From the NCBI GenBank assembly GCA_035995165.1, contig DASYKU010000096.1, forward strand, positions 1 to 64,000: a stretch of DNA of 64,000 nucleotides, in the 5' to 3' direction. The notes under the pieces are model-generated. The model was not told the DNA's origin. It ran no database searches and saw only the letters and a program-made list of their open reading frames with translations. Positions 1 to 64,000 of this stretch are shown here, in pieces; the first letter of the stretch is position 1, and each line of letters starts with the position of its first letter. This DNA comes from Mycobacteriales bacterium. GTDB lineage: Bacteria > Actinomycetota > Actinomycetes > Mycobacteriales > CADCTP01. Both the position numbers and the translations under genes were made by a program.

Positions 1-2
1 AC

Positions 3-290
3 CGGCGAGACGACCAAGAAACCACGGGAGTGCCGGCCACGTTCGAGGCGAACTCGGCCGCCAGCGCGGTCTCGGTGAAGGACATCCCGCAGGGCGCGGC
101 GACCTCGGCGCTGCTGGCCGCCTCCCCGCTGGTCGCCGGCGTCACCGGCCGCTACTTCGAGGACTGCGCCGAGGCCGGCCCGCACCGGCCCGGCGTACGC
201 CGCGGCGTCGCGGACCACGCGCTGGATCCGGTTGCCGCCGACCGCCTCTGGCAGGTCTCGCTCGACCTCATCGCCGGGCGCGGGCGTTGA
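3..290 (+). CDS. Short-chain dehydrogenase/reductase, C-terminal part (gene enters from the left edge)
   Basis: Only the last ~95 codons are in the window; there is no start, and the frame is open to the edge. The visible part has the typical tail of extended oxidoreductases of the SDR superfamily: a KDIPQGAATSALLAASP helix, then GRYFEDCAEA, then a C-terminal ALDPVAADRLWQVSLDLI. The Rossmann fold and the YxxxK active site would lie upstream and cannot be seen, so substrate and cofactor cannot be called. The 3' end overlaps the tail of the convergent ECF sigma gene by 23 bp. The family assignment is by tail motif only. Confidence 0.7.
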   Translation, partial: RRDDQETTGVPATFEANSAASAVSVKDIPQGAATSALLAASPLVAGVTGRYFEDCAEAGPHRPGVRRGVADHALDPVAADRLWQVSLDLIAGRGR

Positions 291-1494
291 GGTAGCGCTG
301 CTCCGGGATGCTGGTCGCCAGCCGGGCCGCGGTCGCGTACGCGGTCCGGGCCTCCTCGACCCGGCCGGCCCGTTCCAGCAGGTGCGCGTGTACGGCGTGC
401 AGCCGGTGGTGATGACGCAGCCGCCGGTCGGTCAGCAGCGGGGCCAGCATCGCCAGCGCGGCCTGCGGGCCGTCGACCTCGCCCACCGCGACGGCGTGGT
501 TGAGCGTGACCACCGGACCCGGGGTGAGCGTCTCGAGCATCCGGTAGAGGGTCTCGATCTGAATCCAGTCGGTGTCCCGCGCCCGCGGCGCCTCGGCGTG
601 CACGGCCGCGATCGCCGCCTGCAGCTGGTACGGCCCGACCGGGCCCGCCGGCAACACCGCCTCCACCAGCCGGACGCCCGCGGCGATCAGGTCCCGGTCC
701 CAGCGCGAGCGGTCCTGCTCGGCCAGCGGGACCAGCGAGCCGTCCGGGCGGGTCCGGGCCGCCCGCCGCGCGTCGGTCAGCAGCATCAGCGCCAGCAACC
801 CGCCGACCTCGCCGTCCGCGGGCAGCAGCGCGTGCAGCCGGCGGGTCAGCCGGATCGCCTCGGTGGCCAGCGAGACGTCGGTCAGCGCGGCCCCGGTGGT
901 CGCGGTGTGGCCCTCGGTGAAGATCAGGTAGAGCACCTGGGCCACCGCCGCGACCCGGCCCGGCAGCTGCTCGGCCGCCGGCACCGTGAAACGCGCCCCG
1001 ACCTGCCGCAGCCGGATCTTGGCCCGGCTGATCCGCTGCGCCATCGTGGCCTCCGGGACCAGGAAGGCCCGCGCGATCTGGGCCGTGCTCAGCCCGCCGA
1101 CCGCCCGCAGCGTCAGCGCGACCTGGGACGGCCGGCTCAGTGCCGGGTGGCAGCACAGCAGCACCAGCGTGAGCGAGTCGTCCCGGTCGGGGACGAGGAC
1201 CTCCTCGACCGGGCCGACCCGCTGCTCCCGGTCGGCCCGGGACCGCTCGGCCCGGCGCCCGTCGATCAGCCGCCGGGAGGCGACCCGGATCAGCCAGCCG
1301 CGCGGGTTGTCCGGCATCCCCTCGGCCGGCCACTGCCGCGCCGCCGCCAGCAGCGCCTCCTGAACGGCGTCCTCGCAGGTGTCGAAGTCGCCGTAGCGGC
1401 GGACGAGGGCGGACAGGACGAGCGGCGCGCACCGGCGCCACACGTCCTCCAGACCGGCCTCGCTCACCGCCGCGGGCTCACTGGTCCTCGCCAC
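268..1494 (-). CDS. ECF42-type RNA polymerase sigma factor with C-terminal TPR-like extension
   Basis: A 408-residue sigma-70 family factor. Sigma region 2 is near residues 25-90 (YGDFDTCEDAVQEALLAA, then the RGWL-RVASRRLIDGRR stretch). Region 4 is near 125-175 (LTLRAVGGLSTAQIARAFLVPEATMAQRISRAK). A long helical C-terminal extension of roughly 220 residues follows, with LYLIFTEGH and the ETLYRM--LTPGPVVTLNHAVAV signature. Length and this extension fit the ECF42 group rather than short ECFs. It overlaps its DGPF-domain partner by 17 bp (ATG at 1494, partner stop at 1478), so the two are likely translationally coupled; this pairing is the known ECF42 context. No anti-sigma factor is visible. 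In this group the C-terminal extension is thought to control activity. Confidence 0.9.
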   Translation of the reverse strand: MARTSEPAAVSEAGLEDVWRRCAPLVLSALVRRYGDFDTCEDAVQEALLAAARQWPAEGMPDNPRGWLIRVASRRLIDGRRAERSRADREQRVGPVEEVLVPDRDDSLTLVLLCCHPALSRPSQVALTLRAVGGLSTAQIARAFLVPEATMAQRISRAKIRLRQVGARFTVPAAEQLPGRVAAVAQVLYLIFTEGHTATTGAALTDVSLATEAIRLTRRLHALLPADGEVGGLLALMLLTDARRAARTRPDGSLVPLAEQDRSRWDRDLIAAGVRLVEAVLPAGPVGPYQLQAAIAAVHAEAPRARDTDWIQIETLYRMLETLTPGPVVTLNHAVAVGEVDGPQAALAMLAPLLTDRRLRHHHRLHAVHAHLLERAGRVEEARTAYATAARLATSIPEQRYLNARARR

Positions 1495-1870
1495 CCGGCC
1501 ACATCACCGGGCGCAGCTCGACCACGCTGCCCGGCCCGGCGAACTGCGCGGCGATCTCCTCGGCCCGCTCCCGGCTCGCGGCGTCGATGAGGAAGAACCC
1601 GGCCAGCTGCTCCTTGGCCTCCGCGTACGGCCCGTCGGTGGCGACGTGGCCCTCCGGGGTCCAGCCGTAGATCGTCGAGGCGGCCGGGTCGGCCAGCGCC
1701 TCGGCCGTGACGAACTCCCCGGAGGCCGAGATCTCCTCCAGCAGCGCGTCGAACTCCTTGTCCATCCGGTCGTGCTGCTCCTGCGGCAGCGCCCGGCCCT
1801 CGGCGGTGTAGATCGAGGTCGGGTGGCCCCACGGGTCGGGGTTGGCGTGGATCAGGATCACGTACTTCAT
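1478..1870 (-). CDS. YCII-related DGPF-domain protein, partner of the ECF42 sigma factor
   Basis: A 130-residue single-domain protein opening with MKYVILIHANPD and carrying the family-defining DGPYAEAKEQLAGFFLIDA segment around residues 80-98. DGPF proteins are small ferredoxin-like folds related to YciI. They accompany ECF42 sigma genes in many actinobacteria, but their biochemical role is not established. The gene precedes and overlaps the sigma gene, making a two-gene operon. The start is ATG at 1870, with an AGGAGG-type ribosome site just upstream. The ~165 bp upstream to the next divergent gene should hold the promoter, which I could not define. Confidence 0.9.
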   Translation of the reverse strand: MKYVILIHANPDPWGHPTSIYTAEGRALPQEQHDRMDKEFDALLEEISASGEFVTAEALADPAASTIYGWTPEGHVATDGPYAEAKEQLAGFFLIDAASRERAEEIAAQFAGPGSVVELRPVMWPGGEDQ

Positions 1871-2037
1871 CGGGTCCTCCTTCGGCGGCCGCGTCCCTCG
1901 CGGCCGTGCAGTGGGGACGTCGGAGCCGATCCCCCGTTCTCTACATCCCAGCAGACCCGGGTTGGCGAGCTCGGACGGATGGGTAACAGACCTGTGAGCG
2001 GAGCCGCGTGGGGCGGCCCCTTCCGGAAGGAACCTCG

Positions 2038-2367
2038 ATGGGCATCGCCGTCAGTCTCTTCCTCTTCGCGATCGGCGCGATCCTGACGTTCGCCACGAAC
2101 GTCAGCGTGTCCGGGCTGGACCTGGACGTCGTCGGCGTGATCCTGATGCTGGTCGGGATCGTCGGGTTCGTCCTGTCGCTGGTGGTTTGGGGCCCCCGGC
2201 GCCGGGCGCTGGTCCGGGCCTCCCCCGTGGTCGAGCGGCAGGTCGCCCCTGGCCGCGAGGTCGTCACGGAGCGCCCGGCCGCACCCGGTGCGGTCATCGA
2301 GGAGCGCCGGCTCGTGCAACCTGCGCCGGTGGTGCAGGAACGCCGCTACCGACGCAAGATCAAGTAG
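2038..2367 (+). CDS. DUF6458 family small membrane protein
   Basis: A 109-residue protein starting at ATG 2038 (MGIAVSLFLFAIGAILTFA), with GGAAGGA about 7 nt upstream. An earlier in-frame ATG at 2008 lacks the family N-terminus and a ribosome site. Two hydrophobic segments (about residues 3-22 and 33-54), separated by VSVSGLDLDVVG, are followed by VVWGPRRR and a charged, Pro/Val/Arg-rich cytoplasmic tail ending in YRRKIK. This layout matches DUF6458, a widespread actinobacterial family of unknown function. The gene stands alone, with a hairpin directly after its stop codon. Confidence 0.8.
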   Translation: MGIAVSLFLFAIGAILTFATNVSVSGLDLDVVGVILMLVGIVGFVLSLVVWGPRRRALVRASPVVERQVAPGREVVTERPAAPGAVIEERRLVQPAPVVQERRYRRKIK

Positions 2368-2375
2368 TTCGGGTC

Positions 2376-2398
2376 GGTCGCTCCCGCAGGGAGTGACC
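2376..2398 (+). terminator. Hairpin after the DUF6458 gene
   Basis: GGTCGCTCCC and GGGAGTGACC form a 10-bp stem (one G-U pair) with a 3-nt loop, starting 9 bp after the stop codon at 2367. There is no T-run, as is common for high-GC terminators. Placement makes termination the simplest role. Confidence 0.5.
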
Positions 2399-2614
2399 GG
2401 CGGCACAGCGAATGAATTCGGCCCAACCGCGTCACGGGCCGGGCGCCGCGCAGTCCCTTACTGGTAAGGGTTCCGCGCCGCGACCGGCGCGGGACGACGA
2501 CGGCGGCCGACGCGTCCGGGAGCTCGGTACCCGGACGGCCCGACGCACTCGCCCCGCGTCTCGCCCCCCGTCCCGGTTCCACCCTGCCCGACCGTCGCCG
2601 CCACCGTCCCCAGT

Positions 2615-2751
2615 GGACGGACCTCCGTCCCACCCGACGGAGCCCGTCCGCACGGACGGGACTCCGTCCTGATGGACGGGCGTCCGTCCTGCAAGTGAAC
2701 GGGGCTCCGTCCCGAAGGGACGGTTGGAGACGCGCCGTCCCTTGTGGACGG
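2615..2751. repeat. Array of five small hairpins with identical GGACGG/CCGTCC arms
   Basis: Five inverted repeats lie in 137 bp: 2615-2630, 2654-2669, 2674-2689, 2707-2723 and 2735-2751. Each has the arms GGACGG and CCGTCC (in the last two the order is CCGTCC first) and a 3-5 nt gap. Extra copies of GACGG/CCGTC lie between them. The array fills the last part of a ~400-bp intergenic region and stops 20 bp before the glycosyltransferase start. It could be a folded 5' leader, a set of operators, or a terminator stack; the sequence does not decide. The rest of this gap (2400-2610) shows no gene. Confidence 0.85.
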
Positions 2752-2770
2752 ACCAGACGGAAGGGTGCTC

Positions 2771-5032
2771 ATGCTCGCAGCGATCCTGCTGGCCGGCCTC
2801 ATCGCGGCGCCGGTCAGCTCGGCCGCGCTGTTCGTCCCGGTACGGTCCCGGGCCCGGGTGAGCGGGACCTGGCCCGCGACCCGCCGGCTGGTGCTGGCCC
2901 TGCTCGGCACCGCCGTGCTGGCCGCGGTCGTCGCCGCCGCGCTGGCCGGGATGCACGTGGTCCGGACGAACCTGGTCGCCGCCACCGCCGCGGTCGTGCT
3001 GGCCGGCCTGGTCTGGCTGCCCGCCACCCGGCGCTGGAACGCCCGCGCGCACCTGTGCTGGTCGGCCAGCGTGTTCCTCTTCGTCGCGTACCTGGTGTTC
3101 ATCCTGCACTGGACGCTGATCAGCGGGCTCGGTGCGTTCGGCACGTCCGGTGGCGTGGTGCTCTGGGTGCTGGAGGTCGTCGCCGGCGTGCTGGCCTGCG
3201 CGTACCTCTGGGAGCTGTGCGACGCGCTCGGCACCGAGCGCTGGCGCCGCCGGGTCACCAAGGACACCCCGCGGGCGGACGCGATGCCGTTCGTCAGCCT
3301 GCACGTACCGGCCCACAACGAGCCGCCCGAGATGGTCATCGCGACGCTGAACTCCCTGCTGCGGCTAGACTACCCGAACTACGAGATCGTCGTCATCGAC
3401 GACAACACCGACGACGAGGAGCTCTGGCGGCCGGTCGCGGACTGGTGCACCGAGCACGGGGTGACGTTCCTGCACCTGGCCGACTGGCCCGGCTACAAGT
3501 CCGGCGCGCTGAACGTCGCGCTGCGCGAGTACACCGACTCGCGGGCCGAGCTGGTCGGCGTGGTCGACTCGGACTACCAGCTGGAGCCGGACTTCCTGCG
3601 TCGGTGCGCGCCGCTGTTCGCCGAGGAGAAGGTCGGCTTCATCCAGGCGCCGCAGGACTACCGGGACTGGGAGCAGGCCTCGTACTTCCGCCGGCTCTAC
3701 TACTCCTACGCCTACTTCTTCGCGATCTCGCAGCCGTCCCGCAACGAGCACGACGGCGCGATCTTCGCCGGCACCATGGGCCTGATCCGCAGGTCCGCGC
3801 TGGAGGACGTCGGCGGCTGGGACGAGTGGTGCATCACCGAGGATGCCGAGCTGTCGCTGCGGCTGCTGCGGGCCGGCTGGTCCGGGCTGCACGTGGACGA
3901 GTCCTTCGGCCGCGGCGTGATGCCGCTGACGTTCGAGGCACTGAAGAGCCAGCGCTACCGCTGGTGCTTCGGCGGGATCCAGATCCTGCGGATGCACTGG
4001 CGCTCGATGCTGCCCGGCCGACGGTCCGCCGACAACGAGCTCGGCCCGGCCCAGCGCTGGGCGTACTTCTCCGGCGCCGTGCAGTGGTACGGCGACCTGC
4101 TCGGGCTGGCGTTCTTCCTGCTGCTGCTGGTCGGCGCGGTCAACCTGGCCGCCGGCGGCGGGGACCTGTTCCGCAAGCTCACCGCGTTCGTGGTCGCGAC
4201 CGTGCCGGTGCTGGTCGCGCTCGGCCTGCTGCGGGCGGTCGCGCTGCTGCGGCGCGGCACCGGCGCCTCCTGGCGGGACGCGGTCGGTGCGTTCCTCATC
4301 TGGCAGTCGACCACGCTGGTCGTCGCCCGCGCCTCCGTCCAGGGCCTGTACGCGCGCAAGGCCGAGTTCCTGCGTACGCCCAAGAGCACCGAACGCACCT
4401 CCTGGTGGACGGCGATCCGGGCCAACTGGGCCGAGACCGGGCTCGCGCTGCTCGGGCTGGCCGGGATCGTGGCCGGGCTGACCCGGTTCGACAGCTACGC
4501 CGGGCCGCTGCTGGCCGGGCTGCTGCTGGTGCCGACACTGGGGCTGGCGGCGGCGCCGGTCAACAGCCTGGCCGCGCAGCGGGCCACCCTGCCGCCGGAC
4601 CTGGGCGAGCGGCGCAAGACCGAGTGGCTGCGGGACCGGCGCGTGGTCGCCGCCGGGATCGCGGCCGGCGCCGCGGCCGGGACGCTCGTCGGCGTCGGCA
4701 TCGTGGCGGCGCTGCTGTCCGCGCCCGGGCCGGCGATCGTGCAGCTGCCGCAGGTGATCGCGCCCGCGCAGGGGCGGACCGTGGCGCCGGCGACCTCGCC
4801 CGCGCCGGCCCCGTCCGGCAGCACGTCACCCGGGCCGTCCGGATCCTCCGGGCCGTCGGGATCCTCCGGGCCGTCGGGGACCGCCCCGGGATCGAGCCCC
4901 GCGGCGCCGTCCGGGGCCGGGTCGCCGAGCCCGGTGCCGCCGTCGTCGCCCGTCCCGTCGCCGACCGGGTCCGCGACCAGCCCGGTGCCGCCGCCGGCCG
5001 CGCCGACCACGCTGCCTCCGTCCACGCCGTAG
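2771..5032 (+). CDS. Membrane family-2 glycosyltransferase (cellulose synthase-like) with Ser/Gly/Pro-rich tail
   Basis: A ~753-residue processive glycosyltransferase. Three or four hydrophobic helices at the N-terminus precede a cytoplasmic GT2 domain with the full D,D,D,QxxRW set: IVVIDDNTDDEE, VVDSDYQLEP, ITEDAELSLRLLRAGW and SQRYRWCFGG. Further membrane helices follow, then about 90 residues of Ser/Gly/Pro/Thr containing repeats of GPSGSS. It should build a beta-linked polysaccharide at the membrane from a nucleotide sugar; the product cannot be inferred. The start is ATG 2771 (GGAAGG 7 nt upstream); GTG 2765 and ATG 2744 are also in frame. No cyclic-di-GMP PilZ domain is seen. The tail resembles a wall-spanning or low-complexity linker and is unusual for the family. 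Confidence 0.85.
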   Translation: MLAAILLAGLIAAPVSSAALFVPVRSRARVSGTWPATRRLVLALLGTAVLAAVVAAALAGMHVVRTNLVAATAAVVLAGLVWLPATRRWNARAHLCWSASVFLFVAYLVFILHWTLISGLGAFGTSGGVVLWVLEVVAGVLACAYLWELCDALGTERWRRRVTKDTPRADAMPFVSLHVPAHNEPPEMVIATLNSLLRLDYPNYEIVVIDDNTDDEELWRPVADWCTEHGVTFLHLADWPGYKSGALNVALREYTDSRAELVGVVDSDYQLEPDFLRRCAPLFAEEKVGFIQAPQDYRDWEQASYFRRLYYSYAYFFAISQPSRNEHDGAIFAGTMGLIRRSALEDVGGWDEWCITEDAELSLRLLRAGWSGLHVDESFGRGVMPLTFEALKSQRYRWCFGGIQILRMHWRSMLPGRRSADNELGPAQRWAYFSGAVQWYGDLLGLAFFLLLLVGAVNLAAGGGDLFRKLTAFVVATVPVLVALGLLRAVALLRRGTGASWRDAVGAFLIWQSTTLVVARASVQGLYARKAEFLRTPKSTERTSWWTAIRANWAETGLALLGLAGIVAGLTRFDSYAGPLLAGLLLVPTLGLAAAPVNSLAAQRATLPPDLGERRKTEWLRDRRVVAAGIAAGAAAGTLVGVGIVAALLSAPGPAIVQLPQVIAPAQGRTVAPATSPAPAPSGSTSPGPSGSSGPSGSSGPSGTAPGSSPAAPSGAGSPSPVPPSSPVPSPTGSATSPVPPPAAPTTLPPSTP

Positions 5033-5044
5033 TCCACAGTGGAC
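5032..5044. repeat. 13-bp palindrome GTCCACAGTGGAC (copy 1)
   Basis: An exact copy of the recurrent GTCCACWGTGGAC palindrome. It begins on the last base of the glycosyltransferase stop codon and lies in the short convergent gap before the gene at 5092. Confidence 0.8.
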
Positions 5045-5091
5045 GGATCGATCGCCCGGCCGGCACGAGGGGTCCGGCCGGGCGGTCCACC

Positions 5092-6012
5092 CTACGGCGC
5101 GACGCGGATCGCGGTGACGGCGAAGCGCTCGACCGCGGCGACGTGACCGCCGGTCGCGGCCGCGACGGTGATCAGGGTTCCTGCGGCGGCGCCGAATCGG
5201 ACCGGCACCGACCACCCGGTGTTCTCGCCGCCGGCCTCGGTCGCGGCGGTGCCGGGCACGGTCGCGGTGCCGGTGTGCAGGGTGACCACGACGCGCTCGT
5301 CCACGCCGGTGATCCGGCCGCCGACGGTGATCGGTGACCGCACCGTCGCGCCGTACGCGGGCGTGGTCAGGGTGAGCGTGGTGTCCCGGGTGCCGACGAC
5401 CTCCCAGGCCCGGTCCGCGCCGCGGCCGATCGCGACCAGGTGCACGTCGGCCGCGGTGTGCAGGCTCCCGTCCGGCTGCCGGAACCCGACCGCGACGTAG
5501 GCCTCGGCGCCGTCCACTGTGGACCGGACGACCCGGTCGAGGGCGGGGTAGCCGAGGTGGCCGGCGAACCCGAGCGCGGTCGCGGCCGGGTCGCCGTGCC
5601 AGGGCTGGTGACCGCCCTCGCGGTGGGCCCGCTGCCAGGCCGCGACGTCCCGCTGGTCCGCGAACGGCCACAGCCACTGAACCGCCCGCACGGCCGGCGC
5701 CGCCCCGCCTGCCGGAGACGCCGGCACCCCGACCGCCGGCGCCCCGGCCCCGGAACCGGCCGCAGGCACCCCGGCCGCGGAACCGGGGACGGCCGAGCCC
5801 GCGGCGCCCGACCCCGCCGCCGACCCCGCCGCCGGAGGCGATCCCGCGGCCGAGCCCGTACCGAGAGCCGAGGACGGAGCCGAGGAGGGGGCGCGGAGCT
5901 GAGCGACCGCGACCAGCACGATCCCCACCACCGCCGCGACCGCGACCGCGATCCACCAGTGAGAAGCGCGCCGCGTCGGTGGCCGCCGCGGTGTCTGCAG
6001 GCTCGTACTCAT
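5092..6012 (-). CDS. Single-pass membrane protein with Gmad2-like extracytoplasmic domain
   Basis: A 306-residue protein from ATG 6012, chosen over the upstream ATG at 6036 because GGGGGAA precedes it. An Arg-rich cytoplasmic start is followed by one membrane helix (SHWWIAVAVAAVVGIVLVAVAQL), then ~80 residues of Ala/Gly/Ser/Pro linker. The extracellular part contains a WPFADQRDVAAWQRAHREGG segment. A C-terminal beta domain (TLTLTTPAYGATVRSPITV...) resembles the Gmad2 immunoglobulin-like domain of spore-germination and lipoprotein families. Function is unknown; a surface-exposed structural or ligand-binding role is plausible. It converges on the glycosyltransferase gene, leaving 59 bp between stops. 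An in-frame Ser-Thr-Val-Asp is encoded by the 13-bp palindrome at 5512. Confidence 0.6.
   Translation of the reverse strand: MSTSLQTPRRPPTRRASHWWIAVAVAAVVGIVLVAVAQLRAPSSAPSSALGTGSAAGSPPAAGSAAGSGAAGSAVPGSAAGVPAAGSGAGAPAVGVPASPAGGAAPAVRAVQWLWPFADQRDVAAWQRAHREGGHQPWHGDPAATALGFAGHLGYPALDRVVRSTVDGAEAYVAVGFRQPDGSLHTAADVHLVAIGRGADRAWEVVGTRDTTLTLTTPAYGATVRSPITVGGRITGVDERVVVTLHTGTATVPGTAATEAGGENTGWSVPVRFGAAAGTLITVAAATGGHVAAVERFAVTAIRVAP
5512..5524. repeat. 13-bp palindrome GTCCACTGTGGAC (copy 2)
   Basis: Exact copy inside the Gmad2-like gene, encoding Ser-Thr-Val-Asp on the minus strand. Confidence 0.8.
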
Positions 6013-6077
6013 AGCCGGTTCCCCCTGTGCTCGCACCTGTCGTTGCCAACAGGACGCGCACCACCCGGCTCCGGTTG

Positions 6078-6869
6078 TCAGCCGGGAAGGGCTTCCCGGC
6101 GCAGCTCGGTGCCGAGCTCCTTGGCGACGCGGTGCAGCACCGGCACGATCTCCGGGATCCGCTCCTCGGTCAGCCGCCCGGACGGCCCGGACACCGAGAC
6201 CGCGATCCGCCCCGGCCCGCCGTCGACCGGCACGGCCAGGCAGCGGACGCCGATCTCCTGCTCGCCCTCGTCGAGGGCGTACCCCTGGTCCCGGATCCGG
6301 GCGAGCTCACCCAGCAGCCGGTCCGGGGTGGTGATCGTGTGCTCGGTCCGGGCCGGCAGCCCGGCCCGGCGGACCAGCTCCAGCACCTCGGCGTCCTCCA
6401 GCTGGGACAGCAGCGCCTTGCCCACGCCGGTGCAGTGGGTCAGCACCCGCCGGCCGACCTCCGTGAACATCCGCATCGAGTGCGGCGAGGGGACCTGGGC
6501 GACGTAGACGGCGGCGTCGCCGTCGAGCATCGCCATGTTCGCGGTCTCGGCGACCTCGGTGACCAGCCGGCGCAGGTGCGGCACGGCCCAGACCCCGAGC
6601 GCGCGGCTGGCGGCGTCACCGAGGCGGATGAGCCGGCCACCCAGCGCGTACCGCCGGGACTGCTCCTGGCGGACGTACCCGCTGATGGTCAGCGAGCGCA
6701 GCAGCCGGTGGATGGTCGGCAGCGGCAGCCCGGTCGCGGCGGCCAGCTCGGAGACGCCCAGCGTGCCGCCCGCGTCGGCCAGCCGTTCCAGCAGGTCGAA
6801 CGCCCGGTTGAGCGACTGGACGCCGCCTCCGCCGTCCGGGCCCGGAGTCCCCACCCGGTCAGTATCCAT
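6078..6869 (-). CDS. IclR-family transcriptional regulator of the glyoxylate operon
   Basis: A 263-residue IclR protein. The winged helix-turn-helix spans about residues 15-75 (GGVQSLNRAFDLLERLADAGG, then LGVSELAAATGLPLPTIHRLLRSL). The ligand domain has the family-typical HCTGVGKALL and IAVSVSGPSGRLTEERI. I take ATG 6869, which has GGCGGGGA just upstream; an in-frame ATG at 6914 would run the gene into the divergent promoter. It is transcribed away from hyi-glxR-gcl, the arrangement of AllR/IclR-type repressors that sense glyoxylate or allantoin intermediates. The effector is inferred, not shown. A palindrome at 6930-6944 is the likely binding site. Confidence 0.85.
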   Translation of the reverse strand: MDTDRVGTPGPDGGGGVQSLNRAFDLLERLADAGGTLGVSELAAATGLPLPTIHRLLRSLTISGYVRQEQSRRYALGGRLIRLGDAASRALGVWAVPHLRRLVTEVAETANMAMLDGDAAVYVAQVPSPHSMRMFTEVGRRVLTHCTGVGKALLSQLEDAEVLELVRRAGLPARTEHTITTPDRLLGELARIRDQGYALDEGEQEIGVRCLAVPVDGGPGRIAVSVSGPSGRLTEERIPEIVPVLHRVAKELGTELRREALPG

Positions 6870-6880
6870 CGGTCCCCGCC

Positions 6881-6909
6881 TTGACGTGAGTGTCGGCCTC
6901 TCGTACTTT
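6881..6909 (+). promoter_or_regulatory. Sigma-70-type promoter for hyi-glxR-gcl
   Basis: TTGACG at 6881-6886 and TACTTT at 6904-6909 are separated by exactly 17 bp. Both lie between the divergent IclR gene and hyi. Transcription would start near 6915, immediately before the palindrome at 6930-6944. Confidence 0.65.
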
Positions 6910-6929
6910 TCCATTAGTCAGAAACAGTA

Positions 6930-6944
6930 TTCCACAATACGGAA
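6930..6944. promoter_or_regulatory. Candidate IclR operator
   Basis: TTCCACAATACGGAA is a 15-bp inverted repeat with TTCC/GGAA arms, the general shape of IclR-family operators. It sits just downstream of the predicted transcription start, where a bound repressor would block the operon. Confidence 0.55.
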
Positions 6945-6964
6945 ACCGATGGGCGGAAGAGACG

Positions 6965-7783
6965 ATGGCTCCCCGCTACCTGGTCAACTGCTCGATCCTG
7001 TTCACCGAGCTGCCGCTGCTGGACCGGCCGGCGGCCGCGCGGGCGGCCGGCTTCGAGGCGGTCGAGTTCTGGTGGCCCTTCGACCGGGCGGTGCCGACGA
7101 ACTCGGCCGTCGCGGAGTTCGTCGCCGCGGTCCGCGACGCCGGCGTCCGGCTGGCCGGGCTCAACTTCGTCGCCGGGGACCTGGCCGCGGGCGAGCGCGG
7201 GCTGGTGTCCTGGCCCGGCCGCAGCGAGGAGTTCCGGGCCGGGGTCGCGGTCGCGGTCTCGATCGGCCGGCAGCTGGACGTGCCCGCGTTCAACGCGCTC
7301 TACGGCAACCGGCTGCCCGGGGCCGACCCGGCCGAACAGGACGCGCTGGCCGTCGGCAACCTGGCCTACGCGGCCGCCGCCGCGGCCCGGATCGGCGCGA
7401 CCGTGCTGGTGGAGCCGGTCAGCGGCGTCCCGGCGTACCCGCTGAAGACCGCGGCCGACGTGCTCGCCGTCATCGACGAGGTCCGGGCCGTGCACGGCTG
7501 CGAGAACGTCCGGCTGCTGGCCGACCTCTACCACCTGTCCGTCAACGGCGACGACGTCCCCGCGATGATCGCCGCGCACGCCGGGGAGGTCGGGCACGTG
7601 CAGATCGCGGACGCGCCCGGCCGGCACCAGCCCGGCACCGGCACGCTGCCGATCCCGGCCTACCTCGACGCCCTGACCGCGGCCGGCTACGACGGCTGGT
7701 TCAGCCTGGAGTACGTCCCCGAGGGCCCGTCCGCGGACAGCTTCGGCTGGCTGCCGGCCGGCGCGACGCAGGTGCGCTCGTGA
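6965..7783 (+). CDS. hyi: Hydroxypyruvate isomerase
   Basis: A 272-residue TIM-barrel isomerase interconverting hydroxypyruvate and tartronate semialdehyde. It starts at ATG 6965 (MAPRYLVNCSILFTELPLLDRPAAA), with GGAAGAG upstream. Acidic active-site residues expected of the family sit in VLVEPVSGVPAYPL and GWFSLEYVP. It is the first gene of a three-gene operon; its stop overlaps the next start (GTGA). Together with glxR and gcl it lets the cell convert glyoxylate to glycerate. Context and sequence agree, so the assignment is firm, although related barrel isomerases with other sugars cannot be fully excluded. Confidence 0.9.
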   Translation: MAPRYLVNCSILFTELPLLDRPAAARAAGFEAVEFWWPFDRAVPTNSAVAEFVAAVRDAGVRLAGLNFVAGDLAAGERGLVSWPGRSEEFRAGVAVAVSIGRQLDVPAFNALYGNRLPGADPAEQDALAVGNLAYAAAAAARIGATVLVEPVSGVPAYPLKTAADVLAVIDEVRAVHGCENVRLLADLYHLSVNGDDVPAMIAAHAGEVGHVQIADAPGRHQPGTGTLPIPAYLDALTAAGYDGWFSLEYVPEGPSADSFGWLPAGATQVRS

Positions 7784-8682
7784 CCGCCGTCGCGTTCGTC
7801 GGCCTCGGCATCATGGGCGCGCCGATGGCGGCGAACCTGCTCGCCGCCGGGCACGAGGTCACCGGCTACAACCGCAGCCCGGCCGCGGTCGAGCGGCTCG
7901 CCGCGGCCGGTGGGCGGGCCGCGACCAGCGTGGCCGAGGCGGTCGCCGGCGCCGACGTGGTGATCACGATGCTGCCGGACAGCCCGGACGTCGAGGCCGT
8001 CGCGCTCGGCGAGGACGGCATCTACACGCACGCCAAGCCGGGCACCCTGCACGTCGACTGCTCCACGATCCGCCCCGACGTCGCGGCCCGGCTGGCCGCG
8101 GAGGGCCGGTCCCGCGGGCTGGCCGTGGTCGACGCGCCGGTCAGCGGCGGTGAGGCCGGCGCCGTCGCCGGGACGCTGTCGATCATGGTCGGCGGCGACG
8201 AGGACGACGTCGAGCGGGCCCGCCCGCTGCTGGCGGCGATGGGCAGCACGGTCGTCCGGGTCGGCCCGGCCGGCTCCGGCCAGACCGTCAAGGCTGCCAA
8301 CCAGCTGCTCGTGGCCGGCACGCTCGAGCTGGTGGCCGAGGCGCTGGTGTTCCTGGACGCGCACGGCGTCGACCCCGGCCCGGCCGTGCAGGTGCTGTCC
8401 GGCGGCCTGGCCGGCAGCGCCGTACTGGATCGCAAGGCGCCCGGGATGATCGCGGGCGAGTTCACCCCCGGCTTCCGGGTCGAGCTGCACCACAAGGACA
8501 TGGGCATCGTCACCGCCGCCGCCCGCGAGGCCGGGGTGGCCCTCCCGCTCGGCGGCCACGTCGCCGGGCTGCTCGCGTCCCTGCGCGCCCAGGGCCACGG
8601 GGCGCTCGACCACGGCGCCCTGCTCCTGCTCGTACGACAGCTGTCCGGCCGGGATGCGGCCGGGGACGGAGGCCGGTCATGA
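7780..8682 (+). CDS. glxR: Tartronate semialdehyde reductase (2-hydroxy-3-oxopropionate reductase)
   Basis: A 300-residue beta-hydroxyacid dehydrogenase from GTG 7780. The nucleotide-binding loop [14 protein letters not shown] is at the N-terminus, and YNRSP, the NADP-type selectivity region, follows the second strand. The substrate motif [11 protein letters not shown] is near residue 120, and the catalytic lysine lies in [13 protein letters not shown]. It should reduce tartronate semialdehyde to D-glycerate in the cytoplasm. It overlaps hyi by 4 bp and gcl by 4 bp. A 3-hydroxyisobutyrate dehydrogenase would look similar; the flanking gcl and hyi settle the call. Confidence 0.92.
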
Positions 8683-10403
8683 CCCGGATGCGCGCGGTCG
8701 ACGCCGCGGTGGCGATCCTGCTCAAGGAGGGGGTCGACACCGCGTTCGGGGTGCCCGGCGCCGCGATCAACCCGTTCTACTCGGCGATGCGGGCCAGCGG
8801 CGGCATCACCCACTACCTGGGCCGGCACGTCGAGGGCGCCGTGCACATGGCCGAGGGCTACTCCCGGGCCGCCGCCGGCAACATCGGGCTCGCGCTGGCC
8901 ACCAGCGGTCCCGGCGGCACCGACATGATCACCGGGCTCTACTCGGCCTGGGCCGACTCGGTCCCGCTGCTCTGCCTCACCGGCCAGGCGCCGGTGGCCA
9001 AGCTGCAGAAGGAGGACTTCCAGGCCGTCGACATCGCCGCGATCGCCGCGCCGGTGACCAAGCTCGCGGTCACCGTCATGGAGGGCGGCCAGCTGCCCGG
9101 CACGCTGCAGCGGGCGTTCCACACGATGCGCTCCGGCCGTCCCGGCCCGGTCCTGATCGACCTGCCACTGGACGTCCAGCTGACCGAGATCGACTTCGAC
9201 ATCGACACGTACGAGCGGTTGCCGGTGCAGAAGCCGGCGATGAGCGTGGCCCAGGCCGAGCGGGTGCTGGACCTGCTGGCCGCGGCGGAACGGCCGCTGA
9301 TCGTGGCCGGCGGCGGGATCGTCAACGCCGACGCGGCCGCGGAGCTGGTCGAGCTGGCCGAGCTGCTCGACGTCCCGGTGGTGCCGACGCTGATGGGCTG
9401 GGGCACCATCCCCGACGACCACCGGCTGATGGCCGGGATGGCCGGCATCCAGACCGCCCACCGGTACGGCAACGCCACCCTGCTCGCCTCCGACCTCGTC
9501 CTCGGCATCGGCAACCGGTGGGCCAACCGGCACACCGGCGGGCTGGAGACGTACCGGCGGGGGCGGACGTTCGTGCACGTCGACATCGAGCCGACCCAGA
9601 TCGGCCGGATCTTCACCCCGGACTACGGCGTGGTCTCCGACGCCAAGGCCGCGCTGCGGCAGCTCGTCGACGTCGCCCGCGGCCGGCCGCGGACCGACCG
9701 CACCGCCTGGGTGTCGGAATGCCTGGAGCGTAAGGCGACCCTGCACCGCCGGACCGACTTCGACACCGTCCCGATCAAGCCGCAGCGGGTGTACCAGGAG
9801 ATGAACGCGGCCTTCGGCCGGGACGTCCGCTACGTCTCCACGATCGGCCTGTCCCAGATCGCCGGTGCCCAGTTCCTGCACGTCTACGGCCCCCGGCACT
9901 GGATCGACGCCGGCCAGGCCGGCCCGCTGGGCTGGACCGTGCCGGCCGCGCTCGGGGTCGCGGTGGCCGACCCGGGCGCGACCGTGGTCGGGCTGTCGGG
10001 CGACTACGACTTCCAGTTCCTGGTCGAGAGCCTGGCCGTCGGCGCCCAGTTCAACATCCCGTTCCTGCACGTGCTGGTGAACAACTCCTACCTGGGGCTG
10101 ATCCGGCAGGCCCAGCGGGCCTTCGACATGGACTACGCGGTCCAGCTCTCCTTCGACAACGTCAACTCCCCGGAGCTCGGCTCGTACGGGGTGGACCACG
10201 TCAAGGTGGCCGAGGGCCTGGGTTGCAAGGCGATCCGGGTGCGGGAGCCGGACGAGCTGCCGGGCGCGTTCGAGACCGCGCGCAAGCTGATGGCGGAGTT
10301 CCGGGTACCGGTGGTGGTCGAGGTGATCCTGGAGCGGGTCACGAACATCGCGATGGGCACCGACCTCGACAACGTCACGGAGTTCGAGGAGCTCGCCCGC
10401 TGA
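8679..10403 (+). CDS. gcl: Glyoxylate carboligase (tartronate-semialdehyde synthase)
   Basis: A 574-residue thiamine-diphosphate enzyme condensing two glyoxylates to tartronate semialdehyde with release of CO2. The N-terminal PYR domain has [17 protein letters not shown]: a valine stands where most ThDP enzymes carry the catalytic glutamate, a hallmark of Gcl. The C-terminal domain holds the ThDP/Mg site ([18 protein letters not shown], then [14 protein letters not shown]). It is last in the operon and coupled to glxR through ATGA. The 3' end overlaps the convergent carboxyltransferase gene by 29 bp, so antisense interference at the ends is possible. Confidence 0.95.
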
Positions 10404-11877
10404 ACTTCGCGGCCCGGCGCCGCAGCCGGTCCGGATCCGTACGGCCGCTGAGCGCGCCGAGCTCGGCCGCCAGCACGGCGCCGAGCCGGCGGCAGAACCG
10501 GTCCGGCTCGTCGGCCGCGTCCGGGGACTCGGCCACGATCCGGTCCACGATGCCGGCCGCGTACAGGTCGGCGACGCCGACGCCCTGGGACCGGGCCATG
10601 TCCGCGGCGTGGTCGAGGTCGCGGTACCTGATCGCGCTGGCACCCTCCGGCGGCAGCGGCGCCAGCCAGGCGTGCTGCGCGGCCACCACCCGGTCGGCCG
10701 GCAGCAGCGCGAGCGCGGCCCCGCCGGTGCCCTGACCGAGCAGCACGCTGACGACCGGCGCGTCGAGGGTGGCGAGGTCCTCCAGGCAGCGGGCGATCTC
10801 GCCGGCCAGCCCGCCCTCCTCGGCCTCCACCGACAGCGCCGCCCCGGCGGTGTCGATGACCGTGACCAGCGGCAGCCGCAGCTCGGTGGCCAGCCGCATG
10901 CCGCGCCGGGCCACCCGCAGCGCGCCGGGGCCGAGCGGGCGGGCCAGCGTCTCCTCGCCGCGGTCCTGGCCCAGGAACACGCATGGCACCGGGCCGAACC
11001 GGGCCAGCCCGAGCACCAGCGCCGGGTCCAGCTCGCCCTCGCCGGTGCCGCTGAGCGCGACCACGTTGGTGGCCGCGCTGTCCAGCAGCCGCCGGATGCC
11101 GGGGCGGTCGGGCCGGCGGGAGCGGGTGATCGAGTCCCAGGCGTCGCCGGCCGGCAGCGCGGGATCGGCCGCGGGCAGGGCCTCGCCCTCGGCCACCCGC
11201 GGCGCGCACAGCACGTCCAGCGTCCGGGCCAGCAGCACGGCCAGGTCGGCCGGGGCGACGACGGCGTCGATGAGGCCGCGCTCGGCCAGGTGCTCGGCGG
11301 TCTGCACCTCGGGCGGGAAGACCGTGCCGTAGAGGGCCTCGTACACGCGGGGGCCGAGGAAGCCGATCAGCGCGCCCGGCTCGGCCACCGTGAGCTGCCC
11401 GAGCGAGGCCCAGGAGGCGAGCACGCCGCCGGTGGTCGGGTGGCGCAGGTAGACCAGGTACGACAACCCGGCCCGCTTGTGCGCGGTGACCGCGGCCGAG
11501 ACCCGGATCATCTGCACGAACGCGAGCGTGCCCTCCTGCATCCGGGTGCCGCCCGAGGCCGGCCCGGCCAGCAGCGGCAGCCCACGCTCGGTGGCGCGCT
11601 CGATCGCGGCGACCAGCCGGTCCGCGGTCGCCACCCCGATCGAGCCGCCGAGGAAGCCGAACTCGGAGACGACCAGCGCGATCGGGTGGCCGCCGATGCG
11701 GGCCTCGCCGGTCAGCACGGCCTCGTCCACGCCGCTGGACCGGGCCGCGGCGGCCAGCTCGGCCCGGTACGCCGGGTCGGCGCCGGAGTGGTCCACGGGC
11801 TCGTCCCAGCCGGTGAACGAGCCGTCGTCGACGGTGATCGCGAGAAGCTCCCGGGCCGAGAGGCGGTCGGACGTCAC
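10375..11877 (-). CDS. Acyl-CoA carboxylase carboxyltransferase (beta/alpha fused type)
   Basis: A 500-residue crotonase-fold carboxyltransferase with both halves in one chain. The beta-like N-half has [19 protein letters not shown] and [15 protein letters not shown]. The alpha-like C-half has [22 protein letters not shown] and [21 protein letters not shown]. It would move a carboxyl group from carboxybiotin to acetyl- or propionyl-CoA. No biotin carboxylase or biotin carrier gene is nearby, so its partners must lie elsewhere. Unlike E. coli AccD, there is no N-terminal zinc ribbon. Actinobacteria carry several such paralogues, and the acyl-CoA specificity cannot be told here. Confidence 0.85.
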
Positions 11878-11956
11878 CGCCCCAGCCTGGCCGGATCCAC
11901 GCCCCGAGTCGAGCCTTTCGACGGGTGTCGACAGGTCCGGTGACTACGGTGGCGGG

Positions 11957-12733
11957 ATGGCTGTGACGTTCGCCGACCTGCACCACCGGGACACCACCCC
12001 GCTGCTGCTGCCCAACGCCTGGGACGTCCCGTCCGCGCTGGCGTTCGCGGCCGCCGGCTTCGAGGCCGTCGGCACCACGAGCTTCGGCGTCGCGTCGGGC
12101 CTGGGCCGCCCGGACGGCGCCCGCACCACCCGGGACGCCAACCTCGCGCTGGCCCACGCTCTGTCCACAGTGGACTGCCTTGTCAGCCTCGACATCGAGG
12201 ACGGGTACGCCGACGACCCGGACGAGGTCGCCGGCTACGTCGCCGACCTGCCGGTGGCCGGGATCAACCTCGAGGACAGCACGGCCGGGGCGCTGGTCCC
12301 GCCGGCCGCGCACGCGGCCAAGGTCGCCGCGGTCAAGCGCCGCCGGCCGGACCTCTTCCTCAACGCCCGCGTCGACACGTACTGGCTGGGCCAGGAGGCG
12401 ACGGTCGAGTCCACTGTGGACCGCGCCGGGCAGTACGTGGCGGCCGGCGCGGACGGGATCTTCGTGCCCGGGGCGACCGAGCCGGACGTGCTGCGGGCGC
12501 TGACCCGGGCGATCCCGGTGCCGGTCAACGTGCTGGTCGTGCCGGGGCGGTCGCTGGCCGAGCTGGGCGGCCTGGGGATCCGGCGGGTCAGCACCGGGTC
12601 GCTGCCGTACCGGGCCGCGATCCACGCCGCGGCCGAGGTCGCGCTGGCCGTCCGGGACGGGCGGGCGGTGCCGGCCGCCGACCCGTACGGGGAGCTGCAG
12701 GGCCGGCTCGTCGACTACGCCGGCCGCTCCTGA
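11957..12733 (+). CDS. Isocitrate lyase/PEP mutase family protein
   Basis: A 258-residue TIM barrel starting at ATG 11957, behind GGTGGCGGG. Family marks are LLLPNAWDVPSALAFAAAGFEAVGTTS at the N-terminus, the metal-binding LDIEDGYADDPDE, and GINLEDS. The KKCGH signature of true isocitrate lyase is absent. The protein is of the short subfamily, which includes oxaloacetate-hydrolase-like and carboxyvinyl-carboxyphosphonate-like enzymes as well as many uncharacterised members, so the substrate is open. It lies just after the glyoxylate operon and carboxyltransferase but is transcribed alone. Two of its Ser-Thr-Val-Asp sites are encoded by the recurrent 13-bp palindrome (12163 and 12409). Confidence 0.8.
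   Translation: MAVTFADLHHRDTTPLLLPNAWDVPSALAFAAAGFEAVGTTSFGVASGLGRPDGARTTRDANLALAHALSTVDCLVSLDIEDGYADDPDEVAGYVADLPVAGINLEDSTAGALVPPAAHAAKVAAVKRRRPDLFLNARVDTYWLGQEATVESTVDRAGQYVAAGADGIFVPGATEPDVLRALTRAIPVPVNVLVVPGRSLAELGGLGIRRVSTGSLPYRAAIHAAAEVALAVRDGRAVPAADPYGELQGRLVDYAGRS
12163..12175. repeat. 13-bp palindrome GTCCACAGTGGAC (copy 3)
   Basis: Exact copy inside the PEP mutase family gene, encoding Ser-Thr-Val-Asp. Confidence 0.8.
12409..12421. repeat. 13-bp palindrome GTCCACTGTGGAC (copy 4)
   Basis: Exact copy 246 bp after copy 3 in the same gene, again encoding Ser-Thr-Val-Asp, with a Thr codon (ACT) that is rare in this window. Confidence 0.8.
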
Positions 12734-12782
12734 GGGCAGGCCGGTTTGCCCGGCGCTTGCCTGGCCGCCGTAGGGTCGCGGC

Positions 12783-13634
12783 GTGCCCCTCGTGTCCGCC
12801 GCCGGTCCGTTCGGCGGAACCGTCTCGGGGGACGTCCGGCTGGCGGTCGCGCTGCTCCTGCTGCTGGGGGCCGCGGCCGGGGCGCTGACCGCGAACGGGG
12901 TGCGGGTCCGGCGCCAGGTGGTGACGGCCTCGATCCGGGCCGCGGTCCAGCTCGCGGTGCTCGGCGCCGTGCTCGGGCTGGTCTTCCGCTTCCCGGCGGC
13001 GGCCGCGGTCGTGCTGGTGGTCATGCTCGCCACCGCGACCCGGACCGCGGCCCGGCGGCTGCGCGACTTCCCCGGCGCGACCCGGGCGGTGCTCACCGCG
13101 AGCGTGGCCGGCGCGTCGACCACGCTGGTCGTCGCGTTCGCCACCGGCGCCGTCGACCTGTCCGTCCGGTACGTCGTCGCGCTGGGCGGCATCACCCTCG
13201 GCGGCACGATGACCGCCTGCACGCTGGCCGGCCGGCAGCTGCTGGCCGGCATCCGGACCCGCCGGGACGAGGTCGAGGGCTGGCTCGCGCTCGGCGCCAC
13301 GCCGCGGCAGGCCGTCCGCGACATCGTCCGTACGGCGGCCGGGGAAGCGCTGCTGCCCGCGATCGACCAGACCCGGACGGTCGGCCTGGTCACGCTGCCG
13401 GGCGCGTTCGTCGGCGCGCTGTTCGGCGGCGCCTCCCCCGGGTCGGCCGCCCGGTTCCAGCTGATCGTGCTGGTCGGCCTCCTCACCGCCGAGGCCGTCG
13501 CCGCGGTCACCCTGACCTACTCCCTCGGCGCCCCCCAGCCCCTCCCCCTGCCCTCGGATGACCGCGCCGCCGGCGGCGATGGCACCGTGCGCGCGGCGTC
13601 CAGGCCACGACGGGTCCTGCGCCGCCGGACCTGA
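12783..13634 (+). CDS. UPF0014 (FetB/YbbM-like) ABC transporter permease
   Basis: A 283-residue polytopic membrane protein from GTG 12783. Six to seven hydrophobic segments run along the first ~250 residues. The family core is RRQVVTASIRAAVQLAVLGAVLG near the start, then GTMTACTLAGRQL, LALGATPRQAV and TVGLVTLPGAFVGALFGGASP in the middle. UPF0014 members such as E. coli FetB act with an ATPase (FetA) and have been linked to iron export under oxidative stress. No ATPase gene is adjacent here, so it is an orphan subunit in this window. The tail is Arg-rich. Substrate is uncertain. Confidence 0.8.
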   Translation: MPLVSAAGPFGGTVSGDVRLAVALLLLLGAAAGALTANGVRVRRQVVTASIRAAVQLAVLGAVLGLVFRFPAAAAVVLVVMLATATRTAARRLRDFPGATRAVLTASVAGASTTLVVAFATGAVDLSVRYVVALGGITLGGTMTACTLAGRQLLAGIRTRRDEVEGWLALGATPRQAVRDIVRTAAGEALLPAIDQTRTVGLVTLPGAFVGALFGGASPGSAARFQLIVLVGLLTAEAVAAVTLTYSLGAPQPLPLPSDDRAAGGDGTVRAASRPRRVLRRRT

Positions 13635-13694
13635 CGGCCGTTCTCCTGGACGGAGACCCGTCTCACGGTTGACACGTAGCGGGGCGACCCGCGG

Positions 13695-14891
13695 TCAGTC
13701 GTCGATCGCCTGGTAGACGGCGGTCCAGAAGTCGTGCGACCTCGGCAGCCTCTGGTCGCCTGCGTGCGCCCGCTGCATGACGAGGATCGTCGTCAGGTCT
13801 TCGGCGGGATCGTTGTACCAGGCGGTGCCGTAGAAGCCGGACCAGCCGTAGCTGCCGGCCGACGGGCCGAGGTGCGTGCGGCGGGTGATGACCGACATCC
13901 CGAAGCCCCAGCCCATGGCGTCGAAGTATCCCGGCCAGAACCCGGAGACCGCCTTCTGCGCCGGACTCAGCTGGTCGCTGGTCATCAGCGACACCGCCGG
14001 CCGCGACAGCACCCGCTCGCCGTGGTGCGCACCGCCCGCGAGCAGAGCCGAGGCGAAGGCGAGGTAGTCCTCGGCGGTCGAGACGAGCCCGCCGCCACCG
14101 CTCTCGAACACCGGCGGCCGGCTCCACCGCCCCTCGGGGCCGTCGTCTTCCACGACCGGCCCACCGGTGGCGGCATCGTCGCGCTCGTACGCCGTCGCCA
14201 ACCGGCCGATGCTCCCGCCGGCCACGCTGAAGGCGGTGTCCTTCATCCCGAGCGGATCGCAGATCCGCTCGCGCAGGGCCGCCCCGAACGACCTGCCGGT
14301 GGCCCGGGCGATGAGCACGCCCGTCACGTTCGCGGCGGTGTCGTACATCCAGCGCTCGCCGGGCTGGTGGACGAGCGGAAGCGCGCCGAGCCGGCCCATC
14401 CACTCAGCCGGCGGCGCCGCCCTGCCGAGCACACCCATCGCGTCGGCGATCGGGACCGTTCCCGGCTCGGCCGGGACCATGCCGGTACCGAGGGTGAAGG
14501 TCAGCAGATCCCGCAGCGTCATCGGGCGGTGCGCCGCAACGGTGTCCTCCAGCGGCCCGTCCGGATCGGCGAGCACCGTCATGTCCGCCAGCTCCGGCAG
14601 AAGGTCGTCGACCGGGTCATCGAGGCGCAGGGTGCAGTCCTCGACGAGCGTCATCGCACACGCGGCGACGATCGGCTTCGACATCGAACCCATGCGACAG
14701 ATCGTGTCGCCCGCCATCGGCGTCCCCGACCCCGGGCCCTCGAACGCGAGCGTGCCCGTCGCCTCGACGTGCACCTCGCCGTGCCGGGCGAGGACCGCCA
14801 GCGCACCCGGGACGAAGCCACTCTCGACGTGCCGCTCCAGCAGCCCCCGCACCCGAGCCAGCCGTGTCGACGAGAAGCCACCAGCAGTCAC
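13695..14891 (-). CDS. Serine hydrolase of the beta-lactamase/class C-esterase fold
   Basis: A 398-residue protein from GTG 14891, with GGAGG correctly spaced upstream. The nucleophile motif SxxK is seen as S69-MSK72, following GDTICRMG. The second motif tyrosine lies in WMYDTAANVTG. The last motif region is probably in SGFYGTAWYND. There is no signal peptide, so it is probably cytoplasmic and an esterase or transesterase (EstB or LovD-like) rather than an antibiotic-resistance beta-lactamase. It is transcribed alone, convergent with the UPF0014 permease. The next gene on its strand is the P450 151 bp downstream; that gap shows no gene. Confidence 0.8.
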   Translation of the reverse strand: MTAGGFSSTRLARVRGLLERHVESGFVPGALAVLARHGEVHVEATGTLAFEGPGSGTPMAGDTICRMGSMSKPIVAACAMTLVEDCTLRLDDPVDDLLPELADMTVLADPDGPLEDTVAAHRPMTLRDLLTFTLGTGMVPAEPGTVPIADAMGVLGRAAPPAEWMGRLGALPLVHQPGERWMYDTAANVTGVLIARATGRSFGAALRERICDPLGMKDTAFSVAGGSIGRLATAYERDDAATGGPVVEDDGPEGRWSRPPVFESGGGGLVSTAEDYLAFASALLAGGAHHGERVLSRPAVSLMTSDQLSPAQKAVSGFWPGYFDAMGWGFGMSVITRRTHLGPSAGSYGWSGFYGTAWYNDPAEDLTTILVMQRAHAGDQRLPRSHDFWTAVYQAIDD

Positions 14892-15042
14892 CTGTCACCT
14901 CCTCGGCTCGTCCGGTCGCAAGTTACCCGGAGCGCGACGACCGCACGCTTCCCCGAGCACGTCGAGGAGGAGACGCGTCCGCTCATCGGCGGAACCCCTG
15001 AGGGCGCGACCTCCCGGGCCATGGCCTGCTGAGCCGCCGGCG

Positions 15043-16302
15043 TCAGGCGCGGACGGGGAGGCTGGCGTAGCCGCGGATCGTGGTGGCCGGGCGCCAGCGG
15101 CCGCGACCGGCCCGGGTCAACCGCGGCATCCGCTCGACGAGCCGTCGCAGCGCGACCTCCGCCTCGAGCCGGGCCAGCGGCGCCCCGGCGCAGTAGTGCG
15201 GGCCGGCCGAGAACGCCAGGTGGTCCGTCGCCCGGGGCCGGTGCAGCTGGACCCGGTCCGGGTCCGGGTACGCCGCCGGATCCCGCGCCGCCCCGCCGAG
15301 GAACAACGCCACCCCCTCCCCCGGCCGGAACCGCTCCCCGGCGACCTCGGTCGGCACCTGCGCGACCCGGTACGTCGCCTGCACCGGCGGGTCGTACCGG
15401 AGCACCTCCTCGGCCACCGCCCCGGCCAGCCCCGGGTCGTCCCGCAGCGCCGCCCAGAGCTCGGGCCGGTCCAGCAGCGCCGAGACCGCGTTCCCGATCA
15501 GGTTCACGGTCGTCTCGAACCCGGCGACGAGCAGCAGGCTGCAGGTCACGTACAGCTCGTACGCGGTGAGCCGGCCACCGTCGGAGGCCGCGACCAGCGC
15601 GCTGACCAGGTCGTCGCGCGGCTCCCGGCGGCGGGCCTCGATCAGCCGGGCGAACGCGGGCTCGATCGCGCCCGCGGCCCGGATCACCGCGAGCAGGTGC
15701 GCGGGCGAGCGGACCCCGTCGAGCGCGGAGGAGATCGCCGCCCCGTGCCCGGCCAGCACGGCCGCGTCGGACCCGTCCAGCCCGAGCAGCGCGGTGATGA
15801 TCGTGACCGGCAGCGGCGCCGCGTAGTCCGTCACCAGGTCGAACCGGCCGGCCCGGACGGCCCGGTCCAGCAGCTGGTCCGCCGTCGCCTCGACCAGCGC
15901 CCGGTGCCGGGCGATCGCGGCCGGTGTGAACGCCGGCGCGACCAGCCGGCGCAGCCGGGTGTGGTCGGGCGGGTCCCGCTCCAGCATCCCGAGGTCGAGC
16001 TGCACGTCCGGACCCGGCCCGGACGGCCCCGGATCGCCCGGCATCCGGACCCCGAAGTCCCGGCTGCGCAGCACCTCCCGGCAGCAGTCGTAGTGCGCGG
16101 TGGCCCGGTCGCCCCGCCGCAGCCGCAGCATCGGCCCCTGCGCCCGGACCCAGGCGTACACCGGGTACGGGTCGGCGATCCCGGCCCGGGTGTAGAGCCG
16201 CAGGATCGGATCCCGCCGTACGTGCGCGCCGACGAGACGCCGCCCCCGCAGCGCGACGATCTCCCTCAGCGCACCCCCGATCGCCCGCACCTCACCGGCC
16301 AC
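15043..16302 (-). CDS. Cytochrome P450
   Basis: A bacterial class P450 of ~419 residues. The oxygen-binding I-helix motif is LLVAGFETTVNLIGNAV. The K-helix ExxR is in AEEVLRYDPPVQATYR. The heme-ligand loop is FSAGPHYCAGAPLARLE, with the axial cysteine. I chose GTG 16302 (VAGEVRAIGG) because AGGAGG lies 8 nt upstream; ATG 16347 would add 15 residues. It needs ferredoxin and reductase partners, which are not encoded nearby. Oxidation substrate is unknown. It follows the SCO6745-family gene by ~70 bp on the same strand and may share its transcript. Confidence 0.9.
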   Translation of the reverse strand: MAGEVRAIGGALREIVALRGRRLVGAHVRRDPILRLYTRAGIADPYPVYAWVRAQGPMLRLRRGDRATAHYDCCREVLRSRDFGVRMPGDPGPSGPGPDVQLDLGMLERDPPDHTRLRRLVAPAFTPAAIARHRALVEATADQLLDRAVRAGRFDLVTDYAAPLPVTIITALLGLDGSDAAVLAGHGAAISSALDGVRSPAHLLAVIRAAGAIEPAFARLIEARRREPRDDLVSALVAASDGGRLTAYELYVTCSLLLVAGFETTVNLIGNAVSALLDRPELWAALRDDPGLAGAVAEEVLRYDPPVQATYRVAQVPTEVAGERFRPGEGVALFLGGAARDPAAYPDPDRVQLHRPRATDHLAFSAGPHYCAGAPLARLEAEVALRRLVERMPRLTRAGRGRWRPATTIRGYASLPVRA

Positions 16303-16370
16303 CCAGCCACCCTCCTGCCGTCCGCGGTCACCTCCGAAACCGTACATCCGGGCACACGACGGGCGCAGGA

Positions 16371-17219
16371 TCAGGTCGTCCAGAGCAGGCCGGCGGGGTT
16401 CGGCGACGGGATCAGGCCGGTGCGGAAGACGGCCACCGCCAGCGGGTCGAGCAGCTCCAGCAGCCGGGCGCCGTCGGTGGGGCCGAGGTCCTGCCAGGGC
16501 TGCGCGGCGGCCCGGTCGGTGCCGGCCTCGATCTCCTCGTGCTCGGCCCGCCCGGCCGCGGTCAGCCCGCCGGCGTCGTCGAGCCAGCCCCGCTCCCGCA
16601 GCCCGGCCCGGGTCCGCCCCCACTCCTGCTCCGAGAACCCGCGCCCGGTCCGCAGCACCTCCTCCTCGGCCTCGCCGGCGCCGACCTTGAGCAGGTGCGC
16701 CTCGGCCGGCCGGACGCCGCGCGCGACCAGCACCGCGTTGTGGCCGTCGCCGCGGTGCTCACGCAGCACCGAGGTGGCCTGCCAGAGCGCGATCCGGGGG
16801 TTCTCGGAGCGGGGCAGGACCTGGTTCGCCGCAGCCAGCGGGCGGCCGGCGGTGCCGGCCGCCGCCGCCGCCCGCCAGGCCAGCTCGGCCGCCTCGGCCA
16901 GGCCGGCGTCCGGGACCTCCAGCTCGGCGAGGGCCGCGTCGACCCCCGCCTCCCGGGCCGCGATCGCCCGCTCCGGGGACGTGTACGCCCAGGCGTCCGG
17001 CAGCGCCCGGGCCACCCGGTCGCGGTGGAAGCCGTAGAAGACCGCGGTGACGACGTCCGGTCCGACCGGGCCGAGCGGCGCGGCCCGGAAGGCGAAGTAG
17101 CCCATCCAGTAGCCCTTCAGCCCCAGCGCCTTGGCCTGCTCCCGCGGGTGCGGGCTGAAGTAGATGAGGTCGTGCAGGGCCTCGTACCGGAGCCAGAGCG
17201 GGCGGGTCAGGTCGGTCAC
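16371..17219 (-). CDS. SCO6745-family protein (MarR-like helical regions)
   Basis: A 282-residue protein from GTG 17219 (VTDLTRPLWLRYEALHDLIYFSPH), with AGGAGG 7 nt upstream. The N-terminal LHDLIYFSPHPREQAKALGLKGYWMGYFAFRAAPLGPVG and the FYGFHRDRVARALPDAW segment are the family signature. The C-terminal half has winged-helix-like helices (AGLRERGWLDDAGGLTAAGRAEHEEIEAGTDRAA) resembling MarR-type domains. No catalytic motif or experimental role is known to me for this family. It is probably the first gene of a two-gene unit with the P450 downstream, and is divergent from the DUF2278 gene. Confidence 0.75.
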   Translation of the reverse strand: MTDLTRPLWLRYEALHDLIYFSPHPREQAKALGLKGYWMGYFAFRAAPLGPVGPDVVTAVFYGFHRDRVARALPDAWAYTSPERAIAAREAGVDAALAELEVPDAGLAEAAELAWRAAAAAGTAGRPLAAANQVLPRSENPRIALWQATSVLREHRGDGHNAVLVARGVRPAEAHLLKVGAGEAEEEVLRTGRGFSEQEWGRTRAGLRERGWLDDAGGLTAAGRAEHEEIEAGTDRAAAQPWQDLGPTDGARLLELLDPLAVAVFRTGLIPSPNPAGLLWTT

Positions 17220-17327
17220 CGAATTCCTCCTCGCCCCGGCCGGTCCGCGTATCAGCGGGCCGGGCCGGAGCCTCTGTTTGTGCGTCGCCGGAACGGGCCG
17301 GCGTACCGACTTCACGGGGTCTTGAGA

Positions 17328-18341
17328 ATGCCGATCGCGTCGTACGGGGTGCTGTCCGCTCGGGCCGTCGAGCGCCGGACCGAGCAGGCCGATCTCGACT
17401 CACCGCATTATCAGATCCATCTCGTCGACGACGCCGGAGTGCACTACCGCGCCGCGGTGAACGTCAAGTCGGCCCAGCAGCCGCCGGACCTGCTCTACCT
17501 GGCCGAGGACGACTTCCGGCACCCGGTGACCGCGATCCTGGCCGGGCTGCCCTCGGGCTGGACGCCGCTGCCGTCGGCCCCGGGTGCGGGTGCGCTCGAC
17601 TTCATCCGGGCCAACCTGCTCGACCCGGCCGCGATGCGCGGCGTCCCGGCCGGCGCGCCCGGCGCCGACAACGACCTGGCCGACCTGCTCGACCACCATG
17701 TCCTGCGGGCCATCGCCGACCCCGCCGCCGTCCTCTACCTGTACGGGCAGCGGTGGGGCCCGGAGACCGTCGCCGACAAGGTCTTCGGCTTCAGTCCGGG
17801 CAACGGCGTGCACGACGTGCACATGAACCAGGGCAACGGCGGCGGGTTCGCCCGCGACAACGGGGTCTGGCAGGACGGCGCGCTGCTGCTGCACTGCCCG
17901 GCCGAGGAGCGCTGGGTGGGGATCTTCCTGGCGTTCCAGAGCCAGGCCTGGCACACCGACGACCGGACCGGCAACCCGCTGCCGACCGGACGCACCGGGC
18001 CGTCCGGCCCGGCCGACCCGGAGCGCGTCCGGATCGTGGCCGCGCTGGTGAACCCGGTCGGCCCGGCGCCGGAACGGGAGACCGTGACGCTGATCAACGC
18101 CTCGCCGCAGCCGGTCGACCTGACCGGCTGGGCACTGGCCGACCAGCTCAAGCACACCTGCCCGGCCGGGGACGGGCCGCTGCCGCCCGGCGGGGCCGCG
18201 GTGGTGACCGTGACCAACGGCGTACAGCTCGGCAACCGCGGCGGGCTGATCACGCTGCTCGACCCGGACGGGACCAAGGCCGACGGCGTCTCCTACACCG
18301 GCGACCAGGCCCACCGCGAAGGCTGGACCCTCGTCTTCTAG
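17328..18341 (+). CDS. DUF2278 protein with C-terminal lamin-tail domain
   Basis: A 337-residue protein from ATG 17328 (MPIASYGVLSARAVERR). The DUF2278 core (YukJ-like) covers about residues 1-225, with IHLVDDAGVHYRAAVNVKS, LDFIRANL, VHDVHMNQGN and WVGIFLAFQSQAWHTDD. Residues ~235-337 form an immunoglobulin-like lamin-tail domain (RETVTLINASPQPVDLTGWALAD...). There is no signal peptide. The family has no established biochemical function; the domain pairing is common for it. Transcribed alone, divergent from the SCO6745-family gene. Confidence 0.8.
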   Translation: MPIASYGVLSARAVERRTEQADLDSPHYQIHLVDDAGVHYRAAVNVKSAQQPPDLLYLAEDDFRHPVTAILAGLPSGWTPLPSAPGAGALDFIRANLLDPAAMRGVPAGAPGADNDLADLLDHHVLRAIADPAAVLYLYGQRWGPETVADKVFGFSPGNGVHDVHMNQGNGGGFARDNGVWQDGALLLHCPAEERWVGIFLAFQSQAWHTDDRTGNPLPTGRTGPSGPADPERVRIVAALVNPVGPAPERETVTLINASPQPVDLTGWALADQLKHTCPAGDGPLPPGGAAVVTVTNGVQLGNRGGLITLLDPDGTKADGVSYTGDQAHREGWTLVF

Positions 18342-18402
18342 CGCAGGCCTCCGACCCGGACCGACGGGGCGGGCGCTTCCGCAGGCGCCGCCCCGCCGGC
18401 GC

Positions 18403-18453
18403 CGCTCCCACGGACGGCGCTCCCACGGACGGCGCTCCCACGGACGGCGCTCC
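18403..18453. repeat. Tandem 15-bp repeat (about 3.4 copies)
   Basis: The unit GGCGCTCCCACGGAC repeats head to tail just after the DUF2278 stop codon; the first copy has CC in place of GG. Copies are identical otherwise, which suggests recent slippage. No gene covers it in a convincing frame. The ~210-bp gap also carries the region upstream of the sensor gene at 18553, but I cannot define a promoter there. Confidence 0.8.
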
Positions 18454-18552
18454 GCGGCTCCGGTCCCGGTGACACCGCCGGGCCGGTGTGCAGGGCCGGA
18501 CGGATGCGGGATACTGACCCGAACAGCCGGTACGGGAGACGGGGTCCTTCGC

Positions 18553-19230
18553 ATGGCGCTCCTGCGGTACACGGCGGCCGCGGTCCTGGTCCTGCTGGTG
18601 ACCGGAGCGACCACCGTCGCGATCTGCCTCCAGGTCGCCCGTCATCGGGCCCTGGACCAGGCCGAGGACGGCGGCCAGCGGGTCGCCACCCGGCTGGTCG
18701 CCCCGCTCGTCGACCACCGCCTGGACCACGGCGACACCGCCTCGATGGCCCTGCTGGACGCCCGGGTCCGCAGCCGGAAGGCCGGCGACCGGATCCAGCG
18801 GGTGAAGGTCTGGTCGGCCCTGGGCGTCGTCCTCTACTGCGACGACCCGCGGCTGATCGGGCAGCGCTTCCCGCTGGAGCCCGAGGACATGGCGGTGCTG
18901 CGGCGCGGCGGCGTCGACTCCGCCGTCTCGCACCTCTCGAAGTCCGAGAACGTGCTGGACCGGCACTTCGGCGACGGGCTGGAGGTGCACGCCGGCACCC
19001 GGGACGCCGACGGCCGGCCGATCATCGTCGAGACGTACTTCGACACCGGCCGGCTGCACGCCGACGAGGCCGCGCTGATCCGCCGTACGGTGCCGCTGAC
19101 GGTGGTGCCGGTCGCGCTGCTGGCCCTGCTGCTCGCGCCGGTGGTCCGGCGCCGGGCGACCCGCCGGCGGGAACCGGCGGGCCACCCATTCGACCGGGAG
19201 CCGCCGGGTCAGGAGCCGGGTCGCGGGTAG
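18553..19230 (+). CDS. Orphan membrane sensor domain (histidine-kinase N-terminus without a kinase)
   Basis: A 225-residue protein from ATG 18553. A first membrane helix is at about residues 6-28 (YTAAAVLVLLVTGATTVAICLQ). An extracellular domain of ~150 residues (...VKVWSALGVVLYCDDPRLIGQRF..., ...IIVETYFDTGRLH...) follows, then a second helix (VPLTVVPVALLALLLAPVV). This is the sensing module found at the front of many actinobacterial histidine kinases. Here the chain ends about 25 residues after the second helix, with no HAMP, HisKA or HATPase region. No kinase fragment follows downstream, so it is either a free-standing sensor/partner protein or a remnant. It overlaps the convergent M28 peptidase tail by 22 bp. 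Confidence 0.65.
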   Translation: MALLRYTAAAVLVLLVTGATTVAICLQVARHRALDQAEDGGQRVATRLVAPLVDHRLDHGDTASMALLDARVRSRKAGDRIQRVKVWSALGVVLYCDDPRLIGQRFPLEPEDMAVLRRGGVDSAVSHLSKSENVLDRHFGDGLEVHAGTRDADGRPIIVETYFDTGRLHADEAALIRRTVPLTVVPVALLALLLAPVVRRRATRRREPAGHPFDREPPGQEPGRG

Positions 19231-20693
19231 GCGACCGGGCTGCGGTGCCCGTCCCGGTCCACCGCCCGTACGCCGAAGTGCACGTTGTCCTTGACCAGGT
19301 CGATCGTCACCGAGCTGACGTCGCCGACCGGGATGACGTGGGTCCAGTCCGGCGCGGTCGTCTCCCGCCAGAGCACCTCGTAGCCGGCCAGGTCCGGCTC
19401 GGTGCCGCGGGTCCAGTGCACGGTGGTCTGGTTGGTCAGCGCGACCGCGACGATGATCACGCCCTTGGGCGTGCCCGGGCCCTGGGCCAGCGACCAGAGC
19501 ATCGCCGCGTTCACCCGGGCGACCCGGGTCGTGTAGTCGAAGTCGACGAACTCGATCAGGTCGCCGAACTGCACCCCGTCCTCGACCCGGACGTCCTGGT
19601 GCTCGTGGTCGAAGTTCTCCCGCGGCTCGGTCAGCCGCCCGGCCGGGTAACCCTGCTGCAGGAACGGGATGTGGTCGCTGCCGCGCAGGAACCGGTCCCG
19701 GCGCCAGATGATCCGGATCGTCATGCCGGTGTCGCTGTTCTGCGCGACGTTCTGCACGAACCGGGCCAGCTGCCGCGACGGCCCGTCGTCCTCGCCGCCG
19801 ACGGCCTGCCGGATCGCCGCCTGCTGCGCGGTCTCCGAGGTCGGCACGCCCTCGACGAACAGCCGGACCGTACGGGGATCGGGGCGGGTGCCGTCGTGGG
19901 CGCTGCTGGCGCCGATGATGTCGTTGCTGACCATGCCCTGGATGTCGGTGCCCGCGGCCTTGAGCTGGGCCGCCAGGAAGGCCGAGCCGAACGTGCCCTG
20001 CTCCTCGGCGGCCACCGCGGCGAAGATGATCGTCGCCTCGGTGGGCCGGGTCGCGAACACCCGGACCAGCTCCAGCACCGCGGCCACCCCGGACGCGTCG
20101 TCGTCGGCGCCGGGAGCGTCGCCGACCGCGTCGAAGACGTCGGTGATGCGGGAGTCGTAGTGGCCGGTCACCACGTACACGCGCTCGGGCGTGGCGGTGC
20201 CGCGCAGCGTCGTGACCACGTTGGTGATCACCGTCGGCGTCGGCAACCCGGCGGTCTGCGTGAACGCCTGCTTCGCCACGGTCATCCGGCCGCGGGAGGT
20301 GGCGGCCGAGCGCTGCATCTCGGCGAAGATCCAGTCCCGGGCCGCGCCGATGCCGCGGACCGGGTCGTCCTGGCTGGACAGCGTGTTGCGGGTGCCGAAC
20401 GCGACCAGTCGCGCGATCGACGCCTCGATCCGGGCCGGGTCCATCTCCCGCAGCAGCGCCTTGAGCTCCCGGTCGGGCTGCTGCGGCCGCAGCGGGCCAC
20501 CCGGCCCGTCCGCGCGCCGCAGCGCGTCGCCCGGCCCGTCGGCGGGGACGCCGCCCGCCGCGACCGCCTGCGGAGCCCGCAGCAGCGGCAGCCCCAGTGC
20601 CGCGGCCGCCCCGGACACCAGCACGGTTCGCCTCGTGGGCCCGCGCCGGTCCGTCGCACTCTCGTTCGATTCCATGCCGTTCATGTTCGTCAC
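19209..20693 (-). CDS. Tat-exported M28-family metallopeptidase with fibronectin-like tail
   Basis: A 494-residue protein. A twin-arginine signal (RRTVLVSGAAAALGLPLL, Arg 21-22) implies Tat export, and cleavage after PQAVAA is likely. The M28 zinc-peptidase domain shows VVTGHYDSR (His178), GADDDASGVAA (metal-bridging Asp), AAEEQG (general-base and ligand Glu, about 230-231) and GSDHIPFL (final His). Residues ~400-490 read as a beta-sandwich (ALTNQTTVHWTRGTEPDLAGYEVLWRE) like fibronectin III. It is probably a secreted aminopeptidase. The start is GTG 20693, with ATGs 9 and 18 bases later as alternatives. A perfect palindrome lies 8 bp upstream. Confidence 0.85.
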   Translation of the reverse strand: MTNMNGMESNESATDRRGPTRRTVLVSGAAAALGLPLLRAPQAVAAGGVPADGPGDALRRADGPGGPLRPQQPDRELKALLREMDPARIEASIARLVAFGTRNTLSSQDDPVRGIGAARDWIFAEMQRSAATSRGRMTVAKQAFTQTAGLPTPTVITNVVTTLRGTATPERVYVVTGHYDSRITDVFDAVGDAPGADDDASGVAAVLELVRVFATRPTEATIIFAAVAAEEQGTFGSAFLAAQLKAAGTDIQGMVSNDIIGASSAHDGTRPDPRTVRLFVEGVPTSETAQQAAIRQAVGGEDDGPSRQLARFVQNVAQNSDTGMTIRIIWRRDRFLRGSDHIPFLQQGYPAGRLTEPRENFDHEHQDVRVEDGVQFGDLIEFVDFDYTTRVARVNAAMLWSLAQGPGTPKGVIIVAVALTNQTTVHWTRGTEPDLAGYEVLWRETTAPDWTHVIPVGDVSSVTIDLVKDNVHFGVRAVDRDGHRSPVAYPRPGS

Positions 20694-20701
20694 ACCCCAT
20701 C

Positions 20702-20717
20702 AGGATGTACACATCCT
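20702..20717. promoter_or_regulatory. Perfect inverted repeat upstream of the M28 peptidase gene
   Basis: AGGATGTACACATCCT, with 7-bp arms and a 2-bp centre, sits 8 bp before the peptidase start. It could be an operator, or a hairpin masking the ribosome site. It is unusually AT-rich for the window. Confidence 0.4.
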
Positions 20718-20797
20718 ATTTGGCAAAGCCGCCATCCGCCGGGTCCAGATCCCCGCCGCCGACCTCCTGCGGCAGGTACGAGGAATTCGGGGCCCAC

Positions 20798-21019
20798 GTG
20801 ACCGGTGACGCCGTGGTGTTCCCGCTGTTCGTGCCGACCCCGCGACGTACGGGGATCCGGGGCTCGTCCCGGTACGGGCGGATCTCCGATCCCTGCACCC
20901 GCCAGGTGACCGGCCCGCAGAACGCCGGGTTCGTCCTGCGTGTCCACGGACTCGCCGTGACCCCGATCGCGGGCCGGGACTGGCGGACGGGCCCGGGGAT
21001 GAGTACAAGCAGGGCATGA
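20798..21019 (+). CDS. Possible small protein, 73 residues, coupled to the next gene
   Basis: From GTG 20798, an open frame with strong G/C third positions runs to a TGA that overlaps the next ATG (ATGA at 21016), as in coupled genes. The protein (VTGDAVVFPLFVPTPRRTG...) matches nothing I recognise. The opposite strand is open with the same third-position phase (ending at 20716, ...GGGDLDPADGGFAK), so coding direction is ambiguous. The 322-bp gap 20694-21015 otherwise contains only the palindrome at 20702. Confidence 0.25.
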   Translation: MTGDAVVFPLFVPTPRRTGIRGSSRYGRISDPCTRQVTGPQNAGFVLRVHGLAVTPIAGRDWRTGPGMSTSRA

Positions 21020-22458
21020 CGGAACGGGCGGGTGTGGTGGTCGCCGCGGGGGCCGACGGGCGGCGGAGCACGACCGCGGCCGGGCGGGCCGTGCTGGCGG
21101 CCGCGCTGCGGCCGGTGGACCCGGACGGCGCCCGGGCGGTCGAGGGAGCCGAGGACTGGCGCAAGGACTACCCCGCGCACTTCCGGCGGCTTGTCGAGGC
21201 CGGGCTGCGCTCGCCCGAGGACTGGGTCCACCTCGCCGGCGCCGGGCTGGACGAGCTGGACCACCGGATGCGGATCGGGCTGACCGGCGGCGACGAGGCC
21301 CCGCTGACGGCGGCGCTGGCCGAGCCGGCCACCCGCAAGCCCGGCACCGAGGAGGTCCGCGGCAGCGGCGAGCGGGAGGCCGAGCTCGTCCTGCCGTACC
21401 GGGGCGAGTTGCTGCGCGGGGACGGCATCCGGCGCCGGGTCGAGAGCTGGATCGCCGGCGGCATCGCCGAGCCCTCACTGGCGGGGCCGATCGACGCCGT
21501 GCTCGCCCACCCGGAGTGGCTGCGGCTGGACGGGGTCACGGTGGCCGCGCTCGGGGCCGGCGCGGAGATGGCGCCGGTGGCGCCGCTGCTGCGCTGGGGC
21601 GCGACCGTGGCCGCGGTCGACCTGCCCCGTCCGGCCCTGCAGGACCGGCTGCGGGCGGCCGCGGCGGGCTCGGCCGGCCGCCTGCTGCTGCCCACCGACG
21701 GCGACGCCGCCGGCACCGGCGGACGGACCGGCGGGCAGACCGGGGCCGACCTGCTCACCGAGGTGCCGGCGATCGCGGACTGGCTGACCGGCCTGCCCGG
21801 CCGCCTCGTCCTCGGCACCTACGCGTACGCCGACGGCAGCCTGCACCTGCGGCTGTCCGCCGCCGCCGACGTGCTCGGCCGCCGGGTCCGGCAGCAGCGC
21901 GCGGACCTGGCCCTGGCGTACCTGGCCACGCCGACGGACGTGTTCGCGGTGCCGGGCGCCGCGGTCACCGCGGCCACGACCGCGTACGAGCGGTCCGCGG
22001 CCCGGCGGCTGGGCGCCGTCACTCCCCTGTTCCACCGCCCGTACGAGCCCGGCACGGACCCGGGGATCAACGACAGCCTGATCCCGCAGCAGGGCCCGAA
22101 CTACGCGCTGGCCAAGCGGGTCCAGCGCTGGCGCGCGACCGTCGCCCGGGCGGCCGGCGCGACGGTGTCCTTCCACGTCGCGCCGTCGACCCGGACCCGG
22201 TCGGTGGTCTCGCGGCGGACGCTGAAGGCGGCGTTCACCGGCGCGCACCACTTCGGCGTCGAGGTCTTCGAGCCGGCCACGTCCAGCACGCTGCTCGCGG
22301 CCCTGCTCGTGCACGACCTGAACACCACGCCGCCGGTGCACGCGCACCCCTGGCAGGACGAGGCGTACACGGCCGTCCACGGTGGACTGTGGCGGACCAC
22401 GTACGCCCCGCGCAGCGTCTTCCCGCTCGCCGCCCTCCTGGGCCTGCGGCCGCGCTGA
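21016..22458 (+). CDS. Conserved actinobacterial protein of unknown function, Rossmann-like core
   Basis: A 480-residue cytoplasmic protein that I do not recognise as a named family. Around residues 170-205 a strand-turn-helix reads LDGVTVAALGAGAEMAPVAPLLRWGATVAAVDLPRP, which looks like a nucleotide-binding Rossmann beta-alpha-beta with GxGxE. Later regions hold LVLGTYAYADGSLHLRLSAAADVL, DSLIPQQGPNYALAKRVQRWR and HHFGVEVFEPATSSTLLAALLVHDL. There is no signal peptide or membrane helix. The frame has clean codon bias throughout, so it is a real gene. It is convergent with the DUF3349 gene (6 bp between stops). An NAD-dependent or SAM-dependent role is possible but unproven. Confidence 0.65.
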   Translation: MTERAGVVVAAGADGRRSTTAAGRAVLAAALRPVDPDGARAVEGAEDWRKDYPAHFRRLVEAGLRSPEDWVHLAGAGLDELDHRMRIGLTGGDEAPLTAALAEPATRKPGTEEVRGSGEREAELVLPYRGELLRGDGIRRRVESWIAGGIAEPSLAGPIDAVLAHPEWLRLDGVTVAALGAGAEMAPVAPLLRWGATVAAVDLPRPALQDRLRAAAAGSAGRLLLPTDGDAAGTGGRTGGQTGADLLTEVPAIADWLTGLPGRLVLGTYAYADGSLHLRLSAAADVLGRRVRQQRADLALAYLATPTDVFAVPGAAVTAATTAYERSAARRLGAVTPLFHRPYEPGTDPGINDSLIPQQGPNYALAKRVQRWRATVARAAGATVSFHVAPSTRTRSVVSRRTLKAAFTGAHHFGVEVFEPATSSTLLAALLVHDLNTTPPVHAHPWQDEAYTAVHGGLWRTTYAPRSVFPLAALLGLRPR

Positions 22459-22464
22459 TCCGGG

Positions 22465-22779
22465 TCAGGCCGGGGCGTCGGCCAGCGGCCAGCCGCCGGC
22501 GGCGAGGCGGGCCGAGACCCGGGCCACGTCCGCCGGCGCGGCCTGGTCCAGGGTCGCGTCGTTGATGAGCTTCTCCACGTCCGCGGTGGTGATCTCCTCG
22601 CCCTGCTGGGCCAGCCCGGCCAGCTCGGCGGAGATCTGGTGCACCTCGAGGTCGGTGAGCTTGCGCCGCAGCAGCCCGAGCAGCACCACGTAGTCCTGCT
22701 TCGGCACCCCGGCCGGGTAGCCCGCGCGCAGCCACTCCACGGCCCGGGTGAGGAAGTTGGCAGCAGTCGGTTCGGTCAC
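22465..22779 (-). CDS. DUF3349 family protein
   Basis: A 104-residue all-helical protein from GTG 22779. The signature FLTRAVEWLRAGYPAGVPKQDYVVLLGLLRR and the DVEKLINDA segment match DUF3349, an actinobacterial family whose mycobacterial members adopt a small helical fold of unknown function. It lies at the end of the PiT transporter run (10 bp after the small membrane-protein gene), which suggests co-transcription but not a mechanism. Confidence 0.8.
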   Translation of the reverse strand: MTEPTAANFLTRAVEWLRAGYPAGVPKQDYVVLLGLLRRKLTDLEVHQISAELAGLAQQGEEITTADVEKLINDATLDQAAPADVARVSARLAAGGWPLADAPA

Positions 22780-22789
22780 GTCGCGCTCC

Positions 22790-23101
22790 CTACTTGCTCG
22801 AGATCGTCGGGTAGACGTGGGTGAAGTGCAGGTGATCGCCGAGGCCGGTGACCACGATGTAGAGGATGCCCAGGGCGACCCCGAGCAACACGATCAGGAA
22901 GCACAGGCCGGCCAGCAGGCGCCCGACCGGGTGCGCGACCGCGACCGCGGTGCCGGCGGTGTGCACCTCGGCCTCGCCGCCCTCGCCCCAGGCCATGAAG
23001 CGGACGCCCGCCGCGAACAGGGTCGGCAGCCCGGCGCCGAGGATCAGCCCGATGAGAAGAACCTTCCAGATGGCCTCGAAGGCCAGCGTCACGTTGTGCA
23101 T
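22790..23101 (-). CDS. Small membrane protein accompanying the PiT phosphate transporter
   Basis: A 103-residue protein with two strong hydrophobic helices, about residues 12-35 (VLLIGLILGAGLPTLFAAGVRF) and 60-85 (LLAGLCFLIVLLGVALGILYIVV), separated by a charged loop. It starts 18 bp after the PiT stop on the same strand. Small membrane proteins in this position accompany PiT genes in many actinobacteria, but their role in phosphate uptake is not established. It could be an accessory subunit or assembly factor. Confidence 0.65.
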   Translation of the reverse strand: MHNVTLAFEAIWKVLLIGLILGAGLPTLFAAGVRFMAWGEGGEAEVHTAGTAVAVAHPVGRLLAGLCFLIVLLGVALGILYIVVTGLGDHLHFTHVYPTISSK

Positions 23102-23119
23102 CTGCGTCGCCCTCCCGGC

Positions 23120-24337
23120 TCAGGCGTTCGCGGGGGTCCGGGCGGCCGTCTCCGCGGCGCCCTCCCACTCGTCGTTGACGTTGCCCGCGTGCACCGGGGT
23201 GGCCCGGGAGCGCAGGTAGAACCCGGCCGCGGCGGCCAGCAGCACGAGGAAGATGACGATGCCGCCGGCGGCGCCGCCGAGCGCGTGCGCCAGGTACCAC
23301 ATCACCGCGCCGACGATCGCCGAGCACGGCAGCGTGATCAGCCAGGCCGCGACCATCCGGCCGGCCACCCGCCAGCGGACCACCGCGCCCCGCTTGCCGA
23401 TACCGGTGCCGAGGATCGAGCCGGTGGCCACGTGGGTGGTGGACAGCGCGAAGCCGAGCTGGCTGGAGGCGAGGATGACGACCGCGGACGCGCTCTCCGC
23501 GGCCATCCCCTGCGGCGGCGTGATCTCGACCAGCCCCTTGCCGAGCGTACGGATGATCCGCCAGCCGCCGATGTACGTCCCGGACGCGATCGCCAGGGCG
23601 CAGCACAGCTTCACCCAGAACGGGATGCTGTCGGTGTGGCTCCAGTGCCCGGAGCCGATCAGCGCCAGCGTGATCACGCCCATCGTCTTCTGCGCGTCGT
23701 TCGTCCCGTGGGCGAGGGAGACCAGCGAGGCCGAGCCGATCTGGCCCCAGCGGAAGCCGTTGTCGGTGAACCTGGCCGCCACCCCCGTGACCACCCGGTA
23801 GATCAACCAGGTGCCGACGGCGGCGACGACCCCGGCCACGATCGGTGACAGCAGCGCGGGCAGGACCACCTTGCCGACGACGCCGTCCAGCTTGGAGCCG
23901 TCGCCGTTCCAGTTCACCCCGCCCCAGCCGAGGCCGGCGATCGCCGCGCCGATCAGCCCGCCGAACAGCGCGTGCGACGAGCTCGACGGCAGCCCCAGCA
24001 GCCAGGTCAGCAGGTTCCAGACGATCGCGCCGATGAGGCCGGCCAGCACGATGATGAGCAGGGCCTCACCGCCGTCGCCGATCAGGGACGCCTTGGGCGT
24101 GCCGTCCTTGTTCTGGATCTTCACCACGGCGTTCGTGACCGTGAGGGCGACCTCCACGGACAGGAACGCGCCGACGAGGTTGAGGATCCCGGACAATGCC
24201 ACCGCGACCTTGGGCCGCAGGGCACCGGTGGCGATGGACGTGGCCATCGCGTTCGCCGTGTCGTGGAACCCGTTGGTGAAGTCGAACCCCAACGCGGTGA
24301 TCACGACCAGCGCGAGAACTACCGAAGCACCCGTCAC
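23120..24337 (-). CDS. pit: PiT-family inorganic phosphate transporter
   Basis: A 405-residue polytopic membrane protein carrying both halves of the PiT signature: GFDFTNGFHDTANAMATSIATGAL at the N-terminus and SLAHGTNDAQKTMGVITLAL near residue 210. About ten hydrophobic helices are visible. PiT proteins are low-affinity symporters of metal phosphate with protons or cations. The start is GTG 24337. It leads a run with the small membrane protein and DUF3349 genes. A direct repeat of the PHO-box type sits 51-72 bp upstream, suggesting PhoP control. The protein ends in a charged cytoplasmic tail. Confidence 0.93.
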   Translation of the reverse strand: MTGASVVLALVVITALGFDFTNGFHDTANAMATSIATGALRPKVAVALSGILNLVGAFLSVEVALTVTNAVVKIQNKDGTPKASLIGDGGEALLIIVLAGLIGAIVWNLLTWLLGLPSSSSHALFGGLIGAAIAGLGWGGVNWNGDGSKLDGVVGKVVLPALLSPIVAGVVAAVGTWLIYRVVTGVAARFTDNGFRWGQIGSASLVSLAHGTNDAQKTMGVITLALIGSGHWSHTDSIPFWVKLCCALAIASGTYIGGWRIIRTLGKGLVEITPPQGMAAESASAVVILASSQLGFALSTTHVATGSILGTGIGKRGAVVRWRVAGRMVAAWLITLPCSAIVGAVMWYLAHALGGAAGGIVIFLVLLAAAAGFYLRSRATPVHAGNVNDEWEGAAETAARTPANA

Positions 24338-24387
24338 ACCGTCAGATTGACCGGCAGAACGACGCTCAGACAGTCCCTCGCGGGAGA

Positions 24388-24409
24388 GTTCGCCCAGCGT
24401 TCACGGAAG
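24388..24409 (+). promoter_or_regulatory. Candidate PHO box upstream of pit
   Basis: Two adjacent 11-bp units, GTTCGCCCAGC and GTTCACGGAAG, begin exactly 11 bp apart. This is the arrangement of PhoP direct-repeat units in Streptomyces (GTTCACC-type). It lies in the 84-bp gap between the S9 peptidase stop and the pit start. Only two units are recognisable and the second is imperfect. Confidence 0.45.
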
Positions 24410-24421
24410 CCGAGATCCCAG

Positions 24422-26407
24422 TCACAGCAGGGCGGAGGGCCTCCAGGGCCGGCCGAGCACGTGCTCGGCGCAGAAGCCGAGGATCGCGTCGTACCAGATC
24501 TCGGCGTTGGCGGGCGACAGGATCCAGTGGTTCTCGGTCGGGAAGTTGAGGAAACGATGCGGCAGCTCGGCCGGGTCGCCCTCCCAGCGGCCGACCAGGT
24601 CCCACCACAGCCGCAGCGCCTCGCTCACCGGCACCCGGTAGTCGCGGTTGCCGTGGATGACCAGCAGCGGTGTACGGATGCGGTCGGCGTTGCGGTGCGG
24701 GGAGTTCTCCGCGTACCAGTCCGGGTGCGCCTCGGGGCGGCCGAACATGGTGTCCCAGTGCTGGGCCACGTCGGCGGTGTCGTTCTTCTGGTCCAGGGCC
24801 CAGGTGCCGGAGTGGGTCACGATCGCGCCGAACCGGTCGGTGTGACCGGCGATCCAGTTCGTCATGTAGCCGCCGAACGAGGCCCCGAGGCAGGCCGTCC
24901 GGGTCTCGTCGATGTCCGGGCGGGCGACCACGGCGTCGAGCAGGCCCTCCAGATCGGCCCAGACCGGGGCGGCCCGGTGCGGCCAGGCCCGGGCGATCCA
25001 GTCCGGGCCGTAGCCGGTGGACAGCGCCGGGTCCGGCATGAGCACGGACCAGCCCTGGGCCACCGCGACCCACGCGTTCCAGCGCCAGCTCCAGGAGTTC
25101 CAGGACGAGAACGGGCCGCCGTGGATCCAGACCATCAGCGGGGTGGGGCCGTCGGCGTCGGCCGGGGTGGCCAGCCAGCCCCGGACGGTGGCGCCGCCGA
25201 CCGCGGCCCGGACCGCCTCGACCCGGCCCGGCAGCGCGGGCATCGGGGCCGGGGTCGGCAGGTCCACCGGCGTCTGGTCCGCGGCCGCGGTGTCGAGCCG
25301 GACGGGAGCCGGGGCGGCGTCGATCGCGGAGCGCAGCGCGTAGACGTACCGGCCGTCGGGCGACGGGCAGAGGCTGCTGAACACGCCGTCGCCCGCCAGC
25401 CGCCGCAGCACCGAGCCGGTGGCCGGGTCGACGGCCACGACCGCGCCGGAGCCGTGCAGGTCGCCGGCGACGTAGAGGATCCGGGAGTCCGGCGCCCAGA
25501 CATACTCGGCCGGGTCGAGGTCGCCGAGCTCGACCGGGACGGCCGACCCGCCCTTGGCCGGCACGATCCGCAGGCCCCACACCGACGGGGTCTCGTACGA
25601 CCCGTCCGTACGGGTGTTCATCGCGACCAGGGAGCCGTCCGGCGCGATCCGGGGGCCGTCGTGCTCCCGGTCCGCGTCCTCGGCCAGCGTGCTGCGCTCG
25701 CCGGTGGCCACGTCGATCAGCACCACGGAGGACCGGAACGCGCCCCGGGGACCGCGGGTGTGCCAGGTCGTCGCGACCGTGACCGCGTCCGCGGTGACCG
25801 ACCAGTCGGCGTTGACCAGCCCGAAGGCGGCGTCCGGGGCGAGGTCGCGCAGCTCGCCCCCGGCGTCCGCGACCAGCAGCCGCGGCGACTCGGCGCCGAG
25901 CTCGTGATCCCAGAAGCGGATCGGCATGCCGGTGTGCAGGATCCCGCTGATCCTGCGGTCCTGGCGGGTCTTGCGCCGCTCGGCGTCGTCGTCCGGGCCC
26001 GACCCGACCAGCCGGCTGCCGGTGACGAGGACGGTGCCGGCCTCGGCCGCGACGACCGGTCCGGACAGGCCGCCGGCCGCCCGGGCCAGCACCCGGGGCT
26101 CGCCGGCCGGCGGCAGCACCCAGAGCGCGGCCTCGTCGGCCTCGCCGTCGGGGACCGGGCGGGCCGAGGTGAACACCAGCGAGCCGTCGGGCCGGAACGC
26201 CGGCGCCGACTCGCCCTTCTCCGACCGGGTCAGGCGAGCCGGGTCGCCGTCGCCCAGGGGGATCTCCCAGAGTGCGGAGACGTACCGGGCGTCCTTGGCG
26301 TCGGGCTGCTGGACGGTGCCGACGAGCCGGACGCCGTCGGGGCTGAGCGTCAGACCGGTCAGGCGCGGCAGGCCAACGAATGCGGCGATATCCCCATAGT
26401 CTGTCAC
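24422..26407 (-). CDS. S9 prolyl-oligopeptidase family serine peptidase
   Basis: A 661-residue peptidase from GTG 26407. Residues ~1-400 form a WD40-like beta-propeller (repeated PDGS and DG motifs such as SPDGVRLVGT, FRPDGSLVFTS). The C-terminal alpha/beta hydrolase carries the nucleophile in CLGASFGGYMTNW, the aspartate in LLVIHGNRDYRVP and the histidine in FPTENHWIL. There is no signal peptide, so it probably works in the cytoplasm as an acylaminoacyl- or dipeptidyl-type peptidase. Transcribed alone. A long inverted repeat at 26421-26491 separates it from the upstream cys operon. Confidence 0.9.
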   Translation of the reverse strand: MTDYGDIAAFVGLPRLTGLTLSPDGVRLVGTVQQPDAKDARYVSALWEIPLGDGDPARLTRSEKGESAPAFRPDGSLVFTSARPVPDGEADEAALWVLPPAGEPRVLARAAGGLSGPVVAAEAGTVLVTGSRLVGSGPDDDAERRKTRQDRRISGILHTGMPIRFWDHELGAESPRLLVADAGGELRDLAPDAAFGLVNADWSVTADAVTVATTWHTRGPRGAFRSSVVLIDVATGERSTLAEDADREHDGPRIAPDGSLVAMNTRTDGSYETPSVWGLRIVPAKGGSAVPVELGDLDPAEYVWAPDSRILYVAGDLHGSGAVVAVDPATGSVLRRLAGDGVFSSLCPSPDGRYVYALRSAIDAAPAPVRLDTAAADQTPVDLPTPAPMPALPGRVEAVRAAVGGATVRGWLATPADADGPTPLMVWIHGGPFSSWNSWSWRWNAWVAVAQGWSVLMPDPALSTGYGPDWIARAWPHRAAPVWADLEGLLDAVVARPDIDETRTACLGASFGGYMTNWIAGHTDRFGAIVTHSGTWALDQKNDTADVAQHWDTMFGRPEAHPDWYAENSPHRNADRIRTPLLVIHGNRDYRVPVSEALRLWWDLVGRWEGDPAELPHRFLNFPTENHWILSPANAEIWYDAILGFCAEHVLGRPWRPSALL

Positions 26408-26420
26408 CCGCCCGACGTTA

Positions 26421-26491
26421 CCGTGGGCCGGCCGGGGCGGGCGGAGCGGCGACCGGGAACGCCGCCCCACCCCACCCCGACCGGCCCACGG
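26421..26491 (-). terminator. Long inverted repeat between cysA and the S9 peptidase
   Basis: CCGTGGGCCGG (26421-26431) pairs perfectly with CCGGCCCACGG (26481-26491). A nested pair, GGGGCGG and CCGCCCC (26434-26440, 26462-26468), lies inside. It is downstream of cysA and 14 bp upstream of the peptidase start, so it most likely ends cys transcription. The rest of the 171-bp gap shows no gene. Confidence 0.4.
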
Positions 26492-26578
26492 CGCTCACCC
26501 CGGCCGCGTCCGGCCGAGGGCGTGGGCACCCGGCGGGAGGGGACCGCCAGGGCGCCCGGAGGATGCCCCGAGCCGGGA

Positions 26579-27574
26579 TCAGGCCGCCGGGACCGGGACC
26601 GGAGCGTGCTCGCCCGCCGGCGCGGCCAGCGTGGACGCGCCCTCCGCCGCGCGCAGCCACACCGTCGAGCCGGCGTTGAGCCGCAGCCCGTCGGCCTGGC
26701 CGCGGGTCAGCTGCACCCAGGGCTTGCTGGTCCCGGCCTCCAGCTCGGCCCGGACCTCGAACCCGATCCGTTGCAGGCGCGTCACCGAAGCCTGGACGGA
26801 ACCGCCGACGGGCTCGCTGAACACCTCGATGTCGTGCGGGCGGACCAGCCGGCCCTCCAGCCGGGTCACCGGCCCGAGGAAGCTCATGACGAAGTCGTTC
26901 GCGGGCTTGTCGTACAGGTCGGTGGGCGAGCCGACCTGCTCGATCCGGCCCTGGTTGATGACCACGAGCCGGTCGGAGACCTCCAGCGCCTCCTCCTGGT
27001 CGTGGGTGACGAACAGGGTCGTCACGTGCATCTCGTCGTGCAGCCGGCGCAGCCAGTCCCGCAGCTCCTTGCGGACCTGCGCGTCCAGCGCCCCGAACGG
27101 CTCGTCCAGCAGCAGCACCTTCGGCTCGGTCGCCAGCGCCCGGGCCAGCGCCATCCGCTGCCGCTGCCCGCCGGACAGCTGCGAGGGCAGCCGGTCGGCG
27201 AACTGCTCCAGGTGCACCAGCTCCAGCAGCTCGTGCACCCGGCGCCGGATCTCGTCCTTCGGCCGCCGCCGGATCTCCAGCCCGAAGGCGACGTTCCGGT
27301 AGACCGAGAGGTGCTTGAACGCCGCGTAGTGCTGGAAGACGAACCCGACGTTGCGCCGCTGAGCCGGCACCCGGGTCGCATCGACCCCGTCGATGTCGAC
27401 CGAGCCGGTGTCCGGCTCCTCCAGCCCGCCGATGATCCGCAGCAGCGTGGACTTGCCGCCGCCGCTCGGGCCCAGCAGGGCGGTCAGCTCGCCCGACGGC
27501 ACCGACACGTCGACGTCGTCGAGGGCGACGAAGTCGCCGAACCGCTTGGTGATGGCGCGCGCTTCGATACCCAT
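26579..27574 (-). CDS. cysA: Sulfate/thiosulfate ABC importer ATPase
   Basis: A 331-residue ABC ATPase with Walker [14 protein letters not shown]-loop VFQHYAAF, signature [15 protein letters not shown], Walker [13 protein letters not shown] and the switch histidine in [11 protein letters not shown]-terminal regulatory segment of about 90 residues includes RPHDIEVF, as in CysA/MalK-type subunits. It is the last gene of the four-gene operon; its ATG shares one base with the cysW stop (TGATG). Specificity for sulfate follows from the permeases and binding protein upstream. Confidence 0.93.
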
Positions 27575-28398
27575 CAGCTCTTCTTCTCCCTGGGACGGAG
27601 CAACGAGATGCCCACGATGCAGACCACGGCGAACAGCACGAGCACCAGCGCCACCTGGTACGACCCGGGTTCTCCCTGCTCGGCCAGGTCCGCGACCCGC
27701 AGCGTGCCGGTCTGGGTCTGGCCGATGACGTCGCCGGACACGACCCGGACCGCGCCGAACTCACCGATGGCGCGGGCCAGGCTGAGCACCACGCCGTACG
27801 CGAGGGCCCAGCGGACGGTCGGCAGTGTGATCCGGACGAACCGCTGCCAGCCGTTGGCGCCGAGGGACCGGGCCGCGATCTCCTGGTCCAGCCCCTCCTC
27901 CTCCAGCACCGGCACCAGCTCCCGCACCACCAGCGGCAGCGAGACGAAGCAGGTGGCCAGCACCATGCCGGGCAGGGCGAAGATGATCTGCAGCCCGGCG
28001 TCGGACAACGTCGGCCCGAACCAGCCCTGGGTCGGCCCGTAGACCAGCACCAGCGCCAGCCCGACCACGATCGGCGAGACCGAGACCGGGATGTCGAGCA
28101 GGATGTTGAACAGCCGCCGGCCCGGGAACCGGTAGCGGGCCAGCAGCAGCGCCACCCCGATGCCGAAGACGGTGTTGATCACGACTGCGATGAGCGCGAT
28201 CTCGGCGGTGAGCCTGAACGCGTGCACCGCGTCCGGCGTGCTGATCGCCTCCCAGAACGTCGAGGCGCCCTGCTCGAACGTCCGCGCGAAGATCAGCGCC
28301 AGCGGCACCGCGACCAGGATGCCCACGTAGAGCACGGCGACCGTACGCAGCCCCGCCCGGGTGCTGGGGCGCTGCTTGGTCGCCACGGTGCTAGCCAC
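27574..28398 (-). CDS. cysW: Sulfate ABC importer permease
   Basis: A 274-residue inner-membrane permease from GTG 28398, overlapping the cysT stop by 8 bp. Six hydrophobic helices are seen, and the ATPase-coupling EAA loop lies around [40 protein letters not shown] is the CysW signature. It pairs with CysT to form the channel. A later GTG at 28386 is an alternative start. The C-terminus is short and basic (RPREKKS). Confidence 0.92.
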
Positions 28399-29263
28399 GG
28401 CGGGCCGCCCAGCGCTGCAGCAGGTCCAGCCCGCCGATGACGAGGATCGCGACCACCAGCAGCACGGTCGCGGTGGCGGCGGCGTCGGCCAGCTCACCGT
28501 CCTGGATCGCGTTGTACGCGAAGACCGACGAGGTCTGGGTCTTGTTCAGCTGGCCGCCGATGAGCACGACCGAGCCGTACTCGCCCATGGCCCGGGCGAA
28601 GGCCAGCGCGGTGCCGGCCGCGATCGCCGGCAGGATCGTCGGCAGCACGATCCGGCGGAACGTGGTCAGCGGGCTGGCCCCGAGGGAGGCGGCCGCCTCC
28701 TCGACGTCGGTCTCCATCGCCATCAGCACCGGCTGTACGGTCCGGACCACGAACGGCAGCGTGACGAACAGCAGCGCGATGACGATCCCGGCCCGCTTGC
28801 CGTAGAGCACGATGCCGACCGGGGAGTCGGTGCCGTAGAGGGTGTTCATCACCAGGCCGGCCACGATCGTCGGCAGCGCGAACGGCACGTCGATGATGTT
28901 CTCGACCAGCCGCTTGCCCGGGAAGTCGTCCCGGACCAGCACCCAGGCGATCAGCGTGCCCATCACCGCGTTGATCGCGCAGACCAGCAGCGAGCTGCCG
29001 ACGGTGAAGCGCAGCGCGCCGGCCGCCTGCTTCCCGGTGATCGAGTCCCAGAAGCCGCTCCAGCCGGCGTCGGTGGACTTCAGCACGACCGCGGCCAGCG
29101 GCAGCAGCACCAGCAGGCTCATCCAGAGCACCGCCGAGCCCAGCCCGACCCCCGTCAGCGGGGTGAACCGGAACGTCGAGCCGGCCTCCTCCGCGCGCCG
29201 CCGCCGGCCGCTGCCACCGCGCGGGGCGGCGGCGACCGGGGCGGTCAGGTCGGTGGTGGTCAC
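28391..29263 (-). CDS. cysT: Sulfate ABC importer permease
   Basis: A 290-residue permease with an Arg/Ala-rich cytoplasmic start and six membrane helices. The coupling loop is EEAAASLGASPLTTFRRIVLP, and GEYGSVVLIGGQLNKTQTSS is the CysT signature region. Its GTG start overlaps the binding-protein stop (GTGA at 29263-29260), which implies coupled translation. It acts with CysW, CysA and the lipoprotein below in sulfate or thiosulfate import. Confidence 0.92.
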   Translation of the reverse strand: MTTTDLTAPVAAAPRGGSGRRRRAEEAGSTFRFTPLTGVGLGSAVLWMSLLVLLPLAAVVLKSTDAGWSGFWDSITGKQAAGALRFTVGSSLLVCAINAVMGTLIAWVLVRDDFPGKRLVENIIDVPFALPTIVAGLVMNTLYGTDSPVGIVLYGKRAGIVIALLFVTLPFVVRTVQPVLMAMETDVEEAAASLGASPLTTFRRIVLPTILPAIAAGTALAFARAMGEYGSVVLIGGQLNKTQTSSVFAYNAIQDGELADAAATATVLLVVAILVIGGLDLLQRWAARRG

Positions 29264-30291
29264 CCGACGCTGCTCGCGATCTTCGTCACGATGCCGTCTT
29301 CCTTGTCGAAGTACTTCTTGTTGACCGTGGTCCAGCCCCCGAGGTCGGCGATCGTGGTCAGCTTGGCCACGGCCGGGTACGGGTTGGACGGGTCGTTGGC
29401 GCCCTCGACGGTGCCGGGGTCGACGCCCTGCAGCGCGGGCCGGAAACCCTTGCTGGCGAAGATCTTCTGGCCGGCGTCGCTCTCGGCGTAGGCCAGGAAG
29501 TCCTTCCCGGCCTGGGACGCGTTCGAGGTCACCGCGGCCGGGGTCTCGATGAGGAACGACTCCGCGGGCACGATGTAGTCGAACTTGTCGCCCTTCTGCT
29601 TCCCGCCGATCGCCTCCGACTCGTAGGAGATCAGGACGTCACCGGTGCCGTTGAGGAACGTCGAGGTGGCCAGCGAGCCGCTGCTCGGCTTGCTCACGAT
29701 GTTCTTGTAGTACGAGGTCAGGTACGCATTGGCCTGGTCCTCGGTGCCGCCGTCCTTCAGGACGTGGGTGTAGGCGGCGAGGATGTTCCACTTCGCCGAC
29801 CCCGAGGACGCCGGGTCCGGGGTGACGATCTGCACGCCCGGCTTGATCAGGTCGTCCCAGCCCTTGATGCCCTTGGGGTTGCCGGGCCGGGTCACGATGA
29901 CGACCACGGAGTCGGAGACGATCCCCTTGGTCGGGCCGGTGTTCCAGCCCTCGGCGACCTTGCCCGGCACCAGCTTCGTCAGGTCCGAGCCGACCGAGAA
30001 GTTCACCACGTCGGCCTTCTGGCCGTTGGTGACCGCGGTGGCCTGGGTGCCGCTGGCCCCGTACGAGGAGTTGACCTTGACCCCCGAGCCCTGGCTGGTC
30101 TTGGCGAACGCGGTGGCCAGCGCGTCGTACGCCGGCTTCGGCACCGAGTAGGCGACGAGGTTGACCGACTTGCTCTCGCTGCTGCCGCCGCCGGACGAGC
30201 TCGACCCGCAGGCGCTCAGGCCGAGGCCGGCAGCGGTCGTCAGGGCCAGCAACGCGACCGTACGGCCGCGACGCGAACGGATAGTGATCAT
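29260..30291 (-). CDS. cysP: Sulfate-binding lipoprotein of the cys importer
   Basis: A 343-residue substrate-binding protein. The signal peptide ends in the lipobox LSAC, with lipidated Cys at about residue 28, followed by a Ser/Gly spacer. The mature part reads VNLVAYSVPKPAYDALATAF, SYGASGTQATAV and VVNFSVGSDL. TPDPASSGSAKWNILAAY later is the anion-binding signature of CysP/Sbp proteins. It is first in the operon, from ATG 30291, with AGGGGG 7 nt upstream. Lipid anchoring fits a Gram-positive cell. Confidence 0.92.
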   Translation of the reverse strand: MITIRSRRGRTVALLALTTAAGLGLSACGSSSSGGGSSESKSVNLVAYSVPKPAYDALATAFAKTSQGSGVKVNSSYGASGTQATAVTNGQKADVVNFSVGSDLTKLVPGKVAEGWNTGPTKGIVSDSVVVIVTRPGNPKGIKGWDDLIKPGVQIVTPDPASSGSAKWNILAAYTHVLKDGGTEDQANAYLTSYYKNIVSKPSSGSLATSTFLNGTGDVLISYESEAIGGKQKGDKFDYIVPAESFLIETPAAVTSNASQAGKDFLAYAESDAGQKIFASKGFRPALQGVDPGTVEGANDPSNPYPAVAKLTTIADLGGWTTVNKKYFDKEDGIVTKIASSVG

Positions 30292-30304
30292 GAATGAGCC
30301 CCCT

Positions 30305-30317
30305 GGCCATGATGGCC
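30305..30317 (-). promoter_or_regulatory. Inverted repeat in the leader of the sulfate operon
   Basis: GGCCATGATGGCC (6-bp arms) lies 14 bp upstream of the cysP start, next to the ribosome site. Further upstream the minus strand shows TTGTCT and TAGACG with 16-bp spacing as a weak promoter candidate. The role is open; it could be an operator or a translation-control hairpin. Confidence 0.35.
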
Positions 30318-30419
30318 GTCTATGCCGATCGATTCACTAGACAATAGGCACGGCTGCGAAACGTCGTCCACCGAATCGGATGTTTGCTACCCGGCTGCAA
30401 CCTGTGACGCGCGCCCCGT

Positions 30420-32159
30420 TCAGGCCTTGCGGCGCGCGCCCAGGAACAGATCGACCAGCTCAGTGGTGGTGGTCGCGTCCTGCGCGGTCTTGTCCTCGCG
30501 CCACCGGCCGGTGAAGCGGGGGAAGCGCATCGCGAGCCCGGCGTCCTGCTTCAGCACGCCCCAGCCGGCCGTGTGGTTGGGCGAGAGGGTCAGCTCGGCG
30601 CTGAGGATCTCCACCACCAGCGCCGGTTCGAACCAGACGTCGGCCGGCTGCCGGGCGTCGACCACGGCCGGCTTGTGCTCACTGCGGTAGGGCGCCAGCC
30701 GCTCCGGCAGCGCCGCCAGCTCGGCGTCGGAGAAGCCGGTGCCGCACTTGCCGACCGTGCGGTAGACGTCCGCCTCGGCGTCGTACGCGGCCAGCAGCAG
30801 CGCCCCGTAGACGCCGCGCCGCCGCCCCCGGCCGGCGAAGGCCCCGACGATGGCGAGGTCGACGGTGTCGGAGAGCTCGGAGCGGTAGTCCCGCTTGAGC
30901 TTGATCCAGGTCCAGCCGCGGGCCCCGGCCCGGTAGCCGGCGTCCGGGCTGACCGACTTGCACATCAACCCCTCGCAGCCGTCGGCGATCGCCTGCTCGA
31001 AGGCGGCGTCCAGCGCCGCCGGCGTGCTCACCTCGATCGCGGTGGTCAGGTGCAGCCGGTCGGACAGGGTGACCGCCGCGGCCAGCCGCTGCCGGCGCTG
31101 CCGGTACGGCAGCCGGGTCAGGTCCTCGCCGTCGGCGTAGAGCAGGTCGAAGCAGAACAGGCTGACCGGCGCGTCCCGGACCGCCTCGGAGATGCCGTGC
31201 TTGCGGCGGCGGAACATGACCTCCTGGAACGGGTGCATTTCGGCCGCGGCCGGGTCGTACGCGACCGCCTCGCCCTCGAGGATCGCCTCCCTCGGCCCGA
31301 TCCCGGCCGCCAGCGCCTCGACCAGGTCGGGGAACTGGTTGCCGATGCGTTCCAGCCCGCGGGTGAACAGCTCGACGTGCCCGTCGGCGGTGCGGTGGGC
31401 CTGGATCCGGATCCCGTCGTACTTGTACTCGGCCGCGCACTCGCCGCCGAGCTTGGCCAGGATCTCCTCGGCGTCGGAGAGCCGCTGGGCCAGCATCACC
31501 CGGACCGGGTTGCCCGGCCGGACCTTCATCTCCTCGACCGCCGCCATCCCGCCGCGGACCAGGGTCTCGGCGACCAGGCCCAGGTCGCAGCAGATGTTGT
31601 AGGCCCGCTCCAGCACCGGTTTGTCGGTCTTGCCGCCGGCGTGCACCCGGACCAGCGCGTCCAGGATCGTCGGCGTGCCGATGCCCAGCCGCAGGTTGCC
31701 GGTGACCAGCCGCAGCAGGTAACGCGCCTCCAGCGGGGTGGCCCGGCCGAGCATCCCGGCCAGCAGGTCGAGCTTGCGGCCCTGCGAACCGGCGCCCTCG
31801 GCCGCGGCGATCTCGTGCAGGGTGCCGACCACCTCGGCCACCCCGAGGCTCGCCGTCCGCTCGGGCAGCAGCTGCTGGGCCGCCTCGCCGAGGTCGCCGG
31901 TCTCCCGGACGGCCGTGCTGACCGCGGCCGGTTCGACCCCGGCGGCGGTGGCGACCGCGCGGACCGCGAGCTTCTCGGCCAGCCCGAGGTCGACGCCGGC
32001 GAACTGCGGCGCGATCATCCCCTGGCACAGATAGCAGATCCGGGCCAGCAGGTCCTCCGGCGTCACCTCGATCAGTCCGGACAGCCGGTCGATCAACGCG
32101 AGCCGGCCGGTGGCCGCCTCCAGATCCCGGTACGTCTCGGCGACGATCTCGTACTGCAC
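30420..32159 (-). CDS. ligB: ATP-dependent DNA ligase
   Basis: A 579-residue three-domain ligase of the archaeal Lig1/actinobacterial LigB type. The helical DNA-binding domain spans ~1-200 (LLAGMLGRATPLEARYLLRLVTGNLRLGIG). In the nucleotidyltransferase domain the adenylated lysine is K246 in EYKYDGIRIQ, with motifs ILEGEAVA, FCFDLLYADGED, CEGLMCKS and WIKLKRDY. The OB-fold is near 420-560. I use GTG 32159, with GGGGAGG 7 nt upstream. It works beside the essential NAD-dependent LigA, probably in repair. It is monocistronic, with no Ku or primase gene next to it. Confidence 0.92.
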   Translation of the reverse strand: MQYEIVAETYRDLEAATGRLALIDRLSGLIEVTPEDLLARICYLCQGMIAPQFAGVDLGLAEKLAVRAVATAAGVEPAAVSTAVRETGDLGEAAQQLLPERTASLGVAEVVGTLHEIAAAEGAGSQGRKLDLLAGMLGRATPLEARYLLRLVTGNLRLGIGTPTILDALVRVHAGGKTDKPVLERAYNICCDLGLVAETLVRGGMAAVEEMKVRPGNPVRVMLAQRLSDAEEILAKLGGECAAEYKYDGIRIQAHRTADGHVELFTRGLERIGNQFPDLVEALAAGIGPREAILEGEAVAYDPAAAEMHPFQEVMFRRRKHGISEAVRDAPVSLFCFDLLYADGEDLTRLPYRQRRQRLAAAVTLSDRLHLTTAIEVSTPAALDAAFEQAIADGCEGLMCKSVSPDAGYRAGARGWTWIKLKRDYRSELSDTVDLAIVGAFAGRGRRRGVYGALLLAAYDAEADVYRTVGKCGTGFSDAELAALPERLAPYRSEHKPAVVDARQPADVWFEPALVVEILSAELTLSPNHTAGWGVLKQDAGLAMRFPRFTGRWREDKTAQDATTTTELVDLFLGARRKA

Positions 32160-32226
32160 CCGCACCCCTCCCCTGCCTCCGGGGATCATGATGCCGCCTG
32201 CGGCCCCGGATCAGCGCACCCGATGG

Positions 32227-32244
32227 CCAAGTGTCGACGCTTGG
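32227..32244. promoter_or_regulatory. 18-bp palindrome, copy 1, upstream of the catabolic island
   Basis: CCAAGTGTCGACGCTTGG lies within a longer perfect inverted repeat, 32222-32249 (GATGGCCAAG / CTTGGCCATC). It differs from copy 2 at two of 18 positions. It lies between the divergent ligase and ABC-transporter genes. Confidence 0.6.
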
Positions 32245-32401
32245 CCATCACCTGACGCAGCGTCGCGATGGCGCCCGATCGGAGTGGACGGATAGCAGCA
32301 GGCGTAGACCTCTCGGTAACTGTGGACACTCCGCGTCATCGAAACATTCTCAATCCCCGCCCGTCACGCTCTGGACACCTGGCCGGGAAGCCTGCTTGAC
32401 T

Positions 32402-32419
32402 CCAAGTGTCGACAGTTGG
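32402..32419. promoter_or_regulatory. 18-bp palindrome, copy 2, at the ABC-transporter promoter
   Basis: CCAAGTGTCGACAGTTGG directly follows TTGACT (32396-32401), a possible -35 element, so a protein bound here would cover the core promoter. An extra GTCGAC half-element follows at 32420-32425. The distance to copy 1 is 175 bp, suitable for looping. Confidence 0.6.
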
Positions 32420-32463
32420 TCGACGCGAGCTGCATCCGCCCCGACATCCGGGAGGCAGGAACG

Positions 32464-33315
32464 ATGGCAGCAGGAGTGCCCAAGCTCCGCGTACGGGACC
32501 TGAGGATCGGCCACCGGTCGGGTCGTCGCGGCACGTTCTCACTCGCGGTCGATGGTCTGACCTTCGACGTCGCGGCGAACGAGTTCGTCGCGGTGGTCGG
32601 ACCGAGCGGCTGCGGCAAGACGACCATGCTCTCCGCGATCGCCGGCCTGCTGCCGGTCGAGTCGGGCGAGCTCAGCCTGGACGGGAAGCAGATCAGCGGC
32701 CCGGGCCGGGAACGGTCGCTGGTCTTCCAGCAGGCGTCGCTGTTCCCCTGGCGCACCGTCGTCGGCAACATCGAGTTCGGCCTGCGGGCGCACGGCCGGA
32801 TCGACGCGGCCGGCCACCGCCGGGTCGAGGAGCTGGTCGAGCTGGTGGGCCTGGGCGGCTACGGCGACCGCTACCCGCGGGAGCTCTCCGGCGGCATGAG
32901 CCAGCGGGTCAACCTGGCCCGGGCGCTGGCCACCGACCCGGAGCTGCTGCTGCTGGACGAGCCGTTCGCGGCCCTGGACGCGCAGACCCGCGAGGTCATG
33001 CAGGCGGAGCTGGTCCGGGTCTGGCAGGCCGACGGCGTCGAGGGCGGCAAGACGGCCGTGTTCATCACCCACGACGTGCCCGAGGCGGTGTTCCTGGCCG
33101 ACCGGGTCGTGGTGCTCTCGGCCGGTCCGGCCCACGTGCTGGAGATCGTGCCGGTCGACCTGCCCCGGCCGCGCAGCCCGCAGGTGAAGCGGTCGGCCGA
33201 GTTCCTCGCGCTCAGCGACTACGTCACCGACCTGGTCATGCACCAGTCCCAGCCCGCCCGGAACGCCCGAACGGAGGCCCGGTCCGATGACGACCACGCA
33301 CGTCTCGCCGGCTAG
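32464..33315 (+). CDS. ABC transporter ATPase, nitrate/sulfonate/taurine type
   Basis: A 283-residue ATPase (SsuB/TauB class) with Walker A GPSGCGKTTMLSAIAG, Q-loop LVFQQASLFPWRTV, signature LSGGMSQRVNLARAL, Walker B LLLLDEPFAALDAQT and switch histidine ITHDVPEAVFLADRVVVLS. The QQxxLFPW form is typical of this importer class, which takes up sulfonates, aromatic acids or thiamine precursors. It is the first gene of the catabolic island. The start is ATG 32464 with GGAGG upstream, and it overlaps the permease start by 29 bp. Confidence 0.9.
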   Translation: MAAGVPKLRVRDLRIGHRSGRRGTFSLAVDGLTFDVAANEFVAVVGPSGCGKTTMLSAIAGLLPVESGELSLDGKQISGPGRERSLVFQQASLFPWRTVVGNIEFGLRAHGRIDAAGHRRVEELVELVGLGGYGDRYPRELSGGMSQRVNLARALATDPELLLLDEPFAALDAQTREVMQAELVRVWQADGVEGGKTAVFITHDVPEAVFLADRVVVLSAGPAHVLEIVPVDLPRPRSPQVKRSAEFLALSDYVTDLVMHQSQPARNARTEARSDDDHARLAG

Positions 33316-34114
33316 CACGACCGCGGCACCGGCGACCGTCCCCGGCCCGCGCCGCCGGCGGCTGCCCGGCACCGGCGTCCTCGGCCTGATCGGCCTGGTC
33401 GTCGTGCTCGGCGCCTGGCAGGTCTCGACCTGGGCCGGCTGGGTCGACCCGACGTTCTCCAGCTCCCCGATCGGGGCGATCAGGGCGCTCGGCGACCTGC
33501 AGCGCTCGGGCAACCTCTGGCCGCCGCTGCTGTCCACGCTGCAGTCGGTGTTCGTCGGCATGCTGATCTCGCTGGCCGCCGGCATCCCGATCGGCCTGCT
33601 GATCGGACGCAGCCGGCTGCTCTACGGCCTGACCGAGCCGATCGTCAGCATCATGTACTCGGTGCCGTTCGTGGTCTTCCTGCCGATCATCATCTTCTGG
33701 TTCGGCATCGGCGGTCAGGCCCGCATCGTCATCGTGGTCTGGAGCGCGATCTTCCCGCTGCTCATCAACGTCGTCGCCGGCGCCCGCAACGTCGAGCAGA
33801 ACTACCTGCAGGTGGCCCGGGTCTTCTGCGCCTCCCGCGGGCTGACCCTGCGCTCGGTCGCCTTCCCGGCGACGCTGCCGTACATCCTGGCCGGGGTCCG
33901 GCAGGCCGTCGGCCGCGCGCTCGTCGGCGCCATCGTGGCCGAGCTGTTCATGGGCAACGAGGGTCTCGGCTACGTCGTGCAGAAGGAGACCTCCGACTTC
34001 CAGATGGACGACGCGATGGCCGCGATCGTCGTCATCGCCGTGCTCGCGGTCGCGCTGACCCGCGGCGTCGCCTGGGTCGAGCACCGCTTCACCTTCTGGT
34101 CCAGCTCCGTCTGA
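33287..34114 (+). CDS. ABC transporter permease, SsuC/TauC type
   Basis: A 275-residue permease with a Pro/Arg-rich cytoplasmic start and six membrane helices. The coupling loop reads QVARVFCASRGLTLRSVAFPATLPYILAGVRQAVGRAL, as expected for the BPD_transp_1 fold, and ELFMGNEGLGYVV is the family signature. It should pair as a homodimer with the ATPase before it. The start at 33287 lies inside the ATPase gene, so the two are coupled. Confidence 0.92.
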   Translation: MTTTHVSPASTTAAPATVPGPRRRRLPGTGVLGLIGLVVVLGAWQVSTWAGWVDPTFSSSPIGAIRALGDLQRSGNLWPPLLSTLQSVFVGMLISLAAGIPIGLLIGRSRLLYGLTEPIVSIMYSVPFVVFLPIIIFWFGIGGQARIVIVVWSAIFPLLINVVAGARNVEQNYLQVARVFCASRGLTLRSVAFPATLPYILAGVRQAVGRALVGAIVAELFMGNEGLGYVVQKETSDFQMDDAMAAIVVIAVLAVALTRGVAWVEHRFTFWSSSV

Positions 34115-34141
34115 GCCCTCTCCCCCGCCGGAGGAATCCCC

Positions 34142-35161
34142 ATGCGCACCCGTACCCGACCGCTGCTGATCGCGGCTGTCTCCGCCGCCGCGCTGCTGCT
34201 GGCCGCCTGCGGCAAGCCCGCCGCGTCCGGCGGCGGCGCCGCCGCCGGCTCGATGTCGATGACGATCGGCTACACCGCCATCGGCGCCGCGTACGACGAT
34301 CTCTACGTCTGCCAGGACCAGGGCGTCTTCGCCAAGAACGGGCTCACCGTCAAGCTCACGCTGCTCAACAGCAGCTCCCAGCTGTTCGCGGCGCTGGCCA
34401 GCAACAGCGTGCAGATCGGCGTCGGGGTGGCCCAGTCGACCGCGGCCGGGGCGCTGAACGGGGTGCCGCTGAAGTACGTCGCGCTGCCGATCCCGCACTA
34501 CTACGTGGAGATGTGGGGCAAGTCGACGCTGACCTCGAGCGCGGCCGATCTCAAGGGCAAGAAGATCGGGCTCAGCTCGCCCGGTTCGCTCGGCGATGCG
34601 TCGATCGACGCCTGGCTGGCCGAGCAGGGGCTGACCGACAAGGACATCAAGAAGACGTTCCTGAAGAGCACGCCGGCCGAGGTGACCGCGCTGGAGAAGG
34701 GCGCGGTGGACGCGATCGTGACCCAGCCGCCGACCGGGACGCAGACCCGGGCCAAGGGCTTCAAGAAGATCATGGACTTCACCCGGTTCCCGGCCGCGGC
34801 CAACGCGTACACGGTCAAGGCGGACTACGACACGACGAACTCCAAGGCCGTGGCCGCGTTCGTGAAGTCCGAAGTGGAGTGCCTGTCGATCCTGCACAAC
34901 GACGAGAAGACCGCGATCGCCAGCATCATCAAGCACAGCGGGAACGACGACCCGACGCTGGCGAAGTACTCCTACGACTTCTTCAACCCGCTCTGGGCCA
35001 GGACGCCGACCGTCGACCCAGGGCTGCTGACCAAGGCGTTCCAGGCCGCGGCCCAGGACAAGGGCCTCGACCCGCCCGCGAACGCCGACCAGTACGTCGA
35101 CAACAGCTACGTCGACGCGCTGCAGAAGCAGGGCTACATCGACTCGCTCTACAGGGACTGA
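34142..35161 (+). CDS. ABC transporter substrate-binding lipoprotein, NMT1/SsuA type
   Basis: A 339-residue lipoprotein with lipobox LAAC (Cys ~23) and a Gly/Ala spacer. The mature domain begins SMTIGYTAIGAAYDDLYVCQDQGVFAKNGLTVKL, the NMT1/THI5-like start, and continues with LKGKKIGLSSPGSLGDASIDAWL and ALEKGAVDAIVTQPP. Such proteins bind small acids such as sulfonates, phthalate or nitrate-like ligands. It is followed after 4 bp by a UbiD-type decarboxylase, so the ligand is more likely an unsaturated or aromatic carboxylate than taurine. That substrate is inference from context. Confidence 0.9.
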   Translation: MRTRTRPLLIAAVSAAALLLAACGKPAASGGGAAAGSMSMTIGYTAIGAAYDDLYVCQDQGVFAKNGLTVKLTLLNSSSQLFAALASNSVQIGVGVAQSTAAGALNGVPLKYVALPIPHYYVEMWGKSTLTSSAADLKGKKIGLSSPGSLGDASIDAWLAEQGLTDKDIKKTFLKSTPAEVTALEKGAVDAIVTQPPTGTQTRAKGFKKIMDFTRFPAAANAYTVKADYDTTNSKAVAAFVKSEVECLSILHNDEKTAIASIIKHSGNDDPTLAKYSYDFFNPLWARTPTVDPGLLTKAFQAAAQDKGLDPPANADQYVDNSYVDALQKQGYIDSLYRD

Positions 35162-35165
35162 CGGC

Positions 35166-36623
35166 ATGGGCGTCTCCCTCGAGGACATCGTCGACCTGCG
35201 CAGCTGGCTGGAGGCCGTCGACGGGCTGGGCGAGCTACGCAGCGTCGAGTCGGCCGACTGGGACCTGGAGATCGGCGCGCTGTCCGAGCTGAACTACAAG
35301 CAGCCCTCGCCGCGGGCGCTGCTGTTCGACCGGATCACCGGCTACCCGGCCGGGGCGCGGGTGCTCACCGGCAGCCTCAGCACGGCCCGGCGGCTCGGAC
35401 TGACGCTGCGGCTCGGCGACGACCTCGACGACCGGTCGCTGGTGCAGGCGCTGCGCAGCCGGCCGGCGGCCTGGATCGAGGGTTCCCCGCGGTTCCCGGC
35501 CCGGACGGTCTCCGCCGGCCCGGTCACCGAGCACGTCGTCCGCGGCACCGACGTGGACCTGCTGGCCTTCCCGGTGCCGCGCTGGCACGAGGGCGACGGC
35601 GGACGCTACATCGGCACCGGTTGCGCGGTGATCACCACCGACCCGGACGACCCCGCGGACGTCAACGCGGGGGCGTACCGGATCCAGGTGCAGGACGGCG
35701 GCCGGGCCGCGAGCGTGAACATCGAGGCCGGCAAGCACGGCGCGATGCACGTCCGGAAGTGGTTCGCCAAGGAGGGCCGGGCACCGGTGGTGGCCACGCT
35801 GGGCCAGGACCCGCTGCTGCTCATCGTGGCCGGGACCGAGGTGCCGCGCGGAGTGTCCGAACTGGACTATGCCGGCGCGGTCATGGGGCGGCCGCTGGAG
35901 GTGGTGGCGGGCGAGCTGACCGGGCTGCCGATCCCGGCCACCGCGGAGATCGCCATCGAAGGCTGGCTCTACCCGGACCAGAAGGCCGACGAGGGACCGT
36001 TCGGGGAGTGGACCGGCTACTACAGCGGCGGTTCCGAGCAGGTGCTGACGATGACGGTCGAGCGGCTCTACCACCGCGGCGACCCGATCCTGCTGGGCGC
36101 GCCGCCCGGCAAGCCGCCGCACGACTACTCCTACATGCGCAGCGTGATGAAGTCGGCGATGATCCACGACGCGCTGGTCGCGACCGGGCTGCCGGGGCTG
36201 GAGAGCGTCTGGGCGCACGAGGTCGGCGGCGGCCGGCAGCTGCTCGCGGTGTCGGTGCACCAGCAGTACCCGGGGCACGTCCGGCAGGCCGGGCTGCTGG
36301 CCTCGCAGCTGCCCGCGGCCGCGTACATGAACAAGTTCGTCATCGTGGTCGACGGCGACGTGGACGCCCGCAGCCTCAACGACGTCATGTGGGCGGTCTG
36401 CACCCGGACCGAGCCCGGCGAGGACATCGACGTGCTCCGCCGGACCTGGGGCAGCCGGGTCGACCCGATGCGGCCGCGCGGCGCGCCGCCGTACAACACG
36501 CGTGCCATCATCGACGCCTGCCGGCCCTTCGAACGGCTGGAGGAGTTCCCCCGCGTCGCCGAGGCGAGCCGGGAGCTCCTCGACCGGGTGGCCGCGAAGT
36601 GGCCGCGCCTGCTGGGGGGCTGA
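35166..36623 (+). CDS. UbiD-family prenylated-FMN decarboxylase
   Basis: A 485-residue enzyme that should reversibly decarboxylate an alpha,beta-unsaturated or (hetero)aromatic acid using prenyl-FMN. Residues matching the cofactor and metal site of fungal Fdc1 are all present at nearly the same numbers: N167 and R172 (DVNAGAYRIQ), H191 (EAGKHG), E232 (SELDY), and the catalytic pair E276 and E281 (ADEGPFGEWTGYY). It begins 4 bp after the binding-protein stop, so uptake and decarboxylation are co-expressed. The UbiX flavin prenyltransferase needed to make the cofactor is not in the window. Candidate substrates include aromatic, furan or pyrrole carboxylates; sequence alone does not choose. Confidence 0.9.
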   Translation: MGVSLEDIVDLRSWLEAVDGLGELRSVESADWDLEIGALSELNYKQPSPRALLFDRITGYPAGARVLTGSLSTARRLGLTLRLGDDLDDRSLVQALRSRPAAWIEGSPRFPARTVSAGPVTEHVVRGTDVDLLAFPVPRWHEGDGGRYIGTGCAVITTDPDDPADVNAGAYRIQVQDGGRAASVNIEAGKHGAMHVRKWFAKEGRAPVVATLGQDPLLLIVAGTEVPRGVSELDYAGAVMGRPLEVVAGELTGLPIPATAEIAIEGWLYPDQKADEGPFGEWTGYYSGGSEQVLTMTVERLYHRGDPILLGAPPGKPPHDYSYMRSVMKSAMIHDALVATGLPGLESVWAHEVGGGRQLLAVSVHQQYPGHVRQAGLLASQLPAAAYMNKFVIVVDGDVDARSLNDVMWAVCTRTEPGEDIDVLRRTWGSRVDPMRPRGAPPYNTRAIIDACRPFERLEEFPRVAEASRELLDRVAAKWPRLLGG

Positions 36624-36643
36624 ACCGTGCCGGAGAGGGAACG

Positions 36644-37375
36644 ATGACGTATGCGCTGGAGACGGGGATCCGCGGCCAGCTCGGCCGGCGGGAACTGCTG
36701 CGGGTGCTCGGGCGCACCGGCGAGAGCACCGTCGACGAGGTCGTGGTCACCGTCGGCAGCGACATCATCGAGGGCCGCCTGCTGCCGGGGGACGACCTCA
36801 ACTCGGTCGAGCTGTCCCGGCACTTCGGCACCAGCCGCACCCCGGTCCGGGAGGCGCTGCTGACCCTGGAGCGGGAGGGGTTCGTGGAGATCACGGCCCG
36901 CCGCCGGCCCCGGGTCGCCTCGCTCGACATCCAGGAGGTGCGCGAGCTCTACCGGGTCCGCGCCCACCTGTACGCGATGGTCAGCCGGACGGTCGTGGAC
37001 GTCGCGACCCAGGCCGACCTGGGCCGGCTGCACGAGCTGCAGGCGGAGCTGACGGCCGCGGTCCGGGACGAGGACGTGGACCGCTACTTCTGGACCAACG
37101 TCCAGGTCCGCAACACCGAGGCCGCGATCACCGGCAACCGGACGCTCTGCCGGGTCCTGGACAGCCTGGGGCTGCGGATGCTGCAGCTGCGGCACATCAG
37201 CCTGTCGCTGCCGGGCCGGATCCAGAAGTCCGTGCTCGACCACGAGCGGCTGCTGCGCGCGTACGAGGACCGGGACGGGGACCTGGCCGCGGCGCTGACG
37301 TCCTCGCTGGTGATGCGCGGGCTGACCGCGATCGAGGGCTCCGGGTGGACCGGCCGGGTCCGGCGCGACAACTGA
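36644..37375 (+). CDS. GntR-family (FCD-type) transcriptional regulator
   Basis: A 243-residue regulator from ATG 36644, with GGAGAGGGA upstream. The winged helix is at residues ~30-90: IIEGRLLPGDDLNSVELSRHFGTSRTPVREALLTLEREGFVEI is the classic GntR DNA-binding motif. The C-terminal helical domain (VRELYRVRAHLYAMVSRTVV..., ...HERLLRAYEDRDGDLAAALTSSLVMRG) fits the FadR/FCD effector fold. It lies inside the island on the same strand. It is the best candidate to bind the GTCGAC-centred palindromes at 32227 and 32402, though that link is inferred. Confidence 0.88.
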   Translation: MTYALETGIRGQLGRRELLRVLGRTGESTVDEVVVTVGSDIIEGRLLPGDDLNSVELSRHFGTSRTPVREALLTLEREGFVEITARRRPRVASLDIQEVRELYRVRAHLYAMVSRTVVDVATQADLGRLHELQAELTAAVRDEDVDRYFWTNVQVRNTEAAITGNRTLCRVLDSLGLRMLQLRHISLSLPGRIQKSVLDHERLLRAYEDRDGDLAAALTSSLVMRGLTAIEGSGWTGRVRRDN

Positions 37376-37385
37376 GGAGGTTCAC

Positions 37386-38321
37386 GTGCTGGACACGAGA
37401 CGGCTGACGATCTTCTGCGTGGTCGCGGCCGAGGGGTCGCTGACCGCGGCCGCCACCCGGCTGCACTTCACCCAGTCCGCGGTCTCCCAGCAGATGGCGA
37501 TCCTCGAGCGCGAGGTCGGCACGCCGCTGCTGGAACGGCTGCCGCGCGGGGTCCGGCTCACCTCGGCCGGCGCGGTGCTGGCCGAGCGGGCCGGTGCCGT
37601 GCTGGGCGAGCTGTCCGCGATCGAGCGGGAGCTGCGGCGGCTCGGCGACCGGCCCGAGCCGGTCACGCTGGGCACGTTCTCCACCGCCGGCGCGCACCTG
37701 ATCCCGCTGGTCGTCTCGGCCTACCGGGAGCGGCACGACGACACCCGGCTGGTGGTCGTGCCGTCCCAGCCCGACGACGTCGCGGTCCAGCTGACCGAGG
37801 GCTCGGTCGACGTCGCGCTGCTCTGGGACTACGACTTCGCGCCCCGCTCGATGCCGCGGCTGCACCGCGAGCACCTGCTCGACGACCCGCTCTACGTGCT
37901 GCTGCCGACCGGGCACCCGCTGGCCGGCCCCGAGACCATGCCGCTGCGGCTGGCCGACCTCGCCCACGAGGCCTGGATCGCCCGCGCCCACAAGGCCCCG
38001 TACGACCAGGCGCTGGAGTGCATGGGGCGGCTGGCCGGGTTCGAGCCGGACGTCGCGTTCCGGACGCCGGACTACGAGTCGGTGCAGGGGCTGGTCGCGG
38101 CCGGGATCGGGGTCGGGCTGGTGCCGCGGCTCTCGCTGACCGCGCGGCGGCCGGACGTGGTGGCCCGGCCGGTGCACCAGCCGGCGTTCGTCCGGCACAT
38201 CGACGCGGTCACCCGGCCGGACGGGCCGGCCGACCCGGCGGTGGCGCGGCTGCTGGCCGTGCTGCACGAGATCGCGGCGACGGTCTCGGCCCGGGCCGTA
38301 CCCCTGGCCGCGGTGAGCTGA
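37386..38321 (+). CDS. LysR-family transcriptional regulator
   Basis: A 311-residue LysR protein from GTG 37386, 10 bp after the GntR stop, with GAGGAGG upstream. The N-terminal helix-turn-helix reads LTIFCVVAAEGSLTAAATRLHFTQSAVSQQMAILEREVG. The effector domain (VTLGTFSTAGAHLIPLVVSAYRERHDDTRLVVV...) is a periplasmic-binding-protein-like fold. LysR genes are usually transcribed away from their targets; here it is embedded co-directionally, with ~100 bp before the next gene. It may therefore control the downstream half (38423-44038) from its own short promoter gap. Confidence 0.9.
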   Translation: MLDTRRLTIFCVVAAEGSLTAAATRLHFTQSAVSQQMAILEREVGTPLLERLPRGVRLTSAGAVLAERAGAVLGELSAIERELRRLGDRPEPVTLGTFSTAGAHLIPLVVSAYRERHDDTRLVVVPSQPDDVAVQLTEGSVDVALLWDYDFAPRSMPRLHREHLLDDPLYVLLPTGHPLAGPETMPLRLADLAHEAWIARAHKAPYDQALECMGRLAGFEPDVAFRTPDYESVQGLVAAGIGVGLVPRLSLTARRPDVVARPVHQPAFVRHIDAVTRPDGPADPAVARLLAVLHEIAATVSARAVPLAAVS

Positions 38322-38422
38322 ACCAAGCTGCCCTGAAGGCAGTCATCAGATGGTCCCGCTGGTCGCCCGGACCCCGCCTCTCTACCGTCGGGTGGGGGAA
38401 TCCGACCAGGGAGGACGTCACC

Positions 38423-39427
38423 GTGGACGACCGCACGCCCGTCGTGGACTGCCACGCCCACGTCGTGCCGGAGGCGCTGCTGGCCTCGCTCGACGGCACA
38501 TCCGGTTTCGCCGCGTCCCGGGTGGACGGCGGCTGGCGGCTGGAGCTGCCCGGCGGCGGCACGCGGCTGATCAAGCCGGGCATGACGCAGGCGTCGGCCC
38601 GGGCCGGGTACCTGGAACGGCAGGGCATCGACGCGCAGGTCCTCTCGCCCTGGGTGGACGTGCAGCCGCCGCCGTCGATGCCGGCCGGCGAGGCGCGGTC
38701 CTGGGCCCGGCGGCTGACCCGGGGGCTGCTGGCCGAGGCCGGCCCCGGCGACCGGGTCTTCGCCTCGGTGGCCCTGGACGACCCCGACGACGCGGCCGCG
38801 GATCTCGCCGCGGCGGTCACCGAGGACGGGGCGGCCGGGCTCATCCTCAGCACGAACCCGTACCACGTCCGGGACCTCGCCGACCCGCGGCTGGAGCCGC
38901 TCTGGTCGGCGCTGGAGCAGCTCGGGGTGCCGGCGCTGCTGCATCCGCCGGCGGACGGGCCGGCCCGCTCGCTGCCGGACGCCGAGGAGTACGGCAACAC
39001 CTACTGCCGGCTGGTCGACACGAGTTTCGCGGTGGCGCGGCTGCTGCTGGCCGGGGTGCTGGACCGGCACCCGGGGCTGCGGCTGGTGACCGTGCACGGC
39101 GGCGGGTTCCTGCCGTACCAGAGCCTGCGGCTGGACGGCGGGCACCGGGCCGACGGGCTGTCCGGGCACCGGATCGAGCGCGAGTCGCCCTCGGACTACC
39201 TGGGCGACCTCTACTACGACACGGTCGCGATGAGCCCGGCCGCGATCGCGTTCCTCACCGGCACGGTCGGAGCCGGGCACGTGCTGCTCGGCACCGACTA
39301 TCCCTTCCCGATCGGCGATCCCACGCCGGTCGGCACGGTCACGGCGGCCGGACTGTCCACAGCGGACGAGGCGGCGGTGCTGGGCGGGAACGTGGCCGCG
39401 TTGCTGGGCGGGGGCGTCCATGCCTGA
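38423..39427 (+). CDS. Amidohydrolase-2 (ACMSD-type) family protein
   Basis: A 334-residue TIM-barrel metalloenzyme from GTG 38423, with GGAGG upstream. Metal-site motifs of the ACMSD family are DCHAHVVP (HxH at His11/His13), a mid-barrel histidine in ALLHPPADG, VTVHGGGFLPYQ and the aspartate in LLGTDYPFP. This family holds zinc-dependent non-oxidative decarboxylases (ACMS, gamma-resorcylate, 5-carboxyvanillate, dihydroxypicolinate types) and some hydrolases. Being next to a UbiD enzyme and a molybdenum hydroxylase, it probably handles a ring or ring-cleavage acid. Its stop overlaps the following start by 8 bp. Confidence 0.85.
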   Translation: MDDRTPVVDCHAHVVPEALLASLDGTSGFAASRVDGGWRLELPGGGTRLIKPGMTQASARAGYLERQGIDAQVLSPWVDVQPPPSMPAGEARSWARRLTRGLLAEAGPGDRVFASVALDDPDDAAADLAAAVTEDGAAGLILSTNPYHVRDLADPRLEPLWSALEQLGVPALLHPPADGPARSLPDAEEYGNTYCRLVDTSFAVARLLLAGVLDRHPGLRLVTVHGGGFLPYQSLRLDGGHRADGLSGHRIERESPSDYLGDLYYDTVAMSPAAIAFLTGTVGAGHVLLGTDYPFPIGDPTPVGTVTAAGLSTADEAAVLGGNVAALLGGGVHA

Positions 39428-40340
39428 GGAACCCGCTCCCCCGTCGGGAAACCCGATGCCGTCCGCCGGCGCCCCGGTTTCTCCTCCTGAGCCGGCGTCA
39501 GGTCCATCCACTGTAGACCGCAGTCGGGTCGGGTCTCTCGCGTACGGACGGCGGGGTGACGGCGATCCGGTGATGTTGCTGCACCCGCTGGCGCTGGCCG
39601 GGCCGGTCTGGGACGGCTTCGCCGACCGGCTGGCCGGATCGTACGAGGTGATCACGCCGGATGCCCGCGGGCACGGCGACAGCGGCTGGGACGGCGGTCC
39701 GTTCGACGTCGCCGAGATGGCCGCGGACGTGCTGGCGCTGCTGGACGGGCTGGACCTGGCCCGGGTGCATCTGGTCGGGATGTCGATGGGCGGCAGCGTC
39801 GCGATGACGTTCGCGGCGGCGTACCCGGACCGGGTGGACCGGCTGGTGCTGGCCGACACGACCGCCTGGTACGGCCCGCAGGCGCCGAAGACCTGGTCCG
39901 AGCGGGCCGACGGCGTGCTCGCGACGCCGCGGACGAACCAGGTGCCGTTCCAGGTCGACCGCTGGTTCACCGAGGCCTTCCGGGCCACCCACCCGGCCGA
40001 GGTACGCCGGGTGGTCGGCGTCTTCCTCGACACCGCGTCCCCCGCGCACGCCGAGGCCTGCCGGGCACTGGGGCGCCTCGACGCCCGGGCCGGGCTGGCC
40101 GCGGTGACCGCGCCGACGCTCGCGCTCGCGGGCGAGGAGGACTACGCGACCCCGCCGGCGATGGGCGAGGCGGCCGCCGCCGGGGTGCAGGACGGGCGGG
40201 CGCTGACGCTGCCGGGCCTGCGGCACCTGTCGCTGGTCGAGCGGCCGGAGCTGGCCGCGCTGGTCGGCGCGTTCCTGGCCGGCCACGACCTGCCGGCGCT
40301 GCCCGCGGGCGACTGCGGCTGTGCTCAGGTGACCCCGTGA
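39420..40340 (+). CDS. Alpha/beta hydrolase (enol-lactonase-like)
   Basis: A 306-residue alpha/beta hydrolase. The oxyanion loop is MLLHPLALAGPVWDG, the nucleophile serine is in LVGMSMGGSVAMTFA, the acid is in LALAGEEDYATPP and the histidine is in LPGLRHLSLVERP. The layout resembles 3-oxoadipate enol-lactonase (PcaD) and related ring-cleavage product hydrolases. A Pro-rich ~35-residue N-terminal extension precedes the fold and a Cys-rich tail (GDCGCAQ) follows it, both unusual; a start further in is possible. It overlaps the genes on both sides, so it is part of the same operon. Substrate unknown. Confidence 0.85.
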   Translation: MPEEPAPPSGNPMPSAGAPVSPPEPASGPSTVDRSRVGSLAYGRRGDGDPVMLLHPLALAGPVWDGFADRLAGSYEVITPDARGHGDSGWDGGPFDVAEMAADVLALLDGLDLARVHLVGMSMGGSVAMTFAAAYPDRVDRLVLADTTAWYGPQAPKTWSERADGVLATPRTNQVPFQVDRWFTEAFRATHPAEVRRVVGVFLDTASPAHAEACRALGRLDARAGLAAVTAPTLALAGEEDYATPPAMGEAAAAGVQDGRALTLPGLRHLSLVERPELAALVGAFLAGHDLPALPAGDCGCAQVTP

Positions 40341-41230
40341 AGCCGAACCGGTTCTCCTACCACGCTCCGTCCACAGTGGACGAGGCGGTAGCCCTGCTGG
40401 CCGGGTACGGCGAGGACGGCAAGGTCCTCGCCGGCGGGCAGAGCCTGCTGCCGCTGATGAACTTCCGGATGGCCGCGCCCGAGCACCTCGTCGACATCAA
40501 CCGGCTGCCGGACCTGGACCGCCCCCGCCGGACGGCGACGGGGTGGCACTTCCCGGCCCTGGTCCGGCAGCGGACGGTCGAGCGCTCGGCCGAGGTCGCC
40601 CGCGACCTGCCGCTGCTGACCACCGCGCTGACCCACGTCGCGCACCCGCAGATCCGCAACCGGGGCACGATCTGCGGCAGCCTGGCCCACGCCGACCCGG
40701 CCGCCGAGCTGCCGGCCGTGATGACCGCGCTCGGCGCCCGGATGCACGTCCGCTCGGCCCGGGGCGAGCGGGAGGTCCCGGCCGCGGAGTTCTTCCTGTT
40801 CCACCTCACCTCGGCGCTGGAACCGGACGAGCTGCTGACCGGGGTGTCGGTGGACGACCTGGCCGCCGGCACCGGCACGGCGTTCCGCGAGTTCGCGACC
40901 CGGCGCGGCGACTTCGCGCTGGCCGCGGTGGCCGCGGTCGTGGTCCGCGACGACACCGGCACGGTGACCGGCTGCCGGCTGGTCGCGGCCGGCGTCGGCG
41001 CGACCCCGGTCCGGCTGTCCGGCGCCGAGCGCGCCGCGACCGGCGGCCGGCTGGAACCCGCGGCGCTCGCGGCCGTGGAGGACGCCGCCCGGCGGGAGAC
41101 CGACCCGCTCGGCGACCTGCACGCCGGGGCCGGGCAACGCCGCCGGCTGGTCGGCGTGCTGGCCCGCCGGGCCCTCGACGACCTGGTCGACCAGGTCGAC
41201 CGGGTCGACCTCAGGGAGGACGCCGCATGA
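40337..41230 (+). CDS. FAD-binding medium subunit of a molybdenum hydroxylase (CoxM-like)
   Basis: A 297-residue FAD protein from GTG 40337, overlapping the hydrolase stop. The first FAD motif is LAGGQSLLPLMNFRMAAPEHLVDIN. The second is HPQIRNRGTICGSLAHADPAAELPA, the TIGG/SLAHADP hallmark of the xanthine dehydrogenase family. It would pass electrons from the iron-sulfur subunit to an acceptor. Codons 12-15 (Ser-Thr-Val-Asp) are written with the 13-bp palindrome. It is coupled to the next subunit through ATGA. Confidence 0.92.
   Translation: MKPNRFSYHAPSTVDEAVALLAGYGEDGKVLAGGQSLLPLMNFRMAAPEHLVDINRLPDLDRPRRTATGWHFPALVRQRTVERSAEVARDLPLLTTALTHVAHPQIRNRGTICGSLAHADPAAELPAVMTALGARMHVRSARGEREVPAAEFFLFHLTSALEPDELLTGVSVDDLAAGTGTAFREFATRRGDFALAAVAAVVVRDDTGTVTGCRLVAAGVGATPVRLSGAERAATGGRLEPAALAAVEDAARRETDPLGDLHAGAGQRRRLVGVLARRALDDLVDQVDRVDLREDAA
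40369..40381. repeat. 13-bp palindrome GTCCACAGTGGAC (copy 5)
   Basis: Exact copy near the 5' end of the FAD-subunit gene, encoding Ser-Thr-Val-Asp. Confidence 0.8.
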
Positions 41231-41724
41231 CCGAGCAGGAGCCGGCCCCGGGCGAGGTGGTCCGGCTGGCCACCACGGTGAACGGCCGCCCGTACGAGGA
41301 GGTGGTCGACAGCCGGTTGACGCTGGCCGACTTCCTGCGCGGCCGGCTGCGGCTGACCGGCACCCACCTCGGCTGCGAGCACGGCGTCTGCGGCGCCTGC
41401 ACCGTCCTGCTCGACGGCGCCGCGGTCCGGTCCTGCCTGATGCTCGCGGTCCAGGCCGAGGGCCACGCGGTCGAGACGGTGGAGAGCCTGGCCCCGGACG
41501 GCGAGCTGAACCCGCTGCAGGAGGCGTTCAGCGCCCGGCACGCCGTCCAATGTGGATTCTGCACCAGCGGCTTCCTGATGAGCGCGACCGAGGCGCTGCG
41601 GGCGGGTCCGGTCCGGACCGAGGAGGAGGCCCGGGACGTGCTGTCCGGCAACATCTGCCGCTGCACCGGGTACGCCGGCATGGTCAGGGCACTCCTGGAC
41701 GTGTCCGGAGTGGACGGTGAGTAG
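41227..41724 (+). CDS. 2Fe-2S small subunit of a molybdenum hydroxylase (CoxS-like)
   Basis: A 165-residue protein with two [2Fe-2S] sites. The plant-type ferredoxin cluster is in GCEHGVCGACTVLLDG, with its fourth cysteine in RSCLML. The helical-bundle cluster has CGFC and CRCTGY. Length and order match small subunits of the xanthine oxidase family. It carries electrons from the molybdenum centre to FAD. Its ATG overlaps the medium-subunit stop and its stop lies inside the start of the large subunit, so all three are coupled. Confidence 0.95.
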   Translation: MTEQEPAPGEVVRLATTVNGRPYEEVVDSRLTLADFLRGRLRLTGTHLGCEHGVCGACTVLLDGAAVRSCLMLAVQAEGHAVETVESLAPDGELNPLQEAFSARHAVQCGFCTSGFLMSATEALRAGPVRTEEEARDVLSGNICRCTGYAGMVRALLDVSGVDGE

Positions 41725-44038
41725 CGCGATGATCGGCGCCTCGGTCCGGCGCCGGGAGGACCACCGGCTGCTCACCGGCGCCGGGCGCTACCTCGACGAC
41801 CTGGACCTGCCCGGCGCCTACGAGGCCGCGTTCCTGCGCAGCCCGCACGCGGCCGCCCGGATCACCCGGATCGAGACCAAGGCCGCAGCCGCGCTGACCG
41901 GCGTGATCGGCGTCTGGAGCGGCGCCGACCTCGGCCCGATCGCCAAGCCGATCCCGCCCAAGGTGACCCACCCGCAGCTGGCCGACGTCCCCCGGTACGC
42001 GCTGCCGCCGGAGCGGGTGCACTTCGCCGGCGAACCGATCGCGGTCGTCGTCGCCGTCTCCCGCTACGTCGCCGAGGACGCCCTCGACCTCATCGAGGTC
42101 GACTACGAGGAACTGCCCGCGGTGGCCTCGACCGCCGCGGCCCGGGCCGAGGGCGCGCCGCTGGTCCACGACGGCGCGAGCGACAACATCGCCGTGCACG
42201 TCGTGCAGCGCACCGGCGACGTCGAGGCCGCGCTGGCGGCCGCGCCGCACCGGCTGTCGGAGACGTTCGTGATCCGTCGCGGCGGCGGGCACTCGATGGA
42301 GACCCGCGCGGTCGCCGCCCGCTACGACACGGCCACCGGCCAGCTCACGGTCTGGGACACCACCCAGTCCCCGCACTACGTCCGCAACATGCTCGCCTAC
42401 CTCTACGACGTCACCGAGGACGAGGTCCGGGTGGTCGCGCCGGCCGACGTCGGTGGCGGGTTCGGGCCCAAGGCCCAGTTCTACGGCGAGGAGGCGGTGA
42501 TCCCGTACCTGTCCCGGCTGCTGGAGCACCCGGTGAAGTGGGTCGAGGACCGCCGGGAGAACTTCATGGCCACGATGATGGAGCGGGCCCAGACCCACGC
42601 CATCGAGATCGGCTTCGACGACGACGGCACGATCCTCGCGGTCAAGAACGTCTTCGAGCACGACCAGGGCGCGTACTGCGCGGGCCTGCAGGTGCCGATG
42701 ATCACGCTGTCCACGCTGCCCGGCCAGTACAAGATCCCGTTCATCCACAGCGAGCTGTACGCCTGCTACACGAACATGGTCCCGACCAGCTCGGTGCGCG
42801 GGGCCGGCCGGCCGCAGGCGGTCGTGGCGATGGAGCGGATGGTGGACCGGGTCGCCGAGCACCTGCGGCTGGACCCGGCCGAGGTCCGGCGGCGCAACCT
42901 CGTGCAGGCCGACGAGTTCCCGTACCGGGTCGGGCTCACGTTCCGGGACGGCAGCCCGCTCACGTACGACAGCGGCAACTTCCCGGAGCTGCTGCGGGTC
43001 GTCCTGGACAAGATCGACTACGCCGGGCAGCGGGAGTTCCAGCGCGAGGCCCGCGCCGCCGGGCGGTTCGTCGGCGTCGGCGTCGCCGGGTACGTCGAGG
43101 GCTGCGGGCTCGGCCCGTACGAGGGGTCGCGGCTCCGGCTGACCAACGACGGCAGCGTGCTCGTCACGCTGGCCGCGGCCCCGCAGGGCCAGGGCTACGA
43201 GACCGTGTACGCGCAGATCGCGGCGGACGCGCTCGGCCTGGACATGGAGCACATCCGCGTCGTCACCGGCGACACCGGCCGGATCCCGTTCGGGCAGGGC
43301 ACGTTCGCGTCCCGGATCACCGCGACCGCGGGCCCGGCGACGCTGCTGGCCGGCCGGGAGCTGCGGGAGAAGGTCTTCGGCGTGGCCGAGGTGCTGCTCA
43401 GGTCCGCGGACCTGCTCTTCGCCGGCGACCGGGTCGTCGTGCGGGACGACCCGGAGACCGGGGTGACGCTGCGGGAGATCGCCCAGGTCGCCAACGTCGG
43501 CAAGCACGGGATCACGCTGCCGGCGGGGGTCCGGCCCGGGCTGGAGACGACCGCCTACTTCGCGCCCGAACGGGCCGCGTACGCCAGCGGCACGCACGCG
43601 GTCGTCGTCGAGGTCGACCCGGAGACCGGCGGGATCGAGATCCTGAAGTACGTCATCGGCCACGACTGCGGGACCGTCGTGAACCCGATGCTGGTCGACG
43701 GGCAGGTGCTCGGCGGCTTCGCCCACGGCATCGGCAACGCGCTGCTGGAGGAGGCCCTCTACGACGTGTCCGGACAGCCGCAGACCACCAGCTACCTCGA
43801 CTACTCGCTGGCCTCGGCCCGCGAGGTGCCGCCGGTCGAGCTGGTGCACGTGCACACGCCCTCGCCGCTGAACCCGCTGGGCGCGAAGGGCGCCGGCGAG
43901 GGCGGCACGATCCCGGCCCCGGCGGCGATCGCGAACGCGGTCGAGGACGCGCTGCGGCCGTTCGGAGCCCGGATCACGGCGGTGCCGCTGACGCCGGCCC
44001 GGGTGCTGGAGGCGATCCGGGGCGACGCGTCCGACTGA
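41717..44038 (+). CDS. Molybdenum-binding large subunit of a xanthine dehydrogenase-family hydroxylase
   Basis: A 773-residue catalytic subunit from GTG 41717 (ATG 41729 is an alternative). It shows RREDHRLLTGAGRYLDDL at the start, GGGFGPKAQFYGEE and SSVRGAGRPQAVVAMERM in the cofactor region, and the conserved catalytic glutamate in GAKGAGEGGTIPAPAAI. The loop reads VRGAGR, not the AYxCSFR of true CO dehydrogenase, so this is a form II enzyme that hydroxylates an aromatic or N-heterocyclic carbon, or an aldehyde. It ends the island. No XdhC/CoxF-like maturation gene is near, so cofactor insertion must be supplied from elsewhere. Confidence 0.93.
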   Translation: MSSAMIGASVRRREDHRLLTGAGRYLDDLDLPGAYEAAFLRSPHAAARITRIETKAAAALTGVIGVWSGADLGPIAKPIPPKVTHPQLADVPRYALPPERVHFAGEPIAVVVAVSRYVAEDALDLIEVDYEELPAVASTAAARAEGAPLVHDGASDNIAVHVVQRTGDVEAALAAAPHRLSETFVIRRGGGHSMETRAVAARYDTATGQLTVWDTTQSPHYVRNMLAYLYDVTEDEVRVVAPADVGGGFGPKAQFYGEEAVIPYLSRLLEHPVKWVEDRRENFMATMMERAQTHAIEIGFDDDGTILAVKNVFEHDQGAYCAGLQVPMITLSTLPGQYKIPFIHSELYACYTNMVPTSSVRGAGRPQAVVAMERMVDRVAEHLRLDPAEVRRRNLVQADEFPYRVGLTFRDGSPLTYDSGNFPELLRVVLDKIDYAGQREFQREARAAGRFVGVGVAGYVEGCGLGPYEGSRLRLTNDGSVLVTLAAAPQGQGYETVYAQIAADALGLDMEHIRVVTGDTGRIPFGQGTFASRITATAGPATLLAGRELREKVFGVAEVLLRSADLLFAGDRVVVRDDPETGVTLREIAQVANVGKHGITLPAGVRPGLETTAYFAPERAAYASGTHAVVVEVDPETGGIEILKYVIGHDCGTVVNPMLVDGQVLGGFAHGIGNALLEEALYDVSGQPQTTSYLDYSLASAREVPPVELVHVHTPSPLNPLGAKGAGEGGTIPAPAAIANAVEDALRPFGARITAVPLTPARVLEAIRGDASD

Positions 44039-44214
44039 CCGACACCGTCGCCGACGCGGCGACTGTCGCGGGCCCGGTCGAGGCCCCGGCGCCCGGGCTG
44101 GTTCGGGCGTGCTGGGCGGACGGCCGGGTCGTCGCGACCACAGCGGGCGTCGCACTCGGGTGGGCCTGGGTGCTCCGCCGCCGGTCCCGACCGCCCGTCC
44201 GGCACCATGCGGGG

Positions 44215-45435
44215 GTGAGCGGTGCGGGATTGCGGCGGCGGCTCGGGGTGGCGGACGCGGTCGTCGTCGGCCTCGGGGCGATGCTCGGCGCGGGCGTGTT
44301 CGCGGTCTTCGCGCCGGCCGCGCGGGTGGCCGGCTCCGGGCTGCTGCCGGCGCTCGCCCTGGCCGGCCTGGTCGCGTACGGCAACGCGACCTCCTCGGCC
44401 CGCCTGGCCGCCCGCTACCCGTCCTCGGGCGGCACCTACGTCTACGGCCGGGAGCGGCTCGGCCCGTTCTGGGGCTACCTGGCCGGCTGGGGATTCGTGG
44501 TCGGCAAGACCGCCAGCTGCGCGGCCATCGCGCTGACCTTCGCCACGTACGCGGTCCCGGCCCACCCGCGCCCGGTCGCGGTCGTGGCCGTGCTCGGGCT
44601 GACCGCGCTGAACTACGTCGGCGTGCAGCGGTCGCTGGCCGCGACCCGGGTGCTGGTCGCCGCGACCCTGGCCACGCTCGCGCTGGTCGTCGTCGCCGGG
44701 TTCACCGCACCGGCCCACCCGGTCGGCGGCCCCGGTACCGGCCCGCACGCCGTGCTCCAGGCGGCCGGGCTGCTGTTCTTCGCCTTCGCCGGGTACGCGC
44801 GGGTCGCGACCCTGGGCGAGGAGGTCCGCGACCCGGCCCGGACGATCCCGCGCGCAATCCCGCTGGCCCTCGGCCTCACGCTGGCCGCGTACCTGCTGGT
44901 CGCGCTGGCCGCCCTGCGCGGGCTCGGCCCGGACGGGCTGGCCGCCGCGGCCGACCCGCTGCGTGCGGTGGTCGCGGCGGGCGACCTGCACGCGGCCGCG
45001 CCGGTGGTCCGGGTCGGCGCCGCGCTGGCCACGCTCGGCTCGCTGCTGGCCCTGCTGCTCGGCGTCTCCCGGACCACGCTGGCGATGGCCCGCGACCGCA
45101 ACCTGCCGCCGGCGCTGGCCGCGGTGCATCCGCGCTTCGCCGTGCCGCACCGGGCCGAGGTCGCGCTCGGGCTGGTCGTCGCCGTCCTGGTCGCGACCGT
45201 GGACCTGCGCGGCGCGATCGGGTTCTCCTCCTTCGCCGTGCTCACCTACTACGCGATCGCGAACGCCAGCGCGCTGACGCTGCCGGCCTCGAAGGCGCTG
45301 CCGCTGGTCGGGCTCACCGGCTGCGTCCTGCTCGCGGTCAACCTGCCCTGGCCGTCAGCCGTCGCGGGCGCGGGCGTGATCGCGGTCGGTGCCGCGATCT
45401 GGGCGGTCCGGCAGCGCGCCAGCGGCCGGCGGTGA
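44215..45435 (+). CDS. APC-superfamily amino-acid permease
   Basis: A 406-residue integral membrane protein with about 12 hydrophobic segments. The N-terminal VADAVVVGLGAMLGAGVFAVFAPAA carries the APC GxG(A/I)xxGAG pattern. SSGGTYVYGRERLGPFWGYLAGW and FFAFAGYARVATLGEEVRDPARTIPRAI are typical of amino-acid/polyamine transporters. I start it at GTG 44215. The 176 bp before it, after the hydroxylase stop, show no gene. It is on the same strand as the island but less tightly linked, so it may or may not import a related substrate. Confidence 0.85.
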   Translation: MSGAGLRRRLGVADAVVVGLGAMLGAGVFAVFAPAARVAGSGLLPALALAGLVAYGNATSSARLAARYPSSGGTYVYGRERLGPFWGYLAGWGFVVGKTASCAAIALTFATYAVPAHPRPVAVVAVLGLTALNYVGVQRSLAATRVLVAATLATLALVVVAGFTAPAHPVGGPGTGPHAVLQAAGLLFFAFAGYARVATLGEEVRDPARTIPRAIPLALGLTLAAYLLVALAALRGLGPDGLAAAADPLRAVVAAGDLHAAAPVVRVGAALATLGSLLALLLGVSRTTLAMARDRNLPPALAAVHPRFAVPHRAEVALGLVVAVLVATVDLRGAIGFSSFAVLTYYAIANASALTLPASKALPLVGLTGCVLLAVNLPWPSAVAGAGVIAVGAAIWAVRQRASGRR

Positions 45436-45519
45436 GTTTCGGTACGGCGCAAAGCCCGGCCGGGCCGGGCCCGGCATCGCACGAGACGCGTGAGGGGACC
45501 TCGGCGGCGGGTGCGACGG

Positions 45520-46293
45520 TCAGTGCCGGTGGGTCGCGTCCGGCTGACGCGGGTCGGCCGGGTGCTCGTACCCCGGCGCCAGCCGGACCCGGGTCGCCAG
45601 CGCGGCGTCGAGCCAGCGGGCGAACGCCAGCTGCTGCCGCCGCACGGTCAGCTCGGCCGCGATCGCGGCCCGCACCTCCTCGTACGGGACCGGGCCGGCC
45701 GGGCGGACGGACTCGACCACGATCCGGTGCCAGCCCAGAAGCGAGCGCACCGGCCCGGCCGGCGCGTCCCGCAGCTCCGCGACCAGCGTCCCGGGGTCGA
45801 CCTCCACCGGGCCGGACAGCTCGAGCCGCCCGGGGTCGTCGCGGTGGAAGGCCTGCCGGACCAGCCACCGCTCGGGCCGGACGTAGCGGTCGGGGTGGGC
45901 GTCGTAGTGCGCGCGCAGCTCACCCTCGTCCGGGCGGTCGGTGAACGTCGCGAGGACCGCCCGCGCGGCGGCCGAGGTGGCGAGCACGTCCGCCGCCGCG
46001 CTCCCGACCAGCGCGGCGTCCGGCCGCGCCGCCCCGTCGCCCACCGCCGGACCGGCGGCTCCGTCGCGGACCGGCGCCCCGGCGGCTCCGTCGCGGAACG
46101 GCAGCTCGGCGGCCGCCCGCTCCAGGAGGCGGCGGATCACCACCCGCTGGGCCACCCAGCGCCGCAGCTGCCGTCCGTCCGGACCGTCCGCGGGCGGCAG
46201 CCGGTCGGCCAGCGGCCCGGCCCGCAGCCGCGCCACCTCGGCGTCGACCTCGGCCGCGGCGACCGGCTCCCCGTCGACCCAGGCCGCGGTCAC
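45520..46293 (-). CDS. Parvulin-like (PpiC/SurA-type) protein coupled to the alpha-mannosidase gene
   Basis: A 257-residue protein from GTG 46293, overlapping the mannosidase stop by 4 bp (GTGA). The N-terminal helical part (WVDGEPVAAAEVDAEVARLR, then QLRRWVAQRVVIRRLLERAA) resembles SurA chaperone helices. The region after ELRAHYDAHPDRYVRPERWLVRQAFH leads into SLLGWHRIVVESVRPAGPVPYEEVRAAIAAEL, which fits the end of a parvulin domain. A Gly/Ala/Asp linker with imperfect repeats (RDGAAGAPV...) sits in the middle. There is no signal peptide, so a cytoplasmic folding helper is possible. Isomerase activity is unproven. Confidence 0.6.
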   Translation of the reverse strand: MTAAWVDGEPVAAAEVDAEVARLRAGPLADRLPPADGPDGRQLRRWVAQRVVIRRLLERAAAELPFRDGAAGAPVRDGAAGPAVGDGAARPDAALVGSAAADVLATSAAARAVLATFTDRPDEGELRAHYDAHPDRYVRPERWLVRQAFHRDDPGRLELSGPVEVDPGTLVAELRDAPAGPVRSLLGWHRIVVESVRPAGPVPYEEVRAAIAAELTVRRQQLAFARWLDAALATRVRLAPGYEHPADPRQPDATHRH

Positions 46294-49200
46294 GTGACGT
46301 TCAGCGGGATCGACCCCGAGTACGCCACCTGCCCGGCGCCCGTCAGCCGGGCCAGCAGCCACCACTCCCCCGGCGCCGCCCCGGCCGGCACCGCCACCGG
46401 CACCTCGACCGCCCGCCGGTCGTCGCCCTCCAGCCGGACCGGCACCGTCCACTGTGGAACGTACGGCCAGGTCTCGACCGGCCCCAGCAGCTGCAGCGTC
46501 GCCTGCACCGGGCTCCGGTAGGAGTTGGCCACCTCGACCCGCACGGTGCCGCGCTCCCCCGGCCGCAGCACCACCGCGAGCGTGTCGATGTGCACGTCCA
46601 GCGCGCCCGGGCTCGGCACCGGACCGGGCACCGTCACCTGCACGAGCTCCCGGACGACCTGGCCCCGGTGCTCGACCTGGACCGCGACGAGGTGGTCGCC
46701 GGGCGTCGCGTCGGCCGGCGGCTCGACCCGGACCGGCGCCTGGGCCCAGCCGCCCGGCGGCAGCGCGACCGGCCAGGCCGCGGGCCGGACCGTCCAGCCG
46801 TCGTCGGCGGTCACGGTCACCACGCCGGTCCACTCGCTGTCGGCCAGCGAGGAGGCCACCGAGACGGTCAGGTCGACCGGCCCGGTGGCCCGGGTGGGCT
46901 CGGCGTGCACGCTGATCGGCAGGTTGCCGGCCGGGGCCGGGCCGGCGTTCTCCAGCCAGTAGCGCGCCGGGACGACGCCGGCCGGCTCGGGCACCAGCTC
47001 CCGGTCGCCCGCCTCCGCCGCCGCGGGCCGCACCAGCACCGTCGCCACCTCGCACGGCTCCAGCGGCATCACGACGGTCCCGTCCGCGGCCACCTCCAGT
47101 GTCCCGAGTGGACGGTCGAGCAGGTCGGCCCGGGACGCGGACAGCACCCCGCCGGCCAGTCGCAGCCGGACGGTGACCCGCTGCCCGGCGGCCTCGTAGA
47201 CCCGGACGGCCAGCTCCTGCGCCGGCGGCGTCGGCGCGGTCCCGGATGCGAGCGGGGTGCCGACGGGCTTGACCGCGGTCACCACCGCGGCGCCGGCCGG
47301 CTCGACCGCGAGCAGCGAGTGCGCGGCCGGCAACGGTCCCGGGTGCGGCTGCGCCAGCACGGCCACCGGCGGCGCGGTGAACGCCTGCCCGGCCGGCACG
47401 AACCCGGCCGAACGCCAGTCCCCCGGCCCCGCGGTCAGCGCATAGTCCACGGTGTGGGTCCAGTGCTGCAGCTGGAACCCCGATCCGTCCGGCACCGTAC
47501 GGCGGGGCTTGCTGATCCAGACCGCCGACGGCCAGCCGGTGCAGGACCGGACCAGCGACAGGTTCAGCGCCCCGCTGCTGTCGACCGCGAACCCCGGCAA
47601 CCCGCGACTCAGCATCGCCACCGAGTGCGCAGCGAGCCCGGCACCACCGACTGCCGACCCGGCCGGCGCCGTCTGTCCGATCCGGACAGACGCGTCGGCC
47701 AGGTCCGGCGGCCGTCCCGCAGTGACGGTCGCGTCCACCAGGTCCGCCGGCCGTCCGGCCGTGACAGTCGCGTCGGCGAGGTCGTCGACCAGCTCCGCGA
47801 CCGCGGCCGCGAGCGCCGCGTCGTCCCGTCCGGCCACGATCAGCACCGGCAGCGCCCGCACGTCCCGCAGGTCCGCGCTCGGCACCCAGACCTCCCGCAG
47901 CGGCCGCGCGGCCGGCACCCAGACCCGGGCGCGGCCGGTCGCCGCCAGCTGCCGCTCCAGCTCCTCGCCGGATCCGGGCGCCGCGGCCAGCACCGCGGCG
48001 GTGAACGTGTTGCGGTCCGGCCCGCCGACCGCGATCCGGGTGTCGGGCAGGTTGGAGTCGATCGCGAGCGCGCCGTACCGGCTGCCGGTGTCCAGCGAGG
48101 TCGTCGAGGTGACCCCGGCCCGGACCAGCGCGACGACCAGGTCGCGGACGCCGGCGCGGGAGCGGGCGTCGGCCACCACCTCGGCCACCCCCATCGCGGT
48201 CGCCGATTCCCCCGCCACCACCCGGGCCGTCGACCCGACCCCGAACCAGGAGTACGCCGGGTTGTCCAGCGTCCACGGGTGCTCGGCCGAGTCGACGTCG
48301 ATGATCCCGTACCCGCGACCGATCACGGCCGCGCCGACCTCGCTGACCGGCAGCCCACCCGGGACGTCGACCGGCCAGCGCAGCCGCACCAGCCGGTCCG
48401 CGCCGACCGGCAGCAGCCGGGTCGTGCAGTCCACCCGCGACAGTCCGGTCCAGACGGTCAGCACCTGCTCGTAGCGCACCTCCCCGACCGAGCCGCGGAC
48501 CACCAGCCGCTGCCCGGCCGGGCTGGTCCCGGCCCGGACGGTCGCGGCCGAGTCCGAGGCCCGGTCCCGCGGCGGACCGGTCGGCAGCAGGTGCCACGGC
48601 CCCTCGCCGAACGTCGGGTGCTGCGGGTACTCGTCGTAGAGCAGCAGCTCGTTGGCGGGACCGGTGAGCAGCTCCCGGCCCAGCCGGAGGTCCCGCCAGG
48701 AGCTGACGGTGCCACCCCGCGCCGGATCCACGCTCAGCTCGTACGCCTCGGACCGGATCGTGCTGCCGCTCGCGGCGGTCCAGCCGGGCGTACCGCCGGG
48801 CACGAGCCGGTAGGTGCGCCAGCCGGTCGCGGGCAGGTCCGCGGCCACGAACGCCAGCGTCCGGCCCTCCTGCACCGCCGGCACCGCCGCGCCGGCAGCG
48901 TCCCGCAGCGACCACTCGCCGGCCGGCAGCTCGACCCGGACCAGGTCCGTACGCGGCCAGGCCAGTCCGTTGAGGACGGTGAGCGCGAGCCCGTCCCCGC
49001 CGGTGTCCACATGCGACACCAGGTCGGCCGTCGCGGCCGCGAGCACGTCGCCGCCGGTGGTCCAGGCGTCCCGCCAGCCGGCCAGCAGGTCGAGGTAGAC
49101 CTGGTCGCCCTCGCTGCCGGTGACCGCGTCGTGGTGGGCGCCGTAGAGCAGCTGCCGCCAGGCGCTGTCCAGGGCCGCGTGCGGGTGCCGGGCGCCCTGC

Positions 49201-50516
49201 AGCGCGGCCAGGGTGGCGAACCGCTCGCCGTCGGCGACCCGGACCTCGGCCTCCCGGTTGGCCTGCTTGGTGTCGATGTAGGAGACGTCCTTGCCGGTGT
49301 AGATCGGGTTCATGTCCCGGCTCACCGGCACCGCGCTGCGGCCTTCCGCCGCCAGCTCGGCCCGGACCGCGCCGAGGAAGTCCCGCGGCGTCGCGCAGAC
49401 GAACCGGGGCCAGGTGTAGCGCTCGGCCTGGTCCCGGTGGATCGCGGTGACCCACTTGTTCGGCGGCGAGTAGTCCGTACCGACCGGGATGAGCACGTTG
49501 CGGGTCGCGGCGACCGGCTTCAGCGACAGGAACAGCGCGTGCACCGCGGCGACCGCGTCGGCCAGGCTCGCCGCCGAGTCCATCCACCAGCCGGCCGAGT
49601 AGTGCGCCGGCATGTACGCGGTGAGCAGCCCCGTCCCGCTCGGCGCCACCCACTCGAACTCGCTCGGGAACTGCATCACCCGCGCGTCCCCGCTCAGGCC
49701 GTGGGTCTGCATCGGCCCCCACTGGTGGAACGGACCGCGGGCCCAGGACGACGCGGTCAGCCCGGCGCCCGCGCAGAGCCCCGGGAACTGCGGGTCGTGC
49801 CCGAACGCGTCCAGCTGCCAGGCCGTCTCCGGCTCCCCGCCGAGCACGTCACGCTGCAACGCGATCCCGTACGCGAGGTTGCGGATCGTCGACTCGACCG
49901 AGGTGAGGTTCGTGTTCGGCTCGTTGTACGTCCCGCCGACCAGCTCGCACCGCCCCTCGGCCAGCAGCCGGCGCAGGAACGCCCGCTCCGCCGGGACCGT
50001 GTCCCACCAGGGCTTGAGGTAGTCCGTCTCGGCCAGCACGAACCGGTAGTCCGGGTCGTGCCGGGCCGTCTCCAGGTGCGCCCGGACCAGGTCGAAGCCG
50101 GCCAGCTGGAAGGCCTGCCGGGCCGAGTCCGGACCGGTCAGCTCGTCCCAGGCCGAGGTGTACGCGGCCTGGGTGGTCCACCAGACCGGGTCGTAGTGGA
50201 AGTGCGGGACCAGGTACGCCGTCCAGCCCGGCTCGGCCACCGGGATCAGCACGTCCGTCCGGGCGTCCCCGGCCGGCCCGCGCACGGTGACCACCGCGGG
50301 AACCTCGGTGCCGACCGCCCGGCCGGTCAGCGGGACCGGGATCTCCACCGCCAGCTCGGCGGCGGCCAGCATCGCGGTCAGCTCCGTCCCCGGGCTCACC
50401 CCGACCGTGACCGGCCCGGGGTCGCCGGCCAGCACCACCCGGACGATCTGCTCCGGCGCGTCCGCCGGACCGACGAACAGCTCCGGGTGCTCGACCCGCA
50501 CGATCGACACGGCCAT
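46290..50516 (-). CDS. Glycoside hydrolase family 38 alpha-mannosidase-like protein
   Basis: A 1408-residue protein from ATG 50516, with GAGGA upstream. The GH38 catalytic domain begins with the zinc motif VPHFHYDPVWW (H105, D109-type ligands). It holds the nucleophile aspartate D236 in WQLDAFGHDPQFPGL, and DSAWRQLLYGAHHDAVTGSEGDQ is the zinc histidine region. The C-terminal two-thirds are beta-sandwich domains. The last part (residues ~1150-1400) has NEW3/alpha-galactosidase-associated-like repeats (TGPVDLTVSVASSL, LDVHIDTLAVVLRPGERGTVRVEVANSY). There is no signal peptide, so it is intracellular or non-classically exported. It should remove alpha-mannose from glycans or glycoconjugates. Confidence 0.85.
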   Translation of the reverse strand: MAVSIVRVEHPELFVGPADAPEQIVRVVLAGDPGPVTVGVSPGTELTAMLAAAELAVEIPVPLTGRAVGTEVPAVVTVRGPAGDARTDVLIPVAEPGWTAYLVPHFHYDPVWWTTQAAYTSAWDELTGPDSARQAFQLAGFDLVRAHLETARHDPDYRFVLAETDYLKPWWDTVPAERAFLRRLLAEGRCELVGGTYNEPNTNLTSVESTIRNLAYGIALQRDVLGGEPETAWQLDAFGHDPQFPGLCAGAGLTASSWARGPFHQWGPMQTHGLSGDARVMQFPSEFEWVAPSGTGLLTAYMPAHYSAGWWMDSAASLADAVAAVHALFLSLKPVAATRNVLIPVGTDYSPPNKWVTAIHRDQAERYTWPRFVCATPRDFLGAVRAELAAEGRSAVPVSRDMNPIYTGKDVSYIDTKQANREAEVRVADGERFATLAALQGARHPHAALDSAWRQLLYGAHHDAVTGSEGDQVYLDLLAGWRDAWTTGGDVLAAATADLVSHVDTGGDGLALTVLNGLAWPRTDLVRVELPAGEWSLRDAAGAAVPAVQEGRTLAFVAADLPATGWRTYRLVPGGTPGWTAASGSTIRSEAYELSVDPARGGTVSSWRDLRLGRELLTGPANELLLYDEYPQHPTFGEGPWHLLPTGPPRDRASDSAATVRAGTSPAGQRLVVRGSVGEVRYEQVLTVWTGLSRVDCTTRLLPVGADRLVRLRWPVDVPGGLPVSEVGAAVIGRGYGIIDVDSAEHPWTLDNPAYSWFGVGSTARVVAGESATAMGVAEVVADARSRAGVRDLVVALVRAGVTSTTSLDTGSRYGALAIDSNLPDTRIAVGGPDRNTFTAAVLAAAPGSGEELERQLAATGRARVWVPAARPLREVWVPSADLRDVRALPVLIVAGRDDAALAAAVAELVDDLADATVTAGRPADLVDATVTAGRPPDLADASVRIGQTAPAGSAVGGAGLAAHSVAMLSRGLPGFAVDSSGALNLSLVRSCTGWPSAVWISKPRRTVPDGSGFQLQHWTHTVDYALTAGPGDWRSAGFVPAGQAFTAPPVAVLAQPHPGPLPAAHSLLAVEPAGAAVVTAVKPVGTPLASGTAPTPPAQELAVRVYEAAGQRVTVRLRLAGGVLSASRADLLDRPLGTLEVAADGTVVMPLEPCEVATVLVRPAAAEAGDRELVPEPAGVVPARYWLENAGPAPAGNLPISVHAEPTRATGPVDLTVSVASSLADSEWTGVVTVTADDGWTVRPAAWPVALPPGGWAQAPVRVEPPADATPGDHLVAVQVEHRGQVVRELVQVTVPGPVPSPGALDVHIDTLAVVLRPGERGTVRVEVANSYRSPVQATLQLLGPVETWPYVPQWTVPVRLEGDDRRAVEVPVAVPAGAAPGEWWLLARLTGAGQVAYSGSIPLNVT

Positions 50517-50543
50517 GGGCCCATCCTCACGCGGGCGGCCGGG

Positions 50544-51434
50544 TCACGGCGAGCCGCCGCACCGCCCGTCCCCGGAGCGGTAGCCGGGCGTGAACTCCAG
50601 CCGCAGCGTGTCGGTCCGCGGGACGACCAGCGCCGCGCCGTCGCCCGCGGTCCAGCCGGCCGGCAGGAAGAAGTACTGGTCGCCGGACTGCAGGACGAGC
50701 TTGAGCCCGTCGTACCGGTAGCGGTACGCGGCGTCCGGGCCGGCGCAGGTGGTCTCCGAGACGCCGGGGCCGCTCAGGCCGAGCCCGCGCTCGCTGTAGA
50801 GGACGGCGTCCGGCCAGGCCGGCAGCGCCGCCACCATCTCCTGCGCCCGGCCGGTGCCGATCCCGGTCGCGTAGCTGCCGACCGCCCAGAACAGGCCGAC
50901 GCTGGTGAGCACGAACGCGGCCACCCACTCGGCCAGCCCGAGCTCGGCCCGCAACCCGGCCGGCACCTCGGCCCGCTGCCGGCGCTCCAGCAGCCGTGGC
51001 ACCGAGACGGTGACCGCGATGACGCCCGCCGCGAGGCTGAGGCCGCCGAGCTCCGGCGCGGTGTCGCCGACCGTGCCGCCGAGCGCCAGCGCGACCGCGG
51101 CCAGCACGATCAGCGCGACGCCGGCGACGGCCAGCGCCGGCAGGGCGCGGCGCAGCACCGTCTCCCGGGTCGCCAGGTCGAGCACGCCGAAGACCACCCG
51201 GATCAGCCAGAGCACGAGCAGCACGAGCGCGGCGGTCAGCACCAGCGGCAGGAAGATCCCCTCGACGCTGCGGATCAGGTAGTCCTGGACGGTCATGTCC
51301 AGCGTCGTGAAGTTGACCCCGAAGTAGCGGCAGTAGCCGGCCACGTACGTCTGTCCGAAGTAGAGCAACAGTCCGGTCAGCAGACCGGTGGGCGCGACGA
51401 CCGTCCCGAGCAGCCGCAGGACCCGCGGGATCAC
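50544..51434 (-). CDS. Multi-pass membrane protein of the CHAT locus
   Basis: A 296-residue protein I do not recognise by family. Five or so hydrophobic helices occur at about residues 8-28, 58-85, 95-118, 130-145 and 165-185. A C-terminal soluble domain of ~110 residues (SERGLGLSGPGVSETTCAGPDAAYRYRYDGLKLVLQSGDQYFFLP...) follows. Two conserved-looking cysteines there (Cys ~227 and Cys ~292) could form a disulfide if the domain is outside. Its GTG start overlaps the lipoprotein stop (GTGA), tying it to the CHAT gene. An envelope anchor or sensor for the locus is a reasonable guess only. Confidence 0.55.
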   Translation of the reverse strand: MIPRVLRLLGTVVAPTGLLTGLLLYFGQTYVAGYCRYFGVNFTTLDMTVQDYLIRSVEGIFLPLVLTAALVLLVLWLIRVVFGVLDLATRETVLRRALPALAVAGVALIVLAAVALALGGTVGDTAPELGGLSLAAGVIAVTVSVPRLLERRQRAEVPAGLRAELGLAEWVAAFVLTSVGLFWAVGSYATGIGTGRAQEMVAALPAWPDAVLYSERGLGLSGPGVSETTCAGPDAAYRYRYDGLKLVLQSGDQYFFLPAGWTAGDGAALVVPRTDTLRLEFTPGYRSGDGRCGGSP

Positions 51435-52102
51435 GGTTGCGCCGTCTCGCTCGCCGGCGGGTCCGATACCTCCGGCGCGGTCGAGGTGTCCGATGTGGAC
51501 GCCGAGTCGTCGGCCGGCGGTGAGGTGGTGGTGTCGTCCGGTTGGCCGCAGCCGGTGGAGATCGTCGCGGTGATCCTGGCGCCGCGCGGCACGATCGAGT
51601 TGGTGTTGCCGTCCGAGACCTTCGGCGGGTCCGACTCCCAGACGAAGCCGCAGGTGCCGTCGTCGTCGACGGTCCTGTACGTCACCGTGAGGCAGCCGGG
51701 CGCGCCGTCCGGGCTTCCGCAGGCGGCGACGACGCCGTCCCGGAACGCCTGCTCGCCGATCTCCGGGATGCGGATCGACTTCGGCAGACCGATCTTCCGG
51801 CCGTGGTCGTCGCCGGACTTCCCGCCCCCGCCCGAACCGTTCCCGCCCGAACCGTTCCCGCCCGAGCCGCCGCCGTCCGAGCTGCCGCCCGAGCCGCCCC
51901 CGTTCGAGCCGCTGCCGGCGTCGTCCGCGCCGGAGGAGGTCGCCGGGTCGTCCGGCACCATCGTCGGCCCGCTCGTCGTGACCGAGCCGCTCTCGCCCGG
52001 CGCGGGCAACCCGCCGCCGGCGACCGGGTCACCCCCGTTCGCCCCGCACCCGGCCAGCAGCGCCGCCAGCACTGCCGCCGTCCCCGCCCATCGCGCTCTC
52101 AT
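51431..52102 (-). CDS. Lipoprotein with PASTA-like domain, CHAT locus
   Basis: A 223-residue lipoprotein: the signal MRARWAGTAAVLAALLAGC ends in the lipobox LAGC. A long Ser/Gly/Asp-rich spacer (repeats of GGSGG and GGNGSGG) follows. Residues ~105-190 (IRIPEIGEQAFRDGVVAAC, then WESDPPKVSD, then VPRGARITATISTGC) follow the PASTA layout of IPE-opening, DPP turn and VPxGxxxxxxxSxG end. PASTA domains bind wall muropeptides or beta-lactam-like ligands in kinases and penicillin-binding proteins. A Thr/Ser/Asp-rich tail closes the chain. The gene overlaps the CHAT reading frame by 74 bp, which is exceptionally long. Confidence 0.55.
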   Translation of the reverse strand: MRARWAGTAAVLAALLAGCGANGGDPVAGGGLPAPGESGSVTTSGPTMVPDDPATSSGADDAGSGSNGGGSGGSSDGGGSGGNGSGGNGSGGGGKSGDDHGRKIGLPKSIRIPEIGEQAFRDGVVAACGSPDGAPGCLTVTYRTVDDDGTCGFVWESDPPKVSDGNTNSIVPRGARITATISTGCGQPDDTTTSPPADDSASTSDTSTAPEVSDPPASETAQP

Positions 52103-54935
52103 GCTCTCCGGACGGGCCCGGCGCCGGATTGATACCGCCGGCGCCGAAGCAGACGAACCCCGCGGCGGCCACCCAGCTCGCGCTCGCCCGGTCCGGCTGC
52201 TCCCGCCGGGCCAGCATCAGCGCGGCGGCCGGCCCGAGACCGTCGCGCAGGTGCCGGTGCAGGCTGAGCATCACCGGCCGGCTGGCCTCGTCCGGCACCG
52301 GGACGACGCTGCCGACCAGGCTGCCGACGCCCAGCGCGAGCAGCGCCGCGGCCAGCCCGACCAGCTCGTCGCCCGGGTGCACCGCGGACAGGCCCGACTC
52401 GCAGGCCGACAGCACCACCTGCCGCGGCGGGCGGTCCAGCCGCTCCAGGTCGTGCACGGTGAGCGGACCGTCCACCAGCGACAGTGCGGAGAACAGGGGG
52501 TTGTCCGCGCGGAACCGGCCGTGCGCGGCGACGTGCGCCAGCCCGGCCCCGTCCAGCGCCCGGGTCACCGCCGCCACCGTCGCGTCCGGGCCGGTCAGCC
52601 GGAGCGCGTCCGGGTGCCGGGCGGCCAGGTCCGCCACCTCCGCGGCCGCGTACGGGAGGTCCGGTCCCGCCGCCAGCACCAGCCGGCCGCCGATCGGCGC
52701 CGCACCGGCGGCCGCGCGGTACCAGAGCGCGGCCGAGGGCGCGACCGCGATCGGGCGGTCGGCGAGCCCGGGCAGCGCGCCCCAGGGCAGCGCGTGCAGC
52801 GCGCCGGTCGGCACCAGCACCAGCGGCCGGTCGGCGAGCTCGGCCCGCAACGGACGGAGCAGCGCCCGCTCCAGCCGGTCGGCCTTGTCCGCGACGAGCG
52901 GCGCCGCGCCGGCGGACCCGGCCAGCAACCGGCGCAGCCCGTACCGGAGGGCGGTGAGGTCGCGCTCCACCGGCGGCAGCGGACCGAGCCGGTGCAGCGT
53001 GAGCATGGTGCTGGTGACGACGACCGCGTGCAGCTCGCCGTCGACCGCGACGTACTCGACCAGCGCCGCCGGCCCGAGCACCGTCCGCAGCCGGTCGACC
53101 GGCACCGGCCCGGCCGGGGCGACCCCGGTCCCGCGCGAGCGCAGCGCCCGCCGCCGTACGGCCTCCTCCAGGGTCGCCTGGCGGGCCCGCAGCGCGGCGG
53201 TGTCGGTGCCGGCGGCCGCGGCCGCGCCGGCCTCGGCGACCACCTGGCGCAGCTCGGTCAGCTCGGGCGCGCCCTCCGATCGGGCGCGCCGCAGCAGCAG
53301 CGCGCCGGCCCGCCAGCGCTCGCTCCAGTCCAGCACCGAGCCGGCGTCCCCGGCGGCCACCGCGAGCCGGACGCCGAGAGCGGCCAGCTCGCCGGCGTGA
53401 CCGGCGGCGTGCACGCGCAGCTCGGTCGCGCCGAGGCTGGCCCGGAACCGGTCGAGCACCGCCATCCCCGAGCGCAGCGCCGCCTCCGCCCCGGCACCGT
53501 CCCCTTCGGACAGTCGCAGCAGGGCGCGGGCGTGCCAGAGCCGGGCCCGCAGCTCGGCCGGTCCCTGGACGGTGTCGGGATCCAACCCGGCCAGCGTCCG
53601 CCGCGCGGTCGCCGGGCGGCCCAGCGCCAGCGCCGCCCGGGCCACGATCAGCCGCGCGTCCGCCGCCTCCACCACCCACCCGGCCGCGGCCAGGGCCGCC
53701 GCCGTCCGCCGCCCGGCCCGCACAATCCCCTCGCCCCCGGAGTCGCCCGAACCGCGGTCCGAATCGCCCCCGAGGCCATGGTTCGGGCCCGCGGCCGGGC
53801 CGCCGGTCGAGCCGCCGACCGGCCTGCCGGCGGAGAGGGACCCGGCACTGCCGACGGAGCCGGCCCCGGCACTGCCCGCGGAGCCCGCCCCGGCACTGCC
53901 CGCGGAGCCGGCCCCGGCACTGCCGGGGGCACCCGCCCCGGCGCTGGCGGAGCGGGCTCGGAGGGAGAGGTAGCCGGCCAGGGCGGCCCAGCCCGGCCGC
54001 TGCTGGGCCAGCGCGGCCCGGCGGGCCCGGTCGGCCTGCGCGGCGGCCAGCGCCGGGTCGCCGTCCAGCAGCGCGGCCCGGGCCAGGACGAGCCGGGCCT
54101 GGACCAGGTCGACCGCGTTGCGCTGGGCCGCGAACTGCTCGACCGCCGCCGCCGCGGCCCGCCGGGCGTCCGCGACCAGCAGCACCGACAGCAGCGCCTC
54201 GGCCCGCTCCACGCCGAGCAGCCCGGGATCCCGACCGGTCGCCGCGTACAGCTCGGCGGCCTCGTCGAAGGCGGCCAGCGCCGCCGGCAGGTCCCCGCGG
54301 ACGGCCGCGGCCAGCCCGCGGTTGTGGTGGACGGTGGCGAGCTTGCCCTCCTGGCCGGCCGCCGCGTAGAGGTCGGCGGCCCGGCGCAGGTCGTCGGCCG
54401 CGCCCCGCCAGTCCCGCGCCTGCACCCGCAGCACGCTGCGGTTGTTGCGCAGGTCGCCCTCGACCACCGGGTCGCCGCCGGCCCGCCGCAGTGCCGCCAG
54501 GGCCGCGTCGTAGCCCGCGGCCGCCTCGGCGAACCGGCCGGCCTCGGACAGCACCAGCGCCCGCTGCATCCGGACCCGGGCGCCGACGACGCCGCGCAGC
54601 ACCGCCGCGGCCCGGTCGAGCTCGGCCAGCGCCTCGCCGGTACGCCCGCCGAGCGCGAGCAGGTAGCTCAGCGACGCCCGCGCCTCCGCCGCCCGGGACG
54701 CCAGCCCGGCCCCGTCCGCGACCGCGATCGCCGCGCGCAGGTGGGTCTCGCCGGTGGCCAGCTCGCCCAGCGCGGTGCCGGCCATGCCCAGCGCCCGCTC
54801 GGCCACCGCGGCCGGCTCGGGATCGCCGTCGGCGGCGGCCAGCGCGGCCCCGGCCAGCCGGCGGGCCCGCGGCGGCTGCCCGTACGCGGAGTCGACCGCG
54901 GCCAGGGCCAGCTCCAGGGCCGGCATGTCGATCAT
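52029..54935 (-). CDS. TPR-CHAT caspase-like protease
   Basis: A 968-residue cytoplasmic protein. About 500 residues of helical tetratricopeptide-type repeats (AALAAADG..., AGRTGEALAELDRAAAVLRG, GDLPAALAAFDEAAELYAATGRDPG) are broken at ~335-390 by a Gly/Ala/Ser linker with 8-residue tandem repeats. The C-terminal CHAT domain has the caspase dyad: His805 in LAHVAAHGRFRADNPL and Cys845 in VVLSACESGLSAVHPGDE, plus PWGALPGL upstream. CHAT proteins cut partner proteins or act in conflict and cell-death systems when their repeats sense a trigger. It leads a run with a lipoprotein and a membrane protein and is divergent from a subtilase-sigma operon. The ATG at 54935 has a weak ribosome site; ATG 54926 is close. 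Confidence 0.85.
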   Translation of the reverse strand: MIDMPALELALAAVDSAYGQPPRARRLAGAALAAADGDPEPAAVAERALGMAGTALGELATGETHLRAAIAVADGAGLASRAAEARASLSYLLALGGRTGEALAELDRAAAVLRGVVGARVRMQRALVLSEAGRFAEAAAGYDAALAALRRAGGDPVVEGDLRNNRSVLRVQARDWRGAADDLRRAADLYAAAGQEGKLATVHHNRGLAAAVRGDLPAALAAFDEAAELYAATGRDPGLLGVERAEALLSVLLVADARRAAAAAVEQFAAQRNAVDLVQARLVLARAALLDGDPALAAAQADRARRAALAQQRPGWAALAGYLSLRARSASAGAGAPGSAGAGSAGSAGAGSAGSAGAGSVGSAGSLSAGRPVGGSTGGPAAGPNHGLGGDSDRGSGDSGGEGIVRAGRRTAAALAAAGWVVEAADARLIVARAALALGRPATARRTLAGLDPDTVQGPAELRARLWHARALLRLSEGDGAGAEAALRSGMAVLDRFRASLGATELRVHAAGHAGELAALGVRLAVAAGDAGSVLDWSERWRAGALLLRRARSEGAPELTELRQVVAEAGAAAAAGTDTAALRARQATLEEAVRRRALRSRGTGVAPAGPVPVDRLRTVLGPAALVEYVAVDGELHAVVVTSTMLTLHRLGPLPPVERDLTALRYGLRRLLAGSAGAAPLVADKADRLERALLRPLRAELADRPLVLVPTGALHALPWGALPGLADRPIAVAPSAALWYRAAAGAAPIGGRLVLAAGPDLPYAAAEVADLAARHPDALRLTGPDATVAAVTRALDGAGLAHVAAHGRFRADNPLFSALSLVDGPLTVHDLERLDRPPRQVVLSACESGLSAVHPGDELVGLAAALLALGVGSLVGSVVPVPDEASRPVMLSLHRHLRDGLGPAAALMLARREQPDRASASWVAAAGFVCFGAGGINPAPGPSGEHESAMGGDGGSAGGAAGRVRGERG

Positions 54936-55028
54936 CGTCCCGTCCGATGCCGCTAGGGTGTATCAACCACGCGTACGGAACCTCCGTTCGGCAGACAGTA
55001 GCCCGAGGGTGAGCGAGGGGAGGCCGAG

Positions 55029-55958
55029 ATGCCGATGCGCTTGCAGGCCGGCGGCCGGCAGCCGATGGGGCCCGCCGACCGCCCGATCCTGGTGCCGGAG
55101 CTGTCCGCCCGCGAGGCGGACTTCGTGGCCGCCGGGCCGCGGGTCGACCCGGACCTCGTGGTCGGTGTGGTCGACACCGGGATCGTGCTCGACGACGGCC
55201 ATCCGCATCCCTTCCTGGCCGGCCACCTCGCCGGCGAGCCGGCCGACTACGCCGACCTGCGCGCCGAGGACGACCTCTACCGGGGCCACGGCAGCTTCGT
55301 CGCCGGCCGCATCCTGCTGGAGGCGCCGACCGCGACCATCGACATGCGCCGGGTGCTGCTCGGGGCGGGCGACCGGCAGGCCGACAACGACGCGGCGGTC
55401 GCGGCCGCGATCCGCGCGCTGGCCGCGGACAACGGCAACCGGCTCGCGGTCGTCAACCTGTCCTTCGCCGGCCACTGGGAGGAGCGGTCCGGGCCGACGG
55501 AGATCGCGGCCGCGCTGGCCGCGCTCGGCGACGTGCCGGTGGTCGCCGCCACGGCCAACCGATGGGACGACCGGCCCAGCTGGCCGGCCGCGTTCAGCAG
55601 CGACCCGGGCAGCAACGTGCTGGCCGTCGGCGCGGTGGACGAGACCGTCCTGCCGGAGGCGCCGCTCGCGTTCTCGCTGACCGAGCCGACGGCCTCGTTC
55701 GCCAGCCGCTGGTCCGGCATCACCGTGTACGGCTCGGCCGTGCGGGTGCTCGGGCCTCGGCTGACCGGCGGCTGGTGCCGGTGGAGCGGGACGTCGTTCG
55801 CGGCGGCCTCGGTGAGCGGGATCCTGGCCCGGCTCGGTGCCCGCGCCGGCACCTGGGCCGACCTGATCGGCCACGTGCCGATGGTCGAGGACAAGCCCTG
55901 GCTGCGCAGCGCCGAGGCGATCGAGTTCGAGCACACCGGCGGCGGCCATGCGGGATGA
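55029..55958 (+). CDS. Signal-less S8 subtilisin-family serine protease
   Basis: A 309-residue subtilase with the full catalytic set: Asp49 (VVGVVDTGIV), His87 (YRGHGSFVAG), oxyanion Asn177 (VAATANRWDD) and Ser256 (WSGTSFAAASVSG). There is neither a signal peptide nor a long prodomain, so it is predicted to act in the cytoplasm, which is uncommon for the family. ATG 55029 has GGGGAGG 6 nt upstream. Its stop lies 11 bp inside the next gene, an ECF sigma factor. Divergent orientation to the CHAT protease gene puts two proteases under one intergenic region. The target could be the sigma factor, the partner protein or a CHAT product; none is shown. Confidence 0.9.
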   Translation: MPMRLQAGGRQPMGPADRPILVPELSAREADFVAAGPRVDPDLVVGVVDTGIVLDDGHPHPFLAGHLAGEPADYADLRAEDDLYRGHGSFVAGRILLEAPTATIDMRRVLLGAGDRQADNDAAVAAAIRALAADNGNRLAVVNLSFAGHWEERSGPTEIAAALAALGDVPVVAATANRWDDRPSWPAAFSSDPGSNVLAVGAVDETVLPEAPLAFSLTEPTASFASRWSGITVYGSAVRVLGPRLTGGWCRWSGTSFAAASVSGILARLGARAGTWADLIGHVPMVEDKPWLRSAEAIEFEHTGGGHAG

Positions 55959-56511
55959 CACCCCGGTCGCCGACCTCGTCAAGCGGGCGGCCGCCGGCGA
56001 GGCGGATGCCTGGAACCGGATCGTGGACCGGTACGCGGCGCTGGTCACGTCGGTCTGCCGGCGGCACCGGCTCGGCGACGCCGACCTCGAGGACGTCGGC
56101 GCGACGGTCTGGCTGCGGCTGGTCGAGCGCCTGGACTCGCTGCGCGAGCCGGCCGCGCTGCCCGGCTGGCTCGCCACCACCACCCGCAACGAGTGCCTGG
56201 CCGTGCTGCGGGCCCAGGGCCGGCTCGGCACCACGGACCAGCAGCTGATCACCGACGAGGGCCCGGCGCCGGAGGAGTTCCTGCTGGAGCAGGAGCGGCG
56301 GGCGGTGCTGCGGGAGGCGTTCGCCGACCTCGGCGAGAAGTGCCGGCAGCTGCTGGCGCTGCTGTTCGCCGATCCCCCGCTGCCGTACACGGAGATCTCC
56401 GGCCGGCTCGGGATCGCGGTCGGCGGGATCGGCCCGACCCGGTCGCGCTGCCTGGACACGCTGCGGGCGCACCCGGCGATGTCCGCCCTGCGCGGACCGG
56501 GGACGGGGTGA
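55948..56511 (+). CDS. ECF-type RNA polymerase sigma factor
   Basis: A 187-residue sigma factor with region 2 at ~10-80 (KRAAAGEADAWNRIVDRYAALVTSVCRRHRLGDADLEDVGATVWLRLVERL) and WLATTTRNECLAVLRAQGR. Region 4 is at ~125-180 (AFADLGEKCRQLLALLFADPPLPYTEISGRLGIAVGGIGPTRSRCLDTLR). It is of the short ECF kind, related to those next to CHAT and protease genes in actinobacteria. It overlaps the subtilase by 11 bp and the next gene by 4 bp, so the three proteins should be made in fixed ratio. A GGAACC at 54977 upstream of the operon could be its own -35 element. Confidence 0.9.
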   Translation: MRDDTPVADLVKRAAAGEADAWNRIVDRYAALVTSVCRRHRLGDADLEDVGATVWLRLVERLDSLREPAALPGWLATTTRNECLAVLRAQGRLGTTDQQLITDEGPAPEEFLLEQERRAVLREAFADLGEKCRQLLALLFADPPLPYTEISGRLGIAVGGIGPTRSRCLDTLRAHPAMSALRGPGTG

Positions 56512-56951
56512 CCGCGGTGCCGGACGAGCGGGACGACGACCGGCTGCTGGCCGAGCTCGGCGCGGCGGTGCGGGACGAGGCGGCGGTGCCGGACGGGCTC
56601 CGCCGGGCCGGTCGGGCCGCGTACGGCTGGCGCACGGTCGACGCCGAGCTCGCCGAATTGGAGGCCGCGCCGGCCGGGGCGGTCGGGACCCGGGCCGCCG
56701 GCGACGAGCCGCGGGCGCTGCGGTTCCGGGCCGGCGAGGTGCTCATCGAGGTCGAGCTGACCGCGGACGGCCTGCAGGGCCAGGTGGTGCCGCCCCGCGC
56801 GGCGCGGATGACGCTGGAGACCGCGTCCGGGACGGCGCAGACCACCGAGGTCGACGTCGTCGGCTGGTTCCTGTTCAGCCCGCCGCCGCGGGAACCGTTC
56901 CGGCTGCGGCTCGACCCGCCGGCCGTGGTGACGAGCTGGACCCGCCCCTGA
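56508..56951 (+). CDS. 147-residue partner protein of the subtilase-sigma operon
   Basis: From GTG 56508, overlapping the sigma stop (GTGA). The N-terminal ~50 residues are acidic and helical (DERDDDRLLAELGAAVRDEAAVPDGLRRAGRAAYGWRTVDAELAEL). The remainder is a beta-rich domain (LRFRAGEVLIEVELTADGLQGQVVPP..., EVDVVGWFLFSPPPREPFRLRLDPPAVVTSWTRP). There is no membrane helix and no zinc-finger HxxxCxxC, so it is not a classical anti-sigma factor. Its position directly after the sigma gene nonetheless suggests sigma control or a sensory role. I cannot name the family with certainty. Confidence 0.6.
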   Translation: MTAVPDERDDDRLLAELGAAVRDEAAVPDGLRRAGRAAYGWRTVDAELAELEAAPAGAVGTRAAGDEPRALRFRAGEVLIEVELTADGLQGQVVPPRAARMTLETASGTAQTTEVDVVGWFLFSPPPREPFRLRLDPPAVVTSWTRP

Positions 56952-57014
56952 GCAGCGGCGATGCGCCCAGCCGGCAGGATGGGCGCATCTGCGAGCAGAT
57001 CGTGCGGGTCCAGT

Positions 57015-57383
57015 TCAGCGCCGGATGACGGCGGCGACCTCCAGCGGCGTGCCCTGCTGGCAGTAGCTGAGCAGGTCGGCCCGGACCTGCCCGGTGACCC
57101 GGACCGGCACGGCCAGCGGCGCGCTGCTGGCCTGCGCGCCCTGCAGGAGGTAGTTCTGCGAGCCGGTCTTCAGGACCAGGCAGCCGGGCTCGACGCCCTT
57201 CTCGACGACCCCGTCCACGGTGACGGCCCCGCTGGTCGGGTCGGTACTGGGAGCGGGCGCGGTCGTCGCGGGGGTGGTGGCCGGTGGCGGGGTGGCGGCG
57301 CCTCCGGATCCCGAGCCGGTGGTGGCACAGCCGGCGAGCAGGGCGGCGGAGGCGAGCACGAGGGCGGCGGCGAGGCGGCGCAT
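57015..57383 (-). CDS. Small secreted lipoprotein
   Basis: A 122-residue protein from ATG 57383. The signal peptide MRRLAAALVLASAALLAGC ends in the lipobox LAGC, followed by a Thr/Pro/Ala-rich spacer. The ~80-residue mature domain (GAVTVDGVVEKGVEPGCLVLKTGSQNYLLQGAQ..., PVRVTGQVRADLLSYCQQGTPLEVAAVIRR) has two cysteines, probably a disulfide, and looks like a small beta-barrel (OB-like). Function unknown. It is convergent with the sigma operon and downstream of the S53 peptidase gene on the same strand, from which it is separated by 86 bp. Confidence 0.75.
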   Translation of the reverse strand: MRRLAAALVLASAALLAGCATTGSGSGGAATPPPATTPATTAPAPSTDPTSGAVTVDGVVEKGVEPGCLVLKTGSQNYLLQGAQASSAPLAVPVRVTGQVRADLLSYCQQGTPLEVAAVIRR

Positions 57384-57469
57384 GCCCCTGTGACGCACCG
57401 GTGCCCCGGCATGGTTCCGCCGGCGCCCCGGGAGAACCCGGGACGCCGGCGGGATGTGGACGATGGCGG

Positions 57470-59197
57470 TCAGGAGACCGTCAGCGCCGCGTCGTCGACC
57501 ACGAAGCTGGTCTGCAGCGACGTGTCCTCGGTGCCGCTGAACGAGAGCGTCACGCTGGTGCCGGCCGCGCCGGTCAGGGTGAACGACCGCGCCGTGTAGC
57601 CCGCGGCCTTGTTCAGGTTGGAGAACGTGGCGAGCGTCGTCGCGCCGGCCTTGACGGTCAGCTTGTCGAACGCGGTCGTCGTCGTGGTCTCCGCGGTGTC
57701 GATGTGCAGGAAGAAGGAGAACACCACGCTGGTGCACCCGCTCGGCACCGTCACGGTCTGGGAGAGCGTGTCGGTGTGGGTGGTCCCGTAGCCGTCCAGC
57801 CACGCCTTCCAGGTGCCGGCGTGGGTGGCCTCACCGGCGGCGTTGGTGACGACGCCGGCGGTGGCGGTCCAGGGTGCGGCCGTACCGGTCTCGAAGCCCG
57901 GGTTGCCGATCAGCTGGCCGGCGGTGCAGCCCGGCGGGGGCGGCGGCGGGGTGGTGCCGCCGGCACCGCTGAACGCGGCCACGCCGTTGGGCGTGCCGAG
58001 GCCGGTCGGGCCGTCCCAGCCCACACCCGCGTGGCAGAGGATCGCCGGGGTGCAGGTGCCGTTGCTGCCGGTGGTCACGTCGAACAGGTTCGCCGTGTGC
58101 GACCACGGGAACGAGGCCGGCGAGGAGCCGACGGCCGGGGCGCCGGCCAGCGCGTACACCGACGCGATGATCGGCGAGGACACGCTGGTGCCGCCGTAGA
58201 CGACGAAGCCGGTGGCGCCGAAGGTCTGGAAGACCGCCACGCCGGTGGCCGGGTTGGCGACCGCGGAGACGTCCGCGTTGGCCTTGCGGGTGCACTGGGT
58301 GACCGCGGTCTGCCAGGCCGGCTTGGGCTGGATCGTCGAGCAGCCGCTGCCGGCGCCGGTCCAGGCGGACTCGCTCCAGCCGCGGGCGCTGGTGTCGCGG
58401 GTCAGCGAGGTGCCGCCGACCGCGGTGACGTGCGAGTCGGAGGCCGGGTACTCGACGCCGAAGCCGTCGTCACCGGTGCTCGCCGTGATCGCCACGCCGG
58501 GGTGGTTGTACGCCGAGGACGCCGTGCCGTCGCCGCCGCCGTAGGAGTTGGAGACGAACTTCGCGCCCAGTGCGACCGCCTCGTTCACCGCGGTGCCGAG
58601 GTTGGCGTTCGTCGGCGAGGTGGCCTCGACCAGCAGGATGTGGCAGGACGGGCAGATCGCCGAGACCATGTCGACGTCGAGCGAGATCTCGCCGGCCCAG
58701 CCGGCGTCCGGTGCCGGGAAGGTGGTGCCGCCGGTCTGGTTCACCTTGCGGAAGCAGCCGTTCGCGGTCGTGCACGCGGGCAGCCCGTAGGTCGAGCGGT
58801 ACGTGGCCAGGTCCGACTCCGCGTTGGGGTCGTCCTGGGCGTCCACGATGGCGACGGTCTGGCCGGCACCGCCCGCCCCCAGCTTGTACGCGCTGGCGAG
58901 GTCGGCGGGGCCCAGTCCGGACGGCAGTGCGTTCGGCTGGACGGCGTTCGGGGCCAGGTCCGTACGGAGTAGTGCGTCGCAGTGCGCGACGTTCTTCGCC
59001 GTGGCGGTCGAGCAGACGCGACGGTAGGCAGCGGGGGTGATCTTGGCGGCGGGCTTCGCGGGAACAGTGACCGTGGCGCCGGTGGGCGCGAGGGCACTGC
59101 TGGTAGGTGCGGCGGTGGCCGCGCCCGCGGCGCCCGACCAGGCGATCGTCGCTGCGGCCAGCGCAGCGAGAACGGCCGGTACGGACGGACGGCGCAT
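57470..59197 (-). CDS. Secreted S53 (sedolisin/kumamolisin-like) peptidase with C-terminal adhesion domain
   Basis: A 575-residue exported protein from ATG 59197. The signal peptide is [24 protein letters not shown]. The S53 core has the acidic pair in [12 protein letters not shown] (Glu and Asp of the Ser-Glu-Asp triad) and the serine in [35 protein letters not shown] near the end of the catalytic domain fits the calcium-site region. After a short Pro run, ~145 residues ([19 protein letters not shown]...) form a carbohydrate-binding or P-domain-like beta sandwich. Such enzymes are pepstatin-insensitive acid peptidases. The long propeptide normal for the family looks short here. Confidence 0.88.
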
Positions 59198-59353
59198 GCT
59201 TCCTCCTCGGAGGAGAACGGGACACACGCACCGTGACAGATGGCCTACAGATATTTCGCCCATCGGAACGGCTCAGATTACTCAAGAGACAGCCAAATGA
59301 CCGATCCACCACTCCACCACTCGGCCGTATGGGTGACTCCGCCAAAGAGAAGA

Positions 59354-59389
59354 CCCCGCCACCGGCCGGTCGTCCGGCGGGTGGCGGGG
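59354..59389 (-). terminator. Intrinsic terminator after the DUF6918 gene
   Basis: CCCCGCCACC (59354-59363) and GGTGGCGGGG (59380-59389) pair perfectly, with an inner GCCGG/CCGGC stem. Read on the minus strand, the hairpin begins 17 bp after the stop at 59406 and is followed by the T-rich TCTTCTCTTT. Confidence 0.75.
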
Positions 59390-59405
59390 CCTCGGGTGAC
59401 GGAGG

Positions 59406-59852
59406 TCAGGCGGCGTGCCGCTCCACCAGGTCGCCCAGCCGGGGCAGCGACTCGATGACGTTGTCCTGGGCCTTGGGCCGCAGCCGGGAGTACACGGAGG
59501 TGACGGAGCCGCGGCTGGAGCGCTCGGCCCGGCGGTCGGTCACCGCGAGCAGCGACTGCGAGACCTCCTGCGGCCGGCCGGCCAGGTAGGCGCCGAAGCC
59601 GGGCACCGGCTGGGCCCGGTAGGCCGACCAGTACGGCTCCAGCGCGCCGACGAAGTCGTCCATCATGCTGTCGACCGCGTGCCGGATGATGCCGGGCTTG
59701 ACCTTCTTCACGGCGGCGTAGCCGGTCTTGATGAGACCGCCGGACAGGCCGCCCTTCGCGGCGACCTCCTGGTCGACGAAGGTCACCAGGTCGGTCACGA
59801 CCTGGCCGCGGCGGTCGGCATCGAGCAGGCTTGCCTTGAGCGAGTCGGCCAC
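59406..59852 (-). CDS. DUF6918 family protein
   Basis: A 148-residue helical protein from GTG 59852. Signature segments are SLKASLLDADRRGQVVTDLVTFVDQEVAAKGGLSGGLIKTGYAAVKKVKPG at the start, then HAVDSMMDDFVGALEPYW, and DNVIESLPRLGDLVERHAA at the end, as in the actinobacterial DUF6918 family. No signal peptide, no known catalytic motif, function unknown. Monocistronic, ended by a clear terminator, divergent from the LarA-like gene. Confidence 0.8.
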   Translation of the reverse strand: MADSLKASLLDADRRGQVVTDLVTFVDQEVAAKGGLSGGLIKTGYAAVKKVKPGIIRHAVDSMMDDFVGALEPYWSAYRAQPVPGFGAYLAGRPQEVSQSLLAVTDRRAERSSRGSVTSVYSRLRPKAQDNVIESLPRLGDLVERHAA

Positions 59853-59987
59853 GGTGGGGAGATCCTTTTCTGCGCGGGGAGCAGGAACGGATCGCACCGT
59901 ACGGGAGTGTCGCCCCCGGCGTGGGCAAGAGGCCCGGATCGGGGCCGCCCGTTGCGGGGCGTGGCCGTCCCGGAGCACGCTGACCCC

Positions 59988-61280
59988 ATGAAGGTACGGC
60001 TCGCGTACGGCAAGGACGGCCTGGACGTCGAGCTCCCCGACGACGCGGTCGTCGTCGCGCCGGAGCACCGGGCCGCGGCGCCCGACCAGCGTGCGCTGCT
60101 GCGGGCGGCGCTGCGGGACCCGGTCGCCGGCCCGCCGCTGCGGTCGCTGGTCCGCCCCGGCCAGACCGTCGCGATCTCGGCCTGCGACGGCACCCGCCCG
60201 CAGCCGCGGCACCTGATGATCCCGGCCGTGCTGGACGAGCTGGAGGGCATCGTCCGGCCCGAGGACGTCACCGTGCTCGTCGCCACCGGCACCCACCGCG
60301 GCAACACGGCCGCGGAGCTGGCCGAGATGTTCGGCGCGGACACCGTCGAGCGGGTCCGGATCGTCAACCACGACGCGCGCGACGACTCGGGCCTGCAGTG
60401 GCTGGGCACGTACGGGGACGGCGTGCCGGTCTGGCTGAACCGGGAGTGGGTCGCGGCCGACGTCAAGATCACCACCGGTTTCGTCGAGCCGCACTTCTTC
60501 GCCGGGTTCTCCGGCGGCCCGAAGATGATCGCGCCCGGGCTGGCCGGGCTGGAGACCGTGCTGACCCTGCACGACGCCCGCCGGATCGGCTCCCCCGACG
60601 CCCGCTGGGGCATCACGCAGGGCAACCCGGTGCACGACGACATCCGCGCGGTGGCGGCCGGCACCGGCAGCGACTTCTCCCTGGACGTCGTGCTCAACCG
60701 GGACCAGGACATCGTCGCCGCGTTCGGCGGGACGCTGTTCCCGATGCACGCGGCCGCGATCGAGACGGCCCGGTCGGTCGCGATGCGCCCGGTCGAGCGG
60801 CCGTTCGACGTGGTCGTGACGACCAACTCCGGCTTCCCGCTGGACCAGAACCTCTACCAGGCGGTCAAGGGCATGAGCGCGGCCGCCCAGGTGGTGAAGC
60901 CGGGCGGGCTGATCGTGTGCGCGGCCGAGTGCCGGGACGGCTTCCCGGACCACGGGTCGTACCAGGAGGTGCTGTCCTCGGCGGACTCGCCGGAGGCGCT
61001 GCTGGCCGAGATCGGCGGCCGGGAGAAGACGGTGCCGGACCAGTGGCAGGTCCAGGTCCAGGCCAAGATCCAGTCGCTGGCCCGGGTGGTCGTGAAGAGC
61101 GGCTACCTCTCGGCCGGGCAGCTCGCCGCGGCCCACCTCGGCCACACCGACGACGTCGCCGAGACGGTCCGGGCCGCGCTGGCCGAGGCCGGTCCGGACG
61201 CCCGGGTCTGCGTGCTGCCGGAGGGCCCGCAGACCATCCCGTACGTGACCGCGGACGATCATGAGGTCGTGCCCGGCTGA
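59988..61280 (+). CDS. LarA-family (nickel-dependent lactate racemase-like) protein
   Basis: A 430-residue protein from ATG 59988. The LarA layout is visible: ISACDGTRPQP, LVATGTHRGNT with its histidine, FVEPHFFAGFSGGPKMIAPG (metal-ligand histidine and the lysine that tethers the nickel-pincer cofactor) and TLHDARRIGSPDARWGITQGNP. It may racemise or epimerise a 2-hydroxyacid. The cofactor-making genes larB, larC and larE are absent here, so either they lie elsewhere or the protein uses another function within this broad family. Stands alone. Confidence 0.85.
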   Translation: MKVRLAYGKDGLDVELPDDAVVVAPEHRAAAPDQRALLRAALRDPVAGPPLRSLVRPGQTVAISACDGTRPQPRHLMIPAVLDELEGIVRPEDVTVLVATGTHRGNTAAELAEMFGADTVERVRIVNHDARDDSGLQWLGTYGDGVPVWLNREWVAADVKITTGFVEPHFFAGFSGGPKMIAPGLAGLETVLTLHDARRIGSPDARWGITQGNPVHDDIRAVAAGTGSDFSLDVVLNRDQDIVAAFGGTLFPMHAAAIETARSVAMRPVERPFDVVVTTNSGFPLDQNLYQAVKGMSAAAQVVKPGGLIVCAAECRDGFPDHGSYQEVLSSADSPEALLAEIGGREKTVPDQWQVQVQAKIQSLARVVVKSGYLSAGQLAAAHLGHTDDVAETVRAALAEAGPDARVCVLPEGPQTIPYVTADDHEVVPG

Positions 61281-61418
61281 GCGAGTGCGTGTCGCAATGA
61301 ACCACCACGACGCACGCTGCGTAGTCGCGATGTACCCCCAAAGACCACCGATGTGAGCCAGACAGCAGAAGTGGCATGCTTCCGGGGAACCGCGACAGCA
61401 CCCCGGGAGGGCATGGGC

Positions 61419-62225
61419 GTGGATCGACGACCCGCGTGGGCGCCGGCTGAGCTGGACCTGGACCGCCCCAACGCCGCTCGCATGTACGACTACTACCTCG
61501 GCGGATCCCACAACTTCGCGGTCGACCGGGAGCTCGCGGCGAAAGTCCTCGAGGCCTGGCCGGACATGCCCCGCGCCGCCCAGGCCAACCGCGCGTTCCT
61601 GCGCCGGGCCGTCCGGTTCCTGATCGGGCAGGGGGTCCGGCAGTTCCTCGACATCGGCTCCGGCATCCCGACCGTCGGCAACGTGCACGAGGTCGCGCAG
61701 GCCGGGGCGCCGGACGCCAAGGTCGTGTACGTCGACACCGACCCGGTCGCGGTCACCCACAGCCGGGCCATCCTGGCCGGCGACCCGCGGACCGCGGTGG
61801 TCGAGGCCGACGGCCGCGACCCCGGCGTGCTGCTGGCCAACCCGGGCGTCACCGGCCTGCTCGACCTGAGCGAGCCGGTCGGGCTGCTCATGGTCGCGCT
61901 GCTGCACTTCGTCCCGGACGAGACCGACCCGCGCGGCATCCTGGCCGGGTACGCGGCCAAGCTCGCGCCCGGCAGCTGGCTGGCCGTCTCGCACGGCACC
62001 GCCGACGACGCCCCCGAGGTGACGAAGATGGCGGCGCACTACCGGTCGACCGCGACGCCGCTGCGGCCGCGGACGAAGGACGAGCTCGCCGAGGTCCTCG
62101 CCGACGTCGACCTGGTCGAGCCCGGGGTCGAGTTCCTGCCGGCCTGGCGGCCGGACCATCCCGACGACGCCGGAGCCGACGTGACCTGGCCCGGGGCGTA
62201 CGCCGCGGTCGGCCGTCTGACGTGA
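61419..62225 (+). CDS. DUF574 SAM-dependent methyltransferase family protein
   Basis: A 268-residue protein. The DUF574 signature is clear: LDLDRPNAARMYDYYLGGSHNFAVDRELA near the start, then VRQFLDIGSGIPTVGNVHEVAQ as SAM loop, VVYVDTDPVAVTHSRAIL, and LLMVALLHFVPDETDP. GTG 61419 is preferred because GGGAGG lies 8 nt upstream; ATG 61413 is only 2 nt from it. This family is expanded in streptomycetes and relatives and its substrates are unknown. It is coupled to the GGDEF-EAL gene by a GTGA overlap. Confidence 0.85.
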   Translation: MDRRPAWAPAELDLDRPNAARMYDYYLGGSHNFAVDRELAAKVLEAWPDMPRAAQANRAFLRRAVRFLIGQGVRQFLDIGSGIPTVGNVHEVAQAGAPDAKVVYVDTDPVAVTHSRAILAGDPRTAVVEADGRDPGVLLANPGVTGLLDLSEPVGLLMVALLHFVPDETDPRGILAGYAAKLAPGSWLAVSHGTADDAPEVTKMAAHYRSTATPLRPRTKDELAEVLADVDLVEPGVEFLPAWRPDHPDDAGADVTWPGAYAAVGRLT

Positions 62226-63991
62226 CCGCGGCCGCCCGGCCCGGCGAGCCGATCCCGCTGCGCGGGTCCGGCCTGCTGGACTGCGTGCGCGAGCTGGCCA
62301 CCGTCGCCCGGGAGACCAGCTACGTCGCGCTGGACCGGGACGCGCTCAACGACTACCTGCACGGGGTCGTGGCCGAGCTGGTCCGGGCGATGACCGAGGA
62401 GCCGTTCAGCACGGCCTCGGCGTACCAGCTCGGAGGTGAGCTGGTCGCGGCCCACTTCACCGGGCCGGAGATCTCCGGCCGGCTGGTCAAGGTGCTCGGC
62501 ACCCGGCTGCTGCCGGACCTCGGACAGGACTTCGAGCCGTACCGGTCCCGGCTGGCGGCGCTGCTCGGGGCGACCACCACCGGGTACGCCCGGGCGCTGC
62601 GGGACCGGGCCCTGGACGACCAGGAGACGATCGTGCGGGCCTCGCTGGCGGCCCGGACCGAGGCGGAGCGGGCCCTCTGGGAGAGCGAGAACAAGCGCTG
62701 GCACGAGGCCCGGCACGACCCGCTGACCGGGCTGCCGAACCGGCTCGGTCTCGCCGAGGCGCTGACCGGGATCCTCTCCGCCGGCACCGCCGAGGACCGG
62801 GTCGGGCTCTGCCTGCTCGACCTGGACCGGTTCCACGCGCTGAACGACACGCTCGGGCCGGACGCGGCCGACCGGCTGCTGGCCGCGGTCGCCGACCGGC
62901 TGCTCGCGCACGCCGGCGGCCGGCTGCTGGCCCGGCTCGGCGGGGACGAGTTCGCGCTGGTCACCACCGGCCCGGACGACCTGGTCAGCACGGCGCGGTC
63001 GCTGCTGGCGGCGCTGGCCGGGGCACCGCTGCAGGTCGGCCCGACGCCGCTCACGGTCACCGCCAGCGCCGGGCTGATCGAGCGGCCGGTCGGCGAGATC
63101 GACCTGGACGAGCTGCTGCGGTCCGCGGACATCGCGCTGACCTGGGCCAAGGCCGACGGCCGGGACCGGTGGAGCGTCTTCGAGGCCGCCCGCAACAAGG
63201 CCGACACCGCGCGCTGGAGCCTGGCCGCCGAGCTGCCGGCGGCGGTCCGGGACGGCGCGCTGGAGGTGCACTACCAGCCGATGGTCGGGCTGGCCGACGG
63301 TCGGCTGCGGGCGGTCGAGGCGCTGGTGCGCTGGCAGCACCCGCGCCAGGGGCTGCTGCTGCCGGGCAAGTTCATCGCCGCGGCCGAGGAGACCGGTCTG
63401 GTCGTGCCGCTGGGCCGGCAGGTGCTGGCCGCGGCCTGCGCCGAGGCGGCGGAATGGGCGTCGCTGCGCCCGGACGCGCCGCGGGTGTCGGTCAACCTGG
63501 CCGCCGGGCAGATGCACTCCCCCGGGCTGGTCAAGGACGTGCTGGCGATCCTGGCCGAGGCCGGGCTGCCGCCGGACCGGCTGCAGCTGGAGGTGCTGGA
63601 GACCGCGGTCATCCAGCCCGGCGACGACGCGCTGACCACGCTGCGGGAACTGGCCGACGCGGGCATCCGGATCGCGGTCGACGACTTCGGCACCGGCCAG
63701 GCCAACCACTCCTACCTGCGGCGGCTGCCGCTGCACGAGCTCAAGCTCGCGGCCGAGTTCGTCACCGGGCTCGGCGGGCCGGACGGCGACCCGCTCGACC
63801 AGCACCTGGCCGCCAGCCTCATCGACCTCGGCCACACCCTCGGCCTGACCGTCACCGCCGAGGGGGTCGAGACCGCGCACCAGTCCGACTGGCTGCGGGA
63901 CGCCGGCTGCGACACCGCGCAGGGCTGGTTCTACGCCCCGGCGCTCCCGGCCGCGGAGATGCGCGGGCTCGTCACCGACGGTCTTGCCTAG
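62222..63991 (+). CDS. GGDEF-EAL dual-domain cyclic-di-GMP protein
   Basis: A 589-residue cytoplasmic protein. Residues ~1-155 are a helical N-terminal region of unknown role with no recognisable PAS or GAF motif. The GGDEF domain (~160-315) keeps RHDPLTGLPNR and an intact RLGGDEFAL. The EAL domain (~330-585) keeps AVEALVRWQHP, VNLAAGQM, QLEVLETAV, DDFGTGQANHSYL, AEGVET and QGWFYAP. The usual KID motif reads LKLAAEF, keeping Lys but changing what follows. Both synthesis and breakdown of cyclic di-GMP look possible, with phosphodiesterase activity less certain. Co-translated with the DUF574 gene. Its stop is 9 bp from the window edge. Confidence 0.9.
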   Translation: MTAAARPGEPIPLRGSGLLDCVRELATVARETSYVALDRDALNDYLHGVVAELVRAMTEEPFSTASAYQLGGELVAAHFTGPEISGRLVKVLGTRLLPDLGQDFEPYRSRLAALLGATTTGYARALRDRALDDQETIVRASLAARTEAERALWESENKRWHEARHDPLTGLPNRLGLAEALTGILSAGTAEDRVGLCLLDLDRFHALNDTLGPDAADRLLAAVADRLLAHAGGRLLARLGGDEFALVTTGPDDLVSTARSLLAALAGAPLQVGPTPLTVTASAGLIERPVGEIDLDELLRSADIALTWAKADGRDRWSVFEAARNKADTARWSLAAELPAAVRDGALEVHYQPMVGLADGRLRAVEALVRWQHPRQGLLLPGKFIAAAEETGLVVPLGRQVLAAACAEAAEWASLRPDAPRVSVNLAAGQMHSPGLVKDVLAILAEAGLPPDRLQLEVLETAVIQPGDDALTTLRELADAGIRIAVDDFGTGQANHSYLRRLPLHELKLAAEFVTGLGGPDGDPLDQHLAASLIDLGHTLGLTVTAEGVETAHQSDWLRDAGCDTAQGWFYAPALPAAEMRGLVTDGLA

Positions 63992-64000
63992 TCCGCCGGA

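What the first reader, a model, noticed from the sequence alone, without database searches (positions are those of the whole stretch)
50544..56951. Divergent two-protease locus: TPR-CHAT caspase-like protein facing a cytoplasmic subtilase, ECF sigma factor and partner
Seen: on the minus strand, a CHAT protein (His805/Cys845), a PASTA-like lipoprotein and a membrane protein, joined by overlaps. On the plus strand, a signal-less S8 protease (Asp49/His87/Ser256), an ECF sigma factor and a 147-residue protein, overlapping by 11 and 4 bp. The two runs share one 93-bp intergenic region. Known: CHAT proteases with TPR sensors and associated serine proteases occur in conflict and cell-death systems. 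Inference: an envelope signal caught by the lipoprotein or membrane protein could be relayed through proteolysis to release the sigma factor or trigger cell death. I know of no characterised example with this exact composition.
Basis: partly seen in the sequence, partly recalled or inferred. Interest (0 to 1): 0.85.

Follow-up and report, generated by a model that had tools for sequence, protein, structure and literature searches.

The report
Two-protease sigma-factor switch, known type
This is one copy of a bacterial gene module, already noted in surveys but apparently never studied at the bench, in which two protein-cutting enzymes probably release a gene-switching protein from its small partner; we add a likely DNA recognition site for that switch, which makes the idea testable.

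Summary
The genes are as described: CHAT (His805/Cys845), S8 protease (Asp49/His87/Ser256), sigma factor and 147-aa protein (P6), with the stated overlaps. The "six-gene locus" is really a four-gene module (TPR-CHAT | S8-sigma-P6) beside an unrelated lipoprotein-membrane cassette. Of 80 sigma-anchored named loci, 74 have P6 adjacent; of 56 with full flanks, 43 also carry both proteases. Catalytic residues are intact in every complete copy. The cassette occurs at none of the other 120 loci. This neighbourhood is already published as the context of sigma group ECF54: a new member of a known kind. Added here: (1) P6 is a helical pair plus a carboxypeptidase-regulatory-like Ig domain, so the literature's "carboxypeptidase" is probably not a peptidase; (2) a bipartite promoter-like site, GTATCA-N16/17-CTCTG, precedes the S8-sigma-P6 operon (54960) and, in this genome, a DUF2278-lamin-tail gene (17249); (3) relatives' S8 has a subtilisin-type prodomain that this copy lacks. 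Best explanation: cytoplasmic proteases inactivate P6, an anti-sigma-like partner, as Craspase and CalpL do with theirs. The promoter element is well supported; P6 as inhibitor and substrate is inferred. Envelope sensing and cell death are unsupported.

The parts
52029..54935 (-). TPR-CHAT caspase-like protease (His805, Cys845); module core
   Evidence: Pfam CHAT 2.2e-36; His and Cys kept in all complete relatives; near sigma-P6 in 44 of 56 fully flanked loci
55029..55958 (+). S8 (subtilisin-like) protease without signal peptide and without the N-terminal prodomain seen in relatives; module core
   Evidence: Pfam Peptidase_S8 2.6e-19; triad kept in all complete relatives; prodomain comparison
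55948..56511 (+). ECF-type sigma factor, probable ECF54 group; module core
   Evidence: NCBIfam sigma70-ECF 3.2e-20; family alignment A2
56508..56951 (+). P6: 147-aa soluble protein, N-terminal helical pair plus carboxypeptidase-regulatory-like Ig sandwich; constant partner of the sigma factor, candidate anti-sigma factor
   Evidence: Directly downstream of sigma in 74 of 80 loci; CarboxypepD_reg in 21 of 37 relatives; model
54960..54986 (+). Promoter-like site GTATCA-N16-CTCCG, 42 bp before the S8 start codon
   Evidence: 23.2 bits, second best in the window; conserved across module loci
17249..17276 (+). Second promoter-like site GTATCA-N17-CTCTG, 51 bp before the DUF2278 gene
   Evidence: 27.9 bits, best in the window; expected about 0.02 such sites in the genome
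17328..18341 (+). DUF2278 plus lamin-tail-domain protein, predicted target gene in this genome
   Evidence: Pfam DUF2278 5.6e-76, LTD 3.3e-11; site not conserved at other DUF2278 genes
51431..52102 (-). Lipoprotein-like ORF; adjacent, not a member of the conserved module
   Evidence: No relative of its C-terminal part in 296 other genomes of the class; absent from other module loci
50544..51434 (-). Membrane protein; adjacent, not a member of the conserved module
   Evidence: Relatives in 17 of 297 genomes, not at module loci

Best explanation
A cytoplasmic, proteolysis-controlled ECF sigma switch. The sigma factor (probable ECF54) is kept inactive by the co-translated P6 protein, whose N-terminal helical pair binds sigma. 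An internal signal read by the TPR part activates the CHAT protease. CHAT cuts P6 directly, or acts together with the S8 protease, so that sigma is freed. Sigma then transcribes from GTATCA-N16/17-CTCTG promoters: its own S8-sigma-P6 operon (positive feedback plus fresh inhibitor) and a small, species-specific target set, here a DUF2278-lamin-tail gene. Shown by sequence: the four-gene module, intact catalytic residues, and a conserved bipartite site with sigma-like spacing at promoter distance. Inferred: that this sigma reads the site, that P6 is the inhibitor, that P6 is the protease substrate, the order of the two proteases, and the signal.
For: Conserved co-occurrence of the four genes; catalytic residues kept; P6 overlaps sigma by 4 bp here, follows it in 74 of 80 loci, and stays with it where CHAT and S8 are missing nearby; the site precedes whichever of S8, sigma or P6 comes first, with 53 strict matches against 0 reversed in 2.17 Mb of loci and 60 of 111 against 2 of 111 by strand; precedents in which a cytoplasmic protease cuts an inhibitor of an ECF sigma: Csx29/Csx30/CASP-sigma (PMC10028731) and CalpL/CalpT/CalpS (PMC11417357).
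Against: No binding, cleavage or transcription data. P6 shows no recognised anti-sigma domain in Pfam, and its helical pair was not searched on its own. The position matrix was trained partly on the loci it was counted in. Micromonospora loci have the module without the site. The DUF2278 site is not conserved at other DUF2278 genes. Two proteases are one more than the precedents need.
Confidence: 0.45

Rival explanations
1. The proteases act on the sigma factor itself: S8 and CHAT keep sigma levels low and a signal stops them. P6 is an adaptor or chaperone that presents sigma to them, not an inhibitor.
For: This is the published proposal for ECF54, proteolytic control without an anti-sigma factor (PMC8999054 section 3.3).
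Against: P6 is the most constant neighbour and stays where the proteases are absent nearby; the proposal appears to have counted the regulatory-like domain of P6 as a carboxypeptidase (inference).
Confidence: 0.2
2. P6 is a positive factor or an effector, and CHAT and S8 are the sigma-controlled output (for example a proteolytic stress or conflict response) rather than its controllers.
For: The site drives the S8-containing operon; CHAT and subtilase proteins occur as effectors in conflict systems (general knowledge; weak PADLOC matches).
Against: CHAT itself lies on the other side of the gap and the site points away from it; no match to a complete defence system; no P6 relative in phage records and only one plasmid-collection match, in an 11.8-Mb chromosome-sized record.
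Confidence: 0.2
3. The lipoprotein and membrane protein are the input: they sense the envelope and pass the signal to the proteases.
For: The lipoprotein ORF overlaps the 3' end of CHAT here; a one-mismatch site lies just upstream of it, though it scores only 8.8 bits.
Against: Neither gene is found at any of the 120 other module loci; elsewhere the pair stands on its own.
Confidence: 0.04

Closest known systems
ECF54 sigma-factor group and its gene neighbourhood (primary sources Huang 2015 and Casas-Pastor 2021, read here only through the review PMC8999054)
   Same: Actinobacterial ECF sigma with subtilase, CHAT protein and a 'carboxypeptidase'-domain protein in its gene context; proteolytic control proposed
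   Different: The review reports no anti-sigma factor and treats the third protein as a carboxypeptidase; here it is a non-peptidase regulatory-like domain protein and a candidate inhibitor. The promoter element and prodomain loss are not mentioned there
Craspase: Csx29 (TPR-CHAT), Csx30 and CASP-sigma of type III-E CRISPR (PMC10028731)
   Same: TPR-CHAT protease encoded with an ECF sigma and a small partner protein; logic of protease, inhibitor, sigma
   Different: No CRISPR effector among the module genes, an additional S8 protease, and P6 has no detectable sequence match to any PDB chain of that system
CalpL/CalpT/CalpS of type III CRISPR (PMC11417357)
   Same: Cytoplasmic protease cuts a soluble anti-sigma factor to free an ECF sigma
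   Different: Lon protease fused to a SAVED sensor, not CHAT plus S8
EACC2/TRADD-N caspase systems with an ECF sigma (PMC8195603)
   Same: Caspase-fold protease encoded beside an ECF sigma and a TPR protein
   Different: Different adaptor domains; the passages found describe no S8 protease and no P6-like protein

Membership tests
ECF54 sigma group | Sigma-2 and sigma-4 ECF architecture | tested here: met
   NCBIfam sigma70-ECF 3.2e-20; Sigma70_r2 1.9e-10, region 4 weak
ECF54 sigma group | Gene context with subtilase, CHAT and a carboxypeptidase-type domain | tested here: met
   text of PMC8999054. Equating P6 with the 'carboxypeptidase' is inference
ECF54 sigma group | Score above the group's own HMM threshold | not testable with these tools
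   The ECF group models and the two classification papers are not held
CHAT protease (Pfam PF12770) | CHAT fold with catalytic His and Cys | tested here: met
   126 bits against a cut-off of 24; His805 and Cys845 aligned
Subtilase (Peptidase_S8) | Asp/His/Ser triad in S8 fold | tested here: met
   70 bits against a cut-off of 21.8; Asp49, His87, Ser256 aligned
Craspase (type III-E) | Csx29-type TPR-CHAT protein | tested here: not met
   NF041237 at 20.4 bits against a cut-off of 300
Craspase (type III-E) | Small partner inhibits the ECF sigma and is cut by the CHAT protease | not testable with these tools
   Needs biochemistry
Type VII secretion mycosin | Mycosin model above cut-off | tested here: not met
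   TIGR03921 at 45.7 bits against a cut-off of 278.75
   No Pfam family at E up to 1

The most novel reading that the evidence does not exclude
A widespread, CRISPR-free chromosomal counterpart of the Craspase pathway: TPR-CHAT (with an S8 partner) cuts P6, a new soluble anti-sigma family built on a carboxypeptidase-regulatory-like domain, to release an ECF sigma that drives GTATCA-N16/17-CTCTG promoters and small, lineage-specific regulons (DUF2278-lamin tail, haem peroxidase, patatin and similar genes).
Probability: 0.35. Interest if true: 0.8.

Novelty: new member of a known kind. Interest (0 to 1): 0.52.

Why it matters
How ECF54-type sigma factors are switched is an open question; the review consulted offers only a proposal. 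A named constant partner (P6), a specific predicted promoter and a predicted target turn it into a simple reporter and cleavage test. If P6 is an anti-sigma factor cut by a TPR-CHAT protease, the Craspase-type cascade would be a general actinobacterial signalling scheme rather than a CRISPR speciality.

Tried and rejected
1) P6 alignment as query for genome contigs: no stretch conserved enough; the sigma alignment was used instead. 3) Lipoprotein-membrane pair as module members: rejected. A one-mismatch site upstream of the lipoprotein scored only 8.8 bits, and only 1 of 15 fetched membrane-gene loci had a strong site upstream. 4) DUF2278 as a conserved target: of 16 DUF2278 starts inspected only this genome's carries the site, so it is a species-level prediction. 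5) Gene fusions among the four proteins: none. 6) Distance-matrix correlation of sigma, P6 and S8 (0.79-0.83): all travel together, so it singles out no interaction; the CHAT column failed on fragments and was not repeated. 7) Fold search with P6: only Ig/FN3-like sandwiches for residues 67-147; the helical pair was not tested on its own. 8) Apparent loss of the S8 serine in Streptomyces relatives was an alignment artefact of split domain hits. 9) First intergenic alignments were spoiled by over-extended ORFs. 10) Further literature searches on this module found nothing closer than the ECF54 sentence; the two classification papers are not held, so a published ECF54 promoter motif cannot be excluded.

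Full report
Observation. Every gene described is present at the stated coordinates, with the stated overlaps (S8/sigma 11 bp, sigma/P6 4 bp, CHAT-S8 gap 93 bp), catalytic residues and family assignments. Two corrections: the lipoprotein overlaps CHAT by 74 bp, and no PASTA domain is detectable in it. I call the 147-aa protein P6.

What is conserved. A search with P6 found relatives in 63 of 297 genomes of the class, and four copies in this genome. Around 41 such loci, profile searches found the sigma gene beside P6 in the same direction in 38, S8 in 29, CHAT in 30 and both in 27, with CHAT and S8 divergent in 21 of those 27. An independent, sigma-anchored scan of named genomes gave P6 directly downstream in 74 of 80; of the six exceptions three end within 0.8 kb of the contig edge. 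Of 56 loci with at least 6.5 kb on both sides, S8 lies near in 46, CHAT in 44, both in 43, and the exact layout of this window in 31. The scan kept the 80 best matches to this sigma factor, so these are frequencies among its closer relatives. Named hosts include Streptomyces, Micromonospora, Nonomuraea, Amycolatopsis, Actinomadura, Solirubrobacter and Acidimicrobiia. Within Streptomyces P6 occurs in 46 of 150 genomes, so the module is accessory. The membrane protein and lipoprotein were found at none of the other 120 loci. Elsewhere the membrane protein occurs in 17 of 297 genomes, often right after a lipoprotein-like ORF and not beside CHAT. So the module has four genes, and the lipoprotein-membrane cassette is a neighbour.

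Active enzymes. All complete CHAT copies keep His and Cys, and all complete S8 copies keep Asp, His and Ser. In relatives whose start codon can be placed by the promoter-like site, S8 mostly carries about 150-200 residues before the catalytic Asp, or slightly fewer. A model of one relative (mean pLDDT 85, pTM 0.89) folds the first part of this extension with high confidence, and its best PDB match is unprocessed pro-subtilisin E: a zymogen-like prodomain. The copy in this window has only 48 residues before Asp49 and lacks that domain; there is no room upstream, because the promoter-like site lies there.

P6. No family is found for the window protein itself, but 21 of 37 aligned family members match CarboxypepD_reg, a carboxypeptidase regulatory-like domain, at weak E-values (best 1.5e-5). 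The AlphaFold model shows two helices (7-22, 29-46), a poorly predicted linker and a beta sandwich that resembles Ig/FN3-type domains. I infer that the 'carboxypeptidase' named in descriptions of the ECF54 neighbourhood is P6, and that it is not a peptidase. In one family the sigma-P6 pair sits without CHAT or S8 nearby, in a constant gene neighbourhood, so P6 is the constant partner of sigma. Co-translation with a 4-bp overlap is typical of sigma/anti-sigma pairs (general knowledge).

Promoter. Enumeration of all 5-mer/gap/4-mer pairs in the CHAT-S8 gaps gave TATCA-N16/17-CTCT as the top pair in the S8 direction, in 10 of 51 loci; the maximum in each of 20 shuffled sets was 4-6. The strict form GTATCA-N15-17-CTCTG has 53 matches in 2.17 Mb of module loci, and the reversed pattern has none. 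Spacing is 16 in 34, 17 in 17 and 18 in 1 of 52 instances, all within about 100 nt of an in-frame start codon and mostly 27-60 nt. A sense-strand site of at least 20 bits lies upstream of sigma in 60 of 111 loci, against 2 of 111 on the other strand; the matrix was trained on part of these loci. The site precedes S8 mostly, or sigma or P6 where those come first. In twelve whole genomes, chosen because a site had been seen in or near the module locus, GTATCA-N16/17-CTCTGT gave 22 matches against 0 reversed; the choice biases the count, but several matches lie away from the module. Across the class the shorter 11-base pattern is only modestly enriched: 58 matches against 25 reversed in the 63 P6-positive genomes, and about 116 against roughly 85 in the rest (my hand tally). 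Micromonospora loci lack the site. It is therefore a conserved element of many copies of this module; that the linked sigma reads it is an inference from position, spacing and linkage.

Targets. In this genome a strict pattern gives three matches (control one): upstream of S8 (54960), upstream of a DUF2278-lamin-tail gene in the same window (17249, gene 17328-18341), and upstream of an unknown ORF of at least 489 aa on another contig. A relaxed pattern adds sites before a P6 paralogue and a response-regulator-like gene. The expected number of sites as good as the DUF2278 one in this genome is about 0.02 under a simple base-composition model. DUF2278 genes elsewhere lack the site. Candidate targets in other genomes include haem peroxidase, catalase-peroxidase, patatin-DUF3376 and a vWA protein. 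The regulon looks small and lineage-specific.

Known systems. The neighbourhood is that of ECF54, for which regulation by proteolysis without an anti-sigma factor has been proposed (PMC8999054 section 3.3). Membership by the group's own HMM could not be tested. The closest working precedents are Craspase, where TPR-CHAT Csx29 cleaves Csx30, an inhibitor of an ECF sigma (PMC10028731), and CalpL/CalpT/CalpS (PMC11417357). This locus is not Craspase: the Csx29 model scores 20 bits against a cut-off of 300, and no CRISPR effector is among the module genes.

Mechanism and verdict. The best reading is a cytoplasmic switch: signal, TPR-CHAT, cleavage of P6 (with S8 as helper or amplifier), free sigma, own operon plus a few targets. 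The module, catalytic integrity and promoter-like element are shown; who binds and who cuts whom is inferred. As a gene neighbourhood it is known; the P6 reading, the promoter-like element and the prodomain loss are, as far as I could check, additions. Envelope sensing and cell death have no support.

Noticed in passing
window 17249-18341 (+): The best match in the window to the module's promoter-like site lies 51 bp upstream of a DUF2278-lamin-tail-domain gene, 37 kb from the module.
   Followed up: yes
window 50544-52102 (-): Lipoprotein plus membrane protein form an independent two-gene cassette; membrane-protein relatives occur in 17 of 297 genomes, often behind a lipoprotein-like ORF, function unknown.
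   Followed up: partly
own genome contigs C26, C92, C160 (L033, L035, L034): Three further P6 genes, two with their own sigma and CHAT; the C26 copy has no sigma gene beside it but a weaker promoter-like site upstream.
   Followed up: partly
L049, L050, L053 and similar loci: Sigma-P6 pair without CHAT or S8 nearby, behind a large phosphodiester-glycosidase-like gene in a constant neighbourhood; L049 and L053 carry a variant site GTATCT-N16-CTCTG.
   Followed up: partly
L038, L091, L101, L108, L120, L133 (Micromonospora group): Complete modules that lack the GTATCA-CTCTG site, so this group may use another promoter.
   Followed up: no
window 53802-53945 (inside the CHAT gene): Five overlapping 48-nt repeat copies at 24-nt spacing encode a low-complexity Ala/Gly/Ser linker within the TPR part of the CHAT protein.
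   Followed up: no
window 57470-59263 (-): A secreted, sedolisin-like protein (my reading of the sequence, not tested against a library) lies next to the module; it looks like an unrelated exoenzyme.
   Followed up: no
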